NCBI GenBank assembly: GCA_022402535.1
Contig: JAKRSD010000028.1
Span: 1-64,000 of the forward strand
DNA: 64,000 nucleotides
Reading direction: 5' to 3'
Origin: Flavobacteriales bacterium
GTDB lineage: Bacteria > Bacteroidota > Bacteroidia > CAIKAF01
Notes under the pieces: model-generated
What the model saw: the letters and a program-made list of their open reading frames with translations, nothing else
What the model was told of the DNA's origin: nothing
The model's database searches: none
Shown: positions 1-64,000 of the stretch, one piece after another
Numbering within the stretch: position 1 is the stretch's first letter
Layout: the number at the start of each line of letters is the position of its first letter
Program-made: the position numbers and the translations under genes

Positions 1-2
1 TC

Positions 3-59
3 GATTTTATCGAAAAAAACGGTCAACGTATTTCAGGCATTGACAAGACTTTGTTTTAG
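3..59 (+). CDS. possible C-terminal end of an upstream gene (partial)
   Basis: An open frame entering from the left edge reads DFIEKNGQRISGIDKTLF and stops with TAG at 57-59. Only 18 codons are visible, so no family can be assigned. It may be the tail of a real gene or a chance frame. The following 120 bp up to the next gene are AT-rich and non-coding. Confidence 0.3.
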   Translation, partial: DFIEKNGQRISGIDKTLF

Positions 60-152
60 CAATTCACCATTGAATAAAGACTTATTGCCTTAAAAAACTC
101 TTGCTTCCTGCCTGTCCGACAACAACTAACAAATAACTTTCAAAAGAAAACT

Positions 153-160
153 TATATTTG
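153..160 (+). promoter_or_regulatory. TAnnTTTG -7 box before the haloperoxidase gene
   Basis: TATATTTG lies 20 bp before the ATG and fits the Bacteroidota sigma-A -7 consensus. No clear -33 TTTG is seen at the usual spacing, so this is a half-supported promoter. Confidence 0.4.
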
Positions 161-180
161 TTAATACAGATTTTCATAAT

Positions 181-1530
181 ATGAGAAAAGTATTAACCCG
201 ATACGTCCTGATTTCTAGTACATGCTTGGCCATGTTGGGATATGGATGTAAGAAAAAGCCCGACTATCATTCGGATATGTTTACCTCTGCCGATTATGCG
301 GTACTTTCCTTATGGACGGAGTCTGTCCGCACGGTTATTAAACAATCTACGGGATGCAGTGCCCCGGTAGCCGCCAGAGCATTATCCTATTTTTATATAG
401 CCCAATACGAAGCATTAAGTCCCGGAATGAAAAACCACGTGAGTTTGCATGGAAAAATTAACGGATATGTACGTACCTGGCACGACCGTGAAGAAGATTT
501 ACCTCTTTTTCATTGGCCTACGGTAATCAATACAGCTTCGCATGAAATGGTACTGGAGTTATTTCCCACAATCCAACCCTCTACGCTCATTCGTGTTAAT
601 ACTTTGTACGATTCGCTAAAGACGGTATTTTCTCAAAATGAATCTGATGACAGGCTTATTTTTTCGGAAGAGTATGCCAAAACGATTTCTGCCAATGTAA
701 TCGCTTATGCATCAACAGATGGCGGGGCTAATGGTCATTTTACTAATTTCCCTACGAGTTACAATCCACCCAATTGTGCCTCGTGCTGGGTGTTTACGCC
801 TCCGTTTTTTCAACGGGCTTTGCAGCCTTATTGGGGTAATAACCGCCTGTTTGTTCCCTCAGCTCTTTCTATTTTAAATGAATTTCAGCCCACGCCATAT
901 TCAGAGGAACCGGCTTCCGCATTTTATCAGGATGCCCAACTGATTTTTACCATGTTGCAGAATCCGCAGCCTCACTACGAAATTATAGCCGAATTCTGGG
1001 ACGACGGTTCCGGTTTTGCCGGAACGCCCCCCGGGCACTACTTGGGTTTGGCCGGCCAGTTAATTAGAAACAGTCAGATTTCTACCGAAGATGCGGTGGT
1101 TTTTCTTACACGGCTTGCTATAATCATGAACGATGCCATGATTTTAACCTGGAAAGGTAAATATGACCATAATCTGCTCAGGCCCGTAACCTATATTCAT
1201 CGGGTTATATCCCAACAATTTAATCCTATCATTGAAACGCCTCCGTTTCCCGAATATCCTTCGGGACATGCAGTAATGGCGGGTGCCACACAAAAAATAT
1301 ATGAAAGTGTGTTTTCCAACTCTTTTTCTTTTTACGACAGTACTCATGTGCACCGCACAGATATTGACGGCAGCCCACGCTATTTTTCAAACTTTCAGGC
1401 CATGAGCGAAGAAATCGCCGATTCCAGGTGGTATGCCGGCATTCATTATAAAAACACGCAGGACCAAAGCCTGCTCATGGGACGGCAAATCGCCCAGCAT
1501 GTTAACCAATCGCTGAACCTTTCCAAATAA
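181..1530 (+). CDS. vanadium-dependent haloperoxidase / PAP2-superfamily lipoprotein
   Basis: A 449-residue exported protein. The N-terminus is hydrophobic and ends in a lipobox-like GYGC followed by KKK, so it is probably a lipoprotein. The oxyanion-binding signature of vanadium haloperoxidases and type 2 phosphatidic acid phosphatases is present in order: K-x6-RP near residue 327, PSGH near 360, and SRWYAGIHY near 415, whose last His is the expected covalent or vanadate ligand. Family members oxidise halides with peroxide or act as phosphatases, and the sequence cannot decide between these. The FG-GAP protein gene starts only 5 bp downstream, so the two are almost certainly co-transcribed. 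The start is the first ATG after the TAnnTTTG box. Confidence 0.85.
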   Translation: MRKVLTRYVLISSTCLAMLGYGCKKKPDYHSDMFTSADYAVLSLWTESVRTVIKQSTGCSAPVAARALSYFYIAQYEALSPGMKNHVSLHGKINGYVRTWHDREEDLPLFHWPTVINTASHEMVLELFPTIQPSTLIRVNTLYDSLKTVFSQNESDDRLIFSEEYAKTISANVIAYASTDGGANGHFTNFPTSYNPPNCASCWVFTPPFFQRALQPYWGNNRLFVPSALSILNEFQPTPYSEEPASAFYQDAQLIFTMLQNPQPHYEIIAEFWDDGSGFAGTPPGHYLGLAGQLIRNSQISTEDAVVFLTRLAIIMNDAMILTWKGKYDHNLLRPVTYIHRVISQQFNPIIETPPFPEYPSGHAVMAGATQKIYESVFSNSFSFYDSTHVHRTDIDGSPRYFSNFQAMSEEIADSRWYAGIHYKNTQDQSLLMGRQIAQHVNQSLNLSK

Positions 1531-1535
1531 TACGT

Positions 1536-3428
1536 ATGAAAAAATACCTTATCACCCTTTGTGTTTTTTTACCCTTCTCCCTGTTAGGGCAAGGCTTTCA
1601 GGAAATCTCAGATCAAATCGGATTAACGTATATCTATCCCGGCATTTCCACCGATTTTCAGGTAGAAGGCGGCGTTCTTGTGTTTGATTATGATCGTGAC
1701 GGTTGGGATGATATTTACCAGACAAGCGGTCAGTTTGAGTCTAAGCTCTATAAAAATATGGGCAACGGTACCTATACCGATGTTACGGCAGAAGCAGGTT
1801 TAACTCTGCCGGGAATTTTTCAGTTATGCGCCCTTTCAGGCGATTTCGATAATGACGGATATACGGATTTGCTCATTGCGAATTACGGGTATGGCGGCGG
1901 CGGGGGCGATAATGAAAAGCCCAAACTTTTTAAAAACAATGGAAACGGTACGTTCTCAGATATGTCGTTTCAGCTCCTGGTGATGCCCCGTGGGCACTAT
2001 GCCGCAGCATCACTCGGCGACATTAACCGCGACGGAAATGTGGATATGTATTTTGCCAATTATGTGGAATACTTCGGATTGATTCAGCCTCCTCCTGATT
2101 ATATTCCCACGGGCTACTTTGCCCAATGTCTGCCCGACAGATTAGTGCTGAACAATGGAAATTTCGCTTTTATAGAGGCTACCGAGGCATGGTCTGTGGC
2201 TGATAGCGGCTGCGGATTGGCCGCCTCGTTTTCAGATTATGATAATGACGGCGATTTAGACATCGTTACCGCCAATGATTTTGGTTTTTATAATGGGAAA
2301 GGAAATATCCTTTTTCGCAATAATTTCCCCGATTCCTCGGTAACCGATGTCAGTGTTTCTTCGGGATATTATTTTGAAATGTTTGGTATGGGGGTGGGAC
2401 CCGGCGATTATGATAATGACGGGGATATGGATTATTACATCACCAATATCGGCGAAAATGCCTTGATGCAAAACCAGGGGAATGGTACGTTTATCAATGT
2501 GGCCGAAGCCGCCGGAGTGAAAGATGAATTTGTTTCCGATACCCTCAGGGGAACGGGTTGGAGTGGTATCTTTTTCGATTATGATAACGATATGGATTTA
2601 GATCTTTTTGTAACCAAAGGCAGTGTGGGCGCCCCCTTGCCGCCTACGGTGGGTATAGATCCGAATCGTTTTTTTATCAATAATGGCGATGGCACCTTTA
2701 CCGAATCTGCTGCCCTGCTGGGGTTAAACGATTCATTGGCTCACCGGGGAGCCGCTTTTTTAGATTTTGACCGCGACGGCGATTTGGATTTGGTTTCCTT
2801 GCCCATCCGGCTGCCGTATGCACAATATGCCAATCTGGACCAAAAAATCAAGTTCTTCCGCAACGATCTGCAAAACACCAATAAATGGGTGCAAATTAAG
2901 CTGGTGGGAGATGTGGCTACTAACCGCGATGCCCTGGGTTGCAAGGTAACCCTTTGGGCTGGGGGAGTGCAGCAAATCCGCGAAGTGGATGGAGGCAGCG
3001 GACATGCTTCCCAAAGTTCTAAAACCCTGCATTTTGGCCTTGGACAAAATACATTGATTGACTCCATGGAGGTTTTCTGGCTCAATACGGCTCCGGCAAA
3101 ATTTTATAATATCCAGCCCGATGAGTTTTATACCGTGTTTGAAAGCGGTTCTATTTTGCTGAGTAATAAAGAAAATCTATCTACCGCTTCGCAAGTACAG
3201 GTGTTTCCAAATCCTTCATCGGGTCCGGTAAACATTACATATCCTCCAAGCAAACAGACTCATATCCGTGTGTTAAGTTTGACGGGAGCCACCCTTTTTG
3301 AAGTAAATACGGACTACTCGGATTGGTATGCCTTTAATCCGGATACTTACCACCTGAGCCCGGGAGTATATTTTATTGAGGTTTCGGGAACTTTCGGTAA
3401 ATCGGTGAAGAAATGGGTGAAGAATTAA
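1536..3428 (+). CDS. CRTAC1-like FG-GAP/VCBS-repeat protein with ASPIC/UnbV domain and T9SS tail
   Basis: 630 residues with a signal peptide ending near LLGQG. Many Asp-rich Ca-binding loops of FG-GAP/VCBS type (such as DYDRDGWDD, DFDNDGYTD, DYDNDGDLD) spread over about residues 45-430 and predict a seven-bladed beta-propeller. An ASPIC/UnbV-like stretch follows at about 450-530 (NRDALGCKVTLWAGG, then REVDGGSGHASQ). The last 80 or so residues begin with VFPNPSSG and look like a type A T9SS sorting domain, so the protein is likely secreted or surface-attached through the type IX system. Its place directly behind the haloperoxidase suggests a shared extracellular role. The true function is unknown; many such proteins are only called CRTAC1 family. 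Confidence 0.85.
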   Translation: MKKYLITLCVFLPFSLLGQGFQEISDQIGLTYIYPGISTDFQVEGGVLVFDYDRDGWDDIYQTSGQFESKLYKNMGNGTYTDVTAEAGLTLPGIFQLCALSGDFDNDGYTDLLIANYGYGGGGGDNEKPKLFKNNGNGTFSDMSFQLLVMPRGHYAAASLGDINRDGNVDMYFANYVEYFGLIQPPPDYIPTGYFAQCLPDRLVLNNGNFAFIEATEAWSVADSGCGLAASFSDYDNDGDLDIVTANDFGFYNGKGNILFRNNFPDSSVTDVSVSSGYYFEMFGMGVGPGDYDNDGDMDYYITNIGENALMQNQGNGTFINVAEAAGVKDEFVSDTLRGTGWSGIFFDYDNDMDLDLFVTKGSVGAPLPPTVGIDPNRFFINNGDGTFTESAALLGLNDSLAHRGAAFLDFDRDGDLDLVSLPIRLPYAQYANLDQKIKFFRNDLQNTNKWVQIKLVGDVATNRDALGCKVTLWAGGVQQIREVDGGSGHASQSSKTLHFGLGQNTLIDSMEVFWLNTAPAKFYNIQPDEFYTVFESGSILLSNKENLSTASQVQVFPNPSSGPVNITYPPSKQTHIRVLSLTGATLFEVNTDYSDWYAFNPDTYHLSPGVYFIEVSGTFGKSVKKWVKN

Positions 3429-3463
3429 TAGGCTGATGGGATTCTCTATTGCCTTTGAACTTC

Positions 3464-5548
3464 TTAATAACGTCCGAAGTATTTCCGGATAAACCATTCA
3501 CCCGCCAGTAAGGCTAAAATAACGGCAAACAGCCATTTGAAATCGCTCAGGCTTTTCAGTTTCCCGGTTACATACGTTATCGGACGTATATCTTCGCGTT
3601 GACGGATTCTTTCGGGAATTAAGTTGAGTTGGTCGGCCAGGAAAAACTCTCCGTTGGTTTCGTTGGCCAAACGCGCCATCACCGAAAAATCGGCCCGGGT
3701 ATTTAATCGCTCCACATTTATTTCACTCACGGAAAACGATCCGTTTTTTTCTAATTTTTTACCGCCAAACTGCACCGAGGCATTGAACGAATAATCTCCC
3801 GCAGGCAGTTTTCCCATATCTAATCGATAAGCGGTTTCTGTTTTACTGAATTGATAGGGAAACGATTTTCCTTCTTTGTTTTTCAGCGTTAACGAGGCTT
3901 CAGGCGTGTTGATGAGTTCGTAGCTTTCGTTGTATAACTCAGCATCCAACACGATTTTTTCATTTTCGGGATACAGGTTTTTGGCATTCACCCTAAAACG
4001 ACTTTTATCTTCGGTTACAGCCAGATACTGTACAATTTTAGAAATCAGTTCGTTGAACTGTTCGCGGTTTTGATTCTCTTCAAAATCTTCCAGTCCCCAG
4101 CGCCAGATTCCTTCACCGGCCAGAATGGCTGTGCGGCGTCTGGGTTCAGGATTGAGCAACAGGGCCGGCGATTGGGTAGGCGTGAGGCCGATTTTTCGGT
4201 AAAAAACCGTTTCGGCGCCGGCTTTGGTTTCATAATTCCCGAACGGACTGAATAACGGCGGTACTTTGGTGAGCAGTTTTTGTAATTTTTCAGAAAGTGT
4301 AAAGGCCCCAAATCCGGTGTTGAGATAAGGCGTAATCTCATCAGGTTTTGCACCCTGATTGGTGATTTTTAAACCGGCATTCAGTTGATTAAACGCAAAC
4401 AGGTTGCTTTTGCTGCCTAATATATACCAGGTGCTGATTTCTGATTTTTCTAAGCGCGACGTAATTTCTGTAGCCTGACTGCCCGAACCGGGAAGCTGAT
4501 ACATAATGACCAGGCTATACTCTTCAATCCGCCCCGTAAAATCGGAAAGATACACCACATCAGATTCAAAGTTTTCATTTACAGACAATGCCTGGCGTAT
4601 GGCGCCTAAATCGGGATGCGGCCCTTCGGCCAACAACAAAATTTTTCTGCGGCCGTCAATCACTTCCACATAAAAGGGAAACACATTGTTTTGTAATGTG
4701 CTTTCATCATCGAGCGGTTCAATACTCACCGTGTATTTCCGGATTCCCGGTTTGTCTGCATCCAGATAAAGCGGTATGGTGAAGTCGAAGCGTTCATCCT
4801 GAATGGAAACCGATTGGGAGAAAAGGATTTTACTGTCGGAACTTATCTTAATGTTCAGATTTTTACCTTTCAGTTTATCCGCCCCCACATTAATTTCCAC
4901 AGGAAATTTGTTGTTCAGGTAAGCCAGTTTATTGGCCTGCACATTCCGGATAAAGGCATCGCGACGGAGTGAGGAATCGCCCATGGCTATGGCAAAAACA
5001 GGCGCTTTCAGGTTTTTGACCCGATACACGGGATTAATTCCTTTATTGTACAAACCATCACCCGCAAATAAAACCGCACCAATATTTCTACCGGCGTAAA
5101 TGGATTCCAACTCCCTGAAAACCTGCTCATAATCGGTCTGCTTTTCACTGAAATCAACCTTGCCGTCGCGGGTCAGTATTTCACCGGCTGTGTAAAAAGC
5201 GGTTTCATAGTTTTCGCCCAAGTTTTTCTGAAGCTCGGTTAAACGGTTCAGGTATTCTGTTTTATAAAACGTACTATCCTTGGTAAATACGGGCGATTGC
5301 GAATTATCCTGAATGATAAGCAGAATGGGATTTTCTTTTTCTTTTCCCCGGGTTCTGAACAGGGGCGAAAATAAAATCAGGGCAATCAGAAACAGGGCTA
5401 CAAAACGAAAAACGGCGGCCGCAATGCGGAATGGGCGGGGAATTTCAGCGTGGGCAGAATTTTTATAGTAAAGTAAACCCGTAAACAGAACGGCGGCAGC
5501 CAGACAAAGTATAAAAACCCAAAAGGGGTATTCCCAGATTATGTTCAC
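3464..5548 (-). CDS. membrane-anchored VWA-like protein
   Basis: 694 residues. Two N-terminal transmembrane helices (about 9-27 and 42-62) and one at the extreme C-terminus (about 672-690) leave a large domain outside the membrane. After the second helix, IIQDNSQSP contains the DxSxS pattern of a von Willebrand A metal site, and further on LFAGDGLYNKG resembles the later VWA strand and loop. The layout resembles BatA/BatB-neighbourhood proteins of Bacteroidota, which link a VWA domain to beta-sandwich domains. No MoxR ATPase or Bat genes are beside it here, so it is an orphan of that type. A substrate cannot be named. It converges on the CRTAC1-like gene with a 35 bp gap. Confidence 0.6.
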   Translation of the reverse strand: MNIIWEYPFWVFILCLAAAVLFTGLLYYKNSAHAEIPRPFRIAAAVFRFVALFLIALILFSPLFRTRGKEKENPILLIIQDNSQSPVFTKDSTFYKTEYLNRLTELQKNLGENYETAFYTAGEILTRDGKVDFSEKQTDYEQVFRELESIYAGRNIGAVLFAGDGLYNKGINPVYRVKNLKAPVFAIAMGDSSLRRDAFIRNVQANKLAYLNNKFPVEINVGADKLKGKNLNIKISSDSKILFSQSVSIQDERFDFTIPLYLDADKPGIRKYTVSIEPLDDESTLQNNVFPFYVEVIDGRRKILLLAEGPHPDLGAIRQALSVNENFESDVVYLSDFTGRIEEYSLVIMYQLPGSGSQATEITSRLEKSEISTWYILGSKSNLFAFNQLNAGLKITNQGAKPDEITPYLNTGFGAFTLSEKLQKLLTKVPPLFSPFGNYETKAGAETVFYRKIGLTPTQSPALLLNPEPRRRTAILAGEGIWRWGLEDFEENQNREQFNELISKIVQYLAVTEDKSRFRVNAKNLYPENEKIVLDAELYNESYELINTPEASLTLKNKEGKSFPYQFSKTETAYRLDMGKLPAGDYSFNASVQFGGKKLEKNGSFSVSEINVERLNTRADFSVMARLANETNGEFFLADQLNLIPERIRQREDIRPITYVTGKLKSLSDFKWLFAVILALLAGEWFIRKYFGRY

Positions 5549-5625
5549 GCTGTTTTTCCGATATTAATTTAAGCCGTTACAGGCTTTTTTGAATGATGTT
5601 AAACGCTTTTTTATACCGAAAAGTA

Positions 5626-6384
5626 TCAGATGGTCTGCATTCCTCCGCATACATTCAGGGTTTGTCCTGACACATAAGCAGAAAGATCGGAACCCAGAAA
5701 AACAACCGCATTAGCCACATCGTCTCCATGTCCGGCGCGTTTGAGCGGAATGGCGTCAATCCATCCTTTTTTCACGTTTTCATCTAAGGTTTCGGTCATT
5801 TCAGTTTCAATGAAACCGGGCGCAATGGCGTTGCAACGGATGTTTCGGGAGCCCAATTCCATGGCAATTGATTTGGTGAACCCGATAAGGCCGGCTTTGG
5901 AGGCGGCATAATTGGCCTGACCGGCATTACCGGAACGGCCCACCACGGAACTCATATTAATAATAGAGCCGGAACGCTGTTTCAGCATGGGCCGCTGTGC
6001 AGCTTTAGTCAGACTGAAAACGCCTTTCAGGTTGGTGTTTATGACTTCGTCCCATTGTTCTTCCGTCATGCGCATCAACAGGTTGTCGCGGGTAATCCCT
6101 GCATTATTTACCAGTATATCCAGCCTTCCGAAGGTTTCCACCATATGGTTAACCAATTTTTCGGCTTCTTCAAATTTAGATATGTCAGATTTTACGGCAA
6201 TAACTTTTGTTCCATATTCGGCAGAAAGTGCTGAAGCCAACGTTTCTGACGAAGCTGCAGAACCGTCTGAAACGTAAGTAAACATAACCTGTGCGCCATG
6301 TTCGGCAAGTTTAGTCACAATAGCTTTTCCAATTCCGCGGCTTCCTCCGGTAACCAGAGCCGATTTTCCTTCCAGTAATTTCAT
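5626..6384 (-). CDS. fabG: 3-oxoacyl-[acyl-carrier-protein] reductase
   Basis: 252-residue short-chain dehydrogenase. The NADP-binding TGGSRGIG sits at residues 12-19, NNAG near 93-96, and the catalytic residues are Asn118, Ser145/146, Tyr159 and Lys163 (YAASK). This is the full set and the normal length for FabG, which reduces 3-ketoacyl-ACP in fatty acid elongation in the cytoplasm. FabG-like SDRs with other substrates are common, but the close match around the active site and to the C-terminal GQTLNVCGG makes FabG the best call. The gene appears to be transcribed alone from a box at 6412-6419. Confidence 0.9.
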   Translation of the reverse strand: MKLLEGKSALVTGGSRGIGKAIVTKLAEHGAQVMFTYVSDGSAASSETLASALSAEYGTKVIAVKSDISKFEEAEKLVNHMVETFGRLDILVNNAGITRDNLLMRMTEEQWDEVINTNLKGVFSLTKAAQRPMLKQRSGSIINMSSVVGRSGNAGQANYAASKAGLIGFTKSIAMELGSRNIRCNAIAPGFIETEMTETLDENVKKGWIDAIPLKRAGHGDDVANAVVFLGSDLSAYVSGQTLNVCGGMQTI

Positions 6385-6411
6385 AACAGCTGTTTACAGT
6401 TTGATTTTGGT

Positions 6412-6419
6412 CAAAATTA
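6412..6419 (-). promoter_or_regulatory. TAnnTTTG -7 box upstream of fabG
   Basis: On the minus strand this reads TAATTTTG, 28 bp before the fabG ATG. No convincing -33 partner. Confidence 0.35.
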
Positions 6420-6448
6420 ACAATCCTTTCTAAAAAGCCTTACCCGCT

Positions 6449-7267
6449 TTAAAACTTATAACCCATGTGCAGATTGAATTGCACTTTGGGACTGAATGCC
6501 GGGAATAGGGTATATTGAGAACTTCCTCCAAAATCTATATCGCCTCCAAAACCCCAGTCTAACCCAAATTGGATATAATCCACCGGATTTATCTGAATGC
6601 CGTTGTGAATCATCCAGCGCATGGCATTGGCTGTTTTATACACGATAAAATCGGGGTCGCTGGTAATGTAATCACTGGGCATACGGTTCACCCGTAAGTA
6701 ATACAGGGCTGGAGTGAATACATAGCGAACTTTTCCTAAACCGGCACCCGAATAAACCCGGAGCTCCAAACCCGTTTTAAAAACAATGTTTCTGTAAAAC
6801 GGAATCGGGGATGCCAATGAATTTCCTGTGGCAAACCGGGCACTGCGAAATCCGAAGGTAAAGGGAACCCGTAGTCCGATTTTATTGCCCGGCAATAAAT
6901 ATTCGTACATCACCGTAAAATCGGTACGGATTAAATCCAGCAGATTTACGGAAACATAATTCCGTGGAATTTCCATCGGATTCTTTTTCTTGTATATCGT
7001 GTTTTTTACAGGAGGGGCTTCTTTGTCCCAAGTACCGTTTTCAAGGCGTATGCCATCCACCATGGAACGGCTCACTCTGTAATCGGGACCATCTAAACTG
7101 TTGAAGTTTTTATACTTCAGATCCACATCACTTATTTCAATAATTTTAACGGCATACACAAGCCCCGATTTCATGCGGATACTGTCCTGAGCCTTTGTTT
7201 GATAAGCAGAAAACAAGATAAACAGGGCCGGAATAACGGATTGGATAAAAGGTCTTACTTGCATCAT
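6449..7267 (-). CDS. exported protein of unknown function, probable outer-membrane association
   Basis: 272 residues. The N-terminal hydrophobic segment ends with KAQ, a plausible signal peptidase site. The first 70 mature residues (IRMKSGLVYAVKIIEI onward) resemble the short beta module that opens many Bacteroidota envelope proteins. The remainder has alternating hydrophobic and aromatic strands and ends in MGYKF, as outer-membrane barrels do. No known enzyme motif is visible. It diverges from the next gene across only 30 bp. Confidence 0.5.
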   Translation of the reverse strand: MMQVRPFIQSVIPALFILFSAYQTKAQDSIRMKSGLVYAVKIIEISDVDLKYKNFNSLDGPDYRVSRSMVDGIRLENGTWDKEAPPVKNTIYKKKNPMEIPRNYVSVNLLDLIRTDFTVMYEYLLPGNKIGLRVPFTFGFRSARFATGNSLASPIPFYRNIVFKTGLELRVYSGAGLGKVRYVFTPALYYLRVNRMPSDYITSDPDFIVYKTANAMRWMIHNGIQINPVDYIQFGLDWGFGGDIDFGGSSQYTLFPAFSPKVQFNLHMGYKF

Positions 7268-7297
7268 TATTGTGCTATATTAGTGCAAATAAATTAA

Positions 7298-8206
7298 ATG
7301 AAAAGGGGATTATTGTTTCTGGGGCTTATTTTTTTGACACAGGCCATTTCATTTTCGCAGGAATTTCGTTTCCGGCTTAAGAAAAAAGATTCTTATTATA
7401 TGCCCGATGAAGTGCGCGAAACATCGGGTTTGGCTTATTGGAACGGACATATTATTACCCACAACGACAGCGGAGGCAAAAACGAAGTATATCTGTTAGA
7501 TACGCTGGGCGGTGAAGTAAAAAAAACAATGATATTAAAGGGTAGTGTGAACCGCGATTGGGAGTCGGTTTATCTGTACAACGACAAGTTATATGTCGGT
7601 GATTTTGGGAATAACATGGGCTCCAGAAAAAACCTGACCATTTACACAGCCGATTGGAATACCTTGTTGGAGAAAGGCGAGGCCCGGGTAGATTCTATCC
7701 TATTTTATTATCCCGATCAGGATGATTTTTCGAAACAGAAACATAGCCACAATTTTGACTGCGAAGCCATGGTGGTTTATCAGGATTCCATTTATCTGTA
7801 TTCCAAATCATGGAAAGACAAACAAACCACCGTACGTGTCATTCCCGCTGCCCCCGGCGAATATGCCGCTCCTGTGAGGTATTCATTTGCAGCAGGCGGT
7901 TTGATTACGGGAGCCGCATTTCATGAAGAGAAAAAAATGCTTGTATTAATCGGTTATAACCTGGATACGCCTGTTCTTCGCCCTTTTGTTTGGGTTTTTA
8001 ATGCGGCTCATCCCGGCAAATTGGCGGGAGCCAATGGATTACAGGTGAGTTTATCCCCGGATTTTACCCAGATTGAAGGAGTTACTTTTTTGCCTTCGGG
8101 GCGATTGGCTATCAGCGCCGAAGCCATACATGAAAAGTTATTGGATATTCCGGCTGCACTTTTTTTGGTGAAACCGGAAGATTTTTTTGAGAAAGTAAAA
8201 CCTTAA
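7298..8206 (+). CDS. exported beta-propeller-like protein of unknown function
   Basis: 302 residues with a signal peptide ending AISFSQ. The mature part opens with EVRETSGLAYWNGHIITHND and continues with repeated patterns such as DWESVYLYNDKLYVGDFGNN, which fit a beta-propeller related to SdiA-regulated or esterase-like phytase proteins. The acidic and aromatic residues conserved in those families are suggestive, but I cannot assign a reaction. The 3' end overlaps the convergent DHH phosphoesterase gene by 4 bp. Confidence 0.5.
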   Translation: MKRGLLFLGLIFLTQAISFSQEFRFRLKKKDSYYMPDEVRETSGLAYWNGHIITHNDSGGKNEVYLLDTLGGEVKKTMILKGSVNRDWESVYLYNDKLYVGDFGNNMGSRKNLTIYTADWNTLLEKGEARVDSILFYYPDQDDFSKQKHSHNFDCEAMVVYQDSIYLYSKSWKDKQTTVRVIPAAPGEYAAPVRYSFAAGGLITGAAFHEEKKMLVLIGYNLDTPVLRPFVWVFNAAHPGKLAGANGLQVSLSPDFTQIEGVTFLPSGRLAISAEAIHEKLLDIPAALFLVKPEDFFEKVKP

Positions 8207-9231
8207 GCGTTCAGCTTTTCAACTTCAGGAAGTTGAGTTAACAGATAAGCTTCCGCTTTATCTACCGTGCCTTCAAACACCCCACCGGCGGCATTTTTGT
8301 GCCCTCCTCCGTTAAAATATGTAGAAGCAAACGTGTTGATGGCAAAATTGCCTTTGGAGCGGAACGAGAATTTGGTGAGATTTTCACTTTGTTCGGTAAG
8401 CAGTACGGCCATTTTTACTCCTTCAATAGATAAAGCCTGATTAACAAAACCTTCCGTATCTCCTTTTTTATGGCTAAAGCGGGTAAGTTCTTCGCGCGAA
8501 AGGCAAATGTATGCCGTACCGTATTCGGGCAGCATGGTCAGTTTGTCGTTCAGCGAATAACCCAGCAGTTTCATCCGGTTCAGCGAATTGCTGTCGAAAA
8601 TATGTTGAATCACGGCAGCATGGTCGGCACCGGCTTTAAACAGTTCGCCGGCAACAAAAAAGGTGCCTTCATGTATATTATGTCTGAAGGTTCCCGTATC
8701 GGTCGAAAGCCCGGCATATAGACTGGTGGCCACATGTTTTCCGATGTGGATTTCGGGATATAATATCCGGCAAAATTCAAAGATCAATTCGCTGGTGGAG
8801 CTCACATTGGTGCGATGATAACTGTAATCAAACACCTCGTCGGGAAACGGATGGTGATCAACCAATACTTTAGGAACGCTTACATTTCCTGCCAATTCCC
8901 CCAACTCGTCAATGCGTTTCAGCGTATTAAAATCCAAAAAGAAAATCAGGTCTGTTTCCGCTAAAATTTTGAGACAGGTTTCGCGCTGACGGTCAAAAAA
9001 TTTGATGGTATCAGCTCCCGGCAGAAAACTCAAAAAATCGGGAAAAGTATCCGGAACGATGATATTGGGCATTTTGCCCAGCTTCTTCAGAAAAAACTTC
9101 AATCCCAAAGAGGAACCAATGGCATCGCCATCCGGATTTTTATGTGAAATAATCAACGGATGTTGGCTGTTTTCAATCAGCTGTCTGATTGTTTGCAAAG
9201 ACGCCGGGTCTGTTACCGAAATTTCGCGCAT
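8203..9231 (-). CDS. DHH-family phosphoesterase (NrnA-like nanoRNase / pAp phosphatase)
   Basis: 342 residues with the complete DHH/DHHA1 architecture. The metal-binding motifs are HKNPDGDAIGSS near residues 30-41, FFLDFN near 95, VDHHPFP near 125 and STDTGTFRH near 175. The DHHA1 substrate-binding motif GGGHKNAAGG lies near residue 310. Family members degrade short oligoribonucleotides or dephosphorylate 3'-phosphoadenosine 5'-phosphate. The length and both domains fit NrnA. Cyclic-di-AMP phosphodiesterase activity, seen in some relatives, cannot be excluded. Confidence 0.85.
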   Translation of the reverse strand: MREISVTDPASLQTIRQLIENSQHPLIISHKNPDGDAIGSSLGLKFFLKKLGKMPNIIVPDTFPDFLSFLPGADTIKFFDRQRETCLKILAETDLIFFLDFNTLKRIDELGELAGNVSVPKVLVDHHPFPDEVFDYSYHRTNVSSTSELIFEFCRILYPEIHIGKHVATSLYAGLSTDTGTFRHNIHEGTFFVAGELFKAGADHAAVIQHIFDSNSLNRMKLLGYSLNDKLTMLPEYGTAYICLSREELTRFSHKKGDTEGFVNQALSIEGVKMAVLLTEQSENLTKFSFRSKGNFAINTFASTYFNGGGHKNAAGGVFEGTVDKAEAYLLTQLPEVEKLNA

Positions 9232-9250
9232 TCCTTTAATAATAAGCCGC

Positions 9251-9258
9251 CAAAGGTA
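9251..9258 (-). promoter_or_regulatory. TAnnTTTG -7 box upstream of the DHH phosphoesterase
   Basis: The minus strand reads TACCTTTG 20 bp before the ATG. No -33 box at the expected distance. Confidence 0.4.
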
Positions 9259-9363
9259 GTGTAAAGCCCTTTTGGTCTTTGTTAAAATGGCTGTTTTTTT
9301 TAACCGCTTGATTTTCTTGAATTCTAAAATGGGAGGAATAGGTCAACTTAAGGGAAAAATAGA

Positions 9364-9371
9364 TACTTTTG
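9364..9371 (+). promoter_or_regulatory. TAnnTTTG -7 box upstream of ndk
   Basis: TACTTTTG lies 21 bp before the ndk ATG. It also argues that translation starts at 9392 and not further upstream. Confidence 0.4.
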
Positions 9372-9391
9372 CGCCTCCAAAAAATAGGAAA

Positions 9392-9811
9392 ATGAAAGGA
9401 AATCGCACTTTTACCATGATTAAACCGGATGCTGTTGCAGATAACAACATCGGTAATATTTTAGCAATGATCAACAATGCCGGGTTTCGCATTGTGGCCA
9501 TGAAATACACCCGCCTTTCTCAGGATTTGGCCGGTAAATTTTACGCCGTACACAAAGAACGTCCGTTCTTCGGAGAGTTGAGAGACTATATGTCTTCAGG
9601 GCCTATCGTGGCTGCCGTGTTAGAAAAAGACAATGCCGTGGAAGAATTTCGTACATTAATCGGTGCCACCAATCCTGCTGATGCCGCCGAAGGTACTATC
9701 CGTAAATTGTATGCAAAATCAATCGGCGAAAATGCCGTTCACGGAAGCGACAGCGACGAAAATGCAGCCATTGAAGCCAATTTCTTCTTTTCAGAATTTG
9801 AGCGTTTTTAA
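9392..9811 (+). CDS. ndk: nucleoside diphosphate kinase
   Basis: 139 residues, the usual length for Ndk. It transfers the gamma phosphate between nucleoside triphosphates and diphosphates in the cytoplasm. FTMIKPDAV opens the fold, and the phosphohistidine is His117 in NAVHGSDS, followed by the family's terminal pattern. An open frame extends upstream to 9272, but it has no similarity to Ndk and includes the promoter box, so the ATG at 9392 is the start. Confidence 0.95.
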
Positions 9812-9875
9812 TCATAACTTTTCTTTGTTTAACAGGGGTTTGACTTAGTTGTCGGCCCCTTTTTATTTTTACGGC

Positions 9876-10550
9876 ATGGATAACAAAAAGGCACTCACCG
9901 AATACCTGATGGGTTTTATCACAGAAAGAAGAAAAAATTTGATTCTGGAAAAATCGGCCCTGCGCACAAGACATCTTACCGTGGTGGTGGAAAATCTGTT
10001 TCAGGATCACAACTTCAGCGCGGTGATGCGTTCGGCAGATTGTTTCGGAGTGCAGGATATCCATGTGGTAGAAAATTCATACAGCTACCGTATTAACGAT
10101 GAAATAGCTTTGGGCGCCGAACAATGGCTTACCGTAAACCGCTACGGTAAACACGAAAACAATACGGCAGAATGCCTGAAGGGCCTCAAACAAAAAGGGT
10201 ATGTGATTGCAGCCACCACGCCCCATAAAGATGATGTAAATCTGGAGGATTACGATTTTTCCAAGCCCACGGCCTTGGTTTTTGGAACTGAGAAGGAAGG
10301 TCTGTCGTCCACCGCGCTCGAAATGGCCGATGTGTTTGTAAAAGTACCCATGGTGGGGTTTACCGAAAGTTTAAATATTTCGGTTTGTGCCGCCGTGTGC
10401 ATGCATCATCTTACCTGGAAAATGCGTACCTCAGAAACGGATTATCTTCTGAATGAAGAAGAACGGCTTGAATTGATGTACGACTGGGTTCGTAAAACCT
10501 TGAAAGACCCCGACGGCCTAGAGAAAGTATGGAGAGAAGCGCAGGGCTAA
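9876..10550 (+). CDS. SpoU/TrmH-family RNA 2'-O-methyltransferase
   Basis: 224 residues from the ATG at 9876; a TTG at 9849 would add 9 unlikely residues. The SPOUT knot motifs are present: NFSAVMRSADCFG near residue 45, ALVFGTEKEGLS near 130 and ESLNISVCAAVCM near 165. These bind S-adenosylmethionine within the trefoil knot. The length and motif spacing match TrmH, which methylates tRNA G18, but rRNA-modifying relatives are similar and the substrate is inferred. It converges on the deoxynucleoside kinase gene with a 4 bp overlap. Confidence 0.85.
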   Translation: MDNKKALTEYLMGFITERRKNLILEKSALRTRHLTVVVENLFQDHNFSAVMRSADCFGVQDIHVVENSYSYRINDEIALGAEQWLTVNRYGKHENNTAECLKGLKQKGYVIAATTPHKDDVNLEDYDFSKPTALVFGTEKEGLSSTALEMADVFVKVPMVGFTESLNISVCAAVCMHHLTWKMRTSETDYLLNEEERLELMYDWVRKTLKDPDGLEKVWREAQG

Positions 10551-11161
10551 AATAGCCCGTGAATTTCGGCCTGAATGGAATTCACGATGATTCCTAAATC
10601 TTCGGGATTTTCGGGGAAGTTGATATCATCCACATCCACAATAAGCAGTTTGCCCGATTTATATCCTGAAATCCAGTTTTCGTAACGGTCATTCAGTTTT
10701 TTCAGGTAATCGATACGGATAGAATTTTCATAATCGCGGCCACGGCTCTGAATATTTCTCACCAATGTAGGAACCGATGCCCGCAGGTAAATCATCAAAT
10801 CGGGCGGACTCAAAAACTGCTGGATGAGACGAAACAAATCCTGATAATTATTAAAATCACGGGTGGTCATAAGTCCCATGGCATGCAGGTTGGGTGCAAA
10901 TATTTCGGCGTCTTCAAAAATGGTACGGTCTTGAATTACGCTTTTTCCGCTTTCGCGGATATCAATAATCTGATTAAAACGCTTATTTAGAAAGTACACC
11001 TGCAGGTTGAACGACCAGCGTTGCATATCATCGTAAAAATCGTTCAGGTAGGGATTATCGTCAACTTCTTCAAATTGAGGCTCCCAGGCAAAATGTTTGG
11101 CCAGCAAACCTGTTAATGTGGTTTTTCCTGAACCTATGTTTCCGGCTACGGCTATATGCAT
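10547..11161 (-). CDS. deoxynucleoside kinase (deoxyadenosine/deoxyguanosine kinase type)
   Basis: 204 residues. The P-loop GNIGSGKTT is at residues 7-15. EEVDDNPYLNDFY and QDRTIFEDAEIF correspond to the substrate-binding and DRS-like catalytic motifs of the dCK/dGK family, and RGRDYE supplies the lid arginines. The enzyme phosphorylates salvaged deoxynucleosides in the cytoplasm. The base specificity cannot be read with certainty. No close co-transcribed partner. Confidence 0.85.
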   Translation of the reverse strand: MHIAVAGNIGSGKTTLTGLLAKHFAWEPQFEEVDDNPYLNDFYDDMQRWSFNLQVYFLNKRFNQIIDIRESGKSVIQDRTIFEDAEIFAPNLHAMGLMTTRDFNNYQDLFRLIQQFLSPPDLMIYLRASVPTLVRNIQSRGRDYENSIRIDYLKKLNDRYENWISGYKSGKLLIVDVDDINFPENPEDLGIIVNSIQAEIHGLF

Positions 11162-11258
11162 TGTAGTAAGGCTTAGATAGAGCGGTAAAGTTAACGGAAT
11201 GATTTAAAAGGGGGCTACCGAAATCGTTTTTTGTGAAAAAAATATTGGTGTCGGCAGA

Positions 11259-12065
11259 CTAATTGAGCTTATACACAAAAAATTGCCCGTTGTGGGTTAA
11301 CAGGTATAATCTGTCTTTCTGTGCTACGGCTTCTTTCACATTTTCTTGCGGTAGAGCCGTGTAGGTTTCGGTAAAATTGCGTGTATCGTATTTATACACT
11401 TTGTTGTATCGGACATAGAAAAAATTTTTCTGAACGACCGAAAACTTCAGAAATCCTTTCAATGGCCATAATTTCAGGAAACCGCCAAAAATGTCAAACA
11501 CAAAAATGCCATGTGCCGGGTCGTACAGATATACTTCGTTTTCTTTTTCAAGCAGGTATGTGGGCGAAATTTGTGTACGCACCAGCTGGTTGATGTTTTT
11601 TACTTTTCTGTCGATTTCGCCAAATGCATTAATCCGCGTAAGCGAAAAAGAAGGTGCATCAAACACCCAAAAACCGTTGTCGTAAGAAGAGCAGGCGAGG
11701 GTGGCGGTTTCCAGCTCCAGTTCATACAAATCGGTGGATGTGAATGTGGGATTGAGGGTATTATCTAAAAAAACAATTTTCGAAACATCGGCATAATACA
11801 ACAGGATTTTCATGGGATTGGATACATCGAGGCAGGTAATCGTGCCGTTTTGCAACTCGCTGAACCGGCTGAACAGGGTATCGGAAAGATTGTATTTGAA
11901 AATGGAATTCCCTGTGCGTATGTAATAATTACCCAACGGATCGGCATCTATGGATAAGGCCTGCGGATATGTGGATGATTTAACTAAAACGGGTTGTGAA
12001 AAAAGGTTTGCTCCGAATAATACATGCAGCAGAATCAGTAAAAACAATCGGGCAGGTGTTTTCAT
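11259..12065 (-). CDS. exported protein of unknown function, probable beta-propeller
   Basis: 268 residues with a signal peptide ending NLFSQ. The mature protein is a series of short beta-strand segments with aromatic-rich repeats (YYIRTGNSIFKYN, VYLYDPAHGIFVF, LYLLTHNGQFFVYKLN) that suggest a propeller. No catalytic residues are recognisable. It starts 3 bp after the stop of the upstream GH3-family gene, so the two form an operon. Confidence 0.45.
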   Translation of the reverse strand: MKTPARLFLLILLHVLFGANLFSQPVLVKSSTYPQALSIDADPLGNYYIRTGNSIFKYNLSDTLFSRFSELQNGTITCLDVSNPMKILLYYADVSKIVFLDNTLNPTFTSTDLYELELETATLACSSYDNGFWVFDAPSFSLTRINAFGEIDRKVKNINQLVRTQISPTYLLEKENEVYLYDPAHGIFVFDIFGGFLKLWPLKGFLKFSVVQKNFFYVRYNKVYKYDTRNFTETYTALPQENVKEAVAQKDRLYLLTHNGQFFVYKLN

Positions 12066-12068
12066 CGG

Positions 12069-13580
12069 TTAGTACATTATGCCCGAAATATGGATGATTT
12101 CTTCCACATACGTTCTGGAGTTGCTTAATCGGGGCACTTTGTGCTGACCGCCCAGTTTGTTTTTGGCTTTCAGCCATTGGTCAAAAGTACCTTTGGGAAG
12201 TATATGAATCTGCGGCATGCGTAGCGTATAGTCTCCTGTGCGTTTGGCTTCATAGTCGGAGTTCAGTTTTTTCAATGTAGAGTCCAACACCAGACCGAAG
12301 AGCTCAAGACTCTGGGGTTCTTTTTCGAATTCAATCAGCCATTCATGGGCTCCGCCCATCTGATTATCCATGTAAACGGGCGCTGCCGTATACTCTCTGA
12401 TGGCGGCACCGGTTTGCAGGCAGGCTTCATGCAGGGCTTTGTCGGCATTTTCTATCATTAATTCTTCGCCAAAAGCATTTATAAAATGTTTGGTTCTCCC
12501 CGTTATCCGAATTCGATAGGGAGCTTTGGATGTGAATTTTATGGTATCGCCGATCATGTAACGCCACAAGCCGGAATTGGTAGAAATAATCATGGCATAA
12601 TTTCGGCCGATTTCCACTTCTTCAAGAGGTATAACTTTCGTGGGATTTTCGGCTTCTTCTGCGGGTACGAACTCATAAAATATTCCATAATCCAGAAAAA
12701 GGAGCATATCGTTATTTCCCGGTAAGTCCTGAATACCGAAAAATCCTTCGGATGCATTATACGTTTCCAGATACATCATATCCGGATGCGGAAAAAGTTT
12801 TTTAAACTGTTCGCGGTAGGGCTCAAAACTTACGGCACCGTGAATAAAGAGCCGTAAATCGGGCCAGATTTCATGAATATTCTGTTTCCCGGTATGTTCC
12901 AGCATTTTGTTCATCAATACCAGCATCCACGAAGGTACGCCCGAAAGGTTGGTAATGTTTTTATTCAGGGTTTCCTGCATCAACCGTTCTAATTTTTCTT
13001 CCCAAATGCCCAACAGGGCGGTCTGTTTGGATGGTACTCTGAAATGATTGGCAAACGGAGAAATATTTTGAATCAGAATGGCCGATAAATCACCGTAGCG
13101 GCAGTCTTTATTGATGTCGTGAATACTATGGCTTCCGCCCAAAATCAAACCTTTTCCTTTAAAAAGCGACGACTCGGGTCGCAGCATCCGGTACATGGTC
13201 AGAATATCTTTCCCTGCCCGGTAATGGCAATTTACCAACGCTTCTTTACTAACAGGAATGAACTTGCTTTTATCTTCGGCAGTGCCAGAGGTTTTGGCAA
13301 ACCAATTGATTTTAGTAGGCCAAAGCAGATTCTGTTCTCCCTGCATCATCCGCAGAATGTCCCCTTTCAGCGTTTCATAATCATTGATGGGGGTTTGGGA
13401 GGCAAACTGGGTGTAGTTGAAAATTTTAGAAAAGCCGTGCTTTTTTCCGTATTGTGTTTGTTTTCCATAGCGGATAAGGGTTCTGAAGGTTTCTTCAGTT
13501 TTTTTGCCCGGATTTTGGTAATGCTCTTCTATCCGATATATCCGGCGGTCTAGAAAGCGGTTTACCAAAAAATTAAGCAT
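12069..13580 (-). CDS. GH3-family acyl-adenylating protein
   Basis: 503 residues. The protein follows the GH3 auxin-responsive family: the ATP-binding motif AKTSGTAEDKSKFIP at about residues 90-104, the second motif YNASEGFFGIQ near 275, and a hinge with RIRITGRTKHFINAFGEELM near 360-380. Plant GH3 enzymes adenylate carboxylic acids and join them to amino acids. Bacterial homologues are common in Bacteroidota, but their substrates are mostly unknown. It is co-transcribed with the secreted propeller-like protein. The acyl-adenylase chemistry is likely; the substrate is not known. Confidence 0.85.
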   Translation of the reverse strand: MLNFLVNRFLDRRIYRIEEHYQNPGKKTEETFRTLIRYGKQTQYGKKHGFSKIFNYTQFASQTPINDYETLKGDILRMMQGEQNLLWPTKINWFAKTSGTAEDKSKFIPVSKEALVNCHYRAGKDILTMYRMLRPESSLFKGKGLILGGSHSIHDINKDCRYGDLSAILIQNISPFANHFRVPSKQTALLGIWEEKLERLMQETLNKNITNLSGVPSWMLVLMNKMLEHTGKQNIHEIWPDLRLFIHGAVSFEPYREQFKKLFPHPDMMYLETYNASEGFFGIQDLPGNNDMLLFLDYGIFYEFVPAEEAENPTKVIPLEEVEIGRNYAMIISTNSGLWRYMIGDTIKFTSKAPYRIRITGRTKHFINAFGEELMIENADKALHEACLQTGAAIREYTAAPVYMDNQMGGAHEWLIEFEKEPQSLELFGLVLDSTLKKLNSDYEAKRTGDYTLRMPQIHILPKGTFDQWLKAKNKLGGQHKVPRLSNSRTYVEEIIHISGIMY

Positions 13581-13602
13581 GCTTTTTTTTTACGAATATA
13601 TA

Positions 13603-13634
13603 AAAAAAGGAAACCCTTACGGATTTCCTTTTTG
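13603..13634 (-). terminator. intrinsic terminator after sppA
   Basis: On the minus strand AAAAAGGAAATCC and GGGTTTCCTTTTT form a stem around a four-base loop, running into a T-rich tail. It lies 24 bp past the sppA stop. Confidence 0.7.
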
Positions 13635-13657
13635 GTATTGATGTAATGATAAGATTC

Positions 13658-15448
13658 TTAGTTGATTTCGATAGCGTAAGGCATACGGGCCTGTACACCG
13701 TTGTTGAGTCGGAGCGAACGCACATACTTAAGCAGTTTAAAGTGTTCGCCTAAATACTTAACTCCGGCATCTTCAAGGACATCTTCTGTTTTTTTATTGA
13801 AGATTTTTTCAAGTGTGTTTTCAATTTTGGGATATTCGGCCACCTGATATTCGCTAAGTCCGGCTTTTTTGGCGGCAATATCCATGGCTACATTCATGTC
13901 GCCGATTACATCCACCAAACCGATTTGTTTCGCATCGGTACCCGACCAAATCCGTCCCTGGGCAATCTGGTCAACCTGCTGGGTAGTCATACCACGTCCG
14001 TCTGCCACGCGCTGAAGAAAGGTCTGGTAGGTTTTGTTCACGCTTTTCATCAATACCTTTTCTTCTGTGGCGCTTAAACCACGGTTTGTATTGAAAAAGT
14101 CTGCGTTGGAATGGGTGTTTACCGTATCGGATTTTAGCCCCAAATTTTCTTCAAACAATTCTTTGGTATTCATCAACAGGCCAAATACGCCGATTGAACC
14201 GGTAAGTGTGTTGGCATCGGCCACAATGGTATCGGCATTGCAGGCAATATAATATCCGCCGGATGCAGCGTAATCTCCCATGGAAACAATCACGGGCATT
14301 TTGGCTTTGGTCAGTTCGATTTCGTGCCAGATGATTTCTGATGCCTGGGCGCTTCCTCCCGGAGAATTTATACGAAGCACCAACGCTTTGATGCTTTCAT
14401 CTTCGCGGATTTTTTTCAGATTGGCGGCCATGGTTGTGGAGCCAATTTCATTCTCGTCTCCTTCTCCGTTTGAAATACCCCCGTTTGCGTACAACACGGC
14501 AATTTTGTCTTTTGATTTGTTTGAGGTAAGTTCTTTGGCTCTTTTTATGTAATTCTCGGGTTTTACCAATCTCAATTTATCTTTTTCTTCCTGACCCACC
14601 AGCGTTTTCAATTCTTTCCAATATTCATCTTTAAAGGCAAGTTTATCAATCATGCCTGCATTTAGGGCTTCTTCTCCGTCGAAAGCCAATAGGTTTTCGG
14701 CAATATTATTCAGGTTTTCAACGGTCATATTTCTCGATTGTGCGATATCCTGAACCATTTTGCCCCAGATGGCATGAATAAACAAAGAAGTCTGTGCCCG
14801 ATTTTCAGGACTCATTTTTTCTAAGAAAAACGGCTCTACGGCACTTTTGAATTTATTGCTGTCAGGGCGGAGAATAACGGCTTTCAGTCCGATTTTATCC
14901 ATAGCCGATTTAAACGACATGAATCCCGCACTGATTCCTTTAAACTCAATACCGCCCATCGGGTCAACATAAATTTTGCTTCCTGCCGAGGCTAAGTAAT
15001 AGGCTCTTTGTGAAACATTTTCTGCATAGGAATAAATAAATTTCCCCGAAGATTTAAAATCTTCCAGCGCTTTCCGAAGCTCTTCTGCCGAGGCGCTGCC
15101 TATGGCTACGCCTTCCAAATCCATATGAATTCCTTTGATTTTATCATCACTTTTGGCGGCTTTAATGCAGGTGAGCAAATCATGAAGGCCCAATTTTTTA
15201 TCGGTAGAAAAATTCATGGAACCTATTCCGGCCAAAGGATCGTCATTCGTTCTTTCCGTAATTTCATAGTTCAGGTTCAGATGTAATACAGAATTGTCTT
15301 TCAACGGCTCTGATTTTGCTGAATCGGCCGAATTGGCCAAGCTACCGATTAGCGCAAAAAATATAATAAGTGAAATGATAAATGTGCCGAATATGGCCAC
15401 AAGGGTTCCCAGTGCCGAACCGAGAAATGAACTCCAGAATTTATTCAT
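13658..15448 (-). CDS. sppA: signal peptide peptidase SppA, 67K type
   Basis: 596 residues, the long double-domain form. One N-terminal transmembrane helix (about 12-38) anchors it in the inner membrane facing the periplasm. The catalytic pair of the family is visible: Lys201 in KFKSAVEPF of the first domain and Ser395 in DYAASGGYY of the second. SppA degrades leftover signal peptides and other membrane-linked peptides. RINSPGGSAQAS supplies the oxyanion region. It seems to be a single-gene unit with its own terminator. Confidence 0.9.
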   Translation of the reverse strand: MNKFWSSFLGSALGTLVAIFGTFIISLIIFFALIGSLANSADSAKSEPLKDNSVLHLNLNYEITERTNDDPLAGIGSMNFSTDKKLGLHDLLTCIKAAKSDDKIKGIHMDLEGVAIGSASAEELRKALEDFKSSGKFIYSYAENVSQRAYYLASAGSKIYVDPMGGIEFKGISAGFMSFKSAMDKIGLKAVILRPDSNKFKSAVEPFFLEKMSPENRAQTSLFIHAIWGKMVQDIAQSRNMTVENLNNIAENLLAFDGEEALNAGMIDKLAFKDEYWKELKTLVGQEEKDKLRLVKPENYIKRAKELTSNKSKDKIAVLYANGGISNGEGDENEIGSTTMAANLKKIREDESIKALVLRINSPGGSAQASEIIWHEIELTKAKMPVIVSMGDYAASGGYYIACNADTIVADANTLTGSIGVFGLLMNTKELFEENLGLKSDTVNTHSNADFFNTNRGLSATEEKVLMKSVNKTYQTFLQRVADGRGMTTQQVDQIAQGRIWSGTDAKQIGLVDVIGDMNVAMDIAAKKAGLSEYQVAEYPKIENTLEKIFNKKTEDVLEDAGVKYLGEHFKLLKYVRSLRLNNGVQARMPYAIEIN

Positions 15449-15539
15449 GATAAGTGAAGATTATTAGGTTGCAAATGAACACAGAGTATTTTTTAATAAC
15501 TCAATATGTTAGACGATTGAAAGAATGTATTCGATAATC

Positions 15540-15570
15540 AAAAAAAAACGCTCCCGTTTTGGAAGCGATT
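15540..15570 (-). terminator. intrinsic terminator after the ECF sigma gene
   Basis: The minus strand has CGCTTCC, a five-base loop and GGGAGCG followed by nine T residues, 24 bp past the sigma factor stop. Confidence 0.8.
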
Positions 15571-15593
15571 TTTCTAACATTCAGCCCTAAATT

Positions 15594-16106
15594 TTATTTG
15601 GCGTATTCTTTCAATGTGCTCATTAATTGTTTTCTGGCCAAGAATATCCGGCTCTTAACAGTTCCGATGGGCAGATTGAGATCGTCCGCAATTTCTTTGT
15701 ATTTGAATCCTTCAAAATACATGGTTAAGGGTATCCGATACTCAATATCCAAGTTGTTTATCGTTTCAGAGATTTCCTTAAACGAAAGTTGGGAGTCCGG
15801 ATCCACACTTTTTGCATTTTGTGGAAGATTGATGTAGTAAGTATTCGGAGAATGGTCTAAGATTGTTTTTGCTTTTGCATTTCGGCGGTAGTTGTTTATG
15901 AATATGTTTTTCATAATGGTGTACAACCACGCTTTAAGGTTCGTATTTTCTTGAAAACGATCTTTATAGGTAAAGGCTTTAAGCATAGTTTCCTGAACCA
16001 AATCGTTTGAATCTTCTTCGTTCCGGGTGAGACTTAAAGCGAAATAACGAAGGCCGTCCCGGAAACTCATTACTTGTGCTGTGAAATCGGTTGATAAAGT
16101 GGCCAT
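15594..16106 (-). CDS. ECF-type RNA polymerase sigma factor
   Basis: 170 residues. Region 2 is represented by DLVQETMLKAF and AWLYTIMKNIFINNYRR at about residues 35-80. Region 4 contains MYFEGFKYKEIADDLNLPIG, a helix-turn-helix, followed by TVKSRIFLARKQL. Such sigma factors redirect RNA polymerase to stress or envelope promoters. No anti-sigma gene is adjacent: the next gene downstream is sppA and the next upstream is the CarH-like regulator. The neighbouring B12/light-type regulator suggests, but does not prove, a light or oxidative stress role. Confidence 0.9.
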   Translation of the reverse strand: MATLSTDFTAQVMSFRDGLRYFALSLTRNEEDSNDLVQETMLKAFTYKDRFQENTNLKAWLYTIMKNIFINNYRRNAKAKTILDHSPNTYYINLPQNAKSVDPDSQLSFKEISETINNLDIEYRIPLTMYFEGFKYKEIADDLNLPIGTVKSRIFLARKQLMSTLKEYAK

Positions 16107-16136
16107 ATTGTTTAATGTTTATTTGTAATTCTTAAA

Positions 16137-16169
16137 CAAACATACAAACTGTTTAACTTATCTGCCAAA
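16137..16169 (-). promoter_or_regulatory. -33/-7 promoter for the ECF sigma gene
   Basis: On the minus strand TTTG (16166-16169) is followed after 21 bp by TATGTTTG (16137-16144). This is close to the Bacteroidota housekeeping promoter, though the spacing is slightly long. Confidence 0.5.
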
Positions 16170-16220
16170 TTATTAAACAAAAAAATATATATGTCATTGA
16201 AATTGAGGGGTATATTTTAT

Positions 16221-16259
16221 CAAAGAAAACCCTGTATGATGTATACAGGGTTTTCTTTG
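16221..16259. terminator. perfect 17-bp-arm palindrome, probable bidirectional terminator
   Basis: CAAAGAAAACCCTGTAT at 16221-16237 is the exact inverse of 16243-16259, with a 5 bp loop. Read on the minus strand it lies 46 bp past the MerR-type gene stop and ends in TTTTCTTTG, as a terminator would. It separates that gene from the sigma factor gene. Confidence 0.75.
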
Positions 16260-16305
16260 TTTAAGTGTTATATGGTATATGAGATGTTAAGTTAAACAGA
16301 ATGTA

Positions 16306-17202
16306 TTAACTTTCTTGTAGCAGACTCACTAATTGTTCAACAGTTTCAACAAACTGGGTTTTAGAAGGTAATGCTTTGTTTGCAGCTTCTTTGGCTCTTG
16401 GACCACAAATAATGATTTTATTGCAGGATACCTCTTTATTCATTTGTTGAATGTATTCATCCACGCTGATTTTTTGAAGTCCTGTCGTAAAATAAGTGAG
16501 TATGTAATCGGGCTGGTATTTTTTGCTCAGTAATACCAAGTCTTCAAAAGGCAGACTCTGACCAAGATATATTACCTGATATCCTTTGGATTTAATCAGG
16601 TATTTTGCGAATAGCAATCCCAGTTCATGATATTCTCCCTCGGGCAAAAAGAGCAGATATTTTTCCGGACGCGTTCCCTTTCCGGTGTGTGCATCTATTG
16701 CTACAATCAGTTTACGGCGAATCAAATTTGAGATAAAATGTTCCTGGGCAATGTTCACTTCTCCCACTGACCATAATACGCCAACCTTACATAAAAAAGG
16801 AGTGATCACATGAATCATGGTTTGGTCGAAACCATATTTGAGCGTACAGGTGGATATGATTTTATCGAACCGGTCTTCATCCAGGTCAATCATAGATATA
16901 ATCAAAGAATCAACCTGAAGCTCGAAGAATTGATTTTTGTCGGAAGAGTTTGTGGTGATTCGAATCAGTTCTTTATTCACTGATTCCACATCCATACTGG
17001 CTACCTTAGAAATTTTACGGCCGTGCTTAATCAAAATTCCCACATTCAACAGGAATTTTAATTGTTCATCGTCGTAGTAGCGGATGTTTGTATCCGTTCT
17101 GTGTGGCGTTACAAAATTATATCTCTGTTCCCAGATCCTAAGCGTATGCGCTTTGATTCCGGTAAGCTTTTCTATGTCGCGGATAGAATATTGTACTTTC
17201 AA
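16306..17202 (-). CDS. MerR-type regulator with cobalamin-binding domain (CarH/LitR-like)
   Basis: 298 residues in three parts. A MerR winged helix opens the protein (SIRDIEKLTGIKAHTLRIWE, residues 6-25). A helical bundle at about 90-170 carries Trp144 followed ten and eleven residues later by Glu154 and His155, the W-x9-EH pattern of adenosylcobalamin photoreceptors. A Rossmann B12-binding domain from about 180 has E-x-H-x-x-G with His192 as the expected lower cobalt ligand. CarH proteins bind AdoB12 in the dark, repress carotenoid genes and release DNA in light. The key residues are all here, so a light or B12 sensing role is likely. No carotenoid gene is in the window, and targets are unknown. 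Confidence 0.85.
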   Translation of the reverse strand: MKVQYSIRDIEKLTGIKAHTLRIWEQRYNFVTPHRTDTNIRYYDDEQLKFLLNVGILIKHGRKISKVASMDVESVNKELIRITTNSSDKNQFFELQVDSLIISMIDLDEDRFDKIISTCTLKYGFDQTMIHVITPFLCKVGVLWSVGEVNIAQEHFISNLIRRKLIVAIDAHTGKGTRPEKYLLFLPEGEYHELGLLFAKYLIKSKGYQVIYLGQSLPFEDLVLLSKKYQPDYILTYFTTGLQKISVDEYIQQMNKEVSCNKIIICGPRAKEAANKALPSKTQFVETVEQLVSLLQES

Positions 17203-17294
17203 AACGTAAACAGTATTAAATCAAAATCAACTGCAAAACACACAATTGAACTATATTGTTTAAACCGTACTAGAAATTACCCGCAATCCGGGAA

Positions 17295-18575
17295 CTATTT
17301 GATTTTAAACTCTTTTTTGAGGTCATTTACCCGGTTCAGTTCTTCCCAAGGGAATAAAGTAACTTTCATTTTCAGCTCATTTTTTCTCCCTTTGTTGAAG
17401 ACTTTGGTTACCGTTTCGGTTTTACGCCCCATGTGTCCGTAAGCGGCTGTTTCACTATATATAGGAGTACGCAGTTTGAAACGTTCCTCAATGGCGTACG
17501 GCCTCATATCGAACATTTTCTCCAGTTTGCGGGCGATTTCGCCATCGTTCAGTTTTACTTTAGCGGTACCGTAGGTATTCACAAACAAACCTACGGGTTT
17601 AGCCACTCCGATGGCATAAGCCACCTGAACCAAGGCTTCATCACAAACGCCTGATGCCACCAAGTTTTTGGCAATATGTCTGGTGGCGTAAGCTGCCGAA
17701 CGGTCTACTTTGGAAGGATCTTTTCCGCTGAAAGCTCCGCCTCCATGCGCCCCTTTTCCGCCATAAGTATCCACAATGATTTTTCTTCCGGTCAGTCCGG
17801 TATCTCCGTGGGGTCCGCCAATTACAAACTTACCGGTAGGGTTGATATGATACGTAATTTTATCAGTAAACAGTTTTTGGATATTCTTCGGTAATTTCTT
17901 TTTCAAAGAAGGAATCAAAATCTGAATCATGTCTTCCTTGATTTTTTTCAGCATTTTGGCATCTGTATCAAAATCATCATGCTGGGTAGAGATTACGATG
18001 GTATCAATACGGATTGGTTTGTGGTTATCATCATACTCTATCGTCACCTGACTTTTGGCATCGGGGCGCAGGTATTTGATGCGTTTGTTTTCTCTGCGCA
18101 GTTCGGCCAGTTCTATCAACAGTTTATGCGATAAATCCAAGGCAAGCGGCATGTAGTTTTCGGTTTCGTTGGTTGCATATCCAAACATCATCCCCTGATC
18201 TCCGGCTCCCTGCGCATTGGCTTTCTGTTCAAAAGATTCTTCTTTTACTTTGCGATCCACCCCGCGATTAATGTCTGCCGATTGCTCGTGAATAGCCGAT
18301 AAAATTCCGCAAGAGTTGGCTTCGAACATGTATTCCGATTTCGTGTAGCCGATTCGGCGGATTACCTCACGGGCAATTTCCTGTACATCCAGATAGGCTT
18401 CAGATTTCACTTCTCCTGCCAGTACCACCTGTCCTGTGGTTACCAATGTTTCGCAGGCTACTTTGGAATCCTTGTCGTATGCAAGAAAATAATCAATCAG
18501 GGCATCAGATATTTGGTCAGCCACTTTGTCGGGATGACCTTCAGATACTGACTCAGAAGTGAAAAAATAAGACAT
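17295..18575 (-). CDS. metK: S-adenosylmethionine synthase
   Basis: 426 residues, somewhat longer than the usual 380-400. It makes S-adenosylmethionine from methionine and ATP. The N-terminal [20 protein letters not shown], the [12 protein letters not shown] hexapeptide region and the P-loop-like [19 protein letters not shown] are all intact. The C-terminus has an extra lysine-rich tail. No SAM riboswitch is recognisable in the leader. The CarH-like gene follows 92 bp downstream with its own leader region, so co-transcription is uncertain. Confidence 0.95.
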
Positions 18576-18607
18576 ATAATAGAATGTTACTTTTTAAATA
18601 TTGGGGG

Positions 18608-18615
18608 CAAATATA
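18608..18615 (-). promoter_or_regulatory. TAnnTTTG -7 box upstream of metK
   Basis: Reads TATATTTG on the minus strand, 33 bp before the metK ATG. No -33 box at standard spacing. Confidence 0.35.
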
Positions 18616-18701
18616 ATAAAGGGATTATAGGAAGCGGTTTAAGAATTAAAAAGCAATCTGAAACGGCATTTTAATGAAAGTACGTTAAAAATGCGTAAAT
18701 A

Positions 18702-18733
18702 TTTGGATGCTTGATTAATTGGAATACCTTTGT
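18702..18733 (+). promoter_or_regulatory. complete -33/-7 promoter for the RRM gene
   Basis: TTTG (18702-18705), 19 bp, then TACCTTTG (18725-18732): an exact match to the Bacteroidota sigma-A promoter. Transcription would begin near 18739, giving a leader of about 120 nt before the RRM gene. Confidence 0.75.
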
Positions 18734-18755
18734 ACTTTATTGAGCGATGAATTCA

Positions 18756-18788
18756 GAACGTAAGTTAAATTACTTTACGTTCCTTTTT
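18756..18788 (+). promoter_or_regulatory. leader hairpin with T-tract, possible attenuator
   Basis: GAACGTAA (18756-18763) pairs with TTACGTTC (18775-18782) around an 11-base AT-rich loop, followed at once by CTTTTT. The hairpin lies inside the predicted 5' leader of the RRM gene, 74 bp before its start codon, and looks like a weak terminator or RNA-structure control element. Confidence 0.5.
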
Positions 18789-18861
18789 AGAGTGTACAGG
18801 TCATAAGACTCCCTTTCTGCTTTCAAATCTCATTTTATTTATTTTTTTATTTTTTTTAGAA

Positions 18862-19173
18862 ATGAACATTTTTGTTTCTCAGTTAAGCTACGGTGTAAAT
18901 GACGCCGATTTGAATGAACTTTTTGCAGAGTACGGTACCGTAAATTCAGCAAAAGTAATTATGGACCGCGAAACCGGTCGTTCCAGAGGTTTCGGATTTG
19001 TTGAAATGGCTGATGCCGAAGGTCAGAAAGCTATCGACGAATTAAACGGAGCAGAGTATGACGGTAAAGTAATTTCCGTATCTGTAGCCCGTCCTAAAAC
19101 TGAAAATCGCAGCGGTGGCGGTTTCGGTGGTGGTAATCGTAATTCAGGTTACGGAAACCGTCGCAGTTACTAA
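18862..19173 (+). CDS. single-RRM RNA-binding protein
   Basis: 103 residues. One RNA recognition motif fills residues 1-78: RNP2 is IFVSQL near the N-terminus and RNP1 is RGFGFVEM near residue 48, each with the aromatic residues that stack on RNA. The tail is Gly/Arg/Asn/Ser rich (about 82-103), as in glycine-rich cold-inducible RNA-binding proteins. Bacteroidota commonly carry several such small RRM proteins that act as global post-transcriptional regulators. The gene stands alone between a strong promoter with a structured leader and a strong terminator, which suggests high and regulated expression. Confidence 0.9.
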   Translation: MNIFVSQLSYGVNDADLNELFAEYGTVNSAKVIMDRETGRSRGFGFVEMADAEGQKAIDELNGAEYDGKVISVSVARPKTENRSGGGFGGGNRNSGYGNRRSY

Positions 19174-19194
19174 CACTCGAAATACATTTTCGTT

Positions 19195-19228
19195 AAAGTG
19201 CTTCCTTCGGGAGGCACTTTTTTTTTGC
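19195..19228 (+). terminator. intrinsic terminator after the RRM gene
   Basis: AAAGTGCTTCC, a TTCG tetraloop, GGAGGCACTTT and a further run of T residues. A textbook hairpin 21 bp past the stop. Confidence 0.9.
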
Positions 19229-19302
19229 CTTATTTTTTTGCATCTTTCATTAGTTCATAAAATCTCCTTATTTAGTGCAGTGGAATAATTCAATCTTAAA
19301 CA

Positions 19303-21195
19303 ATGAAAATCCAAAACATAGAAGAGTATCATTCGATATACAAACAGAGTGTGGAAAATCCGGAACAATTTTGGGCCGAAGTGGCCCGGCAGTTTGAATG
19401 GATTTCGCCTTTTTCCGAAACATTAAAATGGGATTTTGAAAAACCTGATGTGCAATGGTTCATCAATGGAAAAACCAATATTACCCTAAACTGTCTGGAT
19501 AGGCATTTGGCCAATCATGCCGATAAAACAGCCTTAATTTGGGAATCGAATGATCCTAAAGAAAAAGAAATCCGATTCACATACGCCCGCCTGCACGAAG
19601 AAGTTTGCCGCATGGCCAATGTGCTTAAAAATAACGGAGTGAAAAAAGGAGACAGGGTGTGTATTTATATGCCCATGATTCCCGAACTTACGATTTCTGT
19701 GTTAGCCTGTGCCCGCATCGGAGCGGTTCATTCGGTGGTGTTCGCCGGATTTTCCGCGCATGCCCTTGCCGATCGTATTCAGGATGCGCAGGCCAATGTG
19801 GTGATTACTTCTGACGGACTGAACCGCGGAACCAAAGAAGTGGCCGTGAAAAGGGTGGTGGATGAAGCGCTTGATTCGGGTTGTGACTCTATACAAAAAG
19901 TAATCGTGGCCAACCGCCTGGGCTGGACGGTAGATATGACACACGGAAGAGATGTGTTTTTACACGATGAGTTGCTCAAGGTAAATGCCGATTGTCCCGC
20001 AGAGCCTATGGATTCAGAAGATATGCTGTTTATTCTCTACACTTCGGGTTCTACAGGAAAACCCAAAGGTGTGGTGCATACTATCGGCGGCTATATGGTA
20101 TATGCAGGTTATACATTTGATACGGTATTTCAATGTGGAGAAAAAGATATTTTTTGGTGCACGGCCGATGTGGGCTGGATAACCGGCCACAGTTATTTGA
20201 TTTATGGCCCCTTACTCAATGGAGCTACCACACTCATGTTTGAAGGCATTCCCACCTATCCGGATGCGGGACGTTTTTGGCAGGTTATTGATAAATACGG
20301 GGTAACTCATTTCTATACCGCACCCACGGCCATCCGCGCCTTAATGGCTTCCGGGGTAGATCATGTACTTGGGTACAATTTACATTCGCTGAAATTGTTG
20401 GGCACTGTGGGAGAACCCATCAATGAAGAAGCCTGGAAATGGTATCATCTGCATATCGGGAAAGGGCGTTGCCCCATTGTGGATACCTGGTGGCAAACCG
20501 AAACAGGAGGTATCATGATTTCGGCAATCGGTCATTTTTCGCCCCAAAAGCCGGCGCACGCCGGATTACCGCTGCCGGGCATTCAACCCGTATTGTTGAA
20601 TAACGATGGCAAAGAAATTAAGGAAAATGAGCAGGAAGGATATCTGGCTATCCGATTTCCATGGCCGTCCATAATACGCACCACCTACGGCGATCATGAA
20701 CGTTGCCGGCTTACCTATTTCAGTACCTATAATAATTATTATTTCACCGGTGACGGTGCCCGAAGAGATGCAGACGGATTGTATAGAATCATCGGAAGGG
20801 TAGATGATGTCATCAATGTTTCTGGACATCGGTTTGGAACAGCCGAAGTGGAAAACGCCATCAATCAGAACAAAAAAGTGGTGGAATCTGCCGTGGTGGG
20901 TTTTCCTCATTACATAAAAGGGCAGGGGATTTATGCTTTTGTGGTATGCGAAAAAATACCCGAATCGCCTGATTTCACCCGTGAAGAAATACTGGAAACC
21001 GTTACTCAGGAGATCGGCCGCATTGCCAAACCCGATAAAATTCAGTTTGTAACCGCATTACCCAAAACCCGTTCAGGAAAAATCATGCGACGCATTTTAC
21101 GCAAAGTAGCCGAAGGCGATACATCGAATCTGGGCGATACCTCTACTTTGCTCGATCCGCTTGTCGTGGATGAAATTGTGCAGGGAGCAATTTAA
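19303..21195 (+). CDS. acs: acetyl-CoA synthetase (AMP-forming)
   Basis: 630 residues, the standard length. It activates acetate to acetyl-CoA through acetyl-AMP. The adenylation motif YTSGSTGKPKGVVH lies near residues 245-260, DTWWQTETGG near 395, and the C-terminal hinge YRIIGRVDDVINVSGHR near 495. The C-terminal TRSGKIMRRILR holds the catalytic lysine (near residue 590) that is the site of acetyl regulation in the family. It is a single-gene unit between two terminators. Confidence 0.95.
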   Translation: MKIQNIEEYHSIYKQSVENPEQFWAEVARQFEWISPFSETLKWDFEKPDVQWFINGKTNITLNCLDRHLANHADKTALIWESNDPKEKEIRFTYARLHEEVCRMANVLKNNGVKKGDRVCIYMPMIPELTISVLACARIGAVHSVVFAGFSAHALADRIQDAQANVVITSDGLNRGTKEVAVKRVVDEALDSGCDSIQKVIVANRLGWTVDMTHGRDVFLHDELLKVNADCPAEPMDSEDMLFILYTSGSTGKPKGVVHTIGGYMVYAGYTFDTVFQCGEKDIFWCTADVGWITGHSYLIYGPLLNGATTLMFEGIPTYPDAGRFWQVIDKYGVTHFYTAPTAIRALMASGVDHVLGYNLHSLKLLGTVGEPINEEAWKWYHLHIGKGRCPIVDTWWQTETGGIMISAIGHFSPQKPAHAGLPLPGIQPVLLNNDGKEIKENEQEGYLAIRFPWPSIIRTTYGDHERCRLTYFSTYNNYYFTGDGARRDADGLYRIIGRVDDVINVSGHRFGTAEVENAINQNKKVVESAVVGFPHYIKGQGIYAFVVCEKIPESPDFTREEILETVTQEIGRIAKPDKIQFVTALPKTRSGKIMRRILRKVAEGDTSNLGDTSTLLDPLVVDEIVQGAI

Positions 21196-21212
21196 TATTG
21201 GGATATACAAAC

Positions 21213-21240
21213 TGCCAAACCTTTTGGCTTGGCATTTGTC
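21213..21240 (+). terminator. intrinsic terminator after acs
   Basis: TGCCAAACC and GGCTTGGCA pair around TTTT with one mismatch, followed by TTTGTC. It lies 18 bp past the stop. Confidence 0.75.
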
Positions 21241-21322
21241 TTGATTAAATCAAAATCAACCGCCGAAATACAGAATTGCTAAGCTGTTCTGTCGTTTTGT
21301 CGGTATAATACACGTGAATAAT

Positions 21323-23791
21323 ATGAGCTTCTTTAAAGATATAGACAAAATGGCACTTTCGGGCGTAATGAATGATGATGCCGAAATGATTCCTCTGATT
21401 ACTTCTGACGAAGATGATGAAGAATTAACCGATTTGCCGGATGAACTTCCATTGCTTCCGCTTAGAAATACGGTGTTGTTCCCCGGAGTGGTTATTCCCA
21501 TTACGGTGGGCCGCGATAAATCCATCAAACTCATCGGCGAAGCCTACAAAGGCAATCGGATTATCGGGGTTACTGCCCAAAAAGACATGAATGTGGAAGA
21601 ACCTGTTTTTGAGGATTTGCATACCACAGGAACGATTGCCCGCATTTTAAAAATGCTAAAAATGCCTGATGGCAGTACCACGGCCATTATTCAGGGAAAA
21701 AAGCGGATGCGTTTGGAACAACTTACGCAGACCGAACCGTTCCTGAAAACTAAATACACTGAACTCGCAGAAATTAAACCCGATGCTAAAAACGATGAAT
21801 TTCAGGCTGTCTTTTCAGCGCTGAAAGAAAGCGCATTGCAAATTATCGAATTATCACCTGAAATTCCGTCAGAAGCAGCGTTTGCCATAAAAAATATTGA
21901 AAGTCCTTCTTTCCTCATCAATTTTGTATCGGGTAACATGAATGCGCCCGTTGAAGAAAAACAGGCCATATTGGAAATTACCGATCCTATTGAAAGAGCC
22001 ACACAGATTTTAAAATCCCTTCAACAGGATTTGCAGATGCAGGAACTGAAAAATAAAATCCGTTCCAAGGTTAAGGTGGATATTGACAAACAACAGAAAG
22101 AATACTTTTTACACCAGCAATTACGACAGATTCAGGAAGAGCTGGGTACGGGTACCAATAAAGATATAGAAGAATTGAAGGCAAAAGCGGAAAGCAAAAA
22201 CTGGTCCGGCGAAGCCAAAGAGGTATTCGAAAAAGAAATAGGCAAATTAGAGCGCACCAATCCGGCCTCGCCCGAATATTCGGTAATCATGAATTACCTG
22301 GAGTTGATGACGGATCTGCCCTGGAGTGAGTATTCTAAGGATAATTTTGATTTGGTGCGGGCTAAAAAAATATTGGATCGCGATCATTTCGGAATCAAAA
22401 AAGTAAAAGAACGTCTGTTGGAGTACCTGGCCGTACTGAAACTAAAAGGCGATATGCGTTCTCCCATTCTTTGCCTGGTGGGCCCTCCCGGGGTGGGTAA
22501 AACCTCTTTGGGGAAATCGGTGGCTGAAGCCTTGGGGCGCAAATATGTGCGCATGGCACTGGGCGGAATGAAGGATGAAAGCGAAATCCGCGGACATAGA
22601 AAAACATACATCGGGGCCATGCCCGGGCGGGTGTTGCAAAACATCAAAAAAGTAAAAACATCCAATCCGGTTTTTATACTGGATGAGTTGGATAAACTGG
22701 GAACCGGTTTTCATGGTGATCCTTCTTCCGCACTCCTCGAAGTGTTGGATCCGGAACAAAACACCACATTCCACGATAATTTTCTGGAGGTGGAATACGA
22801 CCTTTCCAAAGTGTTGTTTATAGCCACGGCCAACTCGCTTTCCACCATTCAGCCTGCATTGCTCGATCGGATGGAAATCATCGAACTGTCGGGATATAGT
22901 ATGGAAGAAAAAGTAGAAATCGCCAAGCGCCATTTGGTTCCCAAACAGTTAAAAGAGCATGGGCTGGAAAAGAGTCGCCTGTCCTTTTCTAAAAAAGTAT
23001 TAGAATTTATTATTGAAAACTACACCCGCGAAAGCGGAGTGCGAAATCTGGAACGAGAAATTGCCCGGGTAATCCGCAATAAAGCCAAGGCCATTGCCAT
23101 GGACGAAAATCCATCTAAACAGATTGAAATGGATGAACTGGAAACCATACTCGGACCTGCCCATCCCAAAGCCAAGTACATCGGAAATGAATACCCCGGT
23201 GTGGTTACTGGCTTAGCTTGGACATCTGTAGGAGGCGATATTTTATACATAGAATCTTCCGTAACGCCCGGAAAAGGAAAACTCACCCTGACCGGAAATT
23301 TGGGCGACGTAATGAAAGAATCAGCTGTGATTGCGTTGGAATATCTGAAGAGCCGTTCACAGGAATTTGGCTTACAGTATGATGTGTTTTCGCATACCGA
23401 TGTGCATGTACACGTGCCTGAAGGGGCTACTCCCAAAGACGGTCCATCGGCCGGAATTACCATGTTTACCTCATTGGTTTCTGCTTACACGCAGCGCAAA
23501 ATTAAATCGCAATTGGCTATGACGGGCGAAATTACCCTTCGGGGCGAAGTGCTTCCCGTGGGCGGAATCAAAGAGAAAATTCTGGCGGCAAAACGGGCTG
23601 GAATCAAATACGTGATTTTAAGCGAAAAAAATCAGAAAGATGTAAACGAAATTGAACCGGAATATATCATCGGGCTGGAGTTTCATTACGTGAAAAATAT
23701 GTCAGATGTGGCCTCTTTTGCCTTGCTGAAAGAAAAGGTGAAAAATCCGCGCGATTTCAGTCAGTTGATTTCCAAGTCAAACAAAAATTAA
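21323..23791 (+). CDS. lon: ATP-dependent protease Lon
   Basis: 822 residues from the ATG at 21323; a GTG three codons upstream is also possible. Domains in order: the LON substrate-binding domain (about 35-240, beginning [18 protein letters not shown]), a coiled-coil region, the AAA+ module with Walker [10 protein letters not shown] and Walker [10 protein letters not shown], and the protease domain with the catalytic dyad Ser709 (DGPSAG) and Lys750 (GGIKEK). Lon degrades damaged and regulatory proteins in the cytoplasm. All key residues are intact. It has its own leader, and two hairpins follow it. Confidence 0.95.
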
Positions 23792-23864
23792 GCTAGATAA
23801 GAATAAATAATGCCTTCAGGCTGAAATTATTTATCTAAAGGAATCAACATCTTATCGAAAATAC

Positions 23865-23889
23865 GACCCGTAGTATGGGTCTGTTTTTA
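23865..23889 (+). terminator. hairpin with T-tract between lon and the subtilase
   Basis: GACCC and GGGTC enclose a 7-base loop and are followed by TGTTTTT. An AT-rich stem-loop at about 23794-23837, closer to the lon stop, may add to termination. The T-tract merges with the -7 box of the next gene. Confidence 0.55.
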
Positions 23890-23895
23890 CCTTTG
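23888..23895 (+). promoter_or_regulatory. TAnnTTTG -7 box upstream of the subtilase
   Basis: TACCTTTG lies directly after the hairpin T-tract, giving a leader of about 95 nt before the subtilase ATG. The expected -33 position falls inside the hairpin and does not match. Confidence 0.4.
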
Positions 23896-23997
23896 TGCAT
23901 ATTGAAATATTCTCATTTCAGATTTCTGAAAATAGGTTATTTAGGAATTTGACGTGTAAATTTTCATTCTTAACATGTAATACGCAAACAATTAAAC

Positions 23998-25587
23998 ATG
24001 AAAAAATTAGTATTGAGAGCCTCTTTTTTCTTTTTGGCTCTGGGAGTTTTTGCAGGGTTGAATGCCCAGCAGGTGGACAAATCCATTTTAAACTGGTACA
24101 ACGGGGCAACTCCCGGGATGGCTACTGAAAAGGCTTACAAACTGGTTTCTAAAAGAACGCCTAAAGAAGTGGTGGTGGCTATTATCGACTCAGGTGTGGA
24201 CACCGAACATGAAGATTTAAAAGGACAGATTTGGGTGAACACCAAAGAAATTCCAGGAAATGGAATTGATGATGATAAAAATGGATATATAGATGATATT
24301 CATGGTTGGAATTTCTTAGGAAATGCCAATGGGGAGAACGCAAACGACGAAAACCTGGAGTTTGTGCGTATTTACAAAATGGGTAAAAGTAAATTTGAAG
24401 GCAAGGCTCAGTCGGATATTGCTGCTGCAGATAAAGACGCATACAAATTATGGAAGGAATGTGCCGACAAAATGAATGAAGAGCGTGCCGAGGCCGAGCA
24501 GATGCTAGCCACCTACACCATGATTAAAGATCAGGTGCTTCCTATGGTGCCTATGTTGGTGAAACAGGCGATGGGTAAAGAAAGTTACACGCTTACCGAT
24601 TTGAAAAAATGGAAACCCAAAACCGAAGAGCACATGCAGATTCGTGAGTTGGCTATTCAGGTAGAATCGGGCGAATTATCCGAAGCGGAAATGGAAGAAG
24701 GATTAAAACATTTTAGAGATCAGTTGGCCTACAACCTAAACCCTGATTTTGACGGGCGTAAAATAGTGGGCGATGATCCGTTTGATTTTTCGCAGCGCAA
24801 GTATGGTAACAACGATGTAAAAGGACCTGATGCCCTTCATGGTACGCATGTGGCCGGTATTGTAGGTTCATTGCGTGGAAACGGTCTCGGCGGCGACGGT
24901 GTGGCTGCTCCGGTAAAATTGATGTCGTTACGAGCCGTACCAAATGGCGATGAGTACGATAAAGACATTGCTTTTGCCATCCGTTATGCGGTGGATAATG
25001 GCGCTTCGGTGATTAACATGTCATTCGGAAAAGCCTATTCCACCCATCAAAAAGAAGTGTACGAAGCCATGAAATACGCGGAACAAAAAGGAGTTTTATT
25101 GGTACATGCTGCGGGTAACGACGGAGCCAATATTGATGTAACGCCTAATTTTCCTGCCGTAAAATTTTCATTCCAACAGGAAGACTTTAAAAATTTACTC
25201 ACCATCGGGGCTTCTACACGATTTGCCAAAGGCAATCTGGCGGCTTCTTTCTCTAACTATGGGATTAATTCGGTAGATGTATTTGCTCCCGGTTTTGAGA
25301 TTTATAACACCATTCCCGAAAACAAATACAAAAAACTACAGGGAACCAGTATGGCAGCCCCTGCGGTATCTGGAACAGCGGCCTTTTTGAAAGCGTATTT
25401 CCCCGAGCTGAGCATGATTGAAATCAAAGATATTTTGATGAAAACCGCTACGCCTTACGGAAAAACCTTGCAAACCCAACCCGGTTCAGACCAAAAGGTG
25501 GCTTTCTCTACCCTGAGCCGTACTGGCGGTGTAGTTAATCTGGAAGCGGCCGTGAAAATGGCCATGAAAATGACAGCCAAAAAATAA
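23998..25587 (+). CDS. secreted S8-family (subtilisin-like) serine peptidase
   Basis: 529 residues with a signal peptide ending LNAQ. The catalytic triad is Asp64 (AIIDSGVDTEHEDL), His281 (HGTHVAGIVGS) and Ser451 (GTSMAAPAVSG), with the oxyanion Asn374 in AAGND. The spacing of about 217 residues from Asp to His is much larger than in subtilisin. The extra segment, about residues 115-262, is charged and helical (for example EERAEAEQMLATY) and may be a regulatory or substrate-docking insert. There is no T9SS tail, so the enzyme is probably periplasmic or released by another route. A single-gene unit. Confidence 0.9.
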   Translation: MKKLVLRASFFFLALGVFAGLNAQQVDKSILNWYNGATPGMATEKAYKLVSKRTPKEVVVAIIDSGVDTEHEDLKGQIWVNTKEIPGNGIDDDKNGYIDDIHGWNFLGNANGENANDENLEFVRIYKMGKSKFEGKAQSDIAAADKDAYKLWKECADKMNEERAEAEQMLATYTMIKDQVLPMVPMLVKQAMGKESYTLTDLKKWKPKTEEHMQIRELAIQVESGELSEAEMEEGLKHFRDQLAYNLNPDFDGRKIVGDDPFDFSQRKYGNNDVKGPDALHGTHVAGIVGSLRGNGLGGDGVAAPVKLMSLRAVPNGDEYDKDIAFAIRYAVDNGASVINMSFGKAYSTHQKEVYEAMKYAEQKGVLLVHAAGNDGANIDVTPNFPAVKFSFQQEDFKNLLTIGASTRFAKGNLAASFSNYGINSVDVFAPGFEIYNTIPENKYKKLQGTSMAAPAVSGTAAFLKAYFPELSMIEIKDILMKTATPYGKTLQTQPGSDQKVAFSTLSRTGGVVNLEAAVKMAMKMTAKK

Positions 25588-25602
25588 CATCGCATAACAT
25601 GG

Positions 25603-25639
25603 AAACGGGGAATTTCTGACCAGAGATTCCCCGTTTTTT
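25603..25639 (+). terminator. intrinsic terminator after the subtilase
   Basis: AAACGGGGAAT and ATTCCCCGTTT form an 11 bp perfect stem, followed by further T residues. It lies 16 bp past the stop. Confidence 0.9.
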
Positions 25640-25698
25640 ATGGTTTAGATTTAAAATTTAAAAACTAACCTCTATGCTGTTTTTCAATAACGTAATTT

Positions 25699-26328
25699 TT
25701 ACCTTTTCAAAAGCTTAAAACCAATTTCTCTGCCTTGTCCCTGAAACATGGCCAGATTAATCCAAAACCAGGCAAATTGTTCCATGAGTTCAAATTTATC
25801 GTTACCTCCAATGCTGTAACACGCTGCAAAGCCTGCATCTTTAGCTAATTGCATGGCTGTTGATTTTCCTTTTTCACTGTCTCCGGCTACAAATAAATCA
25901 ATGGCTGTATCTCCATAAACGGGGTTTTGCATGTTGTTGGCCCCTGTAGTATTAAAACATTTAACCACATCGCGGCTTTGTGTATGATCGAGAATGGCAT
26001 CGGAGGTGTTATTGTAACCTTGCGGCCCTCTGCCCATTACAATATTCATGGTGTCAATAATAATTTTACCAGTTGTATCGCCAAGACTTTGCGCTACCTC
26101 AACAGCGATGGGCGCCGGCGTGGAAAGTAAAATCACTTCCGATTGTTTTACGGCTTCTTCAATCGTAAAAACATGGGTATTGGGGTTTGACAATAGGGCT
26201 TTGCCTTTAAAATTATTTACATCACGAACACCCAGATTAATTTCGTGCCCGTTATTTGCCCATTGGGTGGCTAATGCACCACCTACGTTTCCTGTACCGA
26301 TGATGGCAATTTTGTATTTCATATTCAT
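25699..26328 (-). CDS. F420/NADP-type oxidoreductase (NAD(P)-binding)
   Basis: 209 residues. It opens with a Rossmann nucleotide-binding fold, IAIIGTGNVGGALATQWANN at residues 6-25, and continues like the NADPH:F420 oxidoreductase family (PF03807 type). HEINLGVRD marks the end of the second strand, where an Arg may bind the NADP phosphate. Bacteroidota generally lack F420, so members here probably use NADP with another partner. It is the last gene of the operon that begins at 29457, 27 bp after the TMEM175 gene. The substrate is unknown. Confidence 0.7.
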   Translation of the reverse strand: MNMKYKIAIIGTGNVGGALATQWANNGHEINLGVRDVNNFKGKALLSNPNTHVFTIEEAVKQSEVILLSTPAPIAVEVAQSLGDTTGKIIIDTMNIVMGRGPQGYNNTSDAILDHTQSRDVVKCFNTTGANNMQNPVYGDTAIDLFVAGDSEKGKSTAMQLAKDAGFAACYSIGGNDKFELMEQFAWFWINLAMFQGQGREIGFKLLKR

Positions 26329-26355
26329 GATTTTGTATTTTATTTAAGTTTAGAA

Positions 26356-26949
26356 TTAGTTGTTATTATCGGGTTTGAAATACATGGCTGGAACCATAAG
26401 AAACATAGCAAACGCAATGTAAACTGAAATCAGGCTAAAAATGGCTGCCAAAAAATAAATAAAGAGCGCCAGTCTATTTTTATTTCTGATTTTAATATGT
26501 GCTTTTTTGTTTATACTATCCAAAAGTATATCGTTTTCAATAACATAGTTTCTAATTAGGGTAAACGATAATGCATTCATGAAAAAAATAACTCCATAAA
26601 ATAATGAAGATTGCCAAAGCCAGGGATTCGCCCCGATAAAATGGGTTCCGAAAGGTATCAGACTCATCCAGAATAAAAGATGAATATTGTACCACAAAAG
26701 TTTATTATCGGTACGTTTTATTTGATGAAATAGTTGATGGTGATTGACCCACATAATGGCGAGCATTAAAAAACTGATGGCATAGGAAATTAATTTAGGC
26801 ACCAGTTTCAAAAGTTCGTCCCAAACGGTATTGTCTGTGGGAATTTCCTGCAGTTTCAAATCAAAAACCATTACCGTGATAATAATGGCAATAACTCCGT
26901 CGCTGAATGCTTCCAATCGGCCGGTAGATATGCGCGTTGTTTTATTCAT
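26356..26949 (-). CDS. TMEM175-family (DUF1211) cation channel
   Basis: 197 residues with six predicted transmembrane helices. The family signature RxxxFSD is present at the start of helix 1 (RLEAFSDGV, residues 10-18), which in bacterial TMEM175 channels forms part of the ion path. Bacterial members are potassium-leak channels of one repeat that assemble as tetramers in the inner membrane. Its start codon overlaps the stop codon of the bestrophin gene (TAATG), so the two channels are translationally coupled. Selectivity in this species is inferred. Confidence 0.85.
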   Translation of the reverse strand: MNKTTRISTGRLEAFSDGVIAIIITVMVFDLKLQEIPTDNTVWDELLKLVPKLISYAISFLMLAIMWVNHHQLFHQIKRTDNKLLWYNIHLLFWMSLIPFGTHFIGANPWLWQSSLFYGVIFFMNALSFTLIRNYVIENDILLDSINKKAHIKIRNKNRLALFIYFLAAIFSLISVYIAFAMFLMVPAMYFKPDNNN

Positions 26950-27884
26950 TAAAATAAAAATCCGTTTTCAGTTTCTGATTTTTTGGGTAAATCACTTTCG
27001 CCCAACATTTCCTTCAAATCTCTCTCAATCGTATTACAAAGTGCGGTCATAGGCACATCCGTAATTTTATTTTCAAACGGATCTTCGTTTACTTCGCCCA
27101 CTTTGCCTATAATCGCAAATACAAATGAAATGACTACTGCAACAGGAATTATCAGATAAGCAATATTCATTTTTGCAAAATCACTTATCAACGAAAAGGG
27201 TAGAAGCAGAATAAATGTGAACAGAAATACGCGGGTGAAATAATCGTATTGCCTCAATAAAGGCGTGTTTTTGATACGTTCGCAACCGCCCTGATAATTG
27301 GCCAGCGCCAGAAGTTGTCCCTCCATCTGAAAGCTGTCAAAACCGCCTAAGGTGCCATTGCTCATGGCTTCATAAATTTTTTTGCCTGATATAAGATGAA
27401 TATAATTCGGCTTGTTTTGCGATTGTAAAAGTTCTTTAAATTCTTTTTCTGACAGAAATGGTTTAAGCTCTTGCCATTTATCTTGATTTCTTAAATGAAG
27501 TCTGAGTGCATGTACCCAGGCAATTACTTTGTAAATAAGCTCTTTTTTGAAGAGTTCGCTGCGGTTTTTATCGTAATTGGGTTGATGGGCATGACTATCG
27601 GTAAAGGTGATAATCAGCCGCGCTAAAACACGACTGGAATTGATAATACCGCCCCAAAGTGTTCGGGCTTCCCACCAACGGTTATAAGAACTGTTGTTTC
27701 GAAATGCAATGAAAATGGCTAAAGCGCTACCCAGAATAGCGGTAATTGAGAATGGCAATGAAATGGTAATAATATTTTGGTTATGCAAAATGTATACAGC
27801 AACTGAAGTAGAAATAGCCAACAGTAGTTCCGCTTTTATATATCGAACTACTTTAATCGGGTTGAAATTTTTTTTTATAATCAT
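26949..27884 (-). CDS. bestrophin-family anion channel
   Basis: 311 residues. The N-terminal half has two hydrophobic helices and then the family signature FRNNSSYNRWWEARTLWGGI near residues 60-80. The C-terminal half has two more membrane helices (about 210-260) and ends with the typical EDPFENKITDVP motif. Bacterial bestrophins are pentameric channels; most family members pass chloride or bicarbonate, and some bacterial ones favour cations. Its reading frame overlaps the next gene (TMEM175), and the upstream small outer-membrane-like gene is 55 bp away. Confidence 0.85.
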   Translation of the reverse strand: MIIKKNFNPIKVVRYIKAELLLAISTSVAVYILHNQNIITISLPFSITAILGSALAIFIAFRNNSSYNRWWEARTLWGGIINSSRVLARLIITFTDSHAHQPNYDKNRSELFKKELIYKVIAWVHALRLHLRNQDKWQELKPFLSEKEFKELLQSQNKPNYIHLISGKKIYEAMSNGTLGGFDSFQMEGQLLALANYQGGCERIKNTPLLRQYDYFTRVFLFTFILLLPFSLISDFAKMNIAYLIIPVAVVISFVFAIIGKVGEVNEDPFENKITDVPMTALCNTIERDLKEMLGESDLPKKSETENGFLF

Positions 27885-27939
27885 ATAATTAGGTAATTAG
27901 TTCAAAACATTTTTGCTGTTAGTTTACAGTCTGCAGGAT

Positions 27940-28611
27940 TTAAAATTCATGCCTGAAAAATCCGCCAGCATTATAGAGATTAATAAATGATATATTTCCT
28001 GACTGATTAAAATCAGCTCCTACTCCAAACTGATAGCGTTTTAATTCCAATCCGATTCGTACACGCTGCGTAAAACTTAAATTTTCTGTTTTTAAGGTAG
28101 GCAGTGTGTTAAGGCTTTCAGCCTGAGTGAATAAGTTCAGTGTGTTTGAAATTTTAGGTGTGTAGCGCAACAATATAAAGTAATCTAATTCCGGATTTTT
28201 TAAGGTTTCGCAAACCATCCAGCTGAAAACGGTTATATTCTTTTTGATGAGTGCATACTGAATACCCGCTTTGGGAAATACACCCCAGCTTAAAATCTGT
28301 GCTACAAAAACGGGAGCAAATCCTTTGGCTTTTTCGTGGTTGTAAGATATGGCTTCGGTAAATCCAAATTGGGGAAGGAATTTAGATTTGGTCATTCTGT
28401 AATCCACACTTGCCCGGTTTCTGTTGAAAAACAGCCATCGGTTGGGTTTTAGGGCATCCTGTTTGTTTTTAAAGAATTTAAAAAACATTATATCCATCGT
28501 GGTGCGTTCATGCCCCGCAAATAGTTCCACCGGAATTTGAGAAAAGGTAATGCCTCTTGAAAGAAGCATTACCAATAAAACATAAAATGTACTACGTTTT
28601 AATTTCATCAT
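27940..28611 (-). CDS. exported protein of unknown function, probable small outer-membrane barrel
   Basis: 223 residues. A signal peptide ends GITFSQ; the mature part has repeated amphipathic strands with aromatic ends and closes in NAGGFFRHEF, with a C-terminal Phe as expected for a beta-barrel. No family is recognised. It begins immediately after the stop of the DJ-1/PfpI-family gene with no gap, so it belongs to that operon. It may be a pore or a periplasmic partner of the channels that follow, but that is inference. Confidence 0.45.
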   Translation of the reverse strand: MMKLKRSTFYVLLVMLLSRGITFSQIPVELFAGHERTTMDIMFFKFFKNKQDALKPNRWLFFNRNRASVDYRMTKSKFLPQFGFTEAISYNHEKAKGFAPVFVAQILSWGVFPKAGIQYALIKKNITVFSWMVCETLKNPELDYFILLRYTPKISNTLNLFTQAESLNTLPTLKTENLSFTQRVRIGLELKRYQFGVGADFNQSGNISFINLYNAGGFFRHEF

Positions 28612-29457
28612 TTATTTTAATAAGCTAACCACCAATTCAGCTGCAGCAGCACCTGAATTTTGTTGTTGCCCGGTTATTAAATTACCGTCTTGTATGGCAT
28701 ATGATGAAAAAGGCGCTGCCACTTTAAACGTTGTTCCAGTTATTTTTTTTGCTTCTTCTTCAATTCTGTAGGGTTGAATCTTTTGGCCTACCGCCTGATC
28801 AGCATATTCTTCTTCGGCATCTGCAAAACCGGTCCACGTTTTCCCCGCTACCAATAATTCACCATTCGATTTTTTGGCTTCTAACAACAACGTGGTAGAA
28901 TGACACACTGCCGCAGAGGGTTTTCCGGCTTCATAAAAAGAAACAAAAAGTTTTTCCAGCTCTTTATTACCGCGGAAAGTGTACATAGGGCCCTGACCGC
29001 CTACTAAGAAAATGGCCACATATTCGTTGTGGTTTACTTCGGTTATTTTTTTTGTGTTTTCCAGCATGGCATTAAATTCGGGTTTCTGCATATAACCCAA
29101 AGAAATAATATCATGGGCTGAGTATCCGCTGGCATCGGTAGGATTAGAATAACCGTCCATTTCTAATTTTCCGCCCTCGGTGGAAACCAATTCAATTTCG
29201 AAACCCGCTTCCTGAAAAACACGCATGGGATGTGTTAACTCGGCTGCCCAAAATCCGATAGGCCAGCCTGTCTGTTTGGAAACTGACGGTGAACTTGCCA
29301 CCATTAAGATTTTTCCTTTTGATGGCATGCCATGCACATGTACGTAATTGTTTACTTCTTTCATTTTTATATTGTTTTTATCTGTTTTTCCTTGTTGGGC
29401 AACGGCACTATTTATCGTAAGGATAACCATTGCCGAAAAAATAATGGATGATTTCAT
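28612..29457 (-). CDS. exported DJ-1/PfpI-family protein (Hsp31/glyoxalase III-like)
   Basis: 281 residues. A clear signal peptide (ending NSAVAQ) precedes a DJ-1/PfpI domain. The nucleophile elbow is AAVCHSTT near residue 186, with the neighbouring His, and Glu in WAAELTHP near residue 70 is the conserved acid of the Hsp31 type. Hsp31-like proteins convert methylglyoxal to lactate or act as chaperones, but they are normally cytoplasmic. A periplasmic location is the odd point. It is the first gene of the five-gene operon and diverges from the HxlR-type regulator, so it is the most likely direct target. Confidence 0.75.
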   Translation of the reverse strand: MKSSIIFSAMVILTINSAVAQQGKTDKNNIKMKEVNNYVHVHGMPSKGKILMVASSPSVSKQTGWPIGFWAAELTHPMRVFQEAGFEIELVSTEGGKLEMDGYSNPTDASGYSAHDIISLGYMQKPEFNAMLENTKKITEVNHNEYVAIFLVGGQGPMYTFRGNKELEKLFVSFYEAGKPSAAVCHSTTLLLEAKKSNGELLVAGKTWTGFADAEEEYADQAVGQKIQPYRIEEEAKKITGTTFKVAAPFSSYAIQDGNLITGQQQNSGAAAAELVVSLLK

Positions 29458-29490
29458 TTTCTTGATTTTTAAAATTTATGGCAAATGTGA

Positions 29491-29538
29491 GTGTATATGG
29501 TATATTTGCACTTATACTTACTTATAATAGTGATACAC
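29491..29538. promoter_or_regulatory. divergent control region with inverted repeats, candidate HxlR operator
   Basis: The 121 bp between the divergent genes holds GTGTAT (29491-29496) and its inverse ATACAC (29533-29538), an inner imperfect dyad from CACTTATA to TAATAGTG (29509-29532), and a TATATTTG box for the HxlR gene (29501-29508). HxlR-family regulators bind AT-rich dyads of this size between divergent promoters. Confidence 0.45.
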
Positions 29539-29578
29539 ACTTTTAAGAAAGTATCAATAATATCAATACATTCAGAAG

Positions 29579-29938
29579 ATGCCCGAATTTCTTTACAACA
29601 ATAAACTCTATTATAATCCGGTAGAATTTGCTATGGATAGAATAGGCGGAACCTGGAAAATGCCTATTTTATGGCGTTTAAAGGATAAAGTAATGCGCTA
29701 TGGGGAACTCAAGAAAGATATTCCCAGAATAACACACAAAATGCTTACCACCCAGCTTAGAGAATTAGAAGAAGAAGGATTCATCAATAGAGAAGTTTTT
29801 CCGGTTGTGCCTCCTAAGGTCGAGTACTCTATTACACCACGGGGTAAAAGAGCAATACTAATTATTGATACGATTCGAAATTATGGATTGGAGTTGATGG
29901 ATGAGTTTGGTGTACAGCATGCTACACCCAAAAATTGA
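29579..29938 (+). CDS. HxlR-family transcriptional regulator without cysteine
   Basis: 119 residues, a winged-helix protein. AMDRIGGTWKMPILWRL (residues 18-34) and LTTQLRELEEEGFINREVF (about 57-75) are the family hallmarks: a first helix and the DNA-recognition helix with wing. Many HxlR regulators sense quinones, aldehydes or disulfide stress through a Cys just before the first motif, in a CPVE sequence. Here that position is Asn (NPVEFAM) and the whole protein has no cysteine, so thiol sensing is excluded. The ligand is unknown. It likely controls itself and the divergent operon. Confidence 0.85.
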   Translation: MPEFLYNNKLYYNPVEFAMDRIGGTWKMPILWRLKDKVMRYGELKKDIPRITHKMLTTQLRELEEEGFINREVFPVVPPKVEYSITPRGKRAILIIDTIRNYGLELMDEFGVQHATPKN

Positions 29939-29957
29939 AACAAATGCATGTTGGATT

Positions 29958-30953
29958 TTATTTTAAAAAATCGGCAATTGCTTCCAAAACCTGCTTAGGA
30001 CTTATATTGTTCCCACAATTGAAATGCCCGAGCGGGCATTCTTTTTTGCCGTGAATTCCGCAGGGGCGGCAGTTCAGTTTTTCTTGGGTTTCAATAATAA
30101 TCTGCCTGTCTGACAAGGGTGTGAAGCCAAATTCGGGAATAGTGGAACAGAAAATTTCGGCAACCGGAGCATTTACTGCTGAAGCCAGATGCACGGGTCC
30201 GCTGTCGTTTGAAAGGGTGAGTGTTGCCTGAGCAATCAATGCGGCAGATTCCAACAGGGAATATTTTCCGCCGGCATTTACGGCCTCCACACCCGATTGG
30301 GATATAATTTCCTCACAAAGGGCTTTATCTCCTTTTCCGCCAATGAGAACCGGCGTTATATGTTTGGGCAATAATTGAAGCAGTTCGCTCCAATAGGCTG
30401 TGGGCCACTGTTTGGTTTTCCAAACCGAAGCAGGTGCCAGGCATATGTAAGGAGAGTCCATATATACTTTTTTCCGCTCTTCTTCGCCGGGATAAAGCCT
30501 GGGCTTTTTCAGCATAGCGCCCAACCCCTTGAGCAATGAAAAATTACGCTCTGTTTCGTGCAGATTTTCGTTCATGCTGTGAGCATAAGAACGGCTATAT
30601 AAAAAGGAGAGGGGATTGGAGGAAAAACCGCGAATTTCTTTGGCTTGGGATAATCCCGCCAATACCCCCGAAGAGGCATAACGCTGCAGGTTAATCACTA
30701 AATCGTATTTCTTTTTTCGGATGCTGCGAAGCAGGCGGAACAGCCCAGCCCATTTGTTTTCGTGTTTATCAAATGTGAGCACTTCCAAAAGATAGGGATG
30801 TCCTTTGAAGAGTCCTTCGTTTCCTTTGCGTACCAAATACGAAAGTTTTGCTTCGGGGTAGCGTTCGTGCAGGCTTTCCAATACGGCGGTACCCAATATG
30901 GCATCGCCGGTGAATGCGGTCTGAATGACCAAAATATGTTGAAACTCGTTCAC
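29958..30953 (-). CDS. family 9 glycosyltransferase (heptosyltransferase-like)
   Basis: 331 residues. The N-terminal ILVIQTAFTGDAILGTAVLE and the C-terminal TLTLSNDSGPVHLASAVNAP are the acceptor and nucleotide-heptose binding motifs of the WaaC/WaaF family. A cysteine-rich tail (CRPCGIHGKKECPLGHFNC) is common in Bacteroidota members. The enzyme should add heptose or a related sugar to the LPS core at the inner membrane. The start is a GTG at 30953 that overlaps the dapD stop, so the genes are coupled. It fits with the sugar-nucleotide enzyme two genes upstream. Confidence 0.85.
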   Translation of the reverse strand: MNEFQHILVIQTAFTGDAILGTAVLESLHERYPEAKLSYLVRKGNEGLFKGHPYLLEVLTFDKHENKWAGLFRLLRSIRKKKYDLVINLQRYASSGVLAGLSQAKEIRGFSSNPLSFLYSRSYAHSMNENLHETERNFSLLKGLGAMLKKPRLYPGEEERKKVYMDSPYICLAPASVWKTKQWPTAYWSELLQLLPKHITPVLIGGKGDKALCEEIISQSGVEAVNAGGKYSLLESAALIAQATLTLSNDSGPVHLASAVNAPVAEIFCSTIPEFGFTPLSDRQIIIETQEKLNCRPCGIHGKKECPLGHFNCGNNISPKQVLEAIADFLK

Positions 30954-31771
30954 TAAACGGCTACGTTATGATCGCGAAGGGCATCATTGAGCGAAGTTTT
31001 CAGGTCGGTCGATTCTTTTCGTTTGCCGATAATGAGGGCACAGGGCACCTGAAATTCGCCGGCAGGAAATTTTTTGGTGTACGAACCCGGAATCACCACG
31101 CTGCGCTCGGGAACTTCGCCTTTGTATTCCACCGGTTCGCTGCCTGTAACATCAATGATTTTGGTAGATTTTGTAATCACCACATTAGCACCCAGAACAG
31201 CTTCTTTTTTAATGTGGGCACCTTCTACCACAATGCAGCGCGAGCCGATAAAACATCCGTCTTCAATGATAACCGGTGAGGCCTGAACCGGCTCCAGCAC
31301 ACCACCCAAACCCACACCACCGCTGAGGTGTACGTTTTTGCCCACCTGTGCGCAGGAACCCACGGTGGCCCAGGTGTCTACCATGGTGCCCGAATCTACA
31401 TAAGCTCCGATGTTTACATACGAAGGCATCAGAATTACCCCGGAATTGATAAATGAACCGTAACGGGCAACGGCATGGGGAACCACGCGAACGCCCAATT
31501 CGGCATAATTTCTTTTCAGTTTGATTTTATCATGAAATTCAAACGGACCCACTTCAAACGTCTGCATTTTCTGTATGGGAAAATACAGGATTACCGCCTT
31601 TTTAATCCATTCGTTTACCGTCCATCCGTTTTCTCCGGGCTCCGCCACACGGATTTTTCCTTCGTCCAACATTTCCACCACTTCGCGTACGCTCAGACGG
31701 TATTCATTGTCTTCGAGCAGTTCCCGGTGATCCCAGATTCGTTCAATGCGGTGTTTGAGTGTTTCAAGCAT
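30953..31771 (-). CDS. dapD: 2,3,4,5-tetrahydropyridine-2,6-dicarboxylate N-succinyltransferase
   Basis: 272 residues from the ATG at 31771. It is a left-handed beta-helix acyltransferase of the succinylase branch of lysine and diaminopimelate synthesis. The hexapeptide-repeat core covers about residues 100-215 (MPSYVNIGAYVDSGTMVDTW is the start of the typical trimer core). A wider frame starting at 31801 adds an unlikely 10 residues. It lies 4 bp after the three-domain sugar enzyme and overlaps the glycosyltransferase, an unusual place for a lysine gene. Confidence 0.92.
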   Translation of the reverse strand: MLETLKHRIERIWDHRELLEDNEYRLSVREVVEMLDEGKIRVAEPGENGWTVNEWIKKAVILYFPIQKMQTFEVGPFEFHDKIKLKRNYAELGVRVVPHAVARYGSFINSGVILMPSYVNIGAYVDSGTMVDTWATVGSCAQVGKNVHLSGGVGLGGVLEPVQASPVIIEDGCFIGSRCIVVEGAHIKKEAVLGANVVITKSTKIIDVTGSEPVEYKGEVPERSVVIPGSYTKKFPAGEFQVPCALIIGKRKESTDLKTSLNDALRDHNVAV

Positions 31772-31775
31772 ATGT

Positions 31776-33656
31776 TTAATTTTTAATGTGAATATCGGCA
31801 AATTGGGCAGACGCCGCTATGATTTCGCATTCTTCCGAAAGGCGCTTGCTGTAAAGTTTTTCCGCTTCATTCTCCGATACGCCCTTCCAACGGTAAAATT
31901 GCATGAACCGTTTTTTGCGCTCTGCTTCATCCTGCGAAACAAATAAGCAGATATCCGAAAGGTTGCGCAGGGTTTCGGAACTCAGCAGCAGGGCACCTTC
32001 CAGAATAATCAAATCCTGATTGTTATAATGATACGTTACTTCTTCTTTTAAGCCGCGGGTTTTGCTGTCGTATTTCAGCACTTTTACGGGTTCGCGGTTA
32101 AACAGCAGGTTCATATCCTTTACAAAACTTTTCAGACGGAATCTTTTTTCCACGGATTCTTCTCCGGTGCGGTTTTCCAGCGGCATAATCCAGTCATCGG
32201 CATTGATACGGAGTACCTGCAGTCCATTCTTCTGAAATTGAATTTTTAAGTAGGAGGCCAGCATGCTTTTCCCGGCACGGGCCTGTCCGGAAATAAGCAA
32301 AACAAAAGGTTTGTGCGCCTGCGGATATTCGGTGTATCTTAAATATAAATCCTGAAAAGTGGGTAAAAAGGGTTCATTCAGGATGAAATCTACGGCTTCT
32401 TCCAGGTTTTCGACCATAAAATCAGGCTCACTTTTCAGGTCGGAACAGCCTTTGCCTGAACGCACACCCAGGGTAACACATCCTGCATTTTTTCCCGCTT
32501 CTTTGTCCCGGTCGCTGTCTCCGATCATAAAACTTTGTTGCAGATCGATATGGAATTCTTTTGCCGCACGGAGCAGCATGCCCGGTTTGGGTTTTCGGCA
32601 GCTGCAATCTATTTTATAAGCCGGGTTTTCTTCCGGGAAACCTTTGTCCGGATGGTGCGGACAATAATACACGGCATCCGTTTTAGCGCCCGATTCGCCC
32701 AGCTGCCATTCCATTTTATTGTGAATAATCCGCAGTTCTTCTTCAGTGCAAAGATTTCGTGCCACGGCAGATTGATTGGTTACCACAATGGCCGCATAAT
32801 CGCTTTTATTTATTTTTTTGATGGCAGATGCCGTAAAGGGATATAATTCAAATTCATCGGGCGATTTAATAAAATCAGTGTCTTCATTAATGACTCCGTC
32901 TCTGTCCAAAAAAATGGCTTTCTGCGGATTGCGATAATTTTTTCGCTCCACTTTTCCCGAAAGAATATCCTTTTCCACTGAACCGATTCGGTCTGGAGTT
33001 CCCATATCTTTCAGATATTCAGTGGTATTATAGGCAAACGCAGGAATGTGATTAATCAGTTTGGGGAAGATGTCTTTCCCGAAATCCTGTTTTTTGTTTT
33101 TTTCAATAAATGAAATCACCTTCGGCGAGAAGAGATACACCGCTGCATTCACCAGATTTCTGTAGTACTTTCCGGGAATGTGCGGTTTCGCATAAAAATG
33201 TGTGATTTTTCCGTTTTCGTCGCAATCCAATAAGTCACTGTCGTATGGATGATCGTTGGGATGCACAACCAGCGTAGCCGCAGATTTTTTTGTCTGATGG
33301 AAATTAACCAGTTTTTCAAGATCCAACGAAAAAATCACATCGGCGTATAACACCAGAAAATCTTCATTGAGAATGGATTGTAATTCAGGGAAAATGCCGG
33401 CAGTTCCCAAAGGTTCGGGTTCTTCTACATACGAAATGGATAACCCCCATTTTTCGCCGTTTCCGGCAAATTTGCGGATTTGGTTTCCCAAATGGTTAAT
33501 GGTAAGGATAACTTCGCGAAATCCTTGTGCAGCAAGCAATTCAAACTGATGTTCGAGCACAGGTTTTCCGGCCACCGGAATCAGTGGTTTGGGGATTTCT
33601 CCCGTCAGGTGTTGTAGGCGTGTTCCTTTTCCGCCGGCAATGATTACGGTTTTCAA
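31776..33656 (-). CDS. three-domain fusion: sugar-1-phosphate nucleotidyltransferase, HAD-IIIA phosphatase (GmhB-like), P-loop kinase
   Basis: 626 residues from a TTG start whose product begins MKTVIIAGGKGTRL. Domain 1 (about 1-235) is a nucleotidyltransferase with GGKGTRL, PKPLIPVAGKP and YADV. Domain 2 (about 245-400) is a HAD-IIIA phosphatase: FLDRDGVINED is the nucleophile motif, TNQS the second, CPHHP...CSCRKP the zinc site of GmhB, and GDSDRD the third. Domain 3 (about 430-626) has Walker A SGQARAGKSML and a uridine-kinase-like lid. The set matches the kinase, phosphatase and guanylyltransferase steps of GDP-D-glycero-D-manno-heptose synthesis. N-terminal pairing of the first two domains is known; the third domain is less familiar. 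The heptose role is inferred from GmhB motifs and the glycosyltransferase. Confidence 0.8.
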   Translation of the reverse strand: MKTVIIAGGKGTRLQHLTGEIPKPLIPVAGKPVLEHQFELLAAQGFREVILTINHLGNQIRKFAGNGEKWGLSISYVEEPEPLGTAGIFPELQSILNEDFLVLYADVIFSLDLEKLVNFHQTKKSAATLVVHPNDHPYDSDLLDCDENGKITHFYAKPHIPGKYYRNLVNAAVYLFSPKVISFIEKNKKQDFGKDIFPKLINHIPAFAYNTTEYLKDMGTPDRIGSVEKDILSGKVERKNYRNPQKAIFLDRDGVINEDTDFIKSPDEFELYPFTASAIKKINKSDYAAIVVTNQSAVARNLCTEEELRIIHNKMEWQLGESGAKTDAVYYCPHHPDKGFPEENPAYKIDCSCRKPKPGMLLRAAKEFHIDLQQSFMIGDSDRDKEAGKNAGCVTLGVRSGKGCSDLKSEPDFMVENLEEAVDFILNEPFLPTFQDLYLRYTEYPQAHKPFVLLISGQARAGKSMLASYLKIQFQKNGLQVLRINADDWIMPLENRTGEESVEKRFRLKSFVKDMNLLFNREPVKVLKYDSKTRGLKEEVTYHYNNQDLIILEGALLLSSETLRNLSDICLFVSQDEAERKKRFMQFYRWKGVSENEAEKLYSKRLSEECEIIAASAQFADIHIKN

Positions 33657-33663
33657 AGCGAAA

Positions 33664-33671
33664 CAAAGATA
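33664..33671 (-). promoter_or_regulatory. TAnnTTTG -7 box directly before the TTG start
   Basis: TATCTTTG on the minus strand ends only 8 bp before the TTG start at 33656. If used, the mRNA would begin at or next to the start codon. No -33 box at the correct spacing. Confidence 0.3.
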
Positions 33672-33812
33672 ACTTCCCCGGAACAATATGGCAGTCTGCC
33701 GGGCATTTATGTATCGCTATTTTAACAGAGGATGGTGAAACCTTCTGTAAATAAGTAGGTTTTATTTGTGAAGCGCGTATAAGATTTCATTTCGGTATTC
33801 CGTTTGTAACGG

Positions 33813-33820
33813 TAACTTTG
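33813..33820 (+). promoter_or_regulatory. TAnnTTTG -7 box upstream of the YwqK-like gene
   Basis: TAACTTTG lies 16 bp before the ATG at 33837. A TTTC at 33790-33793 is a poor but correctly placed -33 match. Confidence 0.45.
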
Positions 33821-33836
33821 CATATCGTATTCAAGC

Positions 33837-34583
33837 ATGAAAAAAGCAATCTTATTTGGGTTTATTCTCTCGGGTTTTATTCTGACGGCAGGAGCTCAGA
33901 CCGATATTAATAAAACAGACGCAAACAAACGTAAACAGGGAATTTGGAAAGCCTATCACGATAATGGTAAATTGAAGTTTGAGGGTACGTATAAAAACGA
34001 TTTACCGACAGGCGTTTTTAAACACTATTACGATTCAGGGGTTTTAAGAGCCGTGATGACGTATGCGGCTGACGGAAAAACCTGTGATGCCGTTGTGTAT
34101 TCCGAAATAGGTCAGAAAGCCGGAGAAGGCAAATATGTGGACAAGAAAAAACATGGCGAATGGAAATTTTACGATGATTCTTTGAAGCTCAGATCTGTAG
34201 AACAATATCAATTCGGGAAAAAACATGGGTTTTGGAAGATTTTTTATCCATCAGGGAAAACGCTGGAAGAAATTGAATACAAAAACGACAAGCGCGAAGG
34301 GGTATGGAAACAATACTATCCCGACGGAACCACTCAGACATCGGCCATTTTTGTGAATGATGAACTGAACGGACCCGCAAAATACTTCCACACCAACGGC
34401 AAACCCGAAGCGGCCGGAATGTATCAGAACGGACTGAAAGTGGGATGGTGGTCAAAGTATGATTTGAACGGCATTCAAAAAGAACGCATAGAATATAAAG
34501 AAGGCTTACCCGTAGGGAAAAACCTTTATAAAAAAGAAGATAAACCGATAAAAGTAGAAACACCCGATGGCACAAAAGAGTAG
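33837..34583 (+). CDS. exported YwqK/MORN-type repeat protein
   Basis: 248 residues. The signal peptide ends LTAGAQ. About nine repeats of roughly 23 residues follow, of the form GxWKxYHDNGKLKxEGxYKN, the MORN-like pattern of the YwqK family. In firmicutes YwqK is the antitoxin in a polymorphic toxin pair, but in Bacteroidota such exported proteins are widespread and usually have no toxin partner. None is present here. The end overlaps mnmA by 17 bp, so the genes are co-transcribed. The role is unknown. Confidence 0.75.
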   Translation: MKKAILFGFILSGFILTAGAQTDINKTDANKRKQGIWKAYHDNGKLKFEGTYKNDLPTGVFKHYYDSGVLRAVMTYAADGKTCDAVVYSEIGQKAGEGKYVDKKKHGEWKFYDDSLKLRSVEQYQFGKKHGFWKIFYPSGKTLEEIEYKNDKREGVWKQYYPDGTTQTSAIFVNDELNGPAKYFHTNGKPEAAGMYQNGLKVGWWSKYDLNGIQKERIEYKEGLPVGKNLYKKEDKPIKVETPDGTKE

Positions 34584-35652
34584 AGTTTTGGTAGCTATGA
34601 GCGGCGGATTGGACAGTTCCGTTACGGCGCTTATGCTTCACGAACAGGGCTACGAGGTAATTGGAATTACCATGAAAACATGGGATTATGCCACATCGGG
34701 AGGAGAACGGAAAACCACCGGATGCTGTAGTCTTGACGATATTAATGATGCCCGCGCCTTAGCGGTTGATAAAGGATTTCCGCACTATATACTGGATATA
34801 CGCGAAGAATTTGGCGAGTACATCATTGAAAATTTCACCCACGAATATCTTGCCGGAAGAACACCTAATCCCTGTGTGCTCTGTAATACCCATATCAAAT
34901 GGGATGCACTGCTCAAGCGGGCGGATAAATTAGGCTGCGAATTTATAGCCACGGGGCATTATGCCAACGTGCGCCACGAGAACGGCCGCTATATCGTATC
35001 CAAAGGGATTGACGAAAGCAAAGACCAATCGTATGTTTTATGGGGGCTGAAACAGGAAGCCCTGGCGCGTACCTTGTTTCCCATGGGTAAATTTCACAAA
35101 ACCGAAATTCGCCAGATGGCGTTCGATTACGGTTATACTTCGCTGGCTAAAAAAGCGGAGAGTTATGAAATCTGTTTTATTCCGGATAATGATTACCGCG
35201 GATTTTTGAAACGCAGGGTACCCGAATTGGAAGCTCAGGTTGCCGGAGGTAATTTTGTGGATACACAGGGTAATATCATCGGTAAACACGAAGGATATCC
35301 TTTTTATACCATTGGACAGCGTAAAGGGTTGGGACAGGCTTTCGGTCGTCCCGTTTTTGTTACCCATATCGATCCGCAAACCAATACGGTTACCTTGGGC
35401 GATGAAGAGGATTTGGACAGCGGAGAACTATATGTTCGTGATGTGAATTTTGGGAAATATGCTCAGATAACCGACGGGATGGAAGTAACGGCAAAAATTC
35501 GTTACAAAGATGCCGGTTCAGCTTGTGTATTGTACCACGAGGGCAATATGTTGAGGGCACATTTTCCGGTAAAAGTAAAAGCGGTTACCCCCGGACAATC
35601 GGCTGTGTTTTACGAAGGAAACGATGTAATTGCCGGAGGCTTTATTGTCTGA
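34567..35652 (+). CDS. mnmA: tRNA-uridine 2-sulfurtransferase
   Basis: 361 residues. It thiolates U34 of Lys, Glu and Gln tRNAs. The PP-loop ATP site is SGGLDSSVTA near residue 14; NPCVLCNTHIKW gives the first catalytic Cys (near 105) and SYEICFIPD the second (near 205). Both are kept, as is the C-terminal beta-barrel. The start lies 17 bp inside the preceding YwqK-like gene. No tRNA gene is nearby. Confidence 0.95.
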   Translation: MAQKSRVLVAMSGGLDSSVTALMLHEQGYEVIGITMKTWDYATSGGERKTTGCCSLDDINDARALAVDKGFPHYILDIREEFGEYIIENFTHEYLAGRTPNPCVLCNTHIKWDALLKRADKLGCEFIATGHYANVRHENGRYIVSKGIDESKDQSYVLWGLKQEALARTLFPMGKFHKTEIRQMAFDYGYTSLAKKAESYEICFIPDNDYRGFLKRRVPELEAQVAGGNFVDTQGNIIGKHEGYPFYTIGQRKGLGQAFGRPVFVTHIDPQTNTVTLGDEEDLDSGELYVRDVNFGKYAQITDGMEVTAKIRYKDAGSACVLYHEGNMLRAHFPVKVKAVTPGQSAVFYEGNDVIAGGFIV

Positions 35653-35700
35653 GAGTTCCATTCAAATAATTTTGTAGTTTCGCACACGAAGTAATTTCCG

Positions 35701-36429
35701 ATGAAACAGATCTTTATACCTTTTGCGGTCAGTGTCCTTTTTCTTTCCTCCCTTCCGGGCTGTAAAAAAGATACGGGACCTCAACCCGATCAGCATGAAT
35801 ATTATCAGCCTGTACAGATTGGAAATTGGTTCCGCTATTCCATAGATTCCGTGTATTATGAAGGGAATTCGAACACGCCTGCAGGAAGTGTAACCTATTC
35901 GCAGATTGAAAGCTATGACACTGATGTACCCAATGCCGCGGGGAAATTAGAAACCCGAATCAAATTGGAGCGCATTGATGCTCTTCCACGCAGAGTGGTG
36001 GGTTTTTCTTATGTTCAACGTTTTTACAACGCTTCAAAAGGGGAATATACAATTGAGCGCACCGATAACGGAGTACGTTATCTGCTATTTAAGGCTCCGG
36101 CCATTGTTACAGATACCTTTAACCGCAATAGTAAAAACATACTTCCGCCTGAAGTTTGGAGCAATTTTGCAGTAGGTGTTTCGGGTGGCGGTGCCGGCGG
36201 TAATTATGATTACACTTTGCGTATTGTGAAAGAAGAACGTGCGGATTCGCTGATGATAATCAATGATTTTGAGCTGTACGCATTCAACGTAGGTTTGTAT
36301 TATAAAGAACGTACCTACATCACAGGCCGTACCGATGTGCCCAATTGGGAAAATATTCCGGTGATGCAGCGGATTGCATCGGGTTTTTCGTACAAAAAAG
36401 TGCTGGTAGATAAAGGAACCATCCAATAA
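35701..36429 (+). CDS. lipoprotein of unknown function (tandem paralogue 1)
   Basis: 242 residues. The signal ends in LPGCKK, a lipobox. The mature protein opens with YYQPVQIGNWFRYSIDSVYYEG and is mainly beta-structured. It shares this opening and the closing pattern (RIASGFSYKKVLVDKG) with the next gene, so the two are paralogues. The stop overlaps the next start by one base (TAATG). No catalytic motif is seen. Confidence 0.6.
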   Translation: MKQIFIPFAVSVLFLSSLPGCKKDTGPQPDQHEYYQPVQIGNWFRYSIDSVYYEGNSNTPAGSVTYSQIESYDTDVPNAAGKLETRIKLERIDALPRRVVGFSYVQRFYNASKGEYTIERTDNGVRYLLFKAPAIVTDTFNRNSKNILPPEVWSNFAVGVSGGGAGGNYDYTLRIVKEERADSLMIINDFELYAFNVGLYYKERTYITGRTDVPNWENIPVMQRIASGFSYKKVLVDKGTIQ

Positions 36430-37145
36430 TGAAGAAAGCCCTTTCCATACTTTCACTTACTGCTTTTATCTTGTTTTCCACAAGTTGCAGAAGGGAAGTG
36501 GTGGAAGCTTCGGATAAAGGCTTTGCGTATTATCCTTCGCAATCCGGATTTTGGTGGGAGTTTGATGTGGACAGTATATTTTACAACGATTTCACGGGCG
36601 ATACCCTGTCCAAATCATACATACTTCGCGAAGAGTTTATTTCTGATTTTGTTTCTCAGGACAGCATTCCTGCCGTGAGAATTGAGCGTTATACGCGCCC
36701 CTCTGAAAATGATAATTGGCAGGGGCCCAGAGTCTGGTGGACATACAAAACGGCTACTTATGCCGTGAAAGTGGAAGAAAACATTCCTTATGTAAAACTG
36801 ATTTTTCCTCTGAAAAATGGAGAAACCTGGAATGGAAACAACCTAAATTTTCAATCGGCAATAACTTACCGTTATGTTTCTGTGCATGAGCCCTATACCT
36901 TAAACGGAAATGCGTTTGACAGCACGGTAACCGTTTTACAGCGCGATAATGAAAACCTGCTCGAAAAACAATTTTATCGCGAAAGGTTTGCTCGCAATGT
37001 GGGCATGATTGAAAAGGAAATAATTGATATCCGCGGATTTATCGACTCTGATAATGTGCCCGATACGCTGGCCAAACCGATTTTGAATCGAATAAAATCG
37101 GGTGTGGTTTATCGCCAGAAAATCAGAAATTGGGGCGCTTTATAA
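36429..37145 (+). CDS. lipoprotein of unknown function (tandem paralogue 2)
   Basis: 238 residues with the lipobox STSC. The mature opening YYPSQSGFWWEFDVDSIFYND matches the preceding protein, and so does the end (RIKSGVVYRQK), although overall identity looks low. The two probably arose by tandem duplication and are translated together. The function is unknown; they resemble envelope lipoproteins that are common in this phylum. It converges on the ABC exporter gene. Confidence 0.6.
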   Translation: MKKALSILSLTAFILFSTSCRREVVEASDKGFAYYPSQSGFWWEFDVDSIFYNDFTGDTLSKSYILREEFISDFVSQDSIPAVRIERYTRPSENDNWQGPRVWWTYKTATYAVKVEENIPYVKLIFPLKNGETWNGNNLNFQSAITYRYVSVHEPYTLNGNAFDSTVTVLQRDNENLLEKQFYRERFARNVGMIEKEIIDIRGFIDSDNVPDTLAKPILNRIKSGVVYRQKIRNWGAL

Positions 37146-37158
37146 AAGCTTACTTTTT

Positions 37159-39024
37159 TTAAACGGTATCCGGTTCGCTTTGCAGGCGGGCAATCCGTGC
37201 GTAATATCCGTTGTTGTTCATCAGTTCATCGTGGGTTCCATATTCCGAAACCTGTCCACCGTCCAACACCAAAATCTGGTCGCAACGCTTCAATGTGCCC
37301 ACTTTATGGCTGATGAGCAGGGTAGTTTTTCCCTGCGAAGCAGAAAGCATATAATTCAGGATATTGTCTTCTGTTTCGGCATCCACGGCGCTCAGGCAAT
37401 CATCAAACAACAAAATAGGCGGGTTGTTAATGAGCGCTCGGGCTATGGAAATACGCTGTTTTTGACCGCCCGAAAGCTTCACGCCCCGTTCGCCGATTTT
37501 GGTGTCAAACTTTTCTTTAAAGTCCATGATGTTATGATACACCCCGGCTTGTCTGGCCGCATTTTCCCAGTCTTCGGCCTCTACTTTTTTATGAGTTCCG
37601 AAGGCTATGTTTTCTGAAATTTTATCACTGAAAAGCATCACTTCCTGAGGCACATATCCGATACTTCGGCGCAGATGAAACAGATCCATATTTCGAATAT
37701 CCACTCCGTCCAATTCAATACTTCCCGAATCGGCATCATACAAACGGCAGATAAGGGCCGCTATGGTAGATTTTCCGGAACCTGTACTGCCCGTTATGCC
37801 CAGCGTTTTTCCTTTTTCAATTTGGAAAGAGATATTTTTCAGTGCCTGAATACCCGTATCCGGATAGGTGAATGTTACTTTTTTGAGTTCAATATCTCCC
37901 TTTATTTCAGGTTTGATGGCTTCAGGGGCGGATACAATTTCGGGTTTAGTCTGCAAAAATTCATTAATTCTGTCCTGAGAGGCAGCCGCCTGCTGCACAA
38001 TGCTGCTCACCCATCCCACGCTGGCAACGGGCCAGGTAAGCAGGTTTACGTAAATGATAAATTCTCCGATAACTCCCGGATTCAGCCTTCCGGCTATTAC
38101 TTCATTTCCGCCGGCATACACCGTGATAATGGTGCTGAGGCCGATTAAAAAAAGAATTACCGGAAAAAACAAAGCATCGTACTTTATCAGATTGAGCCCG
38201 GCGTCTTTATATTCTTCACTTCTGCGGTTAAAAATTCCCGCAAAAAACCGACTGCGGTTATAGCTTTTAATCACCCGGATTCCCGAAAACATTTCTTGCG
38301 CCAGCGAGGATAAACCGGATAGTTTGGCCTGGGCAATGCTGCTGCTTTTTAATACTTTGCTGTTGATGTAATAAATCATCACGGCCATTACGGGCATGGG
38401 CAGCAGTACATATAAGGTGAGCATGGGACTCACGGTAATCATTCCGTTTATTACCAGAATAATCATTACCAACAGGTTCACGGTGTACATCAGGGCGGGC
38501 CCCACATACATACGCACTTTGCTTACATCTTCGCCGATACGGGTCATCAGGTCGCCCGTGTTATTTCGTTTAAAGAAGGCCTGATCCAGTTTTTGGTAGT
38601 GTTTATAAATATCGTTTTTCAGGTCAAACTCAATATGGCGGCTCATTACCACCAGCGTTTGCCGCATAAAAAACATAAAAATCCCTTTGATGAGTGCCAA
38701 GATAAGGTATATGGCCGCTAAAGCACCCACGGCTTTCAGCGTAAAAAGATAATACTCCTCCTGCATGGAAAATCCGCCGGCAACTCTATATATCACCAGT
38801 GTTTCCACAATCAGGTCAAGGGCATATCCCACAATTTTGGCAGGATATACGGCAAAAAAGTTGGAAATAACCGTGAGAACGATACCCGGTATCAGATAGC
38901 GTTTGTATTGTAAAAAGTACCGGTTCAGGTATTTGAGGCGTCCCAAGTTTTGTAGTTCCTTCCTTATTAATTTTCTATATTTGCACCGCTCAAATTCGCG
39001 GCAACGCGTTGGCAAAAGTAACAT
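37159..39024 (-). CDS. ABC exporter, fused membrane and ATPase domains (MsbA/multidrug type)
   Basis: 621 residues from the ATG, or 595 from a TTG at 38946, which fits the usual family start better. Six membrane helices occupy about residues 45-330. The ATPase domain has Walker A GSTGSGKSTIA, signature LSGGQKQRISIARAL, Walker B ILLFDDCLSAVD and the switch His in LISHKVG. Asp in DDCLSA takes the place of the usual Glu after the Walker B Asp-x-Cys; I see DDCLSAVDAETE, so the catalytic glutamate is replaced by Asp. The homodimer or heterodimer exports lipid or drugs through the inner membrane. The N-terminus is uncertain. Confidence 0.85.
   Translation of the reverse strand: MLLLPTRCREFERCKYRKLIRKELQNLGRLKYLNRYFLQYKRYLIPGIVLTVISNFFAVYPAKIVGYALDLIVETLVIYRVAGGFSMQEEYYLFTLKAVGALAAIYLILALIKGIFMFFMRQTLVVMSRHIEFDLKNDIYKHYQKLDQAFFKRNNTGDLMTRIGEDVSKVRMYVGPALMYTVNLLVMIILVINGMITVSPMLTLYVLLPMPVMAVMIYYINSKVLKSSSIAQAKLSGLSSLAQEMFSGIRVIKSYNRSRFFAGIFNRRSEEYKDAGLNLIKYDALFFPVILFLIGLSTIITVYAGGNEVIAGRLNPGVIGEFIIYVNLLTWPVASVGWVSSIVQQAAASQDRINEFLQTKPEIVSAPEAIKPEIKGDIELKKVTFTYPDTGIQALKNISFQIEKGKTLGITGSTGSGKSTIAALICRLYDADSGSIELDGVDIRNMDLFHLRRSIGYVPQEVMLFSDKISENIAFGTHKKVEAEDWENAARQAGVYHNIMDFKEKFDTKIGERGVKLSGGQKQRISIARALINNPPILLFDDCLSAVDAETEDNILNYMLSASQGKTTLLISHKVGTLKRCDQILVLDGGQVSEYGTHDELMNNNGYYARIARLQSEPDTV
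38976..38983 (+). promoter_or_regulatory. TAnnTTTG -7 box upstream of leucine dehydrogenase
   Basis: TATATTTG, 56 bp before the ATG at 39040. A TTTG at 38949-38952 is 23 bp away, too far for the standard -33. Confidence 0.4.
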
Positions 39025-39039
39025 TTAAATTATCGACAT

Positions 39040-40155
39040 ATGTTGGCAGAGAACAGACTTTTAGATGAAAATACCCAGACCCCCGTATTAGGCACAATGA
39101 CAGAAATGGACCACGAGGAAGTTCTCTTTTGCCATGATAAAGCAACCGGACTAAAAGCCATTATTGCCGTTCATAACACTATTCTAGGTCCTGCCTTGGG
39201 CGGAACCCGCATGTGGACTTACGCCTCCGAATCTGACGCTATTACCGATGTACTTCGTCTTTCAAGAGGTATGACCTATAAAGCGGCTGCCGCAGGTTTA
39301 AATCTGGGTGGTGGAAAAGCCGTAATCATCGGTGATGCCCGTACCCAGAAAACCGAAGCCAAGATGCGCCGTTTCGGTCAATTTGTGAATGATTTAGGTG
39401 GAAAATATTACACTGCCGAGGATGTGGGCATGACCTCCCGCGATATGGAATTGATTGGCATGCATACAAAATATGTAACCGGTTTGCCTGAATATTTGGG
39501 TGGTTCCGGAAATCCATCTCCCGTTACCGCATTTGGTGTTTATGTGGGAATGAAGGCTTCTGCAAAGTTTGCCTTCGGAACCGATAATCTTCAAGGAAAA
39601 AAAGTGGCAGTTCAGGGATGCGGAAGCGTAGGTCAGGCACTGATTAATTATTTGGTGAAAGAAGGTGCCCAGGTGTTTGTGAATGATATTTTCGAAGATA
39701 AAATTGCCGAAACTACCGCTAAATATGGCGTGCAGGCTATCACTACGGAAGATTTGTTCAACGGTTCGTTTGATGTCTATGCCCCCTGTGCGCTGGGTGC
39801 TACCGTGAATGATGAAACATTAAACACCATGAATGTTTCTGTCATTGCCGGAGCGGCAAACAACCAACTGGCAGATGAACTAAAACATAGTGCCCGAATC
39901 AAAGAAAAGGGCATTGTATATGCGCCTGATTTTGTAATCAATGCCGGTGGGCTTATCAATGTATATGCCGAATATCTGGGCAATTACAATCAAAAATCGG
40001 CCATGGAAAAAACCGAAAATATTTATTCTGTTATTCTTGAAGTGCTAAACAACGCATCTGAAAATAATATTACATCGTTAGAAGCCGCTAAAAATCTGGC
40101 AGAAAACCGTATCCAACAAATGGCAGCACTTAAACTTCCTTATTCAGGATGCTAA
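39040..40155 (+). CDS. leucine dehydrogenase / Glu-Leu-Phe-Val dehydrogenase family
   Basis: 371 residues, the length of leucine or valine dehydrogenases. The substrate site GPALGGTRMW and catalytic Lys in GLNLGGGKAVIIGD lie near residues 50-100. The NAD-binding domain starts at VAVQGCGSVGQALI near 190. The enzyme oxidatively deaminates branched-chain amino acids, linking to keto acids for iso-fatty acids, which are typical of Bacteroidota. The stop overlaps the nusB start by 7 bp. Confidence 0.9.
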   Translation: MLAENRLLDENTQTPVLGTMTEMDHEEVLFCHDKATGLKAIIAVHNTILGPALGGTRMWTYASESDAITDVLRLSRGMTYKAAAAGLNLGGGKAVIIGDARTQKTEAKMRRFGQFVNDLGGKYYTAEDVGMTSRDMELIGMHTKYVTGLPEYLGGSGNPSPVTAFGVYVGMKASAKFAFGTDNLQGKKVAVQGCGSVGQALINYLVKEGAQVFVNDIFEDKIAETTAKYGVQAITTEDLFNGSFDVYAPCALGATVNDETLNTMNVSVIAGAANNQLADELKHSARIKEKGIVYAPDFVINAGGLINVYAEYLGNYNQKSAMEKTENIYSVILEVLNNASENNITSLEAAKNLAENRIQQMAALKLPYSGC

Positions 40156-41093
40156 ACAGAAGAGTTCTTCGCATAAAAGTAATGCAGGCTTTATATGGGT
40201 TTTTCCAATCGGGAAACTCGGATTTGGCTGTATCTGAAAAAAACATGTTCCGTACGTTGGAACGTATTTACGATTTGTATCTGCTTCAATTCCTGTTATT
40301 GGCCGATATTCATCGCGTAGCCCTTAAGGACCGCGAGGATGCCCAAAAGAAATATTTTCCCGATGAGGAAGATTTAATGAAAACCACTCCCTTTACGGAA
40401 AACCCCATTTTTGAAGCCATTGAAAACAGCGAACAGCTCAATAAATTGGTAAACAACCGGAAACTTGGATGGGGAAAATACCCTGAATTGGCTGAAAAAC
40501 TGTTTCGGAAAATCAAGCAGATGCCCGAATACAAGCAGTATATCCATACTCCCGATGTAAATATTCAAAAACATAAAGATTATCTGCGCGATCTGGTGAA
40601 ACAAGTGCTGTGGAACGAAGAATACCTGCATTCAATTTACGAAGAAGAAAATATCCATTGGGGCGATGATATTGATTTAGTGAACATCACGCTTTTGAAA
40701 GCGATTGAAGGGTTTAATACGGAGAGAGGCATACAACTTTCGGCTTTGTACAAAGACGAAAAAGAAGATAAAGATTTTGTGAGCCGCCTGTTCAGAAAAT
40801 GTATTCTCGACAATGAGGAACTCAACGACATCATTACACCCAACACGCAAAACTGGGAAGCGGAACGGATTGCTTACATGGATTTATTGCTGATGAAGAT
40901 GGCGGTTTGCGAAATGAAGGAATTCCCTTCTATACCCGTAAAAGTGTCGCTGAATGAGTATATTGAAATATCCAAACTATTCAGCACACCCAAGAGTAAT
41001 TCGTTCATAAACGGAATTTTAGATAAAATTGCCCTGCAGCTGAAAGCCCAGGGTGCTATTAAAAAAACAGGCAGAGGACTTATTGAAAATTAA
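40149..41093 (+). CDS. nusB: transcription antitermination factor NusB, long form
   Basis: 314 residues, about twice the length of Escherichia coli NusB. The conserved NusB fold is in the C-terminal half, with RIAYMDLLLMKMAVCEM and VKVSLNEYIEISKLFSTPKSNSFINGILD as hallmark. The N-terminal half (VLRIKVMQALYGFFQ onward) is also NusB-like and helical, as in other Bacteroidota. It binds boxA RNA with NusE during rRNA transcription. It belongs to the leucine dehydrogenase-nusB-DUF1573-yajC operon. Confidence 0.88.
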   Translation: MLNRRVLRIKVMQALYGFFQSGNSDLAVSEKNMFRTLERIYDLYLLQFLLLADIHRVALKDREDAQKKYFPDEEDLMKTTPFTENPIFEAIENSEQLNKLVNNRKLGWGKYPELAEKLFRKIKQMPEYKQYIHTPDVNIQKHKDYLRDLVKQVLWNEEYLHSIYEEENIHWGDDIDLVNITLLKAIEGFNTERGIQLSALYKDEKEDKDFVSRLFRKCILDNEELNDIITPNTQNWEAERIAYMDLLLMKMAVCEMKEFPSIPVKVSLNEYIEISKLFSTPKSNSFINGILDKIALQLKAQGAIKKTGRGLIEN

Positions 41094-41100
41094 ATAGAAA

Positions 41101-41538
41101 ATGAAAAAGGTGTTATTCTGGGTATTTATTTCGGGTTTGGTAGCCTGTGGATCTAAGGATTCAGTGAATACCGATTTGGTAAATAATCCGGCCACGGCTT
41201 CGGGCGAAGTAAAAAATGGAAACCTGCCCGAATTTGAGTTTGAATCTACAGAGTTCGATTTTGGAACCATTGTGGAAGGACAGAAAGTTAAGCACGTTTT
41301 TAAATTTAAAAATGTGGGCAAAGCCGATCTGGTGATTTCCGATGCCAAAGGCTCCTGTGGATGTACCATTCCCCAATATCCCGAAAAACCTATTCCTCCC
41401 GGAGGAAAAGGGGAGATTGAAGTGGAATTCAACAGCAGCAAAAAACAGGGAGATCAAAACAAAACCGTAACGCTGTATGCCAACACTTCGCCTACCGAAT
41501 TTGTATTACGGGTGAAGGGTTTTGTAAAAGAAGGATAA
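41101..41538 (+). CDS. DUF1573-domain lipoprotein
   Basis: 145 residues. The lipobox is LVACG. The DUF1573 domain (about 40-145) shows FDFGTIVEGQKVKHVFKFKN, then SCGCTIPQYP with the two conserved cysteines, and ends with a strand typical of an ASH-like immunoglobulin fold. It is probably periplasmic. DUF1573 genes lie directly before yajC in many Bacteroidota, suggesting a link with envelope or secretion quality control, although no function is proven. Confidence 0.85.
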   Translation: MKKVLFWVFISGLVACGSKDSVNTDLVNNPATASGEVKNGNLPEFEFESTEFDFGTIVEGQKVKHVFKFKNVGKADLVISDAKGSCGCTIPQYPEKPIPPGGKGEIEVEFNSSKKQGDQNKTVTLYANTSPTEFVLRVKGFVKEG

Positions 41539-41558
41539 ACAGTTAACAACAAATAATA

Positions 41559-41888
41559 ATGATACATCAGATTTTAATGCTCGGCGGACCTGCCGACGGC
41601 CAAGAGGCCAATCCTATCATGCAGTTTGCACCTCTGGTGCTCATTATGATCGTTTTTTACTTTTTCATGATTCGTCCGCAGATGAAAAAAGCGAAAGAGC
41701 AGAAAAAATTCAGAGAGAATTTAAAAGAAGGGGATTCTGTGATCACTATCGGAGGAATTCACGGTAAAATCGTGAAACTGGAAGAAACCACCGTTACCCT
41801 GGAAATGATTGATAAGTCTAAAATCAAATTTGAGCGTTCGGCGTTAGTGCCTGATTCTTCAGCTACTTTGGCTAATCAAACCAAATAA
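41559..41888 (+). CDS. yajC: preprotein translocase subunit YajC
   Basis: 109 residues with one membrane helix (about 24-42), followed by the family motif FMIRPQMKKAKEQKKFRENL and a small cytoplasmic domain (GDSVITIGGIHGKIV). YajC associates with SecDF and the Sec translocon. It is the last gene of the operon and is followed by a strong terminator. Confidence 0.95.
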   Translation: MIHQILMLGGPADGQEANPIMQFAPLVLIMIVFYFFMIRPQMKKAKEQKKFRENLKEGDSVITIGGIHGKIVKLEETTVTLEMIDKSKIKFERSALVPDSSATLANQTK

Positions 41889-41908
41889 ATTTCTTCATAG
41901 AAGATGAC

Positions 41909-41940
41909 AAAGCCGGATTCTCAGTGAGTCCGGCTTTTTT
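41909..41940 (+). terminator. intrinsic terminator after yajC
   Basis: AAAGCCGGA and TCCGGCTTT form a nine-base stem around an 11-base loop, with a run of T residues after it. It lies 20 bp past the yajC stop. Confidence 0.9.
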
Positions 41941-41972
41941 TATAACAGATATATTAATTTGTACAATCAGAA

Positions 41973-42455
41973 TTAAAATCCTCTTCCCCAAAATTCACCT
42001 TCGGTAATCACGATGGTAGAATCGTTGAGCGGGTTTTTTGCAGTGCCCGAAAATGTGCCCCTTGCCGATTTTACGGAAGGTAAATCTTTCAGTTCATCAA
42101 CATTCAGTTCACCTGAAGTACCGGTTATAGTAGATCCGATATTGAACAAACCATTGTATTGAAACACATTGGAAGGAGTTGTAAGATTAAAATTACCGGG
42201 GGCGGTAACTCCATTAACCGTAACCAATAAGGCACTTCCGTTTTCATGTTCGGCACCGATGTATAATTGACCACCACTCGTAACGGATGCTGTTCCTTCA
42301 TCTTTTCTTGATTCCCAAAGCTGACCGTTTATTTTCATTCTTACCAGTACCTTGTCATCCGGCCCCAAGATGCCGTTTCCGTTATCACCCTCATCAGAAC
42401 AGCCGAAAAACATAGTAAGTGTGATAGTTGCAGCGAGTATTTTTATCTTGTTCAT
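41973..42455 (-). CDS. lipoprotein of unknown function (DUF6252-like)
   Basis: 160 residues. The signal ends MFFGC with an acidic DEGDNGNG linker. The mature domain begins VRMKINGQLWES and is beta-rich, resembling small Bacteroidota lipoproteins of the DUF6252 type, in which a Trp-containing NGxxW motif starts the fold. It has no enzyme motif. A TAAAAATTTG-like box (minus-strand TATTTTTG at 42472-42479) lies 17 bp before the start, partly inside a terminator of the upstream gene. Confidence 0.6.
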   Translation of the reverse strand: MNKIKILAATITLTMFFGCSDEGDNGNGILGPDDKVLVRMKINGQLWESRKDEGTASVTSGGQLYIGAEHENGSALLVTVNGVTAPGNFNLTTPSNVFQYNGLFNIGSTITGTSGELNVDELKDLPSVKSARGTFSGTAKNPLNDSTIVITEGEFWGRGF

Positions 42456-42471
42456 GATTATTAATTTGATA

Positions 42472-42510
42472 CAAAAATAAAAGCCGTAACCATTCGGAAT
42501 ACGGCTTTTG
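42472..42510 (-). terminator. intrinsic terminator after the TsaC/YciO-family gene
   Basis: Minus-strand AAAAGCCGTA and TACGGCTTTT form a perfect ten-base stem followed by ATTTTTG. It lies 20 bp past the gene's stop. Confidence 0.8.
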
Positions 42511-42529
42511 AAAAATAGTTAATTAATTA

Positions 42530-43171
42530 TCAGGCCATTTCGTCTTCCAGCATTTCCATTCCCAGTCCTTCGCGGATTACGGTAATTTCTTCGCCGGTAC
42601 AGTCTACCACGGTGCTGGGTTCATTGTTTCCAAATCCACCGTCAATCATCAGGTCCACTTTGTTTTCAAAACGATTGTAAATCAATTCCGGATCGGTGGT
42701 GTACTCTACCACGGAATCATCATCATGGACAGAAGTGGAAAGCATAGGATTGCCCAATGATCTAACCAAAGCCTGAGAAATACGGTTATCAGGAATACGC
42801 AGTCCTATGGTTTTTTTCTTGTATCCAAAAATGGAAGGTACCAATCCGTTGGCATTCAAGATAAAGGTGAATGGTCCCGGCAGGTAGCGGTTCAGTGCTT
42901 TGAACACCTGATTATCCATAGGCTTAGTGTATTTTCCGATCAGTTTGATGTCGGAAAAAATGAATGAAAAATTGGCTTTGTCTAAGTCAATACCTTTCAG
43001 TTCACACAATTTTTTTACAGCGTCGGGGTTGTGTGCATCGCACCCGAAGGCATACACGGTGTCGGTAGGGTAAATAATTACGCCTCCGTCCTTAAGCACA
43101 TCCGTAATTTTCTGAATTTGCGCATCGCTCGGATGCAGAGAATTGAGTTTTAGTAGCATGGCTTTTACCAT
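42530..43171 (-). CDS. L-threonylcarbamoyladenylate synthase family protein (TsaC/YciO/Sua5)
   Basis: 213 residues. The YrdC fold is marked by GGVIIYPTDTVYAFGCDA near residues 30-48, then KANFSFIF and LPGPFTFILNAN near 95-105, and TIGLRIPDN near 118. TsaC makes the threonylcarbamoyl adenylate used for t6A in tRNA; YciO paralogues share the fold but are far less active. TDTVYAFGCD differs slightly from the TsaC TDTVYGLAC, so YciO-type assignment is possible. The N-terminal extension is short. Confidence 0.8.
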   Translation of the reverse strand: MVKAMLLKLNSLHPSDAQIQKITDVLKDGGVIIYPTDTVYAFGCDAHNPDAVKKLCELKGIDLDKANFSFIFSDIKLIGKYTKPMDNQVFKALNRYLPGPFTFILNANGLVPSIFGYKKKTIGLRIPDNRISQALVRSLGNPMLSTSVHDDDSVVEYTTDPELIYNRFENKVDLMIDGGFGNNEPSTVVDCTGEEITVIREGLGMEMLEDEMA

Positions 43172-43178
43172 TTAAGTT

Positions 43179-43199
43179 AAACAAAACCGCCAAGGGCGG
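43179..43199 (-). terminator. short terminator after the transaldolase gene
   Basis: CCGCC, CTT and GGCGG followed by TTTTGTTT on the minus strand, 28 bp past the stop. Confidence 0.65.
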
Positions 43200-43226
43200 A
43201 TATTTATGAACCGGGAATCCCTATGC

Positions 43227-43895
43227 TCAGGCCGTTTGTTTGGCGGCCGCTTTCGCGTGGTCTTCCAAAAATTTCTTTAATCCAATGTCGGTAAGCGGAT
43301 GGTTGAGCAGGGCCGTAATGGCGCTCAGCGGACAGGTAACCACATCGGCACCCGCTTCGGCACATTTAATAATATGTACAGGATGACGAACTGAAGCCGC
43401 CAATACCTGCGTAGCAAACCCGTATGTCTGATAGATATGTACAATCTGATCAATCAGCTCCATTCCGTCAAACGAAACATCATCTAAACGACCGATAAAC
43501 GGCGATACATAAGTAGCACCTGCTTTTGCGGCCAACAAGGCCTGCCCTGGAGAAAATACCAGCGTGCAGTTGGTTTTAATGCCTTTGTTTGAAAAATATT
43601 TAATGGCTTTGATTCCGTCTTTGGTCATAGGTACTTTCACGGTAATCTGCGGGTGAAGGGCTGCCAGTTTTTCGCCTTCGCGCACCATGCCGTCAAAATC
43701 GGTACTGATTACCTCTGCACTTACATCGCCATCCACAATTTCGCATATTTTCAGGTAGTGGGCAATCACATTTTCATCCCCGGCAATTCCTTCTTTGGCC
43801 ATGAGCGACGGATTGGTGGTAACTCCGTCTAATACGCCTAAGTCCTGTGCTTCTTTAATTTGATCCAGATTGGCCGTGTCGATAAAAAATTTCAT
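43227..43895 (-). CDS. transaldolase / fructose-6-phosphate aldolase
   Basis: 222 residues, the short type. [13 protein letters not shown] opens the barrel, [13 protein letters not shown] follows, and the Schiff-base lysine is Lys87 in VKVPMTKDG. The SFIGRLDD phosphate site is at about residue 130. Short transaldolases (TalC/MipB type) serve the pentose phosphate pathway or split fructose 6-phosphate; which activity dominates cannot be told. A single-gene unit. Confidence 0.92.
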
Positions 43896-44232
43896 AAAAA
43901 TTTTGTAATTACTTGATTTAGTTTTTGTTAATCTATTTTTGTGGTATCAAAATTCACTTCTTAAATGTAGGACAACCGGGATTCACTTCCAAATTTTTGC
44001 TGCGAAATTTTAAACGAAACTTCTAAACGCATATTGAACAGGCACTTCTTAAAGTAAGGTTAAACTCATCTTAATGCCGAAAACTTGATTTTTTACAGTC
44101 TGAAAATTTTTGCATGAACCATTCGTAAAATTTGGAGCTGTCATTCAAAATAAAGTTTCCTATGAACAACTCTTTAATTACTTTTTCTGATAATTTAAAG
44201 AAATGTCTATATTGCGCCAAACATCTGTATTG
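43896..44232. other. 337 bp non-coding gap
   Basis: An AT-rich divergent region between transaldolase and the START-like gene. A TATATTGC sequence near 44207 is a possible weak -7 box for the START-like gene. I see no RNA gene, repeat or convincing ORF; the minus-strand open frame at 44071-44355 has no recognisable similarity. Confidence 0.5.
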
Positions 44233-44607
44233 ATGAAAAAAATAGAAATAGAATACCTGATACACTGCTCTCCGAAGCTTTTGTTTTCCATGATATCTAC
44301 CAGCAACGGCATGGCAGAATGGTTTGCCGATAAGGTGGAAGCCCGCCACGATCAATATTCATTTCATTGGGATGGTTCTGACCAAAACGCTACCCTGATT
44401 GCTTCTAAGGAAAATGAATTTGTTCGTTTTCAGTGGGAAGAAGATGAGGATACCGATTATTATTTTGAGTTTAAAATTGTGGTGGATTCTCTCACCAATG
44501 ATGTGGCCCTGGTAATCACGGATTTTTGTGAAGCCGATGAAGAAAACGAAACCATTTTGTTGTGGGACAGACAGGTAGCCGATCTTAAACATGCCATAGG
44601 CGCGTAA
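44233..44607 (+). CDS. START-like domain protein
   Basis: 124 residues from the ATG at 44233; an in-frame ATG at 44203 would add ten residues without family support. It matches the SRPBCC/START-like fold seen in Bacteroidota: KIEIEYLIHCSPKLLFSMIST at the N-terminus, then MAEWFADKVE, VRFQWEED and a long C-terminal helix. The fold binds a hydrophobic ligand, which is unknown here. The PAP2 gene follows after 3 bp, suggesting an operon. Confidence 0.7.
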   Translation: MKKIEIEYLIHCSPKLLFSMISTSNGMAEWFADKVEARHDQYSFHWDGSDQNATLIASKENEFVRFQWEEDEDTDYYFEFKIVVDSLTNDVALVITDFCEADEENETILLWDRQVADLKHAIGA

Positions 44608-44610
44608 TAC

Positions 44611-45234
44611 ATGCGTGTTCTTTTTCAAAGAACCGGCGGTTTTCTTATTCTCTGGTTGGTTTTTCTCTTGTTGGGAACTGTATTGATTTCTCTTTATGGA
44701 AAAACGGGTTTTCATATTCTGGTAAACCGCTATCAGCCTGAAACAACAGACACAATTTTTATTTGGATTACCCGATTGGGTGAAGGCTGGGGACTAGCTG
44801 CTGGATTTATATTTCTATTGTTTTACCATCGTAAATCGCTGTTGTTTTACTTTTCCTCGTGGGCTTTTTCGGTGCTGACGGTTCAATTTTTCAAAAAAGG
44901 ATTCTTTTCCAACATTCCGCGTCCGGCTTCCGTTTTTGCCGAGGATGGTCCCGTGCGGTTTGTAGAAGGAGTCAGCTATCGCCATTGGGAAAGTTTTCCG
45001 TCAGGGCATACGGCCGATGCTTTTTCGGTTTGTTTTGCTCTGGCATTAATCATGGGCAACACATATCGTTCGTCCTGGTGGTTTTTTCCTGCCTTTTTAA
45101 TAGCCTTTTCCAGAGTTTATCTATCTCAACATTTTCTACAGGATGTCTTGGCCGGTTCTTTGGTTTCGGTGCTTTGCACCTCACTTTGTTTTTTAATGTG
45201 GCATAAATGGAAACCCGGATTCTTGAATACGTGA
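44611..45234 (+). CDS. PAP2-family membrane phosphatase
   Basis: 207 residues with about six transmembrane helices. The three phosphatase motifs are complete: K-x6-RP (KKGFFSNIPRP, near residue 105), PSGH (SFPSGHTAD, near 131) and SR-x5-H-x3-D (SRVYLSQHFLQD, near 170). Such enzymes dephosphorylate phosphatidate, undecaprenyl pyrophosphate or lipid A on the periplasmic side. The substrate is not specified. It is co-transcribed with the START-like protein, which may supply or bind the lipid. Confidence 0.85.
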   Translation: MRVLFQRTGGFLILWLVFLLLGTVLISLYGKTGFHILVNRYQPETTDTIFIWITRLGEGWGLAAGFIFLLFYHRKSLLFYFSSWAFSVLTVQFFKKGFFSNIPRPASVFAEDGPVRFVEGVSYRHWESFPSGHTADAFSVCFALALIMGNTYRSSWWFFPAFLIAFSRVYLSQHFLQDVLAGSLVSVLCTSLCFLMWHKWKPGFLNT

Positions 45235-45295
45235 AGAATCACGTGAAACGGATTGTGCATTAGAAAATAGCTCAGGAGTTTTAGGAAGAATGATG

Positions 45296-45303
45296 TAAAT
45301 TTG
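45296..45303 (+). promoter_or_regulatory. TAnnTTTG -7 box upstream of the antitoxin gene
   Basis: TAAATTTG lies 30 bp before the ATG at 45334. No -33 box is seen. Confidence 0.4.
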
Positions 45304-45333
45304 ACAAAATCATTCAAAATAGAATTGTTCAAG

Positions 45334-45921
45334 ATGGACGAATTTGGCGCAATAATCAGAAAACTTCGTAAAGAAAAAGGGTTACCCCTGCGTGCGGTTT
45401 CGGCCTATCTCGACATGGATCAGGCTATTTTGAGTAAAATTGAAAGGGGACATCGCACTGCCAACCGAGAACAGGTATTGAAGTTAGCCGAGTTTTTTCA
45501 AATCAATGAAAACGAATTGTTGGTTTCCTGGCTTTCAGATAAGTTACTTTATGAGATTGCCGATGAAGAAATGGCATTGAAAGCCTTACAGGCAGCAGAG
45601 GAGAAGGTAGGGTATAGATATTCAACTGTAAACTTGCCTAAACTTATAGAATACATTAAAGAAGTATTGAAAAAGGATGGCAGAGTGGCTACAGCATGGC
45701 TTTTTGGTTCAATAGTCACTCATGAAGTCAAACCCGAAAGCGATGTGGATATTATGGTGGAGTTTAAAGAAGATAAAAAATATTCCATGTTTGATTTATT
45801 GGATATCGCATTCAAAATTGAAACTGCCATTAATAGAAAAGTGGATTTGGTTGAAAAAGGGCATTTAAAAGATTTTGCATTAAAAACGGCAAATAAAAAT
45901 CTGCAAAAAATTTATGGCTAA
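45334..45921 (+). CDS. HTH-fused MNT nucleotidyltransferase antitoxin (MntA-like)
   Basis: 195 residues from the ATG at 45334. An XRE helix-turn-helix occupies residues 1-65 (LRKEKGLPLRAVSAYLDMDQ). A helical linker follows. The C-terminal half is a minimal nucleotidyltransferase: GS at 125-126 then ten residues then D137 and D139 (GS-x10-DVD) and a third acid near Asp171. MNT antitoxins of the MntA/HepT type add AMP to a Tyr of the HEPN toxin. The HTH probably represses the operon. The gene overlaps hepT by 8 bp. Confidence 0.85.
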   Translation: MDEFGAIIRKLRKEKGLPLRAVSAYLDMDQAILSKIERGHRTANREQVLKLAEFFQINENELLVSWLSDKLLYEIADEEMALKALQAAEEKVGYRYSTVNLPKLIEYIKEVLKKDGRVATAWLFGSIVTHEVKPESDVDIMVEFKEDKKYSMFDLLDIAFKIETAINRKVDLVEKGHLKDFALKTANKNLQKIYG

Positions 45922-46252
45922 GCCCACACCTAAAGAACGTATTGAACACATTCTGGAAGCAATCAGGCTAATTAAATCTTTTGTTGCCGAAGTAGATGAA
46001 AATGCGTTTTTGCACGATGTAAAAATTCAAAGCGCTGTACAATATCAATTCTTGATTATCGGAGAAGCGATTCGACATGTCGACGATTCAGTTTTAGCTA
46101 AATACCAATATCCTTGGCACATACCCCGATCTTTCAGAAATTTTATAATTCATGTATACCATGGAATTAAAATGGAAAGAGTTTACTATGCCGCTCTAGA
46201 TTTGGATGAATTGGAAAAACAATTGAAGGCAATATTGGATAATGAATTTTAA
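45914..46252 (+). CDS. HEPN-domain toxin (HepT-like, DUF86)
   Basis: 112 residues, all helical. The RNase motif R-x4-H-x-Y is intact: Arg75, His80, Tyr82 in RNFIIHVYHG. In characterised HepT the Arg and His cleave RNA and the Tyr is AMPylated by the MNT antitoxin, so the regulated chemistry could work here. It starts 8 bp inside the antitoxin gene, typical of translational coupling. Toxicity is inferred. Confidence 0.85.
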   Translation: MAKPTPKERIEHILEAIRLIKSFVAEVDENAFLHDVKIQSAVQYQFLIIGEAIRHVDDSVLAKYQYPWHIPRSFRNFIIHVYHGIKMERVYYAALDLDELEKQLKAILDNEF

Positions 46253-46407
46253 TTCAGTTTTACAAAGCCTGGTTTTAAATAATTTTATGTTGATGCTGAA
46301 AATAAAGTGAAGGTATATTTTATCAGAAATGAGAGATTTTTAATTCATAGAGATTACCTTAAAAAACACTTTTTCGTTCGCTTCGCAAACTGTATTTTTA
46401 TGCCCTC

Positions 46408-47277
46408 ATGCACGCACAAAAAATTCATCTTACCGAATGTCCCCGTGATGCCATGCAGGGGCTTTCTTACCTGATTCCCACGGAGGAAAAAATACGATAC
46501 ATCCAATCCCTGTTGCAGGTAGGATTTGACGTTCTGGATTTCTGCAGTTTTGTTTCGCCCAAAGCCGTTCCCCAAATGGCAGATTCAGATCGGGTGGCCG
46601 AAGCAATCAGTAGTGTGCAGACTTCCACGGAGCTGCTTTCCATTATCGGCAACGTGAACGGCGCCGAAAGAGCCCTTCAATTTCCGTTTATTACCTATGT
46701 GGGTTATCCGCATTCGGTTTCGCCTACATTTCTTCAGCGTAATATCAATACGGACGTGGAAGGTTCTTTAGACAGAATCCGCCGCATTCAGGAATTGGTT
46801 CACGGTAAAATTGAACTCTTGTCCTATGTTTCCATGGCATTCGGAAATCCGTATGAAGATCGCTGGAGTCCGGAATTGGTGGCCGAATGCGTTCAGGATT
46901 TAGTAAAAGTAGGAATCCGGAAAATCACCTTGGCCGACACAGTGGCCGTGGCCACTCCCGATACACTCAAACCTGTTTTTAAATTGCTCTTAAATGAGTT
47001 TCCAAATGTGGAATTTGGCGCTCATCTGCATACCACCCCTTCAAATTGGAAACAGAACGTGGAGGCCGTTATCAGTAGCGGTTGCCACAAAATTGAAACG
47101 GCAATGTTGGGCCTGGGTGGTTGTCCCATGGCAAAAGATGAATTAACCGGAAATCTTCCGACAGAAAATTTGGTTTCCTACTGCGACGAAAACGGATTGG
47201 AATTACAGATCAACAGACAAAAATTCGGCGAAAGTTTTCAGATGGCGTCCGAAATATTTTCACAATACTCTCATTAA
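46408..47277 (+). CDS. hydroxymethylglutaryl-CoA lyase
   Basis: 289 residues, a TIM-barrel enzyme. The catalytic arginine lies in HLTECPRDAMQGL at the N-terminus. CSFVSPKAVPQMAD and GAHLHTTP supply metal ligands. GLGGCPMAKDELTGN contains the signature Cys. It splits HMG-CoA to acetoacetate and acetyl-CoA in leucine breakdown. It leads an operon with dgt, whose ATG is 9 bp on. Confidence 0.92.
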   Translation: MHAQKIHLTECPRDAMQGLSYLIPTEEKIRYIQSLLQVGFDVLDFCSFVSPKAVPQMADSDRVAEAISSVQTSTELLSIIGNVNGAERALQFPFITYVGYPHSVSPTFLQRNINTDVEGSLDRIRRIQELVHGKIELLSYVSMAFGNPYEDRWSPELVAECVQDLVKVGIRKITLADTVAVATPDTLKPVFKLLLNEFPNVEFGAHLHTTPSNWKQNVEAVISSGCHKIETAMLGLGGCPMAKDELTGNLPTENLVSYCDENGLELQINRQKFGESFQMASEIFSQYSH

Positions 47278-47286
47278 ACCCGGCCT

Positions 47287-48621
47287 ATGGAATGGATTCA
47301 CTTGCTCAGCCCCGCCCGTCTTTCGCAAACCGATACTCCGGAAACGGGGCTTTACAGAAGTGAATTTGACAAGGATGTGGACCGGATTATCTTTTCGCAT
47401 CCTTTCCGTCGTTTGCAGGACAAAACGCAGGTGGTTCCGCTACCCGAACATGATTTTGTGCATACGCGGCTCACACATAGCCTGGAAGTGAGCAGTGTGG
47501 GGCGTTATCTGGGCAAAAAAGTGGCGGTTACCCTTTTTGAGCGATATTTGAATCTGGGCAGCACAGGCATTTCTCCTTCTGATGTGGGCTCGGCTGTGGC
47601 TGCGGCCTGTCTGGCACACGATATAGGTAATCCGCCTTTTGGACATTCGGGTGAGCAGGCCATATCGCAGGTGTTTAAAAATGGAATGTTTTCCTACGCC
47701 AAAGCGGAATGCACGCCTTCTCAATGGGCTGATTTAGAAAATTTTGAAGGTAATGCGCAAGGTTTCCGCCTTTTGGCCGGTAAAGGAAAAGACGGACTCA
47801 AACTTACGGTTACCACACTTGGCGCCTTTTTAAAGTATCCGCGCGAAAGCGTGATGGATAATCCCAATCCGGCAAAAAGAAGTCATAAGAAATACGGCTT
47901 TTTTCAAAGCGAAAAGCCATTGGCAAAAAAGCTTTCCGAATTAGCTTCGCTCACGGGGTATGAATCTCAGGCGCTTTGTTTTTCGCGTCATCCGCTGGTG
48001 TATTTAACCGAAGCGGCCGATGATGTCTGTTATCTGATTATTGATTTGGAAGATGCCGTACGCATGCGCGTGGTGAGCGAAAAGGAATATGTGGAACTGC
48101 TGCAGCCCATTTTGGGCGATAGTTTTAATGTGGAAAAATACAGGGCCATGACTCCGCTGAATGACCGGATCGGATTGTTGAGAGCGATGGCCATCAATAA
48201 ACTGGCTGATGAATGTGCCGATTATTTTCTTGAACACGAACAACAAATTCTTTCGGGAGAATTGGACCAGTCCTTATCGGATATTATTTCAAGGGCTACG
48301 CTATTGAAGGAAATAAGCCGATTCAGTGTGAAAAATATATACAACAGTCAGCAGGTACTCGAAATACAGGCGGCAGGGTTCAAGGTGCTTCCCGGTTTGA
48401 TGGAAATATTTATGTCGGCAGCCGAAGATGCCCGCCAACACAACGGAAAACCGAAAAACCCTGCGAATAAAAACAATTGGGATTTATTTAAAGCCCTAAC
48501 TGAAACCACCGAAACGCCTTCTGACTTTTACTCCACGGCACTCATGGTGATTGACTTTGTATCGGGCTTAACCGACAGGCATGCCGTGCGCCTTTTCCGT
48601 AAATTATCAGGATTGGGATAA
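47287..48621 (+). CDS. dgt: deoxyguanosinetriphosphate triphosphohydrolase
   Basis: 444 residues. An HD-domain dNTPase: RLTHSLEVSSVGRYLG gives the first His, CLAHDIGNPPFGHSGE the HD pair, near residues 60-125. DDVCYLIIDLEDA near 240 provides the final Asp. It hydrolyses dGTP or other dNTPs to nucleoside and triphosphate. The length and motifs match the bacterial type. Pairing with HMG-CoA lyase has no obvious functional logic. Confidence 0.9.
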   Translation: MEWIHLLSPARLSQTDTPETGLYRSEFDKDVDRIIFSHPFRRLQDKTQVVPLPEHDFVHTRLTHSLEVSSVGRYLGKKVAVTLFERYLNLGSTGISPSDVGSAVAAACLAHDIGNPPFGHSGEQAISQVFKNGMFSYAKAECTPSQWADLENFEGNAQGFRLLAGKGKDGLKLTVTTLGAFLKYPRESVMDNPNPAKRSHKKYGFFQSEKPLAKKLSELASLTGYESQALCFSRHPLVYLTEAADDVCYLIIDLEDAVRMRVVSEKEYVELLQPILGDSFNVEKYRAMTPLNDRIGLLRAMAINKLADECADYFLEHEQQILSGELDQSLSDIISRATLLKEISRFSVKNIYNSQQVLEIQAAGFKVLPGLMEIFMSAAEDARQHNGKPKNPANKNNWDLFKALTETTETPSDFYSTALMVIDFVSGLTDRHAVRLFRKLSGLG

Positions 48622-48647
48622 CCAATAAGCCAATTCGGAATTCGTAA

Positions 48648-50351
48648 TTAAAACAGCGTTTCTTTTCTCCCGATGTTCATGCGCACATTGAGTGCAGCCC
48701 AAAGATTACTTCTTGTCAAAGACGCTTCGGTGCTGGATTGTCTGCGGTAAATGGCATTGAAATCTATCCAAAGGTTGTGGCGAACCATGTAGGAAGCACA
48801 AAAATCGGCCATGGCAATCTTGGTGTTGGCACCTGTACCCACATAATTACCGTAATCCTGAGTACGGGTTACATAGGGTTTGGTGAGGTCGCTGCCATAG
48901 TTGAAATTCCCTGCGGGGTCTAACCCCTGAACGGCATAAAATCCTTTAGCGGTAAGGTTCACCCTGCGATGCGGCTGATAGCGCACTACGCCCAGTACTT
49001 CCCAAAAGTTTGCACCCAGCGGATGCGCCATGGGCTGGTTGTAATGCGTGTATGCGCCCTCGCTGATTCGGTCGGTGTACATAAACGGTCGAACATAATT
49101 TCCTTCAAACTGTACATCCAGGTTTTTTATGGTGAATACATCCACATATTTAATTCCTAACTGCACGGCCTGTTGGTTTCCGAACCATCCGCTTTTGGCC
49201 CGGATTTCGGCAATGCTGAATTCGCTCACGGCAAATTGTCCGTAAATCTGCACATGACGAAGAAAATTCACTTTAAAATCCATACCCACGATGGCGGCAT
49301 TTTTACTACCGATAAAGCTTTCCACAGCACGGTAAAGGATTATCGGATTCAGGTAATTCCACTCAAAACGGGCATCGGCTTTTTCACTTCCGTTGGTGAT
49401 GGCTTCAAAGATGCCGATGTTCACATGTTTACCCAGATTTAAACTCAAATGGTGCATGGAAAACCATTTTTTATCAAATCCCTGGTAGGCATATTTTGAG
49501 GTGTTGTTGATTCCCTGTGCTAACATCCACTGATAGTTGAAAATCCACACTTTTACATTGGTTTTCAGGAACAGATAACTGGGGGCAAAATTTCCCAGAA
49601 TCAGCGAACGGTACCCGGGACTCAGTCGGTTTTGGTCGTGCCCGAATTGAAACTGCAGCACATCTTTGATGGCTGAAAAAGTAAGGTATCCGCGGAAGTT
49701 GAAATAGTCGTAGCCCTGGGTTTTAAAATCTTTGTAAAAATTTTCACCCGGAACTGCTCCGAATTTTTGCTCATAATCCTGCATATAGCGGGGCAGACGG
49801 GCCTGGTTTTCGCCCAGAAACGTGTAAAATCCCAAACGGCGGCCTATCATGCCGCGCAACTCAAAACCGCGTGTATTCTGAAAAGTGTATCCTCCTGCAC
49901 CTCCCGTGCTTCCTCCTATGGAACCATAGAATACAGGATTGAATTGTACTTCGAATATTTTATTTTTTGCCTGATAGTGGTAAAGCGCATTTTTCTTCCG
50001 GTAAAAATGTTTGAAAAACGTTTTCCGGATAGGGTATATGCTGTTACCTGCATTTGGGTCGGATGACCATTCCCAGTTATCGTCTTTTAAATATCCCAGG
50101 TTGAATTTATCTCTTCGGTTCAGCCGCATTTTGGTGCTGTCGCCCGAAATATCTTCTAAAAAAGTAGCCACATCCTGCCGGCGGATTTGGCCTGCCGTGA
50201 GCCATAATTTATTCGAAAGTCGTCCGCTTTTGATTTCGTAGCGTTCCACTCTGTGGTAATATTCATCATCCAGCGGAACATAAACGCCTTGTGCTTGGGA
50301 GAGTATGGATACAGCAATGGAAAATACAGACAGGGTAAAGATTTTTCTCAT
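48648..50351 (-). CDS. outer-membrane beta-barrel protein (capsule assembly Wzi / RemB-like)
   Basis: 567 residues. A signal peptide ends SQAQ. The mature region includes an N-terminal segment with WLTAGQIRRQDV and then about 20 amphipathic strands rich in aromatic residues, ending VRMNIGRKETLF, as in 18-stranded Wzi-type barrels and RemB, a gliding-associated protein of Flavobacterium. The similarity is in general layout and cannot be confirmed by eye. It converges on dgt with a 26 bp gap. Confidence 0.55.
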   Translation of the reverse strand: MRKIFTLSVFSIAVSILSQAQGVYVPLDDEYYHRVERYEIKSGRLSNKLWLTAGQIRRQDVATFLEDISGDSTKMRLNRRDKFNLGYLKDDNWEWSSDPNAGNSIYPIRKTFFKHFYRKKNALYHYQAKNKIFEVQFNPVFYGSIGGSTGGAGGYTFQNTRGFELRGMIGRRLGFYTFLGENQARLPRYMQDYEQKFGAVPGENFYKDFKTQGYDYFNFRGYLTFSAIKDVLQFQFGHDQNRLSPGYRSLILGNFAPSYLFLKTNVKVWIFNYQWMLAQGINNTSKYAYQGFDKKWFSMHHLSLNLGKHVNIGIFEAITNGSEKADARFEWNYLNPIILYRAVESFIGSKNAAIVGMDFKVNFLRHVQIYGQFAVSEFSIAEIRAKSGWFGNQQAVQLGIKYVDVFTIKNLDVQFEGNYVRPFMYTDRISEGAYTHYNQPMAHPLGANFWEVLGVVRYQPHRRVNLTAKGFYAVQGLDPAGNFNYGSDLTKPYVTRTQDYGNYVGTGANTKIAMADFCASYMVRHNLWIDFNAIYRRQSSTEASLTRSNLWAALNVRMNIGRKETLF

Positions 50352-50370
50352 AAGGTGTAACTTGATAAAT

Positions 50371-50378
50371 CAAAAGTA
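50371..50378 (-). promoter_or_regulatory. TAnnTTTG -7 box upstream of the barrel gene
   Basis: TACTTTTG on the minus strand, 20 bp before the ATG at 50351. It almost abuts the -7 box of the divergent miaE gene. Confidence 0.35.
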
Positions 50379-50406
50379 ATGGAAAAAACTGCACAGCAAA
50401 ATCCGT

Positions 50407-50414
50407 TACTTTTG
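50407..50414 (+). promoter_or_regulatory. TAnnTTTG -7 box upstream of miaE
   Basis: TACTTTTG, 17 bp before the miaE start. No -33 box seen. Confidence 0.4.
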
Positions 50415-50431
50415 CGCATATTTTCAAACAA

Positions 50432-51019
50432 ATGGGTGTATTACGATTACAGATGGCCACTGACCCGAGGTGGGTGAATATTGTGGAAATGAATCCGCAG
50501 GAAATTCTTACCGACCATGCCTGGTGCGAGCAAAAGGCGGCATCCTCTGCCATCAGTATTATTGTGGGTTTTCCGGAATATACCGAGGTGGTGAATGAAA
50601 TGACGGCACTGGTGCGCGAAGAGATGGAACATTTTCAGCGGGTGCATGATTTTATTCAGAAAAGAGGGTACACCCTGGGCCGCGAACGCAAAGACCCTTA
50701 TGTGAATGATTTACTCAAGTTTGTAAAAAAGGGAGTGGACCGCCCCACTTTGCTGGTGGAAAAACTGTTGGTGGGAGCCATGATTGAAGCCCGCAGTTGC
50801 GAACGTTTCCGTTTGCTTTCTGAACATATAAACGACCCCGAACTATCTGTTTTTTATCGCGAACTGATGGAATCGGAGGCGGGACATTATACCATGTTCA
50901 TTACACTGGCCCGCAGCATTAAACCCCGCGAGTATGTAGACAAACGCTGGTTTGAATTTTTAGAATACGAAGCTTCCGTAATGGAAAATTACGGAAAAGG
51001 CGAAACCATCCACGGATAG
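50432..51019 (+). CDS. miaE: tRNA-(ms2io6A)-hydroxylase
   Basis: 195 residues, a diiron ferritin-like protein. DHAWCEQKAASSAISI (near residue 30) carries the first Glu, and the EEMEHFQRVHDF segment (near 70) gives the E-x2-H pair. SEAGHYTMF near 150 gives the second E-x2-H. MiaE hydroxylates the isopentenyl group of ms2i6A37 in tRNA with O2. The ATG at 50432 is supported by the box just before it. Convergent with the SGNH gene, 6 bp apart. Confidence 0.88.
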   Translation: MGVLRLQMATDPRWVNIVEMNPQEILTDHAWCEQKAASSAISIIVGFPEYTEVVNEMTALVREEMEHFQRVHDFIQKRGYTLGRERKDPYVNDLLKFVKKGVDRPTLLVEKLLVGAMIEARSCERFRLLSEHINDPELSVFYRELMESEAGHYTMFITLARSIKPREYVDKRWFEFLEYEASVMENYGKGETIHG

Positions 51020-51025
51020 TTACTC

Positions 51026-52654
51026 TTATTGTTTAATGATTTTGTGCACCGATTTTCCGGCTTCAGATTCCAGGGTAATAAAATAAATTCCCGAAGGGAA
51101 TGCCGAAATATCAATGCGGTGTTGAACAGGCACAGCATTCAATATCGTTTTCCCGTTTACATCTTTTACTTCAACCCGTTGAACGTCCTTTTCACTTTCT
51201 ATGGATATCAATCCCGAAGTAGGATTGGGAAACAGGTGCATGTCTTGTTTTTGATGTTCGGAAATGGAAACCTGCCCTGTACCATATTTAAGGTTTAACA
51301 CAGGAGCCAATTCAGGGTCAGATGTGCCCGAAAAGGTAACCACTCCGTTACTTGCCGAAGGAATAGAAATAACAAACTGCGTAGGATTTTCAGGTTTGAT
51401 ATGAGCCAAAATGGAAGGCGGTAAATCTAACCGAATCCAGTGTCCGTTTCCTCCGTTGGAACCGAATCGGCATGCATTTCCATTGGCATCGCCCGGGGCG
51501 GCATAATCTTCGGCCTCAAGGTTGAACGATGCGCCAAAAGCGCCGTTTTTTACTTTCACTTCAAATGTACCGTCTATAGGATTGTTTCCGGTGAGGCTTT
51601 CCCTACGAAGAAAAAGAGAAGCTTTTTCCAAAGTGGTGTCGGCCATTTGGGGAGTATCAAAGGTAAGTACCGTGGCATAATATTCTCCGGTATTTACGCC
51701 CATTTTCAAATCAGAGGAAACATTACCCAAAGAGGAAACACTTCCTGATTCATTTCCAGCCAAGAGGTACAAATCGTCCATGAAAAATTTATGGTAAAAC
51801 TTTTTGGTGTGTTCTTCAATCAGTGCTCTATAGCCTCCCGGCGATAAATGGAAACAATCTTTAGTGATGCCATAATCGCGCATGGAATTGGCGGGCGAAG
51901 GATAATCCGTAAACCCGATGGGAAGCGGGGCCGAACCGGCAGCATAGGTACCTCCGGGTGCCACGCCTAAGGGATTGTTTTGTCCATACACATACTGCAT
52001 GAGGCCCATCGCAGGAATGAAATCTACCTGCGGGTCTGCGGCTGCATAAGCGGCTACACTGTCAGAAAATTCATTGAGCAGGTTGTTTAACTGTAAAAAC
52101 GAAGGAAAACCCATGCCTGCCCAGGTGCCATAAAAAGGATGACTGGATTGGAAGGGGGCAACACTTTCCACCACTTCCTCAAAATTGGGATAACAGTAAC
52201 CGCTCCATACGATGCGAATTCCCGGGCGTGCGCTTTTTATAAATTCGATTACCTGCAGCAGCCTTTCAGATACTAAATGTTTTAGTGAATCGGTCTGTTG
52301 TTGGGTAAAACTGATATGCCAGTCGCCCATCACATCGTTTCCGCCGATGCTCAGGTGTACGACTTCAATATCCGGATTTTGGGAAAGTTGCAGGGCAATT
52401 TCATCTTGTTTGGCCTGAGTAAGAAAATCGTCGGTTTCGGCACCGTTTTCAGCAATAGTCAGGTTCGTGAAGTATTTATAATTGGAATGTCCCCATTTGG
52501 TCATGATGTTGTTGATGGTTTGGTCCACTCCCATAAAAAAGGCCCAACTGTCGCCCACCAGCAAAATTTTATTTTGATTGGTTTCGGTGCATTGGGCAAA
52601 TGAAAAGTGCTTAATCACAGAGAGAAAAAGAAGAGAAGCGAGGAACTTTTTCAT
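51026..52654 (-). CDS. secreted SGNH/GDSL hydrolase with T9SS sorting domain
   Basis: 542 residues with a signal peptide ending HFSFAQ. The SGNH blocks are present: ILLVGDSWAFF near residue 31 (nucleophile Ser), SIGGNDVMGDW near 102 and DCFHLSPGGYRAL near 260 (Asp-His). A beta domain of about 290-450 follows (DUF-like), and the C-terminal 80 residues begin HLFPNPTSG, a type A T9SS signal. The enzyme should be an esterase or lipase-like hydrolase at the cell surface. The substrate is unknown. Confidence 0.88.
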   Translation of the reverse strand: MKKFLASLLFLSVIKHFSFAQCTETNQNKILLVGDSWAFFMGVDQTINNIMTKWGHSNYKYFTNLTIAENGAETDDFLTQAKQDEIALQLSQNPDIEVVHLSIGGNDVMGDWHISFTQQQTDSLKHLVSERLLQVIEFIKSARPGIRIVWSGYCYPNFEEVVESVAPFQSSHPFYGTWAGMGFPSFLQLNNLLNEFSDSVAAYAAADPQVDFIPAMGLMQYVYGQNNPLGVAPGGTYAAGSAPLPIGFTDYPSPANSMRDYGITKDCFHLSPGGYRALIEEHTKKFYHKFFMDDLYLLAGNESGSVSSLGNVSSDLKMGVNTGEYYATVLTFDTPQMADTTLEKASLFLRRESLTGNNPIDGTFEVKVKNGAFGASFNLEAEDYAAPGDANGNACRFGSNGGNGHWIRLDLPPSILAHIKPENPTQFVISIPSASNGVVTFSGTSDPELAPVLNLKYGTGQVSISEHQKQDMHLFPNPTSGLISIESEKDVQRVEVKDVNGKTILNAVPVQHRIDISAFPSGIYFITLESEAGKSVHKIIKQ

Positions 52655-53153
52655 TACAAGTAGTTAAAGATAAAGTGAGGCTAATGTAACAAAAAAATAA
52701 CCCGGATGTAATTTGGGAAAGTTGGGAATAATAACAAAGTGATGCACCATATCCTTTTGACGGCACGTATTAATCCGAAAGAGTCGAGGAAGAGCCTGAA
52801 TAAATCTAATTGATGTTAATGTTTTCATGAATAAGAAAAAACTACATTCGAAGACAGAATCCCTGCTTTCGGCAGCGTAGGAATAAAAAGGCGTTAAGAA
52901 ATAGCGAAGCCTTGGAGCTGTTTTAGCCTTTTTATTCCGGTGCACGGCAACGCATCCGAAAGCAGTGCCTTTTCTTTGTTTACTTTCTTTGGGCAAGGCA
53001 AAGAAAGTAAAAGCCTGCCCGGCTTGAGGGCAGATAATGAAAGCGTTCCCCCCAATAAAAACTGCGACATTTTTAACTTAGGAGGAACGATAATTAAAAG
53101 CAAGTCCATTAAATATTGTGTGAATAAGCTTCACTCAGGAATATAAATTATAT
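52655..53153. other. 499 bp non-coding gap with palindromic element
   Basis: No gene can be supported. The left part (52655-52860) is AT-rich and featureless. The centre holds the compound palindromic element at 52863-53033. The right part (53034-53153) is AT-rich again and leads into the orphan membrane protein gene. Short open frames on both strands over this region come from the palindromes. Confidence 0.6.
52863..53033. repeat. compound palindromic element with nested and tandem hairpins
   Basis: Four inverted pairs: CTGCTTTCGG (52863-52872) with CCGAAAGCAG (52956-52965); inside it GGAATAAAAAGGC (52880-52892) with GCCTTTTTATTCC (52926-52938); then TTTACTTTCTTTG (52979-52991) with CAAAGAAAGTAAA (52999-53011); then CTGCCC (53015-53020) with GGGCAG (53028-53033). 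All arms are perfect. The element is richer in G+C than its flanks. It resembles an extragenic palindromic or MITE-like repeat; no second copy is present in this window. Confidence 0.7.
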
Positions 53154-53756
53154 ATGTTTGATGAAGTGTATGGAACTCATATCATGGACTCATTATTTCA
53201 AAAAATAAAAATATGCTTAGGGGTTTTGCTGATATCTATAATACCTCTTTTAGGTATTATTCTTTTTTCCTTTACTAATAAGTTATCTTCAGCAATCTTT
53301 TTGTTTTGCATAGTCGTATTATCAATTGGAACAGGTTTTTTACTTATAAAATATTATGATTCTCATATTGTTAAGAAAAGAAATAAAGAGAAAGAAAAAA
53401 GAAATACAGAATTACGACAAAAAGGCAGATTGAAAAAAGTCCATTACGAAAATCTACTAATTGGGAGTAGGAGTGAATTAAAGGAAATTATTCCTTTGTA
53501 TTATACTTCAAGAATGCAAACCCTTGATGGTTTAATTGGGATTGAACGTGATAAGAAGCTCAAAAACAGTGAATATTCAGTTATAATTTACAAAGAGAAA
53601 ATGGATTACCAAGAACAGGTTTATATCAGTTCTGAAATTAATAAGGATACTAAAACGCTGACATTTAAAATCTTAAAACAAGAAACAATAGATTTGTATA
53701 TTGACCCTTTAAATAAAGAGAATTATTTTTTTGATCTTGACTTTCTCGAAGCTTAG
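53154..53756 (+). CDS. orphan membrane protein of unknown function
   Basis: 200 residues from 53154, or 190 from an ATG at 53184. Two membrane helices (about 18-40 and 44-65) are followed by a Lys/Glu-rich helix and a soluble beta-rich domain. The gene is clearly more AT-rich than its neighbours and uses many AT-ending codons, and it lies next to the palindromic element, so transfer is possible. No family is recognised. Confidence 0.55.
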   Translation: MFDEVYGTHIMDSLFQKIKICLGVLLISIIPLLGIILFSFTNKLSSAIFLFCIVVLSIGTGFLLIKYYDSHIVKKRNKEKEKRNTELRQKGRLKKVHYENLLIGSRSELKEIIPLYYTSRMQTLDGLIGIERDKKLKNSEYSVIIYKEKMDYQEQVYISSEINKDTKTLTFKILKQETIDLYIDPLNKENYFFDLDFLEA

Positions 53757-53887
53757 ATTTCAAATTAATTGAAATCATATCCAATCGAATATAGTATAAT
53801 TCGATTACAGATGAATTTGGTATTAAGAGAAAAAACTGATATTCTCCGTTTTGCGGAATATAATTCAGCAGTTAAGAGCTTCCGTTT

Positions 53888-54292
53888 CTAAAGCGGAACA
53901 AGCTCCCACTCATCTACATTGGAACCGGTTTGCTTAACCACTAACTTTGAGTTACTTAATGTAACGAGTTGAAAAATTTGTATTTCTCCATTATCACTGT
54001 ATTCTCTAACTAGTGAAGAATAGTTGTTTGTGAAATCCCATATACCGGAACGTCCCACAGGAATGGTAGCCACGGTGGCATTCTCCATAAAATTTTTATC
54101 CTTGGTAAAGGCAAGGCGGTAATTCACCCATAGGGAATTCCAATCGGACGTTTTATCCACTCCGTTTTGGGTAAAACGGTTTACTTTCCACGTTTTGCTG
54201 ATGCGGTTCAGGTAGGTGTTTTCCTTAGAACAGGAGGATAATACAAACGTGATGGATAATACGAATACGGCTGTAAAAAGTGATTTTCTCAT
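53888..54292 (-). CDS. lipocalin-like lipoprotein of unknown function
   Basis: 134 residues. Lipobox LSSC, then KTWKVNRFTQNGVDKT and a beta-rich domain ending WELVPL. The pattern of Trp near the start and a closing strand with WEL matches the small lipocalin-like lipoproteins of Bacteroidota. It follows purB by 22 bp and is probably co-transcribed with it, though no functional tie is apparent. Confidence 0.6.
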   Translation of the reverse strand: MRKSLFTAVFVLSITFVLSSCSKENTYLNRISKTWKVNRFTQNGVDKTSDWNSLWVNYRLAFTKDKNFMENATVATIPVGRSGIWDFTNNYSSLVREYSDNGEIQIFQLVTLSNSKLVVKQTGSNVDEWELVPL

Positions 54293-54314
54293 GGCTTAAT
54301 TTTTATCGAATGTA

Positions 54315-55655
54315 TTAAAAAACGCCCGTATAATTTTCGGGAGTGAGGGTGTACATTTCTTCTTTCACCGATTCGGCAATATCCAGTCCGTCTATAAATT
54401 CGCGTATGCTTTCGGCATTGATTTCTTTGCCCCGTGTAAGCTCTTTCAGTTTTTCGTAAGGCTGCGGATAGCCTTCGCGGCGCAGGATGGTCTGAATGGC
54501 TTCGGCCAGTACGGCTCTGTTTTTATTCAGGTCGGCGCGGAAAGCTTCTTCATTCAACAGGAGTTTTCCTAAGCCTCTGTTTGTGGCATCAATGGCAATA
54601 ATGGTATGGGCCACAGGCACACCCAGATTTCGGAGAACGGTGGAATCGGTAAGATCGCGTTGAAGTCTGGAAACGGGCAGTTTGGCCGCAAGGTGCTCAA
54701 ACAGGGCATTGGCAATACCCAGATTGCCTTCCGAATTTTCAAAATCAATCGGGTTTACTTTGTGGGGCATGGCACTGGAACCCACTTCGCCGGCTTTGGT
54801 TTTTTGTTTGAAGTATTCCATGGAAATATAGGTCCACATGTCGCGGTCCAAATCCAGAATAATGGTATTGATGCGTTTCATGCCGTCGCAGTAAGCGGCC
54901 AACATATCGTAATGTTCGATCTGGGTGGTGTATTGCGAACGCGAAAGCCCAAGCGAAGCACAGAATGAATTGCCGAACGATACCCAATCCAAAGAAGGAT
55001 ATGCCACATGATGGGCATTGAAATTGCCGGTGGCACCTCCAAATTTACAGGCTGTAGGAATGGTTTTCACCATATCTAATTGCTTTTGAAGCCTTTCTGT
55101 AAACACGAGGATTTCTTTCCCCAATTTGGTGGGTGAGGCCGGCTGACCGTGTGTGCGGGCCAGCATCGGAATATCTTTCCATTCGGCAGCCAGGGCATTC
55201 AGGTTGCGAATCAGGTTTTCCACCGACGGAAATAACACATCTTCGTTACATTCTTTCAGCGAAAGCGGAATGGATGTATTGTTCACATCCTGAGAGGTTA
55301 ACCCAAAATGGACAAATTCCAGATAGGCGTCAATTCCCAATCCCTGAAGTTTTTCTTTGATGTAATATTCCACAGCTTTTACGTCGTGGTTGGTTGTTTT
55401 TTCAATTTCTTTCACCCGGAGGGCACCGTTTTCATCAAAGTTCAAATACACATCGCGCAGCGCGGGGTATAGCGATTTATCAAATTGGCTGAGTTGGGGC
55501 AGGGGCATTTCGGCCAGGGCAATAAAGTATTCTATTTCTATGCGGATACGGTATTTGATCAGGGCCCACTCCGAAAAGTAGGAAGCCAGTCCGCTCACTT
55601 TGTTTCTGTATCTTCCGTCAATGGGCGAAATGGCCGTAAGTGTATTTAATTCCAT
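54315..55655 (-). CDS. purB: adenylosuccinate lyase
   Basis: 446 residues, the normal length. It removes fumarate at two steps of purine synthesis. The signature loop SSAMPHKVNPIDFEN near residue 290 holds the catalytic Ser; ARTHGQPASPTKLGKE near 165 gives the catalytic His, and TSQDVNNTS near 118 binds substrate. All are present. Confidence 0.95.
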   Translation of the reverse strand: MELNTLTAISPIDGRYRNKVSGLASYFSEWALIKYRIRIEIEYFIALAEMPLPQLSQFDKSLYPALRDVYLNFDENGALRVKEIEKTTNHDVKAVEYYIKEKLQGLGIDAYLEFVHFGLTSQDVNNTSIPLSLKECNEDVLFPSVENLIRNLNALAAEWKDIPMLARTHGQPASPTKLGKEILVFTERLQKQLDMVKTIPTACKFGGATGNFNAHHVAYPSLDWVSFGNSFCASLGLSRSQYTTQIEHYDMLAAYCDGMKRINTIILDLDRDMWTYISMEYFKQKTKAGEVGSSAMPHKVNPIDFENSEGNLGIANALFEHLAAKLPVSRLQRDLTDSTVLRNLGVPVAHTIIAIDATNRGLGKLLLNEEAFRADLNKNRAVLAEAIQTILRREGYPQPYEKLKELTRGKEINAESIREFIDGLDIAESVKEEMYTLTPENYTGVF

Positions 55656-55672
55656 GCTATTTTTCTAAAAGG

Positions 55673-55680
55673 CAAAGATA
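55673..55680 (-). promoter_or_regulatory. TAnnTTTG -7 box upstream of purB
   Basis: TATCTTTG on the minus strand, 18 bp before the purB ATG; no -33 partner seen. Confidence 0.4.
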
Positions 55681-55816
55681 ATGCTTACGCTTGTTTTTAT
55701 CTGCTTTTTGTTTGTGGTTTAAATTACTTACCCTTGAACGATTTCCGGTTTAGAACCTTAATTTTACGCCCTTATTTTTCAAAAACAACCGCAGGGTTTA
55801 TTCGTTTTAAGTGGGC

Positions 55817-58654
55817 ATGAAAGTGAAAAAGCAGAAGAAGGAGGAAGTAAAAAGCCCCGGAAAAAACATATTTATCAAAGGTGCCCGGGTGCACAACCTG
55901 AAGAATATTGATGTAGAAATCCCGCGTAATAAACTCGTGGTCATAACCGGTCTTTCGGGTTCGGGAAAATCATCCTTGGCATTTGAAACGCTTTATGCTG
56001 AAGGACAGCGCCGTTATGTAGAAAGCCTCAGTTCCTATGCCCGTCAGTTTTTGGGCAGATTGGATAAACCCGATGTGGATTATATTCATGGAATTTCGCC
56101 GGCTATTGCCATAGAACAGAAGGTGAATACATCCAATCCGCGCTCTACGGTGGGCATCAGCACCGAGATTTATGATTATCTCAAACTGTTGTTTGCCCGT
56201 GTGGGAAAAACCATCAGCCCTATTTCAGGTAACGAAGTCCGCCGTCACACCGAAAGCGATGTGTCCGATGCCGTAGCTTCCATGCCCGAAGGAACCCGTC
56301 TGGCTTTGGTTTGCCCATTATCTCCCAAAGCGGGACGCACGCCGGCCCAGGAAATTTCGGTTTTGCTTCAGCAGGGATTTTCCAGAGCCATCATTCATGA
56401 TGAAACGGTTAGGTTGGATGAAATTGCAGAAAAGGAACTGAAAAAATTGAAAGCCAGTGAAGTCTGGCTGTTAATTGACCGTTTTTCGGCCGATGCGTCG
56501 GATGAAACGCTTGCCCGAGTGGCCGATTCGGCTTCCACTGCTTTTTTTGAAGGCAGCGGTTCGTGTATGCTTTTGGTGTATGGTGAAGGCAAAACACCCG
56601 AGCGGGCCATGGATTTCAGCAATAAATTTGAACTGGACGGAATCGTGTTCGAAGAACCATCCGTAAATCTGTTCACGTTCAATAATCCGTTCGGGGCCTG
56701 CAAAACCTGCGAAGGGTTCGGTTGGGTGCTGGGAATTGATGAAGAATTGGTGATTCCCGATAAAAGTCTTTCGGTATATGAAGGGGCAGTGGCCTGCTGG
56801 AAGGGCGATAAACTGAGCGAATGGCGCGATGATTTTGTAAAAAAATCGGTACGTAAAGATTTTCCGATTCACAGACCTTATATAGAACTTTCGGATGCTG
56901 AGCGGGAACTGCTCTGGCGTGGAGATAAAGACCTGTATGGCATTGATGATTTTTTCAAATTTGTTGAAGAACAGACTTTTAAAATTCAATACAGGGTGCT
57001 GCTTTCGCGCTATAGAGGGCGAACGGTATGTTACGATTGCAAAGGAACCCGTTTGCGCCGCGACGCCAATTATGTGAAAATAGGTGGAAAGTCAATCACC
57101 GAATTGGTGCTGATGCCTGTGGATGAGGCTCTGGCCTTTTTCAACACCCTTGAACTTTCTGAACATGATGCCAAAGTGGGCAACCGCCTGTTGACAGAAA
57201 TCAGGCAACGCCTCGGTTTTCTGTGTGATGTGGGCTTGGGTTATCTGACATTGAACCGTCGTTCCAACTCTCTGTCCGGAGGCGAATCACAACGCATCAA
57301 CCTGGCAACTTCGCTCGGAAGCAGTTTGGTGGGCAGCATGTATATTTTGGATGAACCGAGTATAGGACTTCACTCGCGTGATACCGAAAAGTTGGTACAC
57401 GTTATTAAAAACCTGAGGGATTTGGGCAATACAGTGGTGGTTGTGGAACATGATGAGGACATCATGAAACATGCCGACTACATTATTGATATGGGACCCG
57501 GAGCCGGCAGATTGGGCGGAGAAGTGGTGTTTAACGGTCCAGCGTCCGAAATGAAAGACGTGAAAGAAGGATTTACGGGGCCTTATTTATCCGGGAAAAT
57601 GGAAATTCCTGTTCCGGCCAAACGACGTCCTTGGATCAATCATATTGAAATTACCGGTGCCCGGGAAAACAACCTGAAAAATGTATCGGTTAAAATTCCG
57701 TTGGGTGTGCTTACCGCCGTCACCGGGGTGAGCGGTTCGGGAAAAACTTCGTTGATCAAACAGGTTTTTTATCCCGCATTAATGCGCCATTATGGGGGAT
57801 ATGGAGATAAATCGGGCGCATTTGAAAAACTGAAAGGTGGACTTTCGTTGTTGCAGGGCGCGGAAATGGTCGACCAAAATCCGATCGGAAAATCTTCCCG
57901 TTCCAACCCGGTTACCTATTTAAAGGCATATGATGAAATCCGGGCGTTGTATTCCGCCTTGCCCAAAGCCAAACAAGACGGACTCAAACCTGCCCATTTT
58001 TCGTTCAATGTGGCAGGTGGCCGCTGCGATACTTGCGAAGGCGAAGGCTCAGTGACCATAGAAATGCAGTTCATGGCTGATGTAACTCTGCAATGTGAGA
58101 GCTGCAAAGGAAAACGGTTTAAGGAAGAAATTTTAGCCGTGGAATACCGTGGAAAAAATATCTCGGATATTTTGGATTTAACGGTGGAAGAGGCTATCGC
58201 TTTTTTTAAGGAAGGGGATAAGGCAGGTGTAAAAATTGCCGAAAAATTACAGCCGCTTTCTGATGTGGGCTTAGATTACGTGAAACTCGGTCAGGCTTCT
58301 TCAACCCTTTCGGGGGGCGAGGCCCAGCGGGTGAAGCTGGCTTACTTCTTATCAAAAGGGGTAAATGAGGGTAAAAAACTTTTCATTTTTGATGAACCCA
58401 CCACAGGGCTGCATTTTCATGATATCAATAAACTCATGGATTCGTTTAATGCATTGATTGAAAAAGGGCACAGCATACTTGTAATCGAGCATAATCTGGA
58501 TGTGGTGAAGTGCTGTGATTGGGTGATTGATATGGGTCCCGAAGGCGGAAATGCCGGTGGAACAGTTGTATTTGAAGGGACTCCCGAGGATTTGGTGAAA
58601 GCTAAAAATTCCCACACGGCAAAATATCTGAGAGATAAAATCAAAAAATACTAA
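55817..58654 (+). CDS. uvrA: excinuclease ABC subunit A
   Basis: 945 residues from the ATG at 55817; a GTG two codons earlier is also open. Two ABC ATPase halves: the first has [16 protein letters not shown] and [12 protein letters not shown], the second [11 protein letters not shown] and [12 protein letters not shown], each with Walker B and switch His. UvrA finds bulky DNA lesions with UvrB. The C-terminal zinc module (CDTCEGEGS...CESCKGKRF) is intact. The first module keeps [15 protein letters not shown] but seems to lack the earlier CxxC pair, which is replaced by a segment without cysteine. Confidence 0.92.
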
Positions 58655-58664
58655 ATTTGCCCTT

Positions 58665-59069
58665 ATGAGTATTATATCACTGATTGCCGCTTTTCTATTT
58701 TCATCTCCAACTGAAAGTTGGGTTTCTTATAAATCCACCCCGCAGGTAGATGTATTGTATATGCCTTCTGATTGTCATGATGAAGTGAATGGGATACATA
58801 GAAACTATCTGTTACTGAAATTCGTGAATAAAACATCCCAAAAGCTTACAATCACCTGGCAACACGAGCGCTATGAAGGAACAGTCTGTAAAACCTGCAA
58901 CAAACCCGAATATGCCTATTCGCTCACTTTATTGCCCAATCAGACCATTCAGGCAAATTGTAGCTCTACGGAAAGAGAATTAAAAGTATTTGTAAAGCAT
59001 CTGGATTTACCTAATTCAGGCACTTTCACTCGTTTTGAAATGGGTAATTTTACCGTTCAGGCTCAATAA
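58665..59069 (+). CDS. exported protein of unknown function
   Basis: 134 residues with a short hydrophobic N-terminus (about 1-16) ending SSPTES. The body is beta-rich, with CKTCNKPEYA near residue 75 as a CxxC pair and another Cys near 105. It starts 11 bp after uvrA, so it may share its transcript. The stop overlaps the convergent repeat-protein gene by 7 bp. Not recognised. Confidence 0.5.
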   Translation: MSIISLIAAFLFSSPTESWVSYKSTPQVDVLYMPSDCHDEVNGIHRNYLLLKFVNKTSQKLTITWQHERYEGTVCKTCNKPEYAYSLTLLPNQTIQANCSSTERELKVFVKHLDLPNSGTFTRFEMGNFTVQAQ

Positions 59070-61528
59070 GCCCCTTTCTTAATAATTTTTACTTCATCCC
59101 CATTTTGGAATAGTTTTTCGGCGGTTACTTTACCGGCTTTGTCATAAAAAGTCCATTTTCCCGATTTGATTCCGGCTTTGTAATAGCCTTTTACCTGCGG
59201 CGTATTGTTGGGATAATACCGCACAAATTCACCATCGTACACATCGTTTTTAATGGTGTAATAAGCCGCAGGCGAGCCATGCTGATAGTAGGTTTCCCAA
59301 CGGCCGGTCCTTTTTCCTTCTTTGTAAACACCCTTTTCGGTTACGTTTCCAAACTCATAATATTCAGCTGACGGACCATGTTTCAGCCCGTTTTTATAAT
59401 TTACTTCGCTTTTGATTTTTCCATTTTTATACCAATGTTTCCATAGCCCTGTCTGAAATCCTTTTTCGTAAGTTACTTCATAACGCGGCGCCCCGTTTTC
59501 GTAGTAACCTTTCCACTTCCCGTGCATGCTTCCCATCACAAATTCCCCTTCATCTTCCATTTGTCCATTTTCGTAGTAGGCTACAAAATAGCCGTGTTCG
59601 GTTCCGTTTTTGAAGGTGCCTTTGTGTTCAGTCTGTCCGTTTTCGAACCAGTATTCCCAAGGGCCGTTTTTTTCGTCGTATTTAAAGTAACCTTGTTTCC
59701 ATTTCAGGCCGGTACTGTCCCAATAATTCCAGAGTGAATCGCGCAGGTCATTTTTGTAATATCCTTCATATTGTTTGATTTCATCGGCCCAGTATTGAAT
59801 CCATTTTCCGTTTCGTTTATCGTCGGCAAATTCGCCTTCTAAGTCTTTTTTTCCATCCGGGAAATACCATGTCCAATGCCCGGTTTTCAGACTGTCGGTG
59901 TACTCATAGATGCCTTCGGGGGTGCCGTTTTTATAAAAGGTTTTCCAAACGCCGTGGGGTTTATCGTTTTTGTAGTTGGCCAGTTCAAATACCTGCCCGT
60001 TATCGTGATATTGCGTCCATAAACCTTCCCGTTTCCCGTTTATTTTTTTGCCTTTCAGCTTTAGGGTTCCGTTTTCGAACCAGCTCCAGGTGCTGTCGTT
60101 TTCGTGATTTACGATACTGCGTTTGTTTCCGTTTTCATACCAGTAGTACCAGGTTCCGGTGGGTTTTCCGTCGGCATAGATTTCCAAGGAGTGTTTATTT
60201 CCGTTTTCGAAAAATTTCTGCCATTGTCCGGTAGGTTTATCTTCTTGAAAATAAATGATTTGTTCCGTTTTTCCGTCCAGATAATAACTTTCCCATTTTC
60301 CTTGTTTTTTTCCGTTCACAAATTCGCCCGTTTCAGACACTTTGCCCGTATTTCCGTAAGTGGTCCAGCGACCCATTTTTACGCCTTTCAGTTCCACCCC
60401 TTCCGATTCTGTTTTGCCGTCAGGGTAAAAACTTTTGAATGCGCCCGTAAGCATATCGTGTTCTTCTTTCAGGTTTCCGTTATCATAATAGGTTTTCCAT
60501 ATTCCCGTGGGATTTCCCTGGGCATCATACATTTTTTCGGATTCGGTTTTTCCGTTTTCATAGTAAGAGGTATAAGCCCCTACAGGTTTTCCGTTTTTAA
60601 ATTCCGCCGAAAGTTTTCGCTTTCCGCTTTCGTGGTTATAAGTCCATTTTCCCGTTTCCGTACCGTTTTCGTATTGTCCTTTTGATTTTACTTTTCCGTT
60701 TACGTACCACTCCTGATATTTTCCTGTAAAAACCCCGTTTTCATCAATCACGGCATCAATTTTCGGTTTGTTTTCACCGTAATATACTTTGTAAGTTCCA
60801 TTCACAAAATCTTCAATCATCTGCACACTTCCGTCGCGGAAGTATTGCACCCACAAGCCTTCTTTTTTATCTTCTGAAAAATACCCCTGCGACATCATGA
60901 TTCCGTTGTCGTGCCACATGGTCCATCTTCCTTCTCTAATGCCTTTTTTGTAAAAGAAATCTCCGGTTTTAATTCCTCCGGGTGAGTAGGTGATGTGTTT
61001 TCCGTCAGGCAGGTTTTCTTTCCAGCCGTTGATGCTTTTTACATTGCCGTTTTGATAATACTCCGTCCATTTACCCTCTTTTTTTCCGCTTTTCAGCGTG
61101 CCTTTCACCATCAGTTTTTCGCTTTCGTAATAAATTTTTACGGAGCCTTTGCTAAAATCGGTTTCAGATTTCAAATTACCGTTCAAATAATATTCTTTCC
61201 ACATCCCTGTTTTTTTGCCTTCGGTATAGTTTCCTTCGGCGCTCACAGAACCATTGGTGTAAAATTCAGTCCACTTACCTGTTTTTTTTCCGTCCGAAAG
61301 TTCACCTGTGGCTTTGGGTCTTCCGTTGGCATGCAGTTCCTGCACCGTTTGTGAATAAAGAGAAGAAGCGGATAAGGAAAGAAGAAAAAATCCGGCTATT
61401 AAAACCCTTGAAAGAAGAAGTTGAGTATAAGCGTAAAATTTATTCACAGAAAAAACGGAGCCTGCAGAATCGGGAAAAGCCTGTTGTTTGCCGTTAGCGT
61501 GGGGAATAATCTGAAATGTGGTTATCAT
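59063..61528 (-). CDS. very long exported YwqK/MORN-type repeat protein
   Basis: 821 residues from the ATG at 61528. A GTG at 61447 would give 794 residues and places the signal peptide (ending SSLYSQ) at the very N-terminus, which is the more natural start. The whole mature region is about 30 repeats of 22-24 residues of the form GKWxxYYxNGKxKSExxYKNG. Each should form a beta hairpin, stacking into a long beta-meander. No toxin or enzyme domain is attached. A smaller relative lies at 33837-34583. Surface or periplasmic scaffold is a guess. Confidence 0.8.
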   Translation of the reverse strand: MITTFQIIPHANGKQQAFPDSAGSVFSVNKFYAYTQLLLSRVLIAGFFLLSLSASSLYSQTVQELHANGRPKATGELSDGKKTGKWTEFYTNGSVSAEGNYTEGKKTGMWKEYYLNGNLKSETDFSKGSVKIYYESEKLMVKGTLKSGKKEGKWTEYYQNGNVKSINGWKENLPDGKHITYSPGGIKTGDFFYKKGIREGRWTMWHDNGIMMSQGYFSEDKKEGLWVQYFRDGSVQMIEDFVNGTYKVYYGENKPKIDAVIDENGVFTGKYQEWYVNGKVKSKGQYENGTETGKWTYNHESGKRKLSAEFKNGKPVGAYTSYYENGKTESEKMYDAQGNPTGIWKTYYDNGNLKEEHDMLTGAFKSFYPDGKTESEGVELKGVKMGRWTTYGNTGKVSETGEFVNGKKQGKWESYYLDGKTEQIIYFQEDKPTGQWQKFFENGNKHSLEIYADGKPTGTWYYWYENGNKRSIVNHENDSTWSWFENGTLKLKGKKINGKREGLWTQYHDNGQVFELANYKNDKPHGVWKTFYKNGTPEGIYEYTDSLKTGHWTWYFPDGKKDLEGEFADDKRNGKWIQYWADEIKQYEGYYKNDLRDSLWNYWDSTGLKWKQGYFKYDEKNGPWEYWFENGQTEHKGTFKNGTEHGYFVAYYENGQMEDEGEFVMGSMHGKWKGYYENGAPRYEVTYEKGFQTGLWKHWYKNGKIKSEVNYKNGLKHGPSAEYYEFGNVTEKGVYKEGKRTGRWETYYQHGSPAAYYTIKNDVYDGEFVRYYPNNTPQVKGYYKAGIKSGKWTFYDKAGKVTAEKLFQNGDEVKIIKKGAY

Positions 61529-61643
61529 GCAATTCGAATTGACTGAAAAATGTAAAAAACTTTTTAAACGTGGACACAAATTTGCAATCATCTGCCTGTA
61601 AAAATCATTTATACTTGCATTAATTCCTAACAACTGAATGGTG

Positions 61644-62189
61644 ATGAACATAGAAAAAGGAAAAATACTTACAGCCACACCGTTTCTGGAGGACCCTTTT
61701 TTTAGAAAAACGGTCGTTTTGCTTGCTGATTTTAATGCGGAAGGAACTTTAGGATTTATTATGAACCGGGTAACCAATCTTAAATTAGCCGATCTGCTGG
61801 AGGGAATTCATTTTGATGCAGATATTTATTACGGCGGACCTGTAGGAAATGAAAGTGTTTACTATCTGCATACATTGGGTGATAAACTTACAGACAGTGT
61901 AGAAATTTTGCCCGGTTTATTTTGGGGTGGCAGTTTTGAACAACTAAAAACCTTGTTAAATACCGGAGCAGAATCGGAAGACAGGGTCCGTTTTTTTGCC
62001 GGATATTCGGGTTGGGATGCCGGACAATTGGAAGATGAAATTGAAGCCAAATCTTGGATTGTAGGGAAAACAAAAAGCCGCGAAGTCATGGATATTAAAC
62101 CTGATGAAGAAATCTGGCGCCTGAAGTTGAAGGCTGACAGCGAATATGCCATTTGGAGTAATTTTACAGACACGCCCCATCTCAACTGA
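61644..62189 (+). CDS. YqgE/AlgH family protein
   Basis: 181 residues from the ATG at 61644, with a GTG-ATG pair just upstream at 61638 as alternative. Matches UPF0301: KILTATPFLEDPFFRKTVVLL at the N-terminus, GFIMNRVT, YYGGPVGNESVYYLH and FFAGYSGWDAGQLEDEI. The biochemical role is unknown in most bacteria. The gene is divergent from the large repeat protein; its 5' end lies about 120 bp from that gene's start. Confidence 0.9.
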   Translation: MNIEKGKILTATPFLEDPFFRKTVVLLADFNAEGTLGFIMNRVTNLKLADLLEGIHFDADIYYGGPVGNESVYYLHTLGDKLTDSVEILPGLFWGGSFEQLKTLLNTGAESEDRVRFFAGYSGWDAGQLEDEIEAKSWIVGKTKSREVMDIKPDEEIWRLKLKADSEYAIWSNFTDTPHLN

Positions 62190-62317
62190 AAAATTGGCAG
62201 CCAAACAGGTTAAGGAATTCCTAATTTTGTAAACAAATTGTGCTTTTTTGAGTCTATTGTATGTTAAAAGTTCAACCGGCACATGTATTGAAGCCGATAT
62301 ATAAATTGTAAAGAACC

Positions 62318-63007
62318 ATGTTATTTATCATCGCTATTTTCTTCATGTTGGTCAGCCTTTTGGTGGGCTGGAGATTGAAATCAAAATTTAATGAATATGC
62401 CCAGATTCCGTTAACTTCAGGGCTTTCAGGTAAAGAAATTGCCGAAAAAATGCTCCGTGATAACGGAATTCATGATGTATCCATTACCTGTGTACCCGGG
62501 CAACTTACCGATCATTACAATCCTGCCAATAAAACCGTGAACCTGAGTCCGGATGTATATGGCGGACGAAGTGTTTCTGCCGCTGCCGTTTCGGCGCACG
62601 AGTGCGGACATGCTTTGCAGCATGCCCAGGCATACAAGTGGTTGGGTTTCCGTTCGGCTATGGTTCCGGTAACTCAGGTGAGTTCGCAGATTATGAATCT
62701 CGTATTTATCGGAACCATGATTTTTGGATTTGCCTTTCAGGGGGCTGCCATGGATACCATGTTGTACATTATTGTAGCCTGTCAGGCGGTGATTACTGCT
62801 TTTGCATTGGTAACGCTGCCCGTAGAATTTGATGCTTCGCGCAGGGCATTAGCCTGGTTAAACCAAACCGGAATGACTGCCGGCGAAGAGCATAAAAAGG
62901 CGGCCCACGCGTTACGTTTAGCAGCCACCACGTATATTGTTAATGCGCTATATGCAGTAACTACTCTGTTGTATTTTGTACTCAGGTTGTTGGCCCGCAG
63001 AGATTAA
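62318..63007 (+). CDS. membrane zinc metallopeptidase (YugP family)
   Basis: 229 residues. One membrane helix at the start (about 1-18) and three more at about 120-140, 145-165 and 205-225 surround a zinc site: AHECGHALQHA near residue 92 is the HExxH motif, and EFDASRRAL near 170 supplies the third ligand Glu. The family is PF04298. Substrates are not known. Confidence 0.88.
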   Translation: MLFIIAIFFMLVSLLVGWRLKSKFNEYAQIPLTSGLSGKEIAEKMLRDNGIHDVSITCVPGQLTDHYNPANKTVNLSPDVYGGRSVSAAAVSAHECGHALQHAQAYKWLGFRSAMVPVTQVSSQIMNLVFIGTMIFGFAFQGAAMDTMLYIIVACQAVITAFALVTLPVEFDASRRALAWLNQTGMTAGEEHKKAAHALRLAATTYIVNALYAVTTLLYFVLRLLARRD

Positions 63008-63034
63008 TTTGGAAAATAAGTTTGAATATTTCTT

Positions 63035-63066
63035 AAAAGGTTGTCTGTAAGCAGGCAACCTTTTTG
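63035..63066 (+). terminator. intrinsic terminator after the zinc peptidase
   Basis: AAAGGTTG pairs with CAACCTTT around a structured 12-base loop, followed by TTTG and more T residues. It lies 28 bp past the stop. Confidence 0.8.
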
Positions 63067-63092
63067 TTTTTGTAGGGCATTGTTTACCTTTA
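63063..63092 (+). promoter_or_regulatory. candidate promoter for the sugar dehydrogenase gene
   Basis: TTTG (63063-63066), 18 bp, TACCTTTA (63085-63092): one mismatch in the -7 box and spacing one base short. It overlaps the preceding terminator tail. Confidence 0.35.
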
Positions 63093-63111
63093 TCCGATTA
63101 ATACTTATCTC

Positions 63112-64000
63112 ATGAAACAAATTTTTACGTTTTTGGTATCCTCCTTTCTGTTTTTGGGTGGAATGGCCCAAAATGTCACATTAACCCAATTGGTGACAGG
63201 TCTCAGTTCTCCCACAGGAGTATATTTTGCTCCCGGCGATGATAATACCATGTATATCCTTCAGCAGGGCGGGCGTATCCGGTTGGCAAATGCCACCACA
63301 GGTGTAGTCTCAGGTACGGATTTTTTGAACATTACATCTAAACTTACTTCTTCGGGAAATGAACAAGGTTTGCTGGGATTGGCTTTTCATCCCGATTATG
63401 CCAATAATGGATATTTTTATATCAACTACACCAAAAGTGGGGGCGGAGCTACCGTGGTAGCCCGCTATAAGCGAAATACGGCTAATCCCTTAATTGCTGA
63501 TTTGGCTTCAGAAAAAATTGTGTTACAGGTAACCCAGCCTTATACCAACCATAACGGAGGTCAGCTGCAAATAGGGGCCGACGGGTATTTGTATATCGGA
63601 ATGGGCGATGGCGGAAGTGCCGGAGATCCTCAGAATTATTCACAAAACGGGCAAAGCCGTTTAGGGAAAATGCTTCGTGTAGACATTGACGTGGACAGCG
63701 GATATGCCATACCGCCTACGAATCCGTTTGTGGGAAATCCTGCCGTTTTGGACGAAATATGGTCGTTAGGGCAGCGCAATCCTTGGCGTTTTAGTTTCGA
63801 TATGGTCACCAAGGATATGTGGATTGCCGATGTGGGTCAAAACGTATGGGAAGAAATCAATTTTGAACCCGCAGGTGCAGGCGGTTTAAATTACGGTTGG
63901 CGCTGCTACGAAGGAAATGTTACTTACAACACGTCGGGCTGCGGACCGTCTACAAATTATACTTTTCCCGTAGCCGTATATAGCCATTCCGGAGGGAATT
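63112..64000 (+). CDS. PQQ-dependent sugar dehydrogenase / glucose-sorbosone dehydrogenase-like (partial, runs off the right edge)
   Basis: 296 codons are visible from the ATG with no stop. A signal peptide ends GGMAQ. The mature part matches the glucose/sorbosone dehydrogenase family propeller: GLLGLAFHPDYANNGYFYINY, then YTNHNGGQLQIGADGYLYIG, GDGGSAGDP, and EIWSLGQRNPWRFSFD. The last includes the Arg and Asn that bind PQQ in relatives. The His of THNGG may be the catalytic base. The rest of the gene, perhaps with a T9SS tail, lies outside the window. The cofactor is inferred. Confidence 0.88.
   Translation, partial: MKQIFTFLVSSFLFLGGMAQNVTLTQLVTGLSSPTGVYFAPGDDNTMYILQQGGRIRLANATTGVVSGTDFLNITSKLTSSGNEQGLLGLAFHPDYANNGYFYINYTKSGGGATVVARYKRNTANPLIADLASEKIVLQVTQPYTNHNGGQLQIGADGYLYIGMGDGGSAGDPQNYSQNGQSRLGKMLRVDIDVDSGYAIPPTNPFVGNPAVLDEIWSLGQRNPWRFSFDMVTKDMWIADVGQNVWEEINFEPAGAGGLNYGWRCYEGNVTYNTSGCGPSTNYTFPVAVYSHSGGN

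Follow-up and report, generated by a model that had tools for sequence, protein, structure and literature searches.

The window analysed here, a 64,000-nt stretch of contig JAKRSD010000028.1 from a Flavobacteriales bacterium, carries at positions 25699–29938 six intact ORFs, in which a regulator gene diverges from five closely spaced genes. The regulator is an HxlR-family winged-helix protein (29579–29938, plus strand; Pfam PF01638, 5.1e-28), and is separated by a spacer of 121 nt from the minus-strand genes. These encode, in order, a DJ-1/PfpI protein of the Hsp31/glyoxalase-III-like type with a signal-peptide-like N-terminus (28612–29457; PF01965, 1.4e-16), a 12-stranded outer-membrane beta-barrel (27940–28611; assigned by AlphaFold and Foldseek, with no Pfam match), a bestrophin of the operon subfamily with an S-I-F neck (26949–27884; Bestrophin_2, PF25539, 3.3e-62), a TMEM175-type K+ channel (26356–26949; PF06736, 1.4e-31) and a predicted NADP-dependent oxidoreductase of the FNO/STEAP Rossmann family (25699–26328; F420_oxidored, PF03807, 1.6e-16). 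The gaps between the minus-strand genes range from 0 to ~55 nt, and the bestrophin stop codon overlaps the TMEM175 start codon in the sequence TAATG (26947–26951). NCBIfam models gave no match for either channel or for the barrel. A sequence-only reading of this DNA had described the same gene content, order, orientation and TAATG overlap, all of which were borne out by the ORFs and Pfam assignments.

That reading had also staked its interpretation on co-occurrence of these genes beyond the strain. The gene set was found in ~39 neighbourhoods across Bacteroidia and Ignavibacteria, with one copy located on the Haliscomenobacter plasmid pHALHY03; linkage is thus conserved far outside the strain, and because the gene order is repeated in dozens of genomes, the arrangement is not a product of chance. 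In a presence table compiled by hand from locus maps, the core, as judged by gene content, is made up of HxlR, DJ-1, the barrel and the oxidoreductase. Bestrophin occurs in 34 of the 39 neighbourhoods, and was rejected as a strict core gene on account of the five operons that have the core without it; these channel-free operons also indicate that detoxification can do without the channels. TMEM175, present in 9 of 22 loci of the bestrophin-anchored set, was likewise rejected as a core gene by both the bestrophin- and the DJ-1-anchored surveys. Additional detoxification-type families are found in relatives, namely VOC/glyoxalase, SDR and OsmC proteins (the OsmC entry of L079 is doubtful because the gene lies at the locus edge). 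GDSL is also among the swapped accessory genes.

The winged-helix domain of the regulator is present and its structural relatives are 7bze, 4a5n and 5hs7. DUF24 regulators sense through a conserved N-terminal Cys (Cys6 in YodB, Cys11 in HxlR; PMC7835342, PMC8063818). This residue of the YodB/HypR/HxlR regulators is absent from the window protein, where Asn takes its place (..YYNPVEFAM..), and 28 of 30 operon copies are Cys-less, which excludes classical thiol-based electrophile sensing by HxlR, the response that had been expected of it. Alignment of the divergent spacer across 26 loci identified a putative operator core, ATACTTTCTTAAAAGTGTGTATCAC (29530–29554, minus strand), with the consensus ATaCTTtC..AAAAGTgtGTATC, and a second conserved element, GTAAGTATA (29513–29521, minus strand; consensus GTaAgTat). 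The putative operator is similar to the YodB palindrome TACT[7]AGTA (PMC8063818). At up to 3 mismatches it has a single match genome-wide, and a wider HxlR regulon, sought through the operator, was rejected on this count. The divergent unit is predicted to be under local control through this conserved site. With an HxlR-family regulator beside NADP-type enzymes and an operator near the YodB motif, it resembles the YodB/HypR/HxlR DUF24 operons of B. subtilis, but differs from them in the replacement of the sensing Cys by Asn and in the inclusion of ion channels.

Solved relatives of the DJ-1 protein include 1u9c and the glyoxalase III 4lru. The Glu and Cys-His positions of 4lru are kept in the alignment (AELTHP, AVCHS), so that the protein has the catalytic residues of an Hsp31-type glyoxalase III, and glyoxalase activity is predicted. 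Its proposed export holds for the signal-peptide-like N-terminus seen here but not for the family at large: a simple signal-peptide pattern test was passed by 9 of 34 members, and export is therefore not a general feature. No match to methylglyoxal synthase (MgsA) was detected in the genome, which leaves the methylglyoxal side of the earlier interpretation unsupported. The small barrel-like protein is well supported as such, as its AlphaFold model (pLDDT 83.9) shows 12 strands together with a signal helix and its closest folds by Foldseek are the small porins KdgM/NanC/PcoB. In other operons (e.g., L047) this slot is taken by a DUF481 barrel, and a barrel of one or the other kind is found in 36 of 39 neighbourhoods. 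The oxidoreductase, with structural relatives 1jax and STEAP4, belongs to the PF03807 family as had been read from its sequence, but F420 was rejected as its cofactor: it scores 50.8 bits against the npdG equivalog model (cut-off 149.8), and no match to the F420 biosynthesis gene cofH was found in the genome. The enzyme is predicted to be NADP-dependent, with F420 an unlikely cofactor.

The bestrophin has a structural relative in KpBest of Klebsiella (4wd7, 6.5e-38), and the operon bestrophins form one clade of 37 members (SH-aLRT 99) in a quick tree of which the finer branching was left unused. The neck reads SIF in the window copy and in 34 of 38 operon rows, compared to IIF in KpBest. The operon proteins thus share with KpBest Ile and Phe at neck positions 2 and 3, the Ile standing at the KpBest I66 position, and differ in having Ser rather than Ile at the first neck position and Phe at the aperture, and in that, at some of the loci, a K+ channel gene immediately follows their own. 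KpBest, the characterised representative among bacterial bestrophins, conducts Na+ and needs the I66F change for Cl- preference, and animal anion channels have an IFF neck, with Phe at the second position determining selectivity (PMC8496536). This anion-selectivity signature is absent from the window bestrophin, and its designation as an anion channel is not upheld by a neck so near to that of a Na+-conducting protein.

TMEM175 is related to CmTMEM175 (5vre, 1e-22) and retains the FSD motif and the pore threonine, RLEAFSDGVIAIIITVM. This threonine, conserved among the operon copies, corresponds to a position (Thr38 of MtTMEM175) needed for K+ selectivity (PMC7176437). The protein shares motif and threonine layer with CmTMEM175/MtTMEM175, and its channel function is predicted; unlike them, it sits in a bestrophin genomic context. 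It lies directly 3' of bestrophin in every operon locus that has it. In L088 its position is occupied by a K+ channel of an unrelated type, with a P-loop (PF07885, TLTSIGFGD); a similar channel lies beside a DJ-1 gene and OsmC in L182, and L074 has a TMEM175 pseudogene. A K+ channel is favoured as the neighbour of bestrophin, be it TMEM175 or, in one case, a P-loop channel. The pairing of bestrophin with TMEM175 therefore stands as a recurrent, fixed-order arrangement, but not as a core one, as both genes are optional and TMEM175 is missing from many operons.

A beta-carbonic anhydrase is encoded inside four operons (L057, L077, L080 (partial) and L093), and also beside 9 of ~70 other Bacteroidia bestrophins, 8 on the same strand at 12–30 nt and 1 convergent, where ~0.4 such pairs would be expected within 2.5 kb. 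The bestrophins so linked are spread over several tree regions, and some have a TIF neck with the same Ile. In L173, HxlR and DJ-1 are kept with a bestrophin of another clade, which has a TFF neck and a carbonic-anhydrase-linked sister. This genomic association favours bicarbonate as the conducted ion. The window operon is without a carbonic anhydrase and would need another one in the cell. The bestrophin-like BST1-3 of algae are functionally tied to a thylakoid carbonic anhydrase and bicarbonate (PMC6708349); theirs is a eukaryotic CO2-concentrating role, whereas passive efflux would be expected in a bacterial stress-type operon.

We tentatively interpret the locus, at somewhat less than even odds, as a modular, locally regulated stress operon that joins detoxification to channels releasing K+ and an anion, acidifying the cytoplasm in a Kef-like manner. 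The Cys-less HxlR would bind the spacer operator and control the enzyme and channel genes, as repressor or activator. Induction would yield the DJ-1/Hsp31-type enzyme and the NADP-dependent reductase for repair or removal of reactive carbonyl or oxidant damage, assisted in some relatives by VOC, SDR or OsmC proteins, along with the small porin-like barrel, the bestrophin and, in part of the operons, the K+ channel. With the cell interior negative, HCO3- (or another anion) would leave once an anion route opened, and the resulting depolarisation would be followed by K+ exit through TMEM175; the protons produced by carbonic anhydrase would stay behind, and the cytoplasm would acidify. KefB/KefC of E. 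coli provide the precedent, acidifying by K+/H+ exchange in electrophile defence (PMC10224563). The likeness lies in the proposed K+ loss and acidification alongside reactive carbonyl removal. Kef, however, is an exchanger gated by glutathione adducts, whereas here the channels are separate and under HxlR control, with gating and acidification proposed. The operon has no Kef-type antiporter gene; a Kef-like working is possible. Of the electrophile or osmotic defence first suggested, the detoxification-type enzymes and a favoured K+ channel survive; classical thiol sensing drops out, and the anion channel is not supported. Points against our interpretation are the HxlR lacking its electrophile-sensing Cys, the KpBest-like Ile, the five operons without a channel, the restriction of carbonic anhydrase to four operons and the genome without an MgsA match. 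It is rather improbable that the unit is a new type of electrophile/oxidant defence in which an HCO3--passing bestrophin, a K+ channel and carbonic anhydrase jointly stand in for a K+/H+ antiporter and acidify the cytoplasm, with the toxin being removed by DJ-1 and the NADP enzymes and the regulator sensing independently of cysteine.

Three other explanations were weighed. Both channels of a stress operon could be cationic, the bestrophin passing Na+ and TMEM175 K+, for depolarisation and cation re-balancing with no bicarbonate link. The Ile prevalent at the I66 position and the Na+ conduction of KpBest speak for this, but we consider it unlikely in the face of the first neck Ser, the TFF bestrophin substituted in L173, and the carbonic anhydrases repeatedly found beside bestrophins, some of them TIF. 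The K+ channel and possible anion path, the prevalent barrel and the four carbonic anhydrase operons would also suit an osmotic or pH-homeostasis unit, which on hypo-osmotic shock or alkaline load would release K+ with HCO3- or Cl- through the inner-membrane channels and outer-membrane porin, DJ-1 serving as a chaperone-like repair protein. This too is doubtful, as the steadiest partners are HxlR, DJ-1 and the NADP enzyme, channel-free operons occur, and the VOC, SDR and OsmC accessories suggest chemical stress. Finally, the numerous accessory swaps (VOC, SDR, OsmC, GDSL, carbonic anhydrase), the patchy presence and the L074 pseudogene might indicate a loose hotspot of HxlR-regulated stress enzymes to which channels were added for unrelated reasons. 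The fixed order, the 2-nt or overlapping junctions, the single bestrophin clade and the channel of another family at the same position make such a hotspot improbable.

Text searches for combinations of bestrophin, TMEM175, HxlR and DJ-1/PfpI, with subscription literature mostly outside their coverage, found the unit described nowhere, and the literature searched yielded no cell role for bacterial bestrophins or TMEM175. Structures of both families have been determined to serve as models for human channels involved in disease. The operon connects them to a defined regulator, a putative operator and enzymes of detoxification type, and the pairing of bestrophin with carbonic anhydrase seen more widely suggests a specific ion for testing. 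A culturable bacterium such as Algoriphagus lacus or Haliscomenobacter hydrossis would allow the physiological function of the two families to be tested directly.

All six genes described in the sequence-only reading are present: a divergent HxlR-family regulator (29579–29938, plus strand) and, on the minus strand, genes for a DJ-1/PfpI protein (28612–29457), a small barrel-like protein (27940–28611), a bestrophin (26949–27884), TMEM175 (26356–26949) and an oxidoreductase (25699–26328). Their families were confirmed by profile except for the barrel-like protein, which has no family profile match, and TAATG is indeed common to the bestrophin stop and the TMEM175 start. The assignment as a barrel is supported by a predicted signal helix and 12 predicted strands (pLDDT 84); the predicted model shows weak structural likeness to the small porins KdgM, NanC and PcoB (TM 0.47–0.60).

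The co-occurrence check across genomes found that this linkage recurs well beyond the window strain, in 39 neighbourhoods. A TMEM175-protein scan of 84,980 species yielded 29 loci, among which the operon appears with the same gene order in, among others, two Saprospiraceae, one Cyclobacteriaceae, two Ignavibacteria, one Flammeovirgaceae and Algoriphagus lacus. In both of two bestrophin-anchored searches (395 genomes each), operon-type bestrophins (>300 bits) and paralogues (< ~245 bits) formed two separate groups, and a third, DJ-1-anchored search of 395 genomes yielded additional operons. Two further bestrophin paralogues lie in the window's own genome (G000:C9:47274–48200, L100, and G000:C12:250147–250830); operon context was checked around L100 and is absent there. 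In a manually compiled table of the 39 neighbourhoods, in which L090 also stands for the sequence-identical L054, DJ-1 is present in 39, HxlR in 36, the barrel in 36 (23 of the window type and 13 of a second type), bestrophin in 34, the oxidoreductase in 31 and a carbonic anhydrase in four. TMEM175 occurs in 19; in one more it is a pseudogene, and in another a P-loop channel takes its position. This share is inflated, since TMEM175 itself was the anchor that led to ten of the 39; among bestrophin-anchored operons it occurs in 9 of 22. The linkage is thus real, and wider and more modular than the sequence-only reading could see. One Ignavibacteria MAG has a short tandem-repeat ORF (L048:4002–4529) of ALPDVHFLQSTTDKPSTKGSFS units, partly masked, upstream of its operon.

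Five loci without a channel (L175, L176, L177, L179, L180) carry a Cys-less HxlR, DJ-1 and the oxidoreductase, with a barrel in four; the channels are therefore additions to a core of detoxification type, bestrophin being the commonest. TMEM175 always directly follows bestrophin in operon loci, and in L074 it is decayed, with a broken frame and stops. Two dissimilar proteins, of which one is DUF481, alternate in the barrel slot. At the channel positions, TMEM175 is replaced in L088 by a P-loop K+ channel of PF07885 with the filter TLTSIGFGD, 2 nt after bestrophin, and a similar channel gene (L182:4457–5122, minus strand) is flanked by a more divergent DJ-1-like gene and by OsmC, with a TetR-like regulator gene next. 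L173, which is the same place as L140, combines operon-type HxlR and DJ-1 with an other-clade bestrophin of neck TFF, whose nearest tree relative is paired with carbonic anhydrase, and L086:783–2416 is another TMEM175-bestrophin pair, 2 nt apart, its bestrophin (neck TFF) from yet another clade. These replacements, each of one or two cases, speak for a benefit from having a K+ channel and a bestrophin together. Ahead of the L086 pair lies an adenylate/guanylate cyclase gene; after it come an SNF2 helicase and an operon-type bestrophin.

The HxlR-DJ-1 spacer of most of 26 aligned loci shares a conserved block, ATACTTTCCNAAAAGTGTGTATC, with GTAAGTAT after it and then a TTTG that may belong to a Bacteroidota-type -7 element. 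The window's genome has a single copy of this block, so the regulator looks local. A sensing Cys is required in YodB for quinones and in HxlR for formaldehyde (PMC7835342, PMC8063818). The operon HxlR proteins have Asn at this position, and 28 of 30 contain no Cys, the two exceptions carrying it elsewhere in the chain; they must therefore sense their signal in another way, and the argument for electrophiles from HxlR chemistry is lost.

DJ-1 is nearest to Hsp31-type proteins, among them a solved glyoxalase III, and keeps the Glu and Cys-His positions. The window copy has a signal-peptide-like N-terminus, but a simple pattern test finds this in only 9 of 34 family members, so the site of action appears variable or uncertain. 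The F420/NADP-type oxidoreductase belongs to its family by profile but is far from true F420 reductases, and a search of the window's genome for cofH gave no match. Methylglyoxal synthase likewise had no match in that genome, which weakens cell-made methylglyoxal as the trigger. In L078 (7687–10017) the operon is followed by a pair of pirin-like genes and one nitroreductase-like gene, as read from the sequence, which would add to a redox-stress theme.

In the operon TMEM175, both the FSD motif and the K+-selectivity threonine are kept (PMC7176437). The bestrophin neck is S-I-F in 34 of 38 rows, differing at the first residue from the I-I-F of the Na+ channel KpBest and at the first and second from the I-F-F of animal Cl- channels (PMC8496536); the label of anion channel is thus not supported by the published neck rule. 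A beta-carbonic anhydrase lies inside four operons (PF00484, 8e-52 in L057), overlapping bestrophin by 1 nt in L093. Among ~70 non-operon Bacteroidia bestrophins, eight from several lineages (L141, L143, L148, L150, L151, L152, L155, L158) have one on the same strand 12–30 nt away and one has it convergent, nine against a generous chance expectation of 0.4. The linked bestrophins fall in several places of a quick tree, but independent events are fewer than nine because six share one group. An overlapping pair also occurs on a betaproteobacterial plasmid (L111, CP099604). This link points to bicarbonate as a candidate ion for the bestrophin.

A search of 15 further genomes from the same order found no operon-type bestrophin, though it is present in distant classes, and a Haliscomenobacter hydrossis plasmid carries HxlR, DJ-1 and a bestrophin in two pieces, broken or annotated short; together these suggest horizontal spread. 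As for the proposed defence module, in which K+ and an anion move while enzymes remove a toxin, electrophile defence retains some support from the enzymes and accessory genes but not from the regulator, and we infer that carbonic anhydrase, together with a K+ channel in the TMEM175 position, gives it a possible mechanism.
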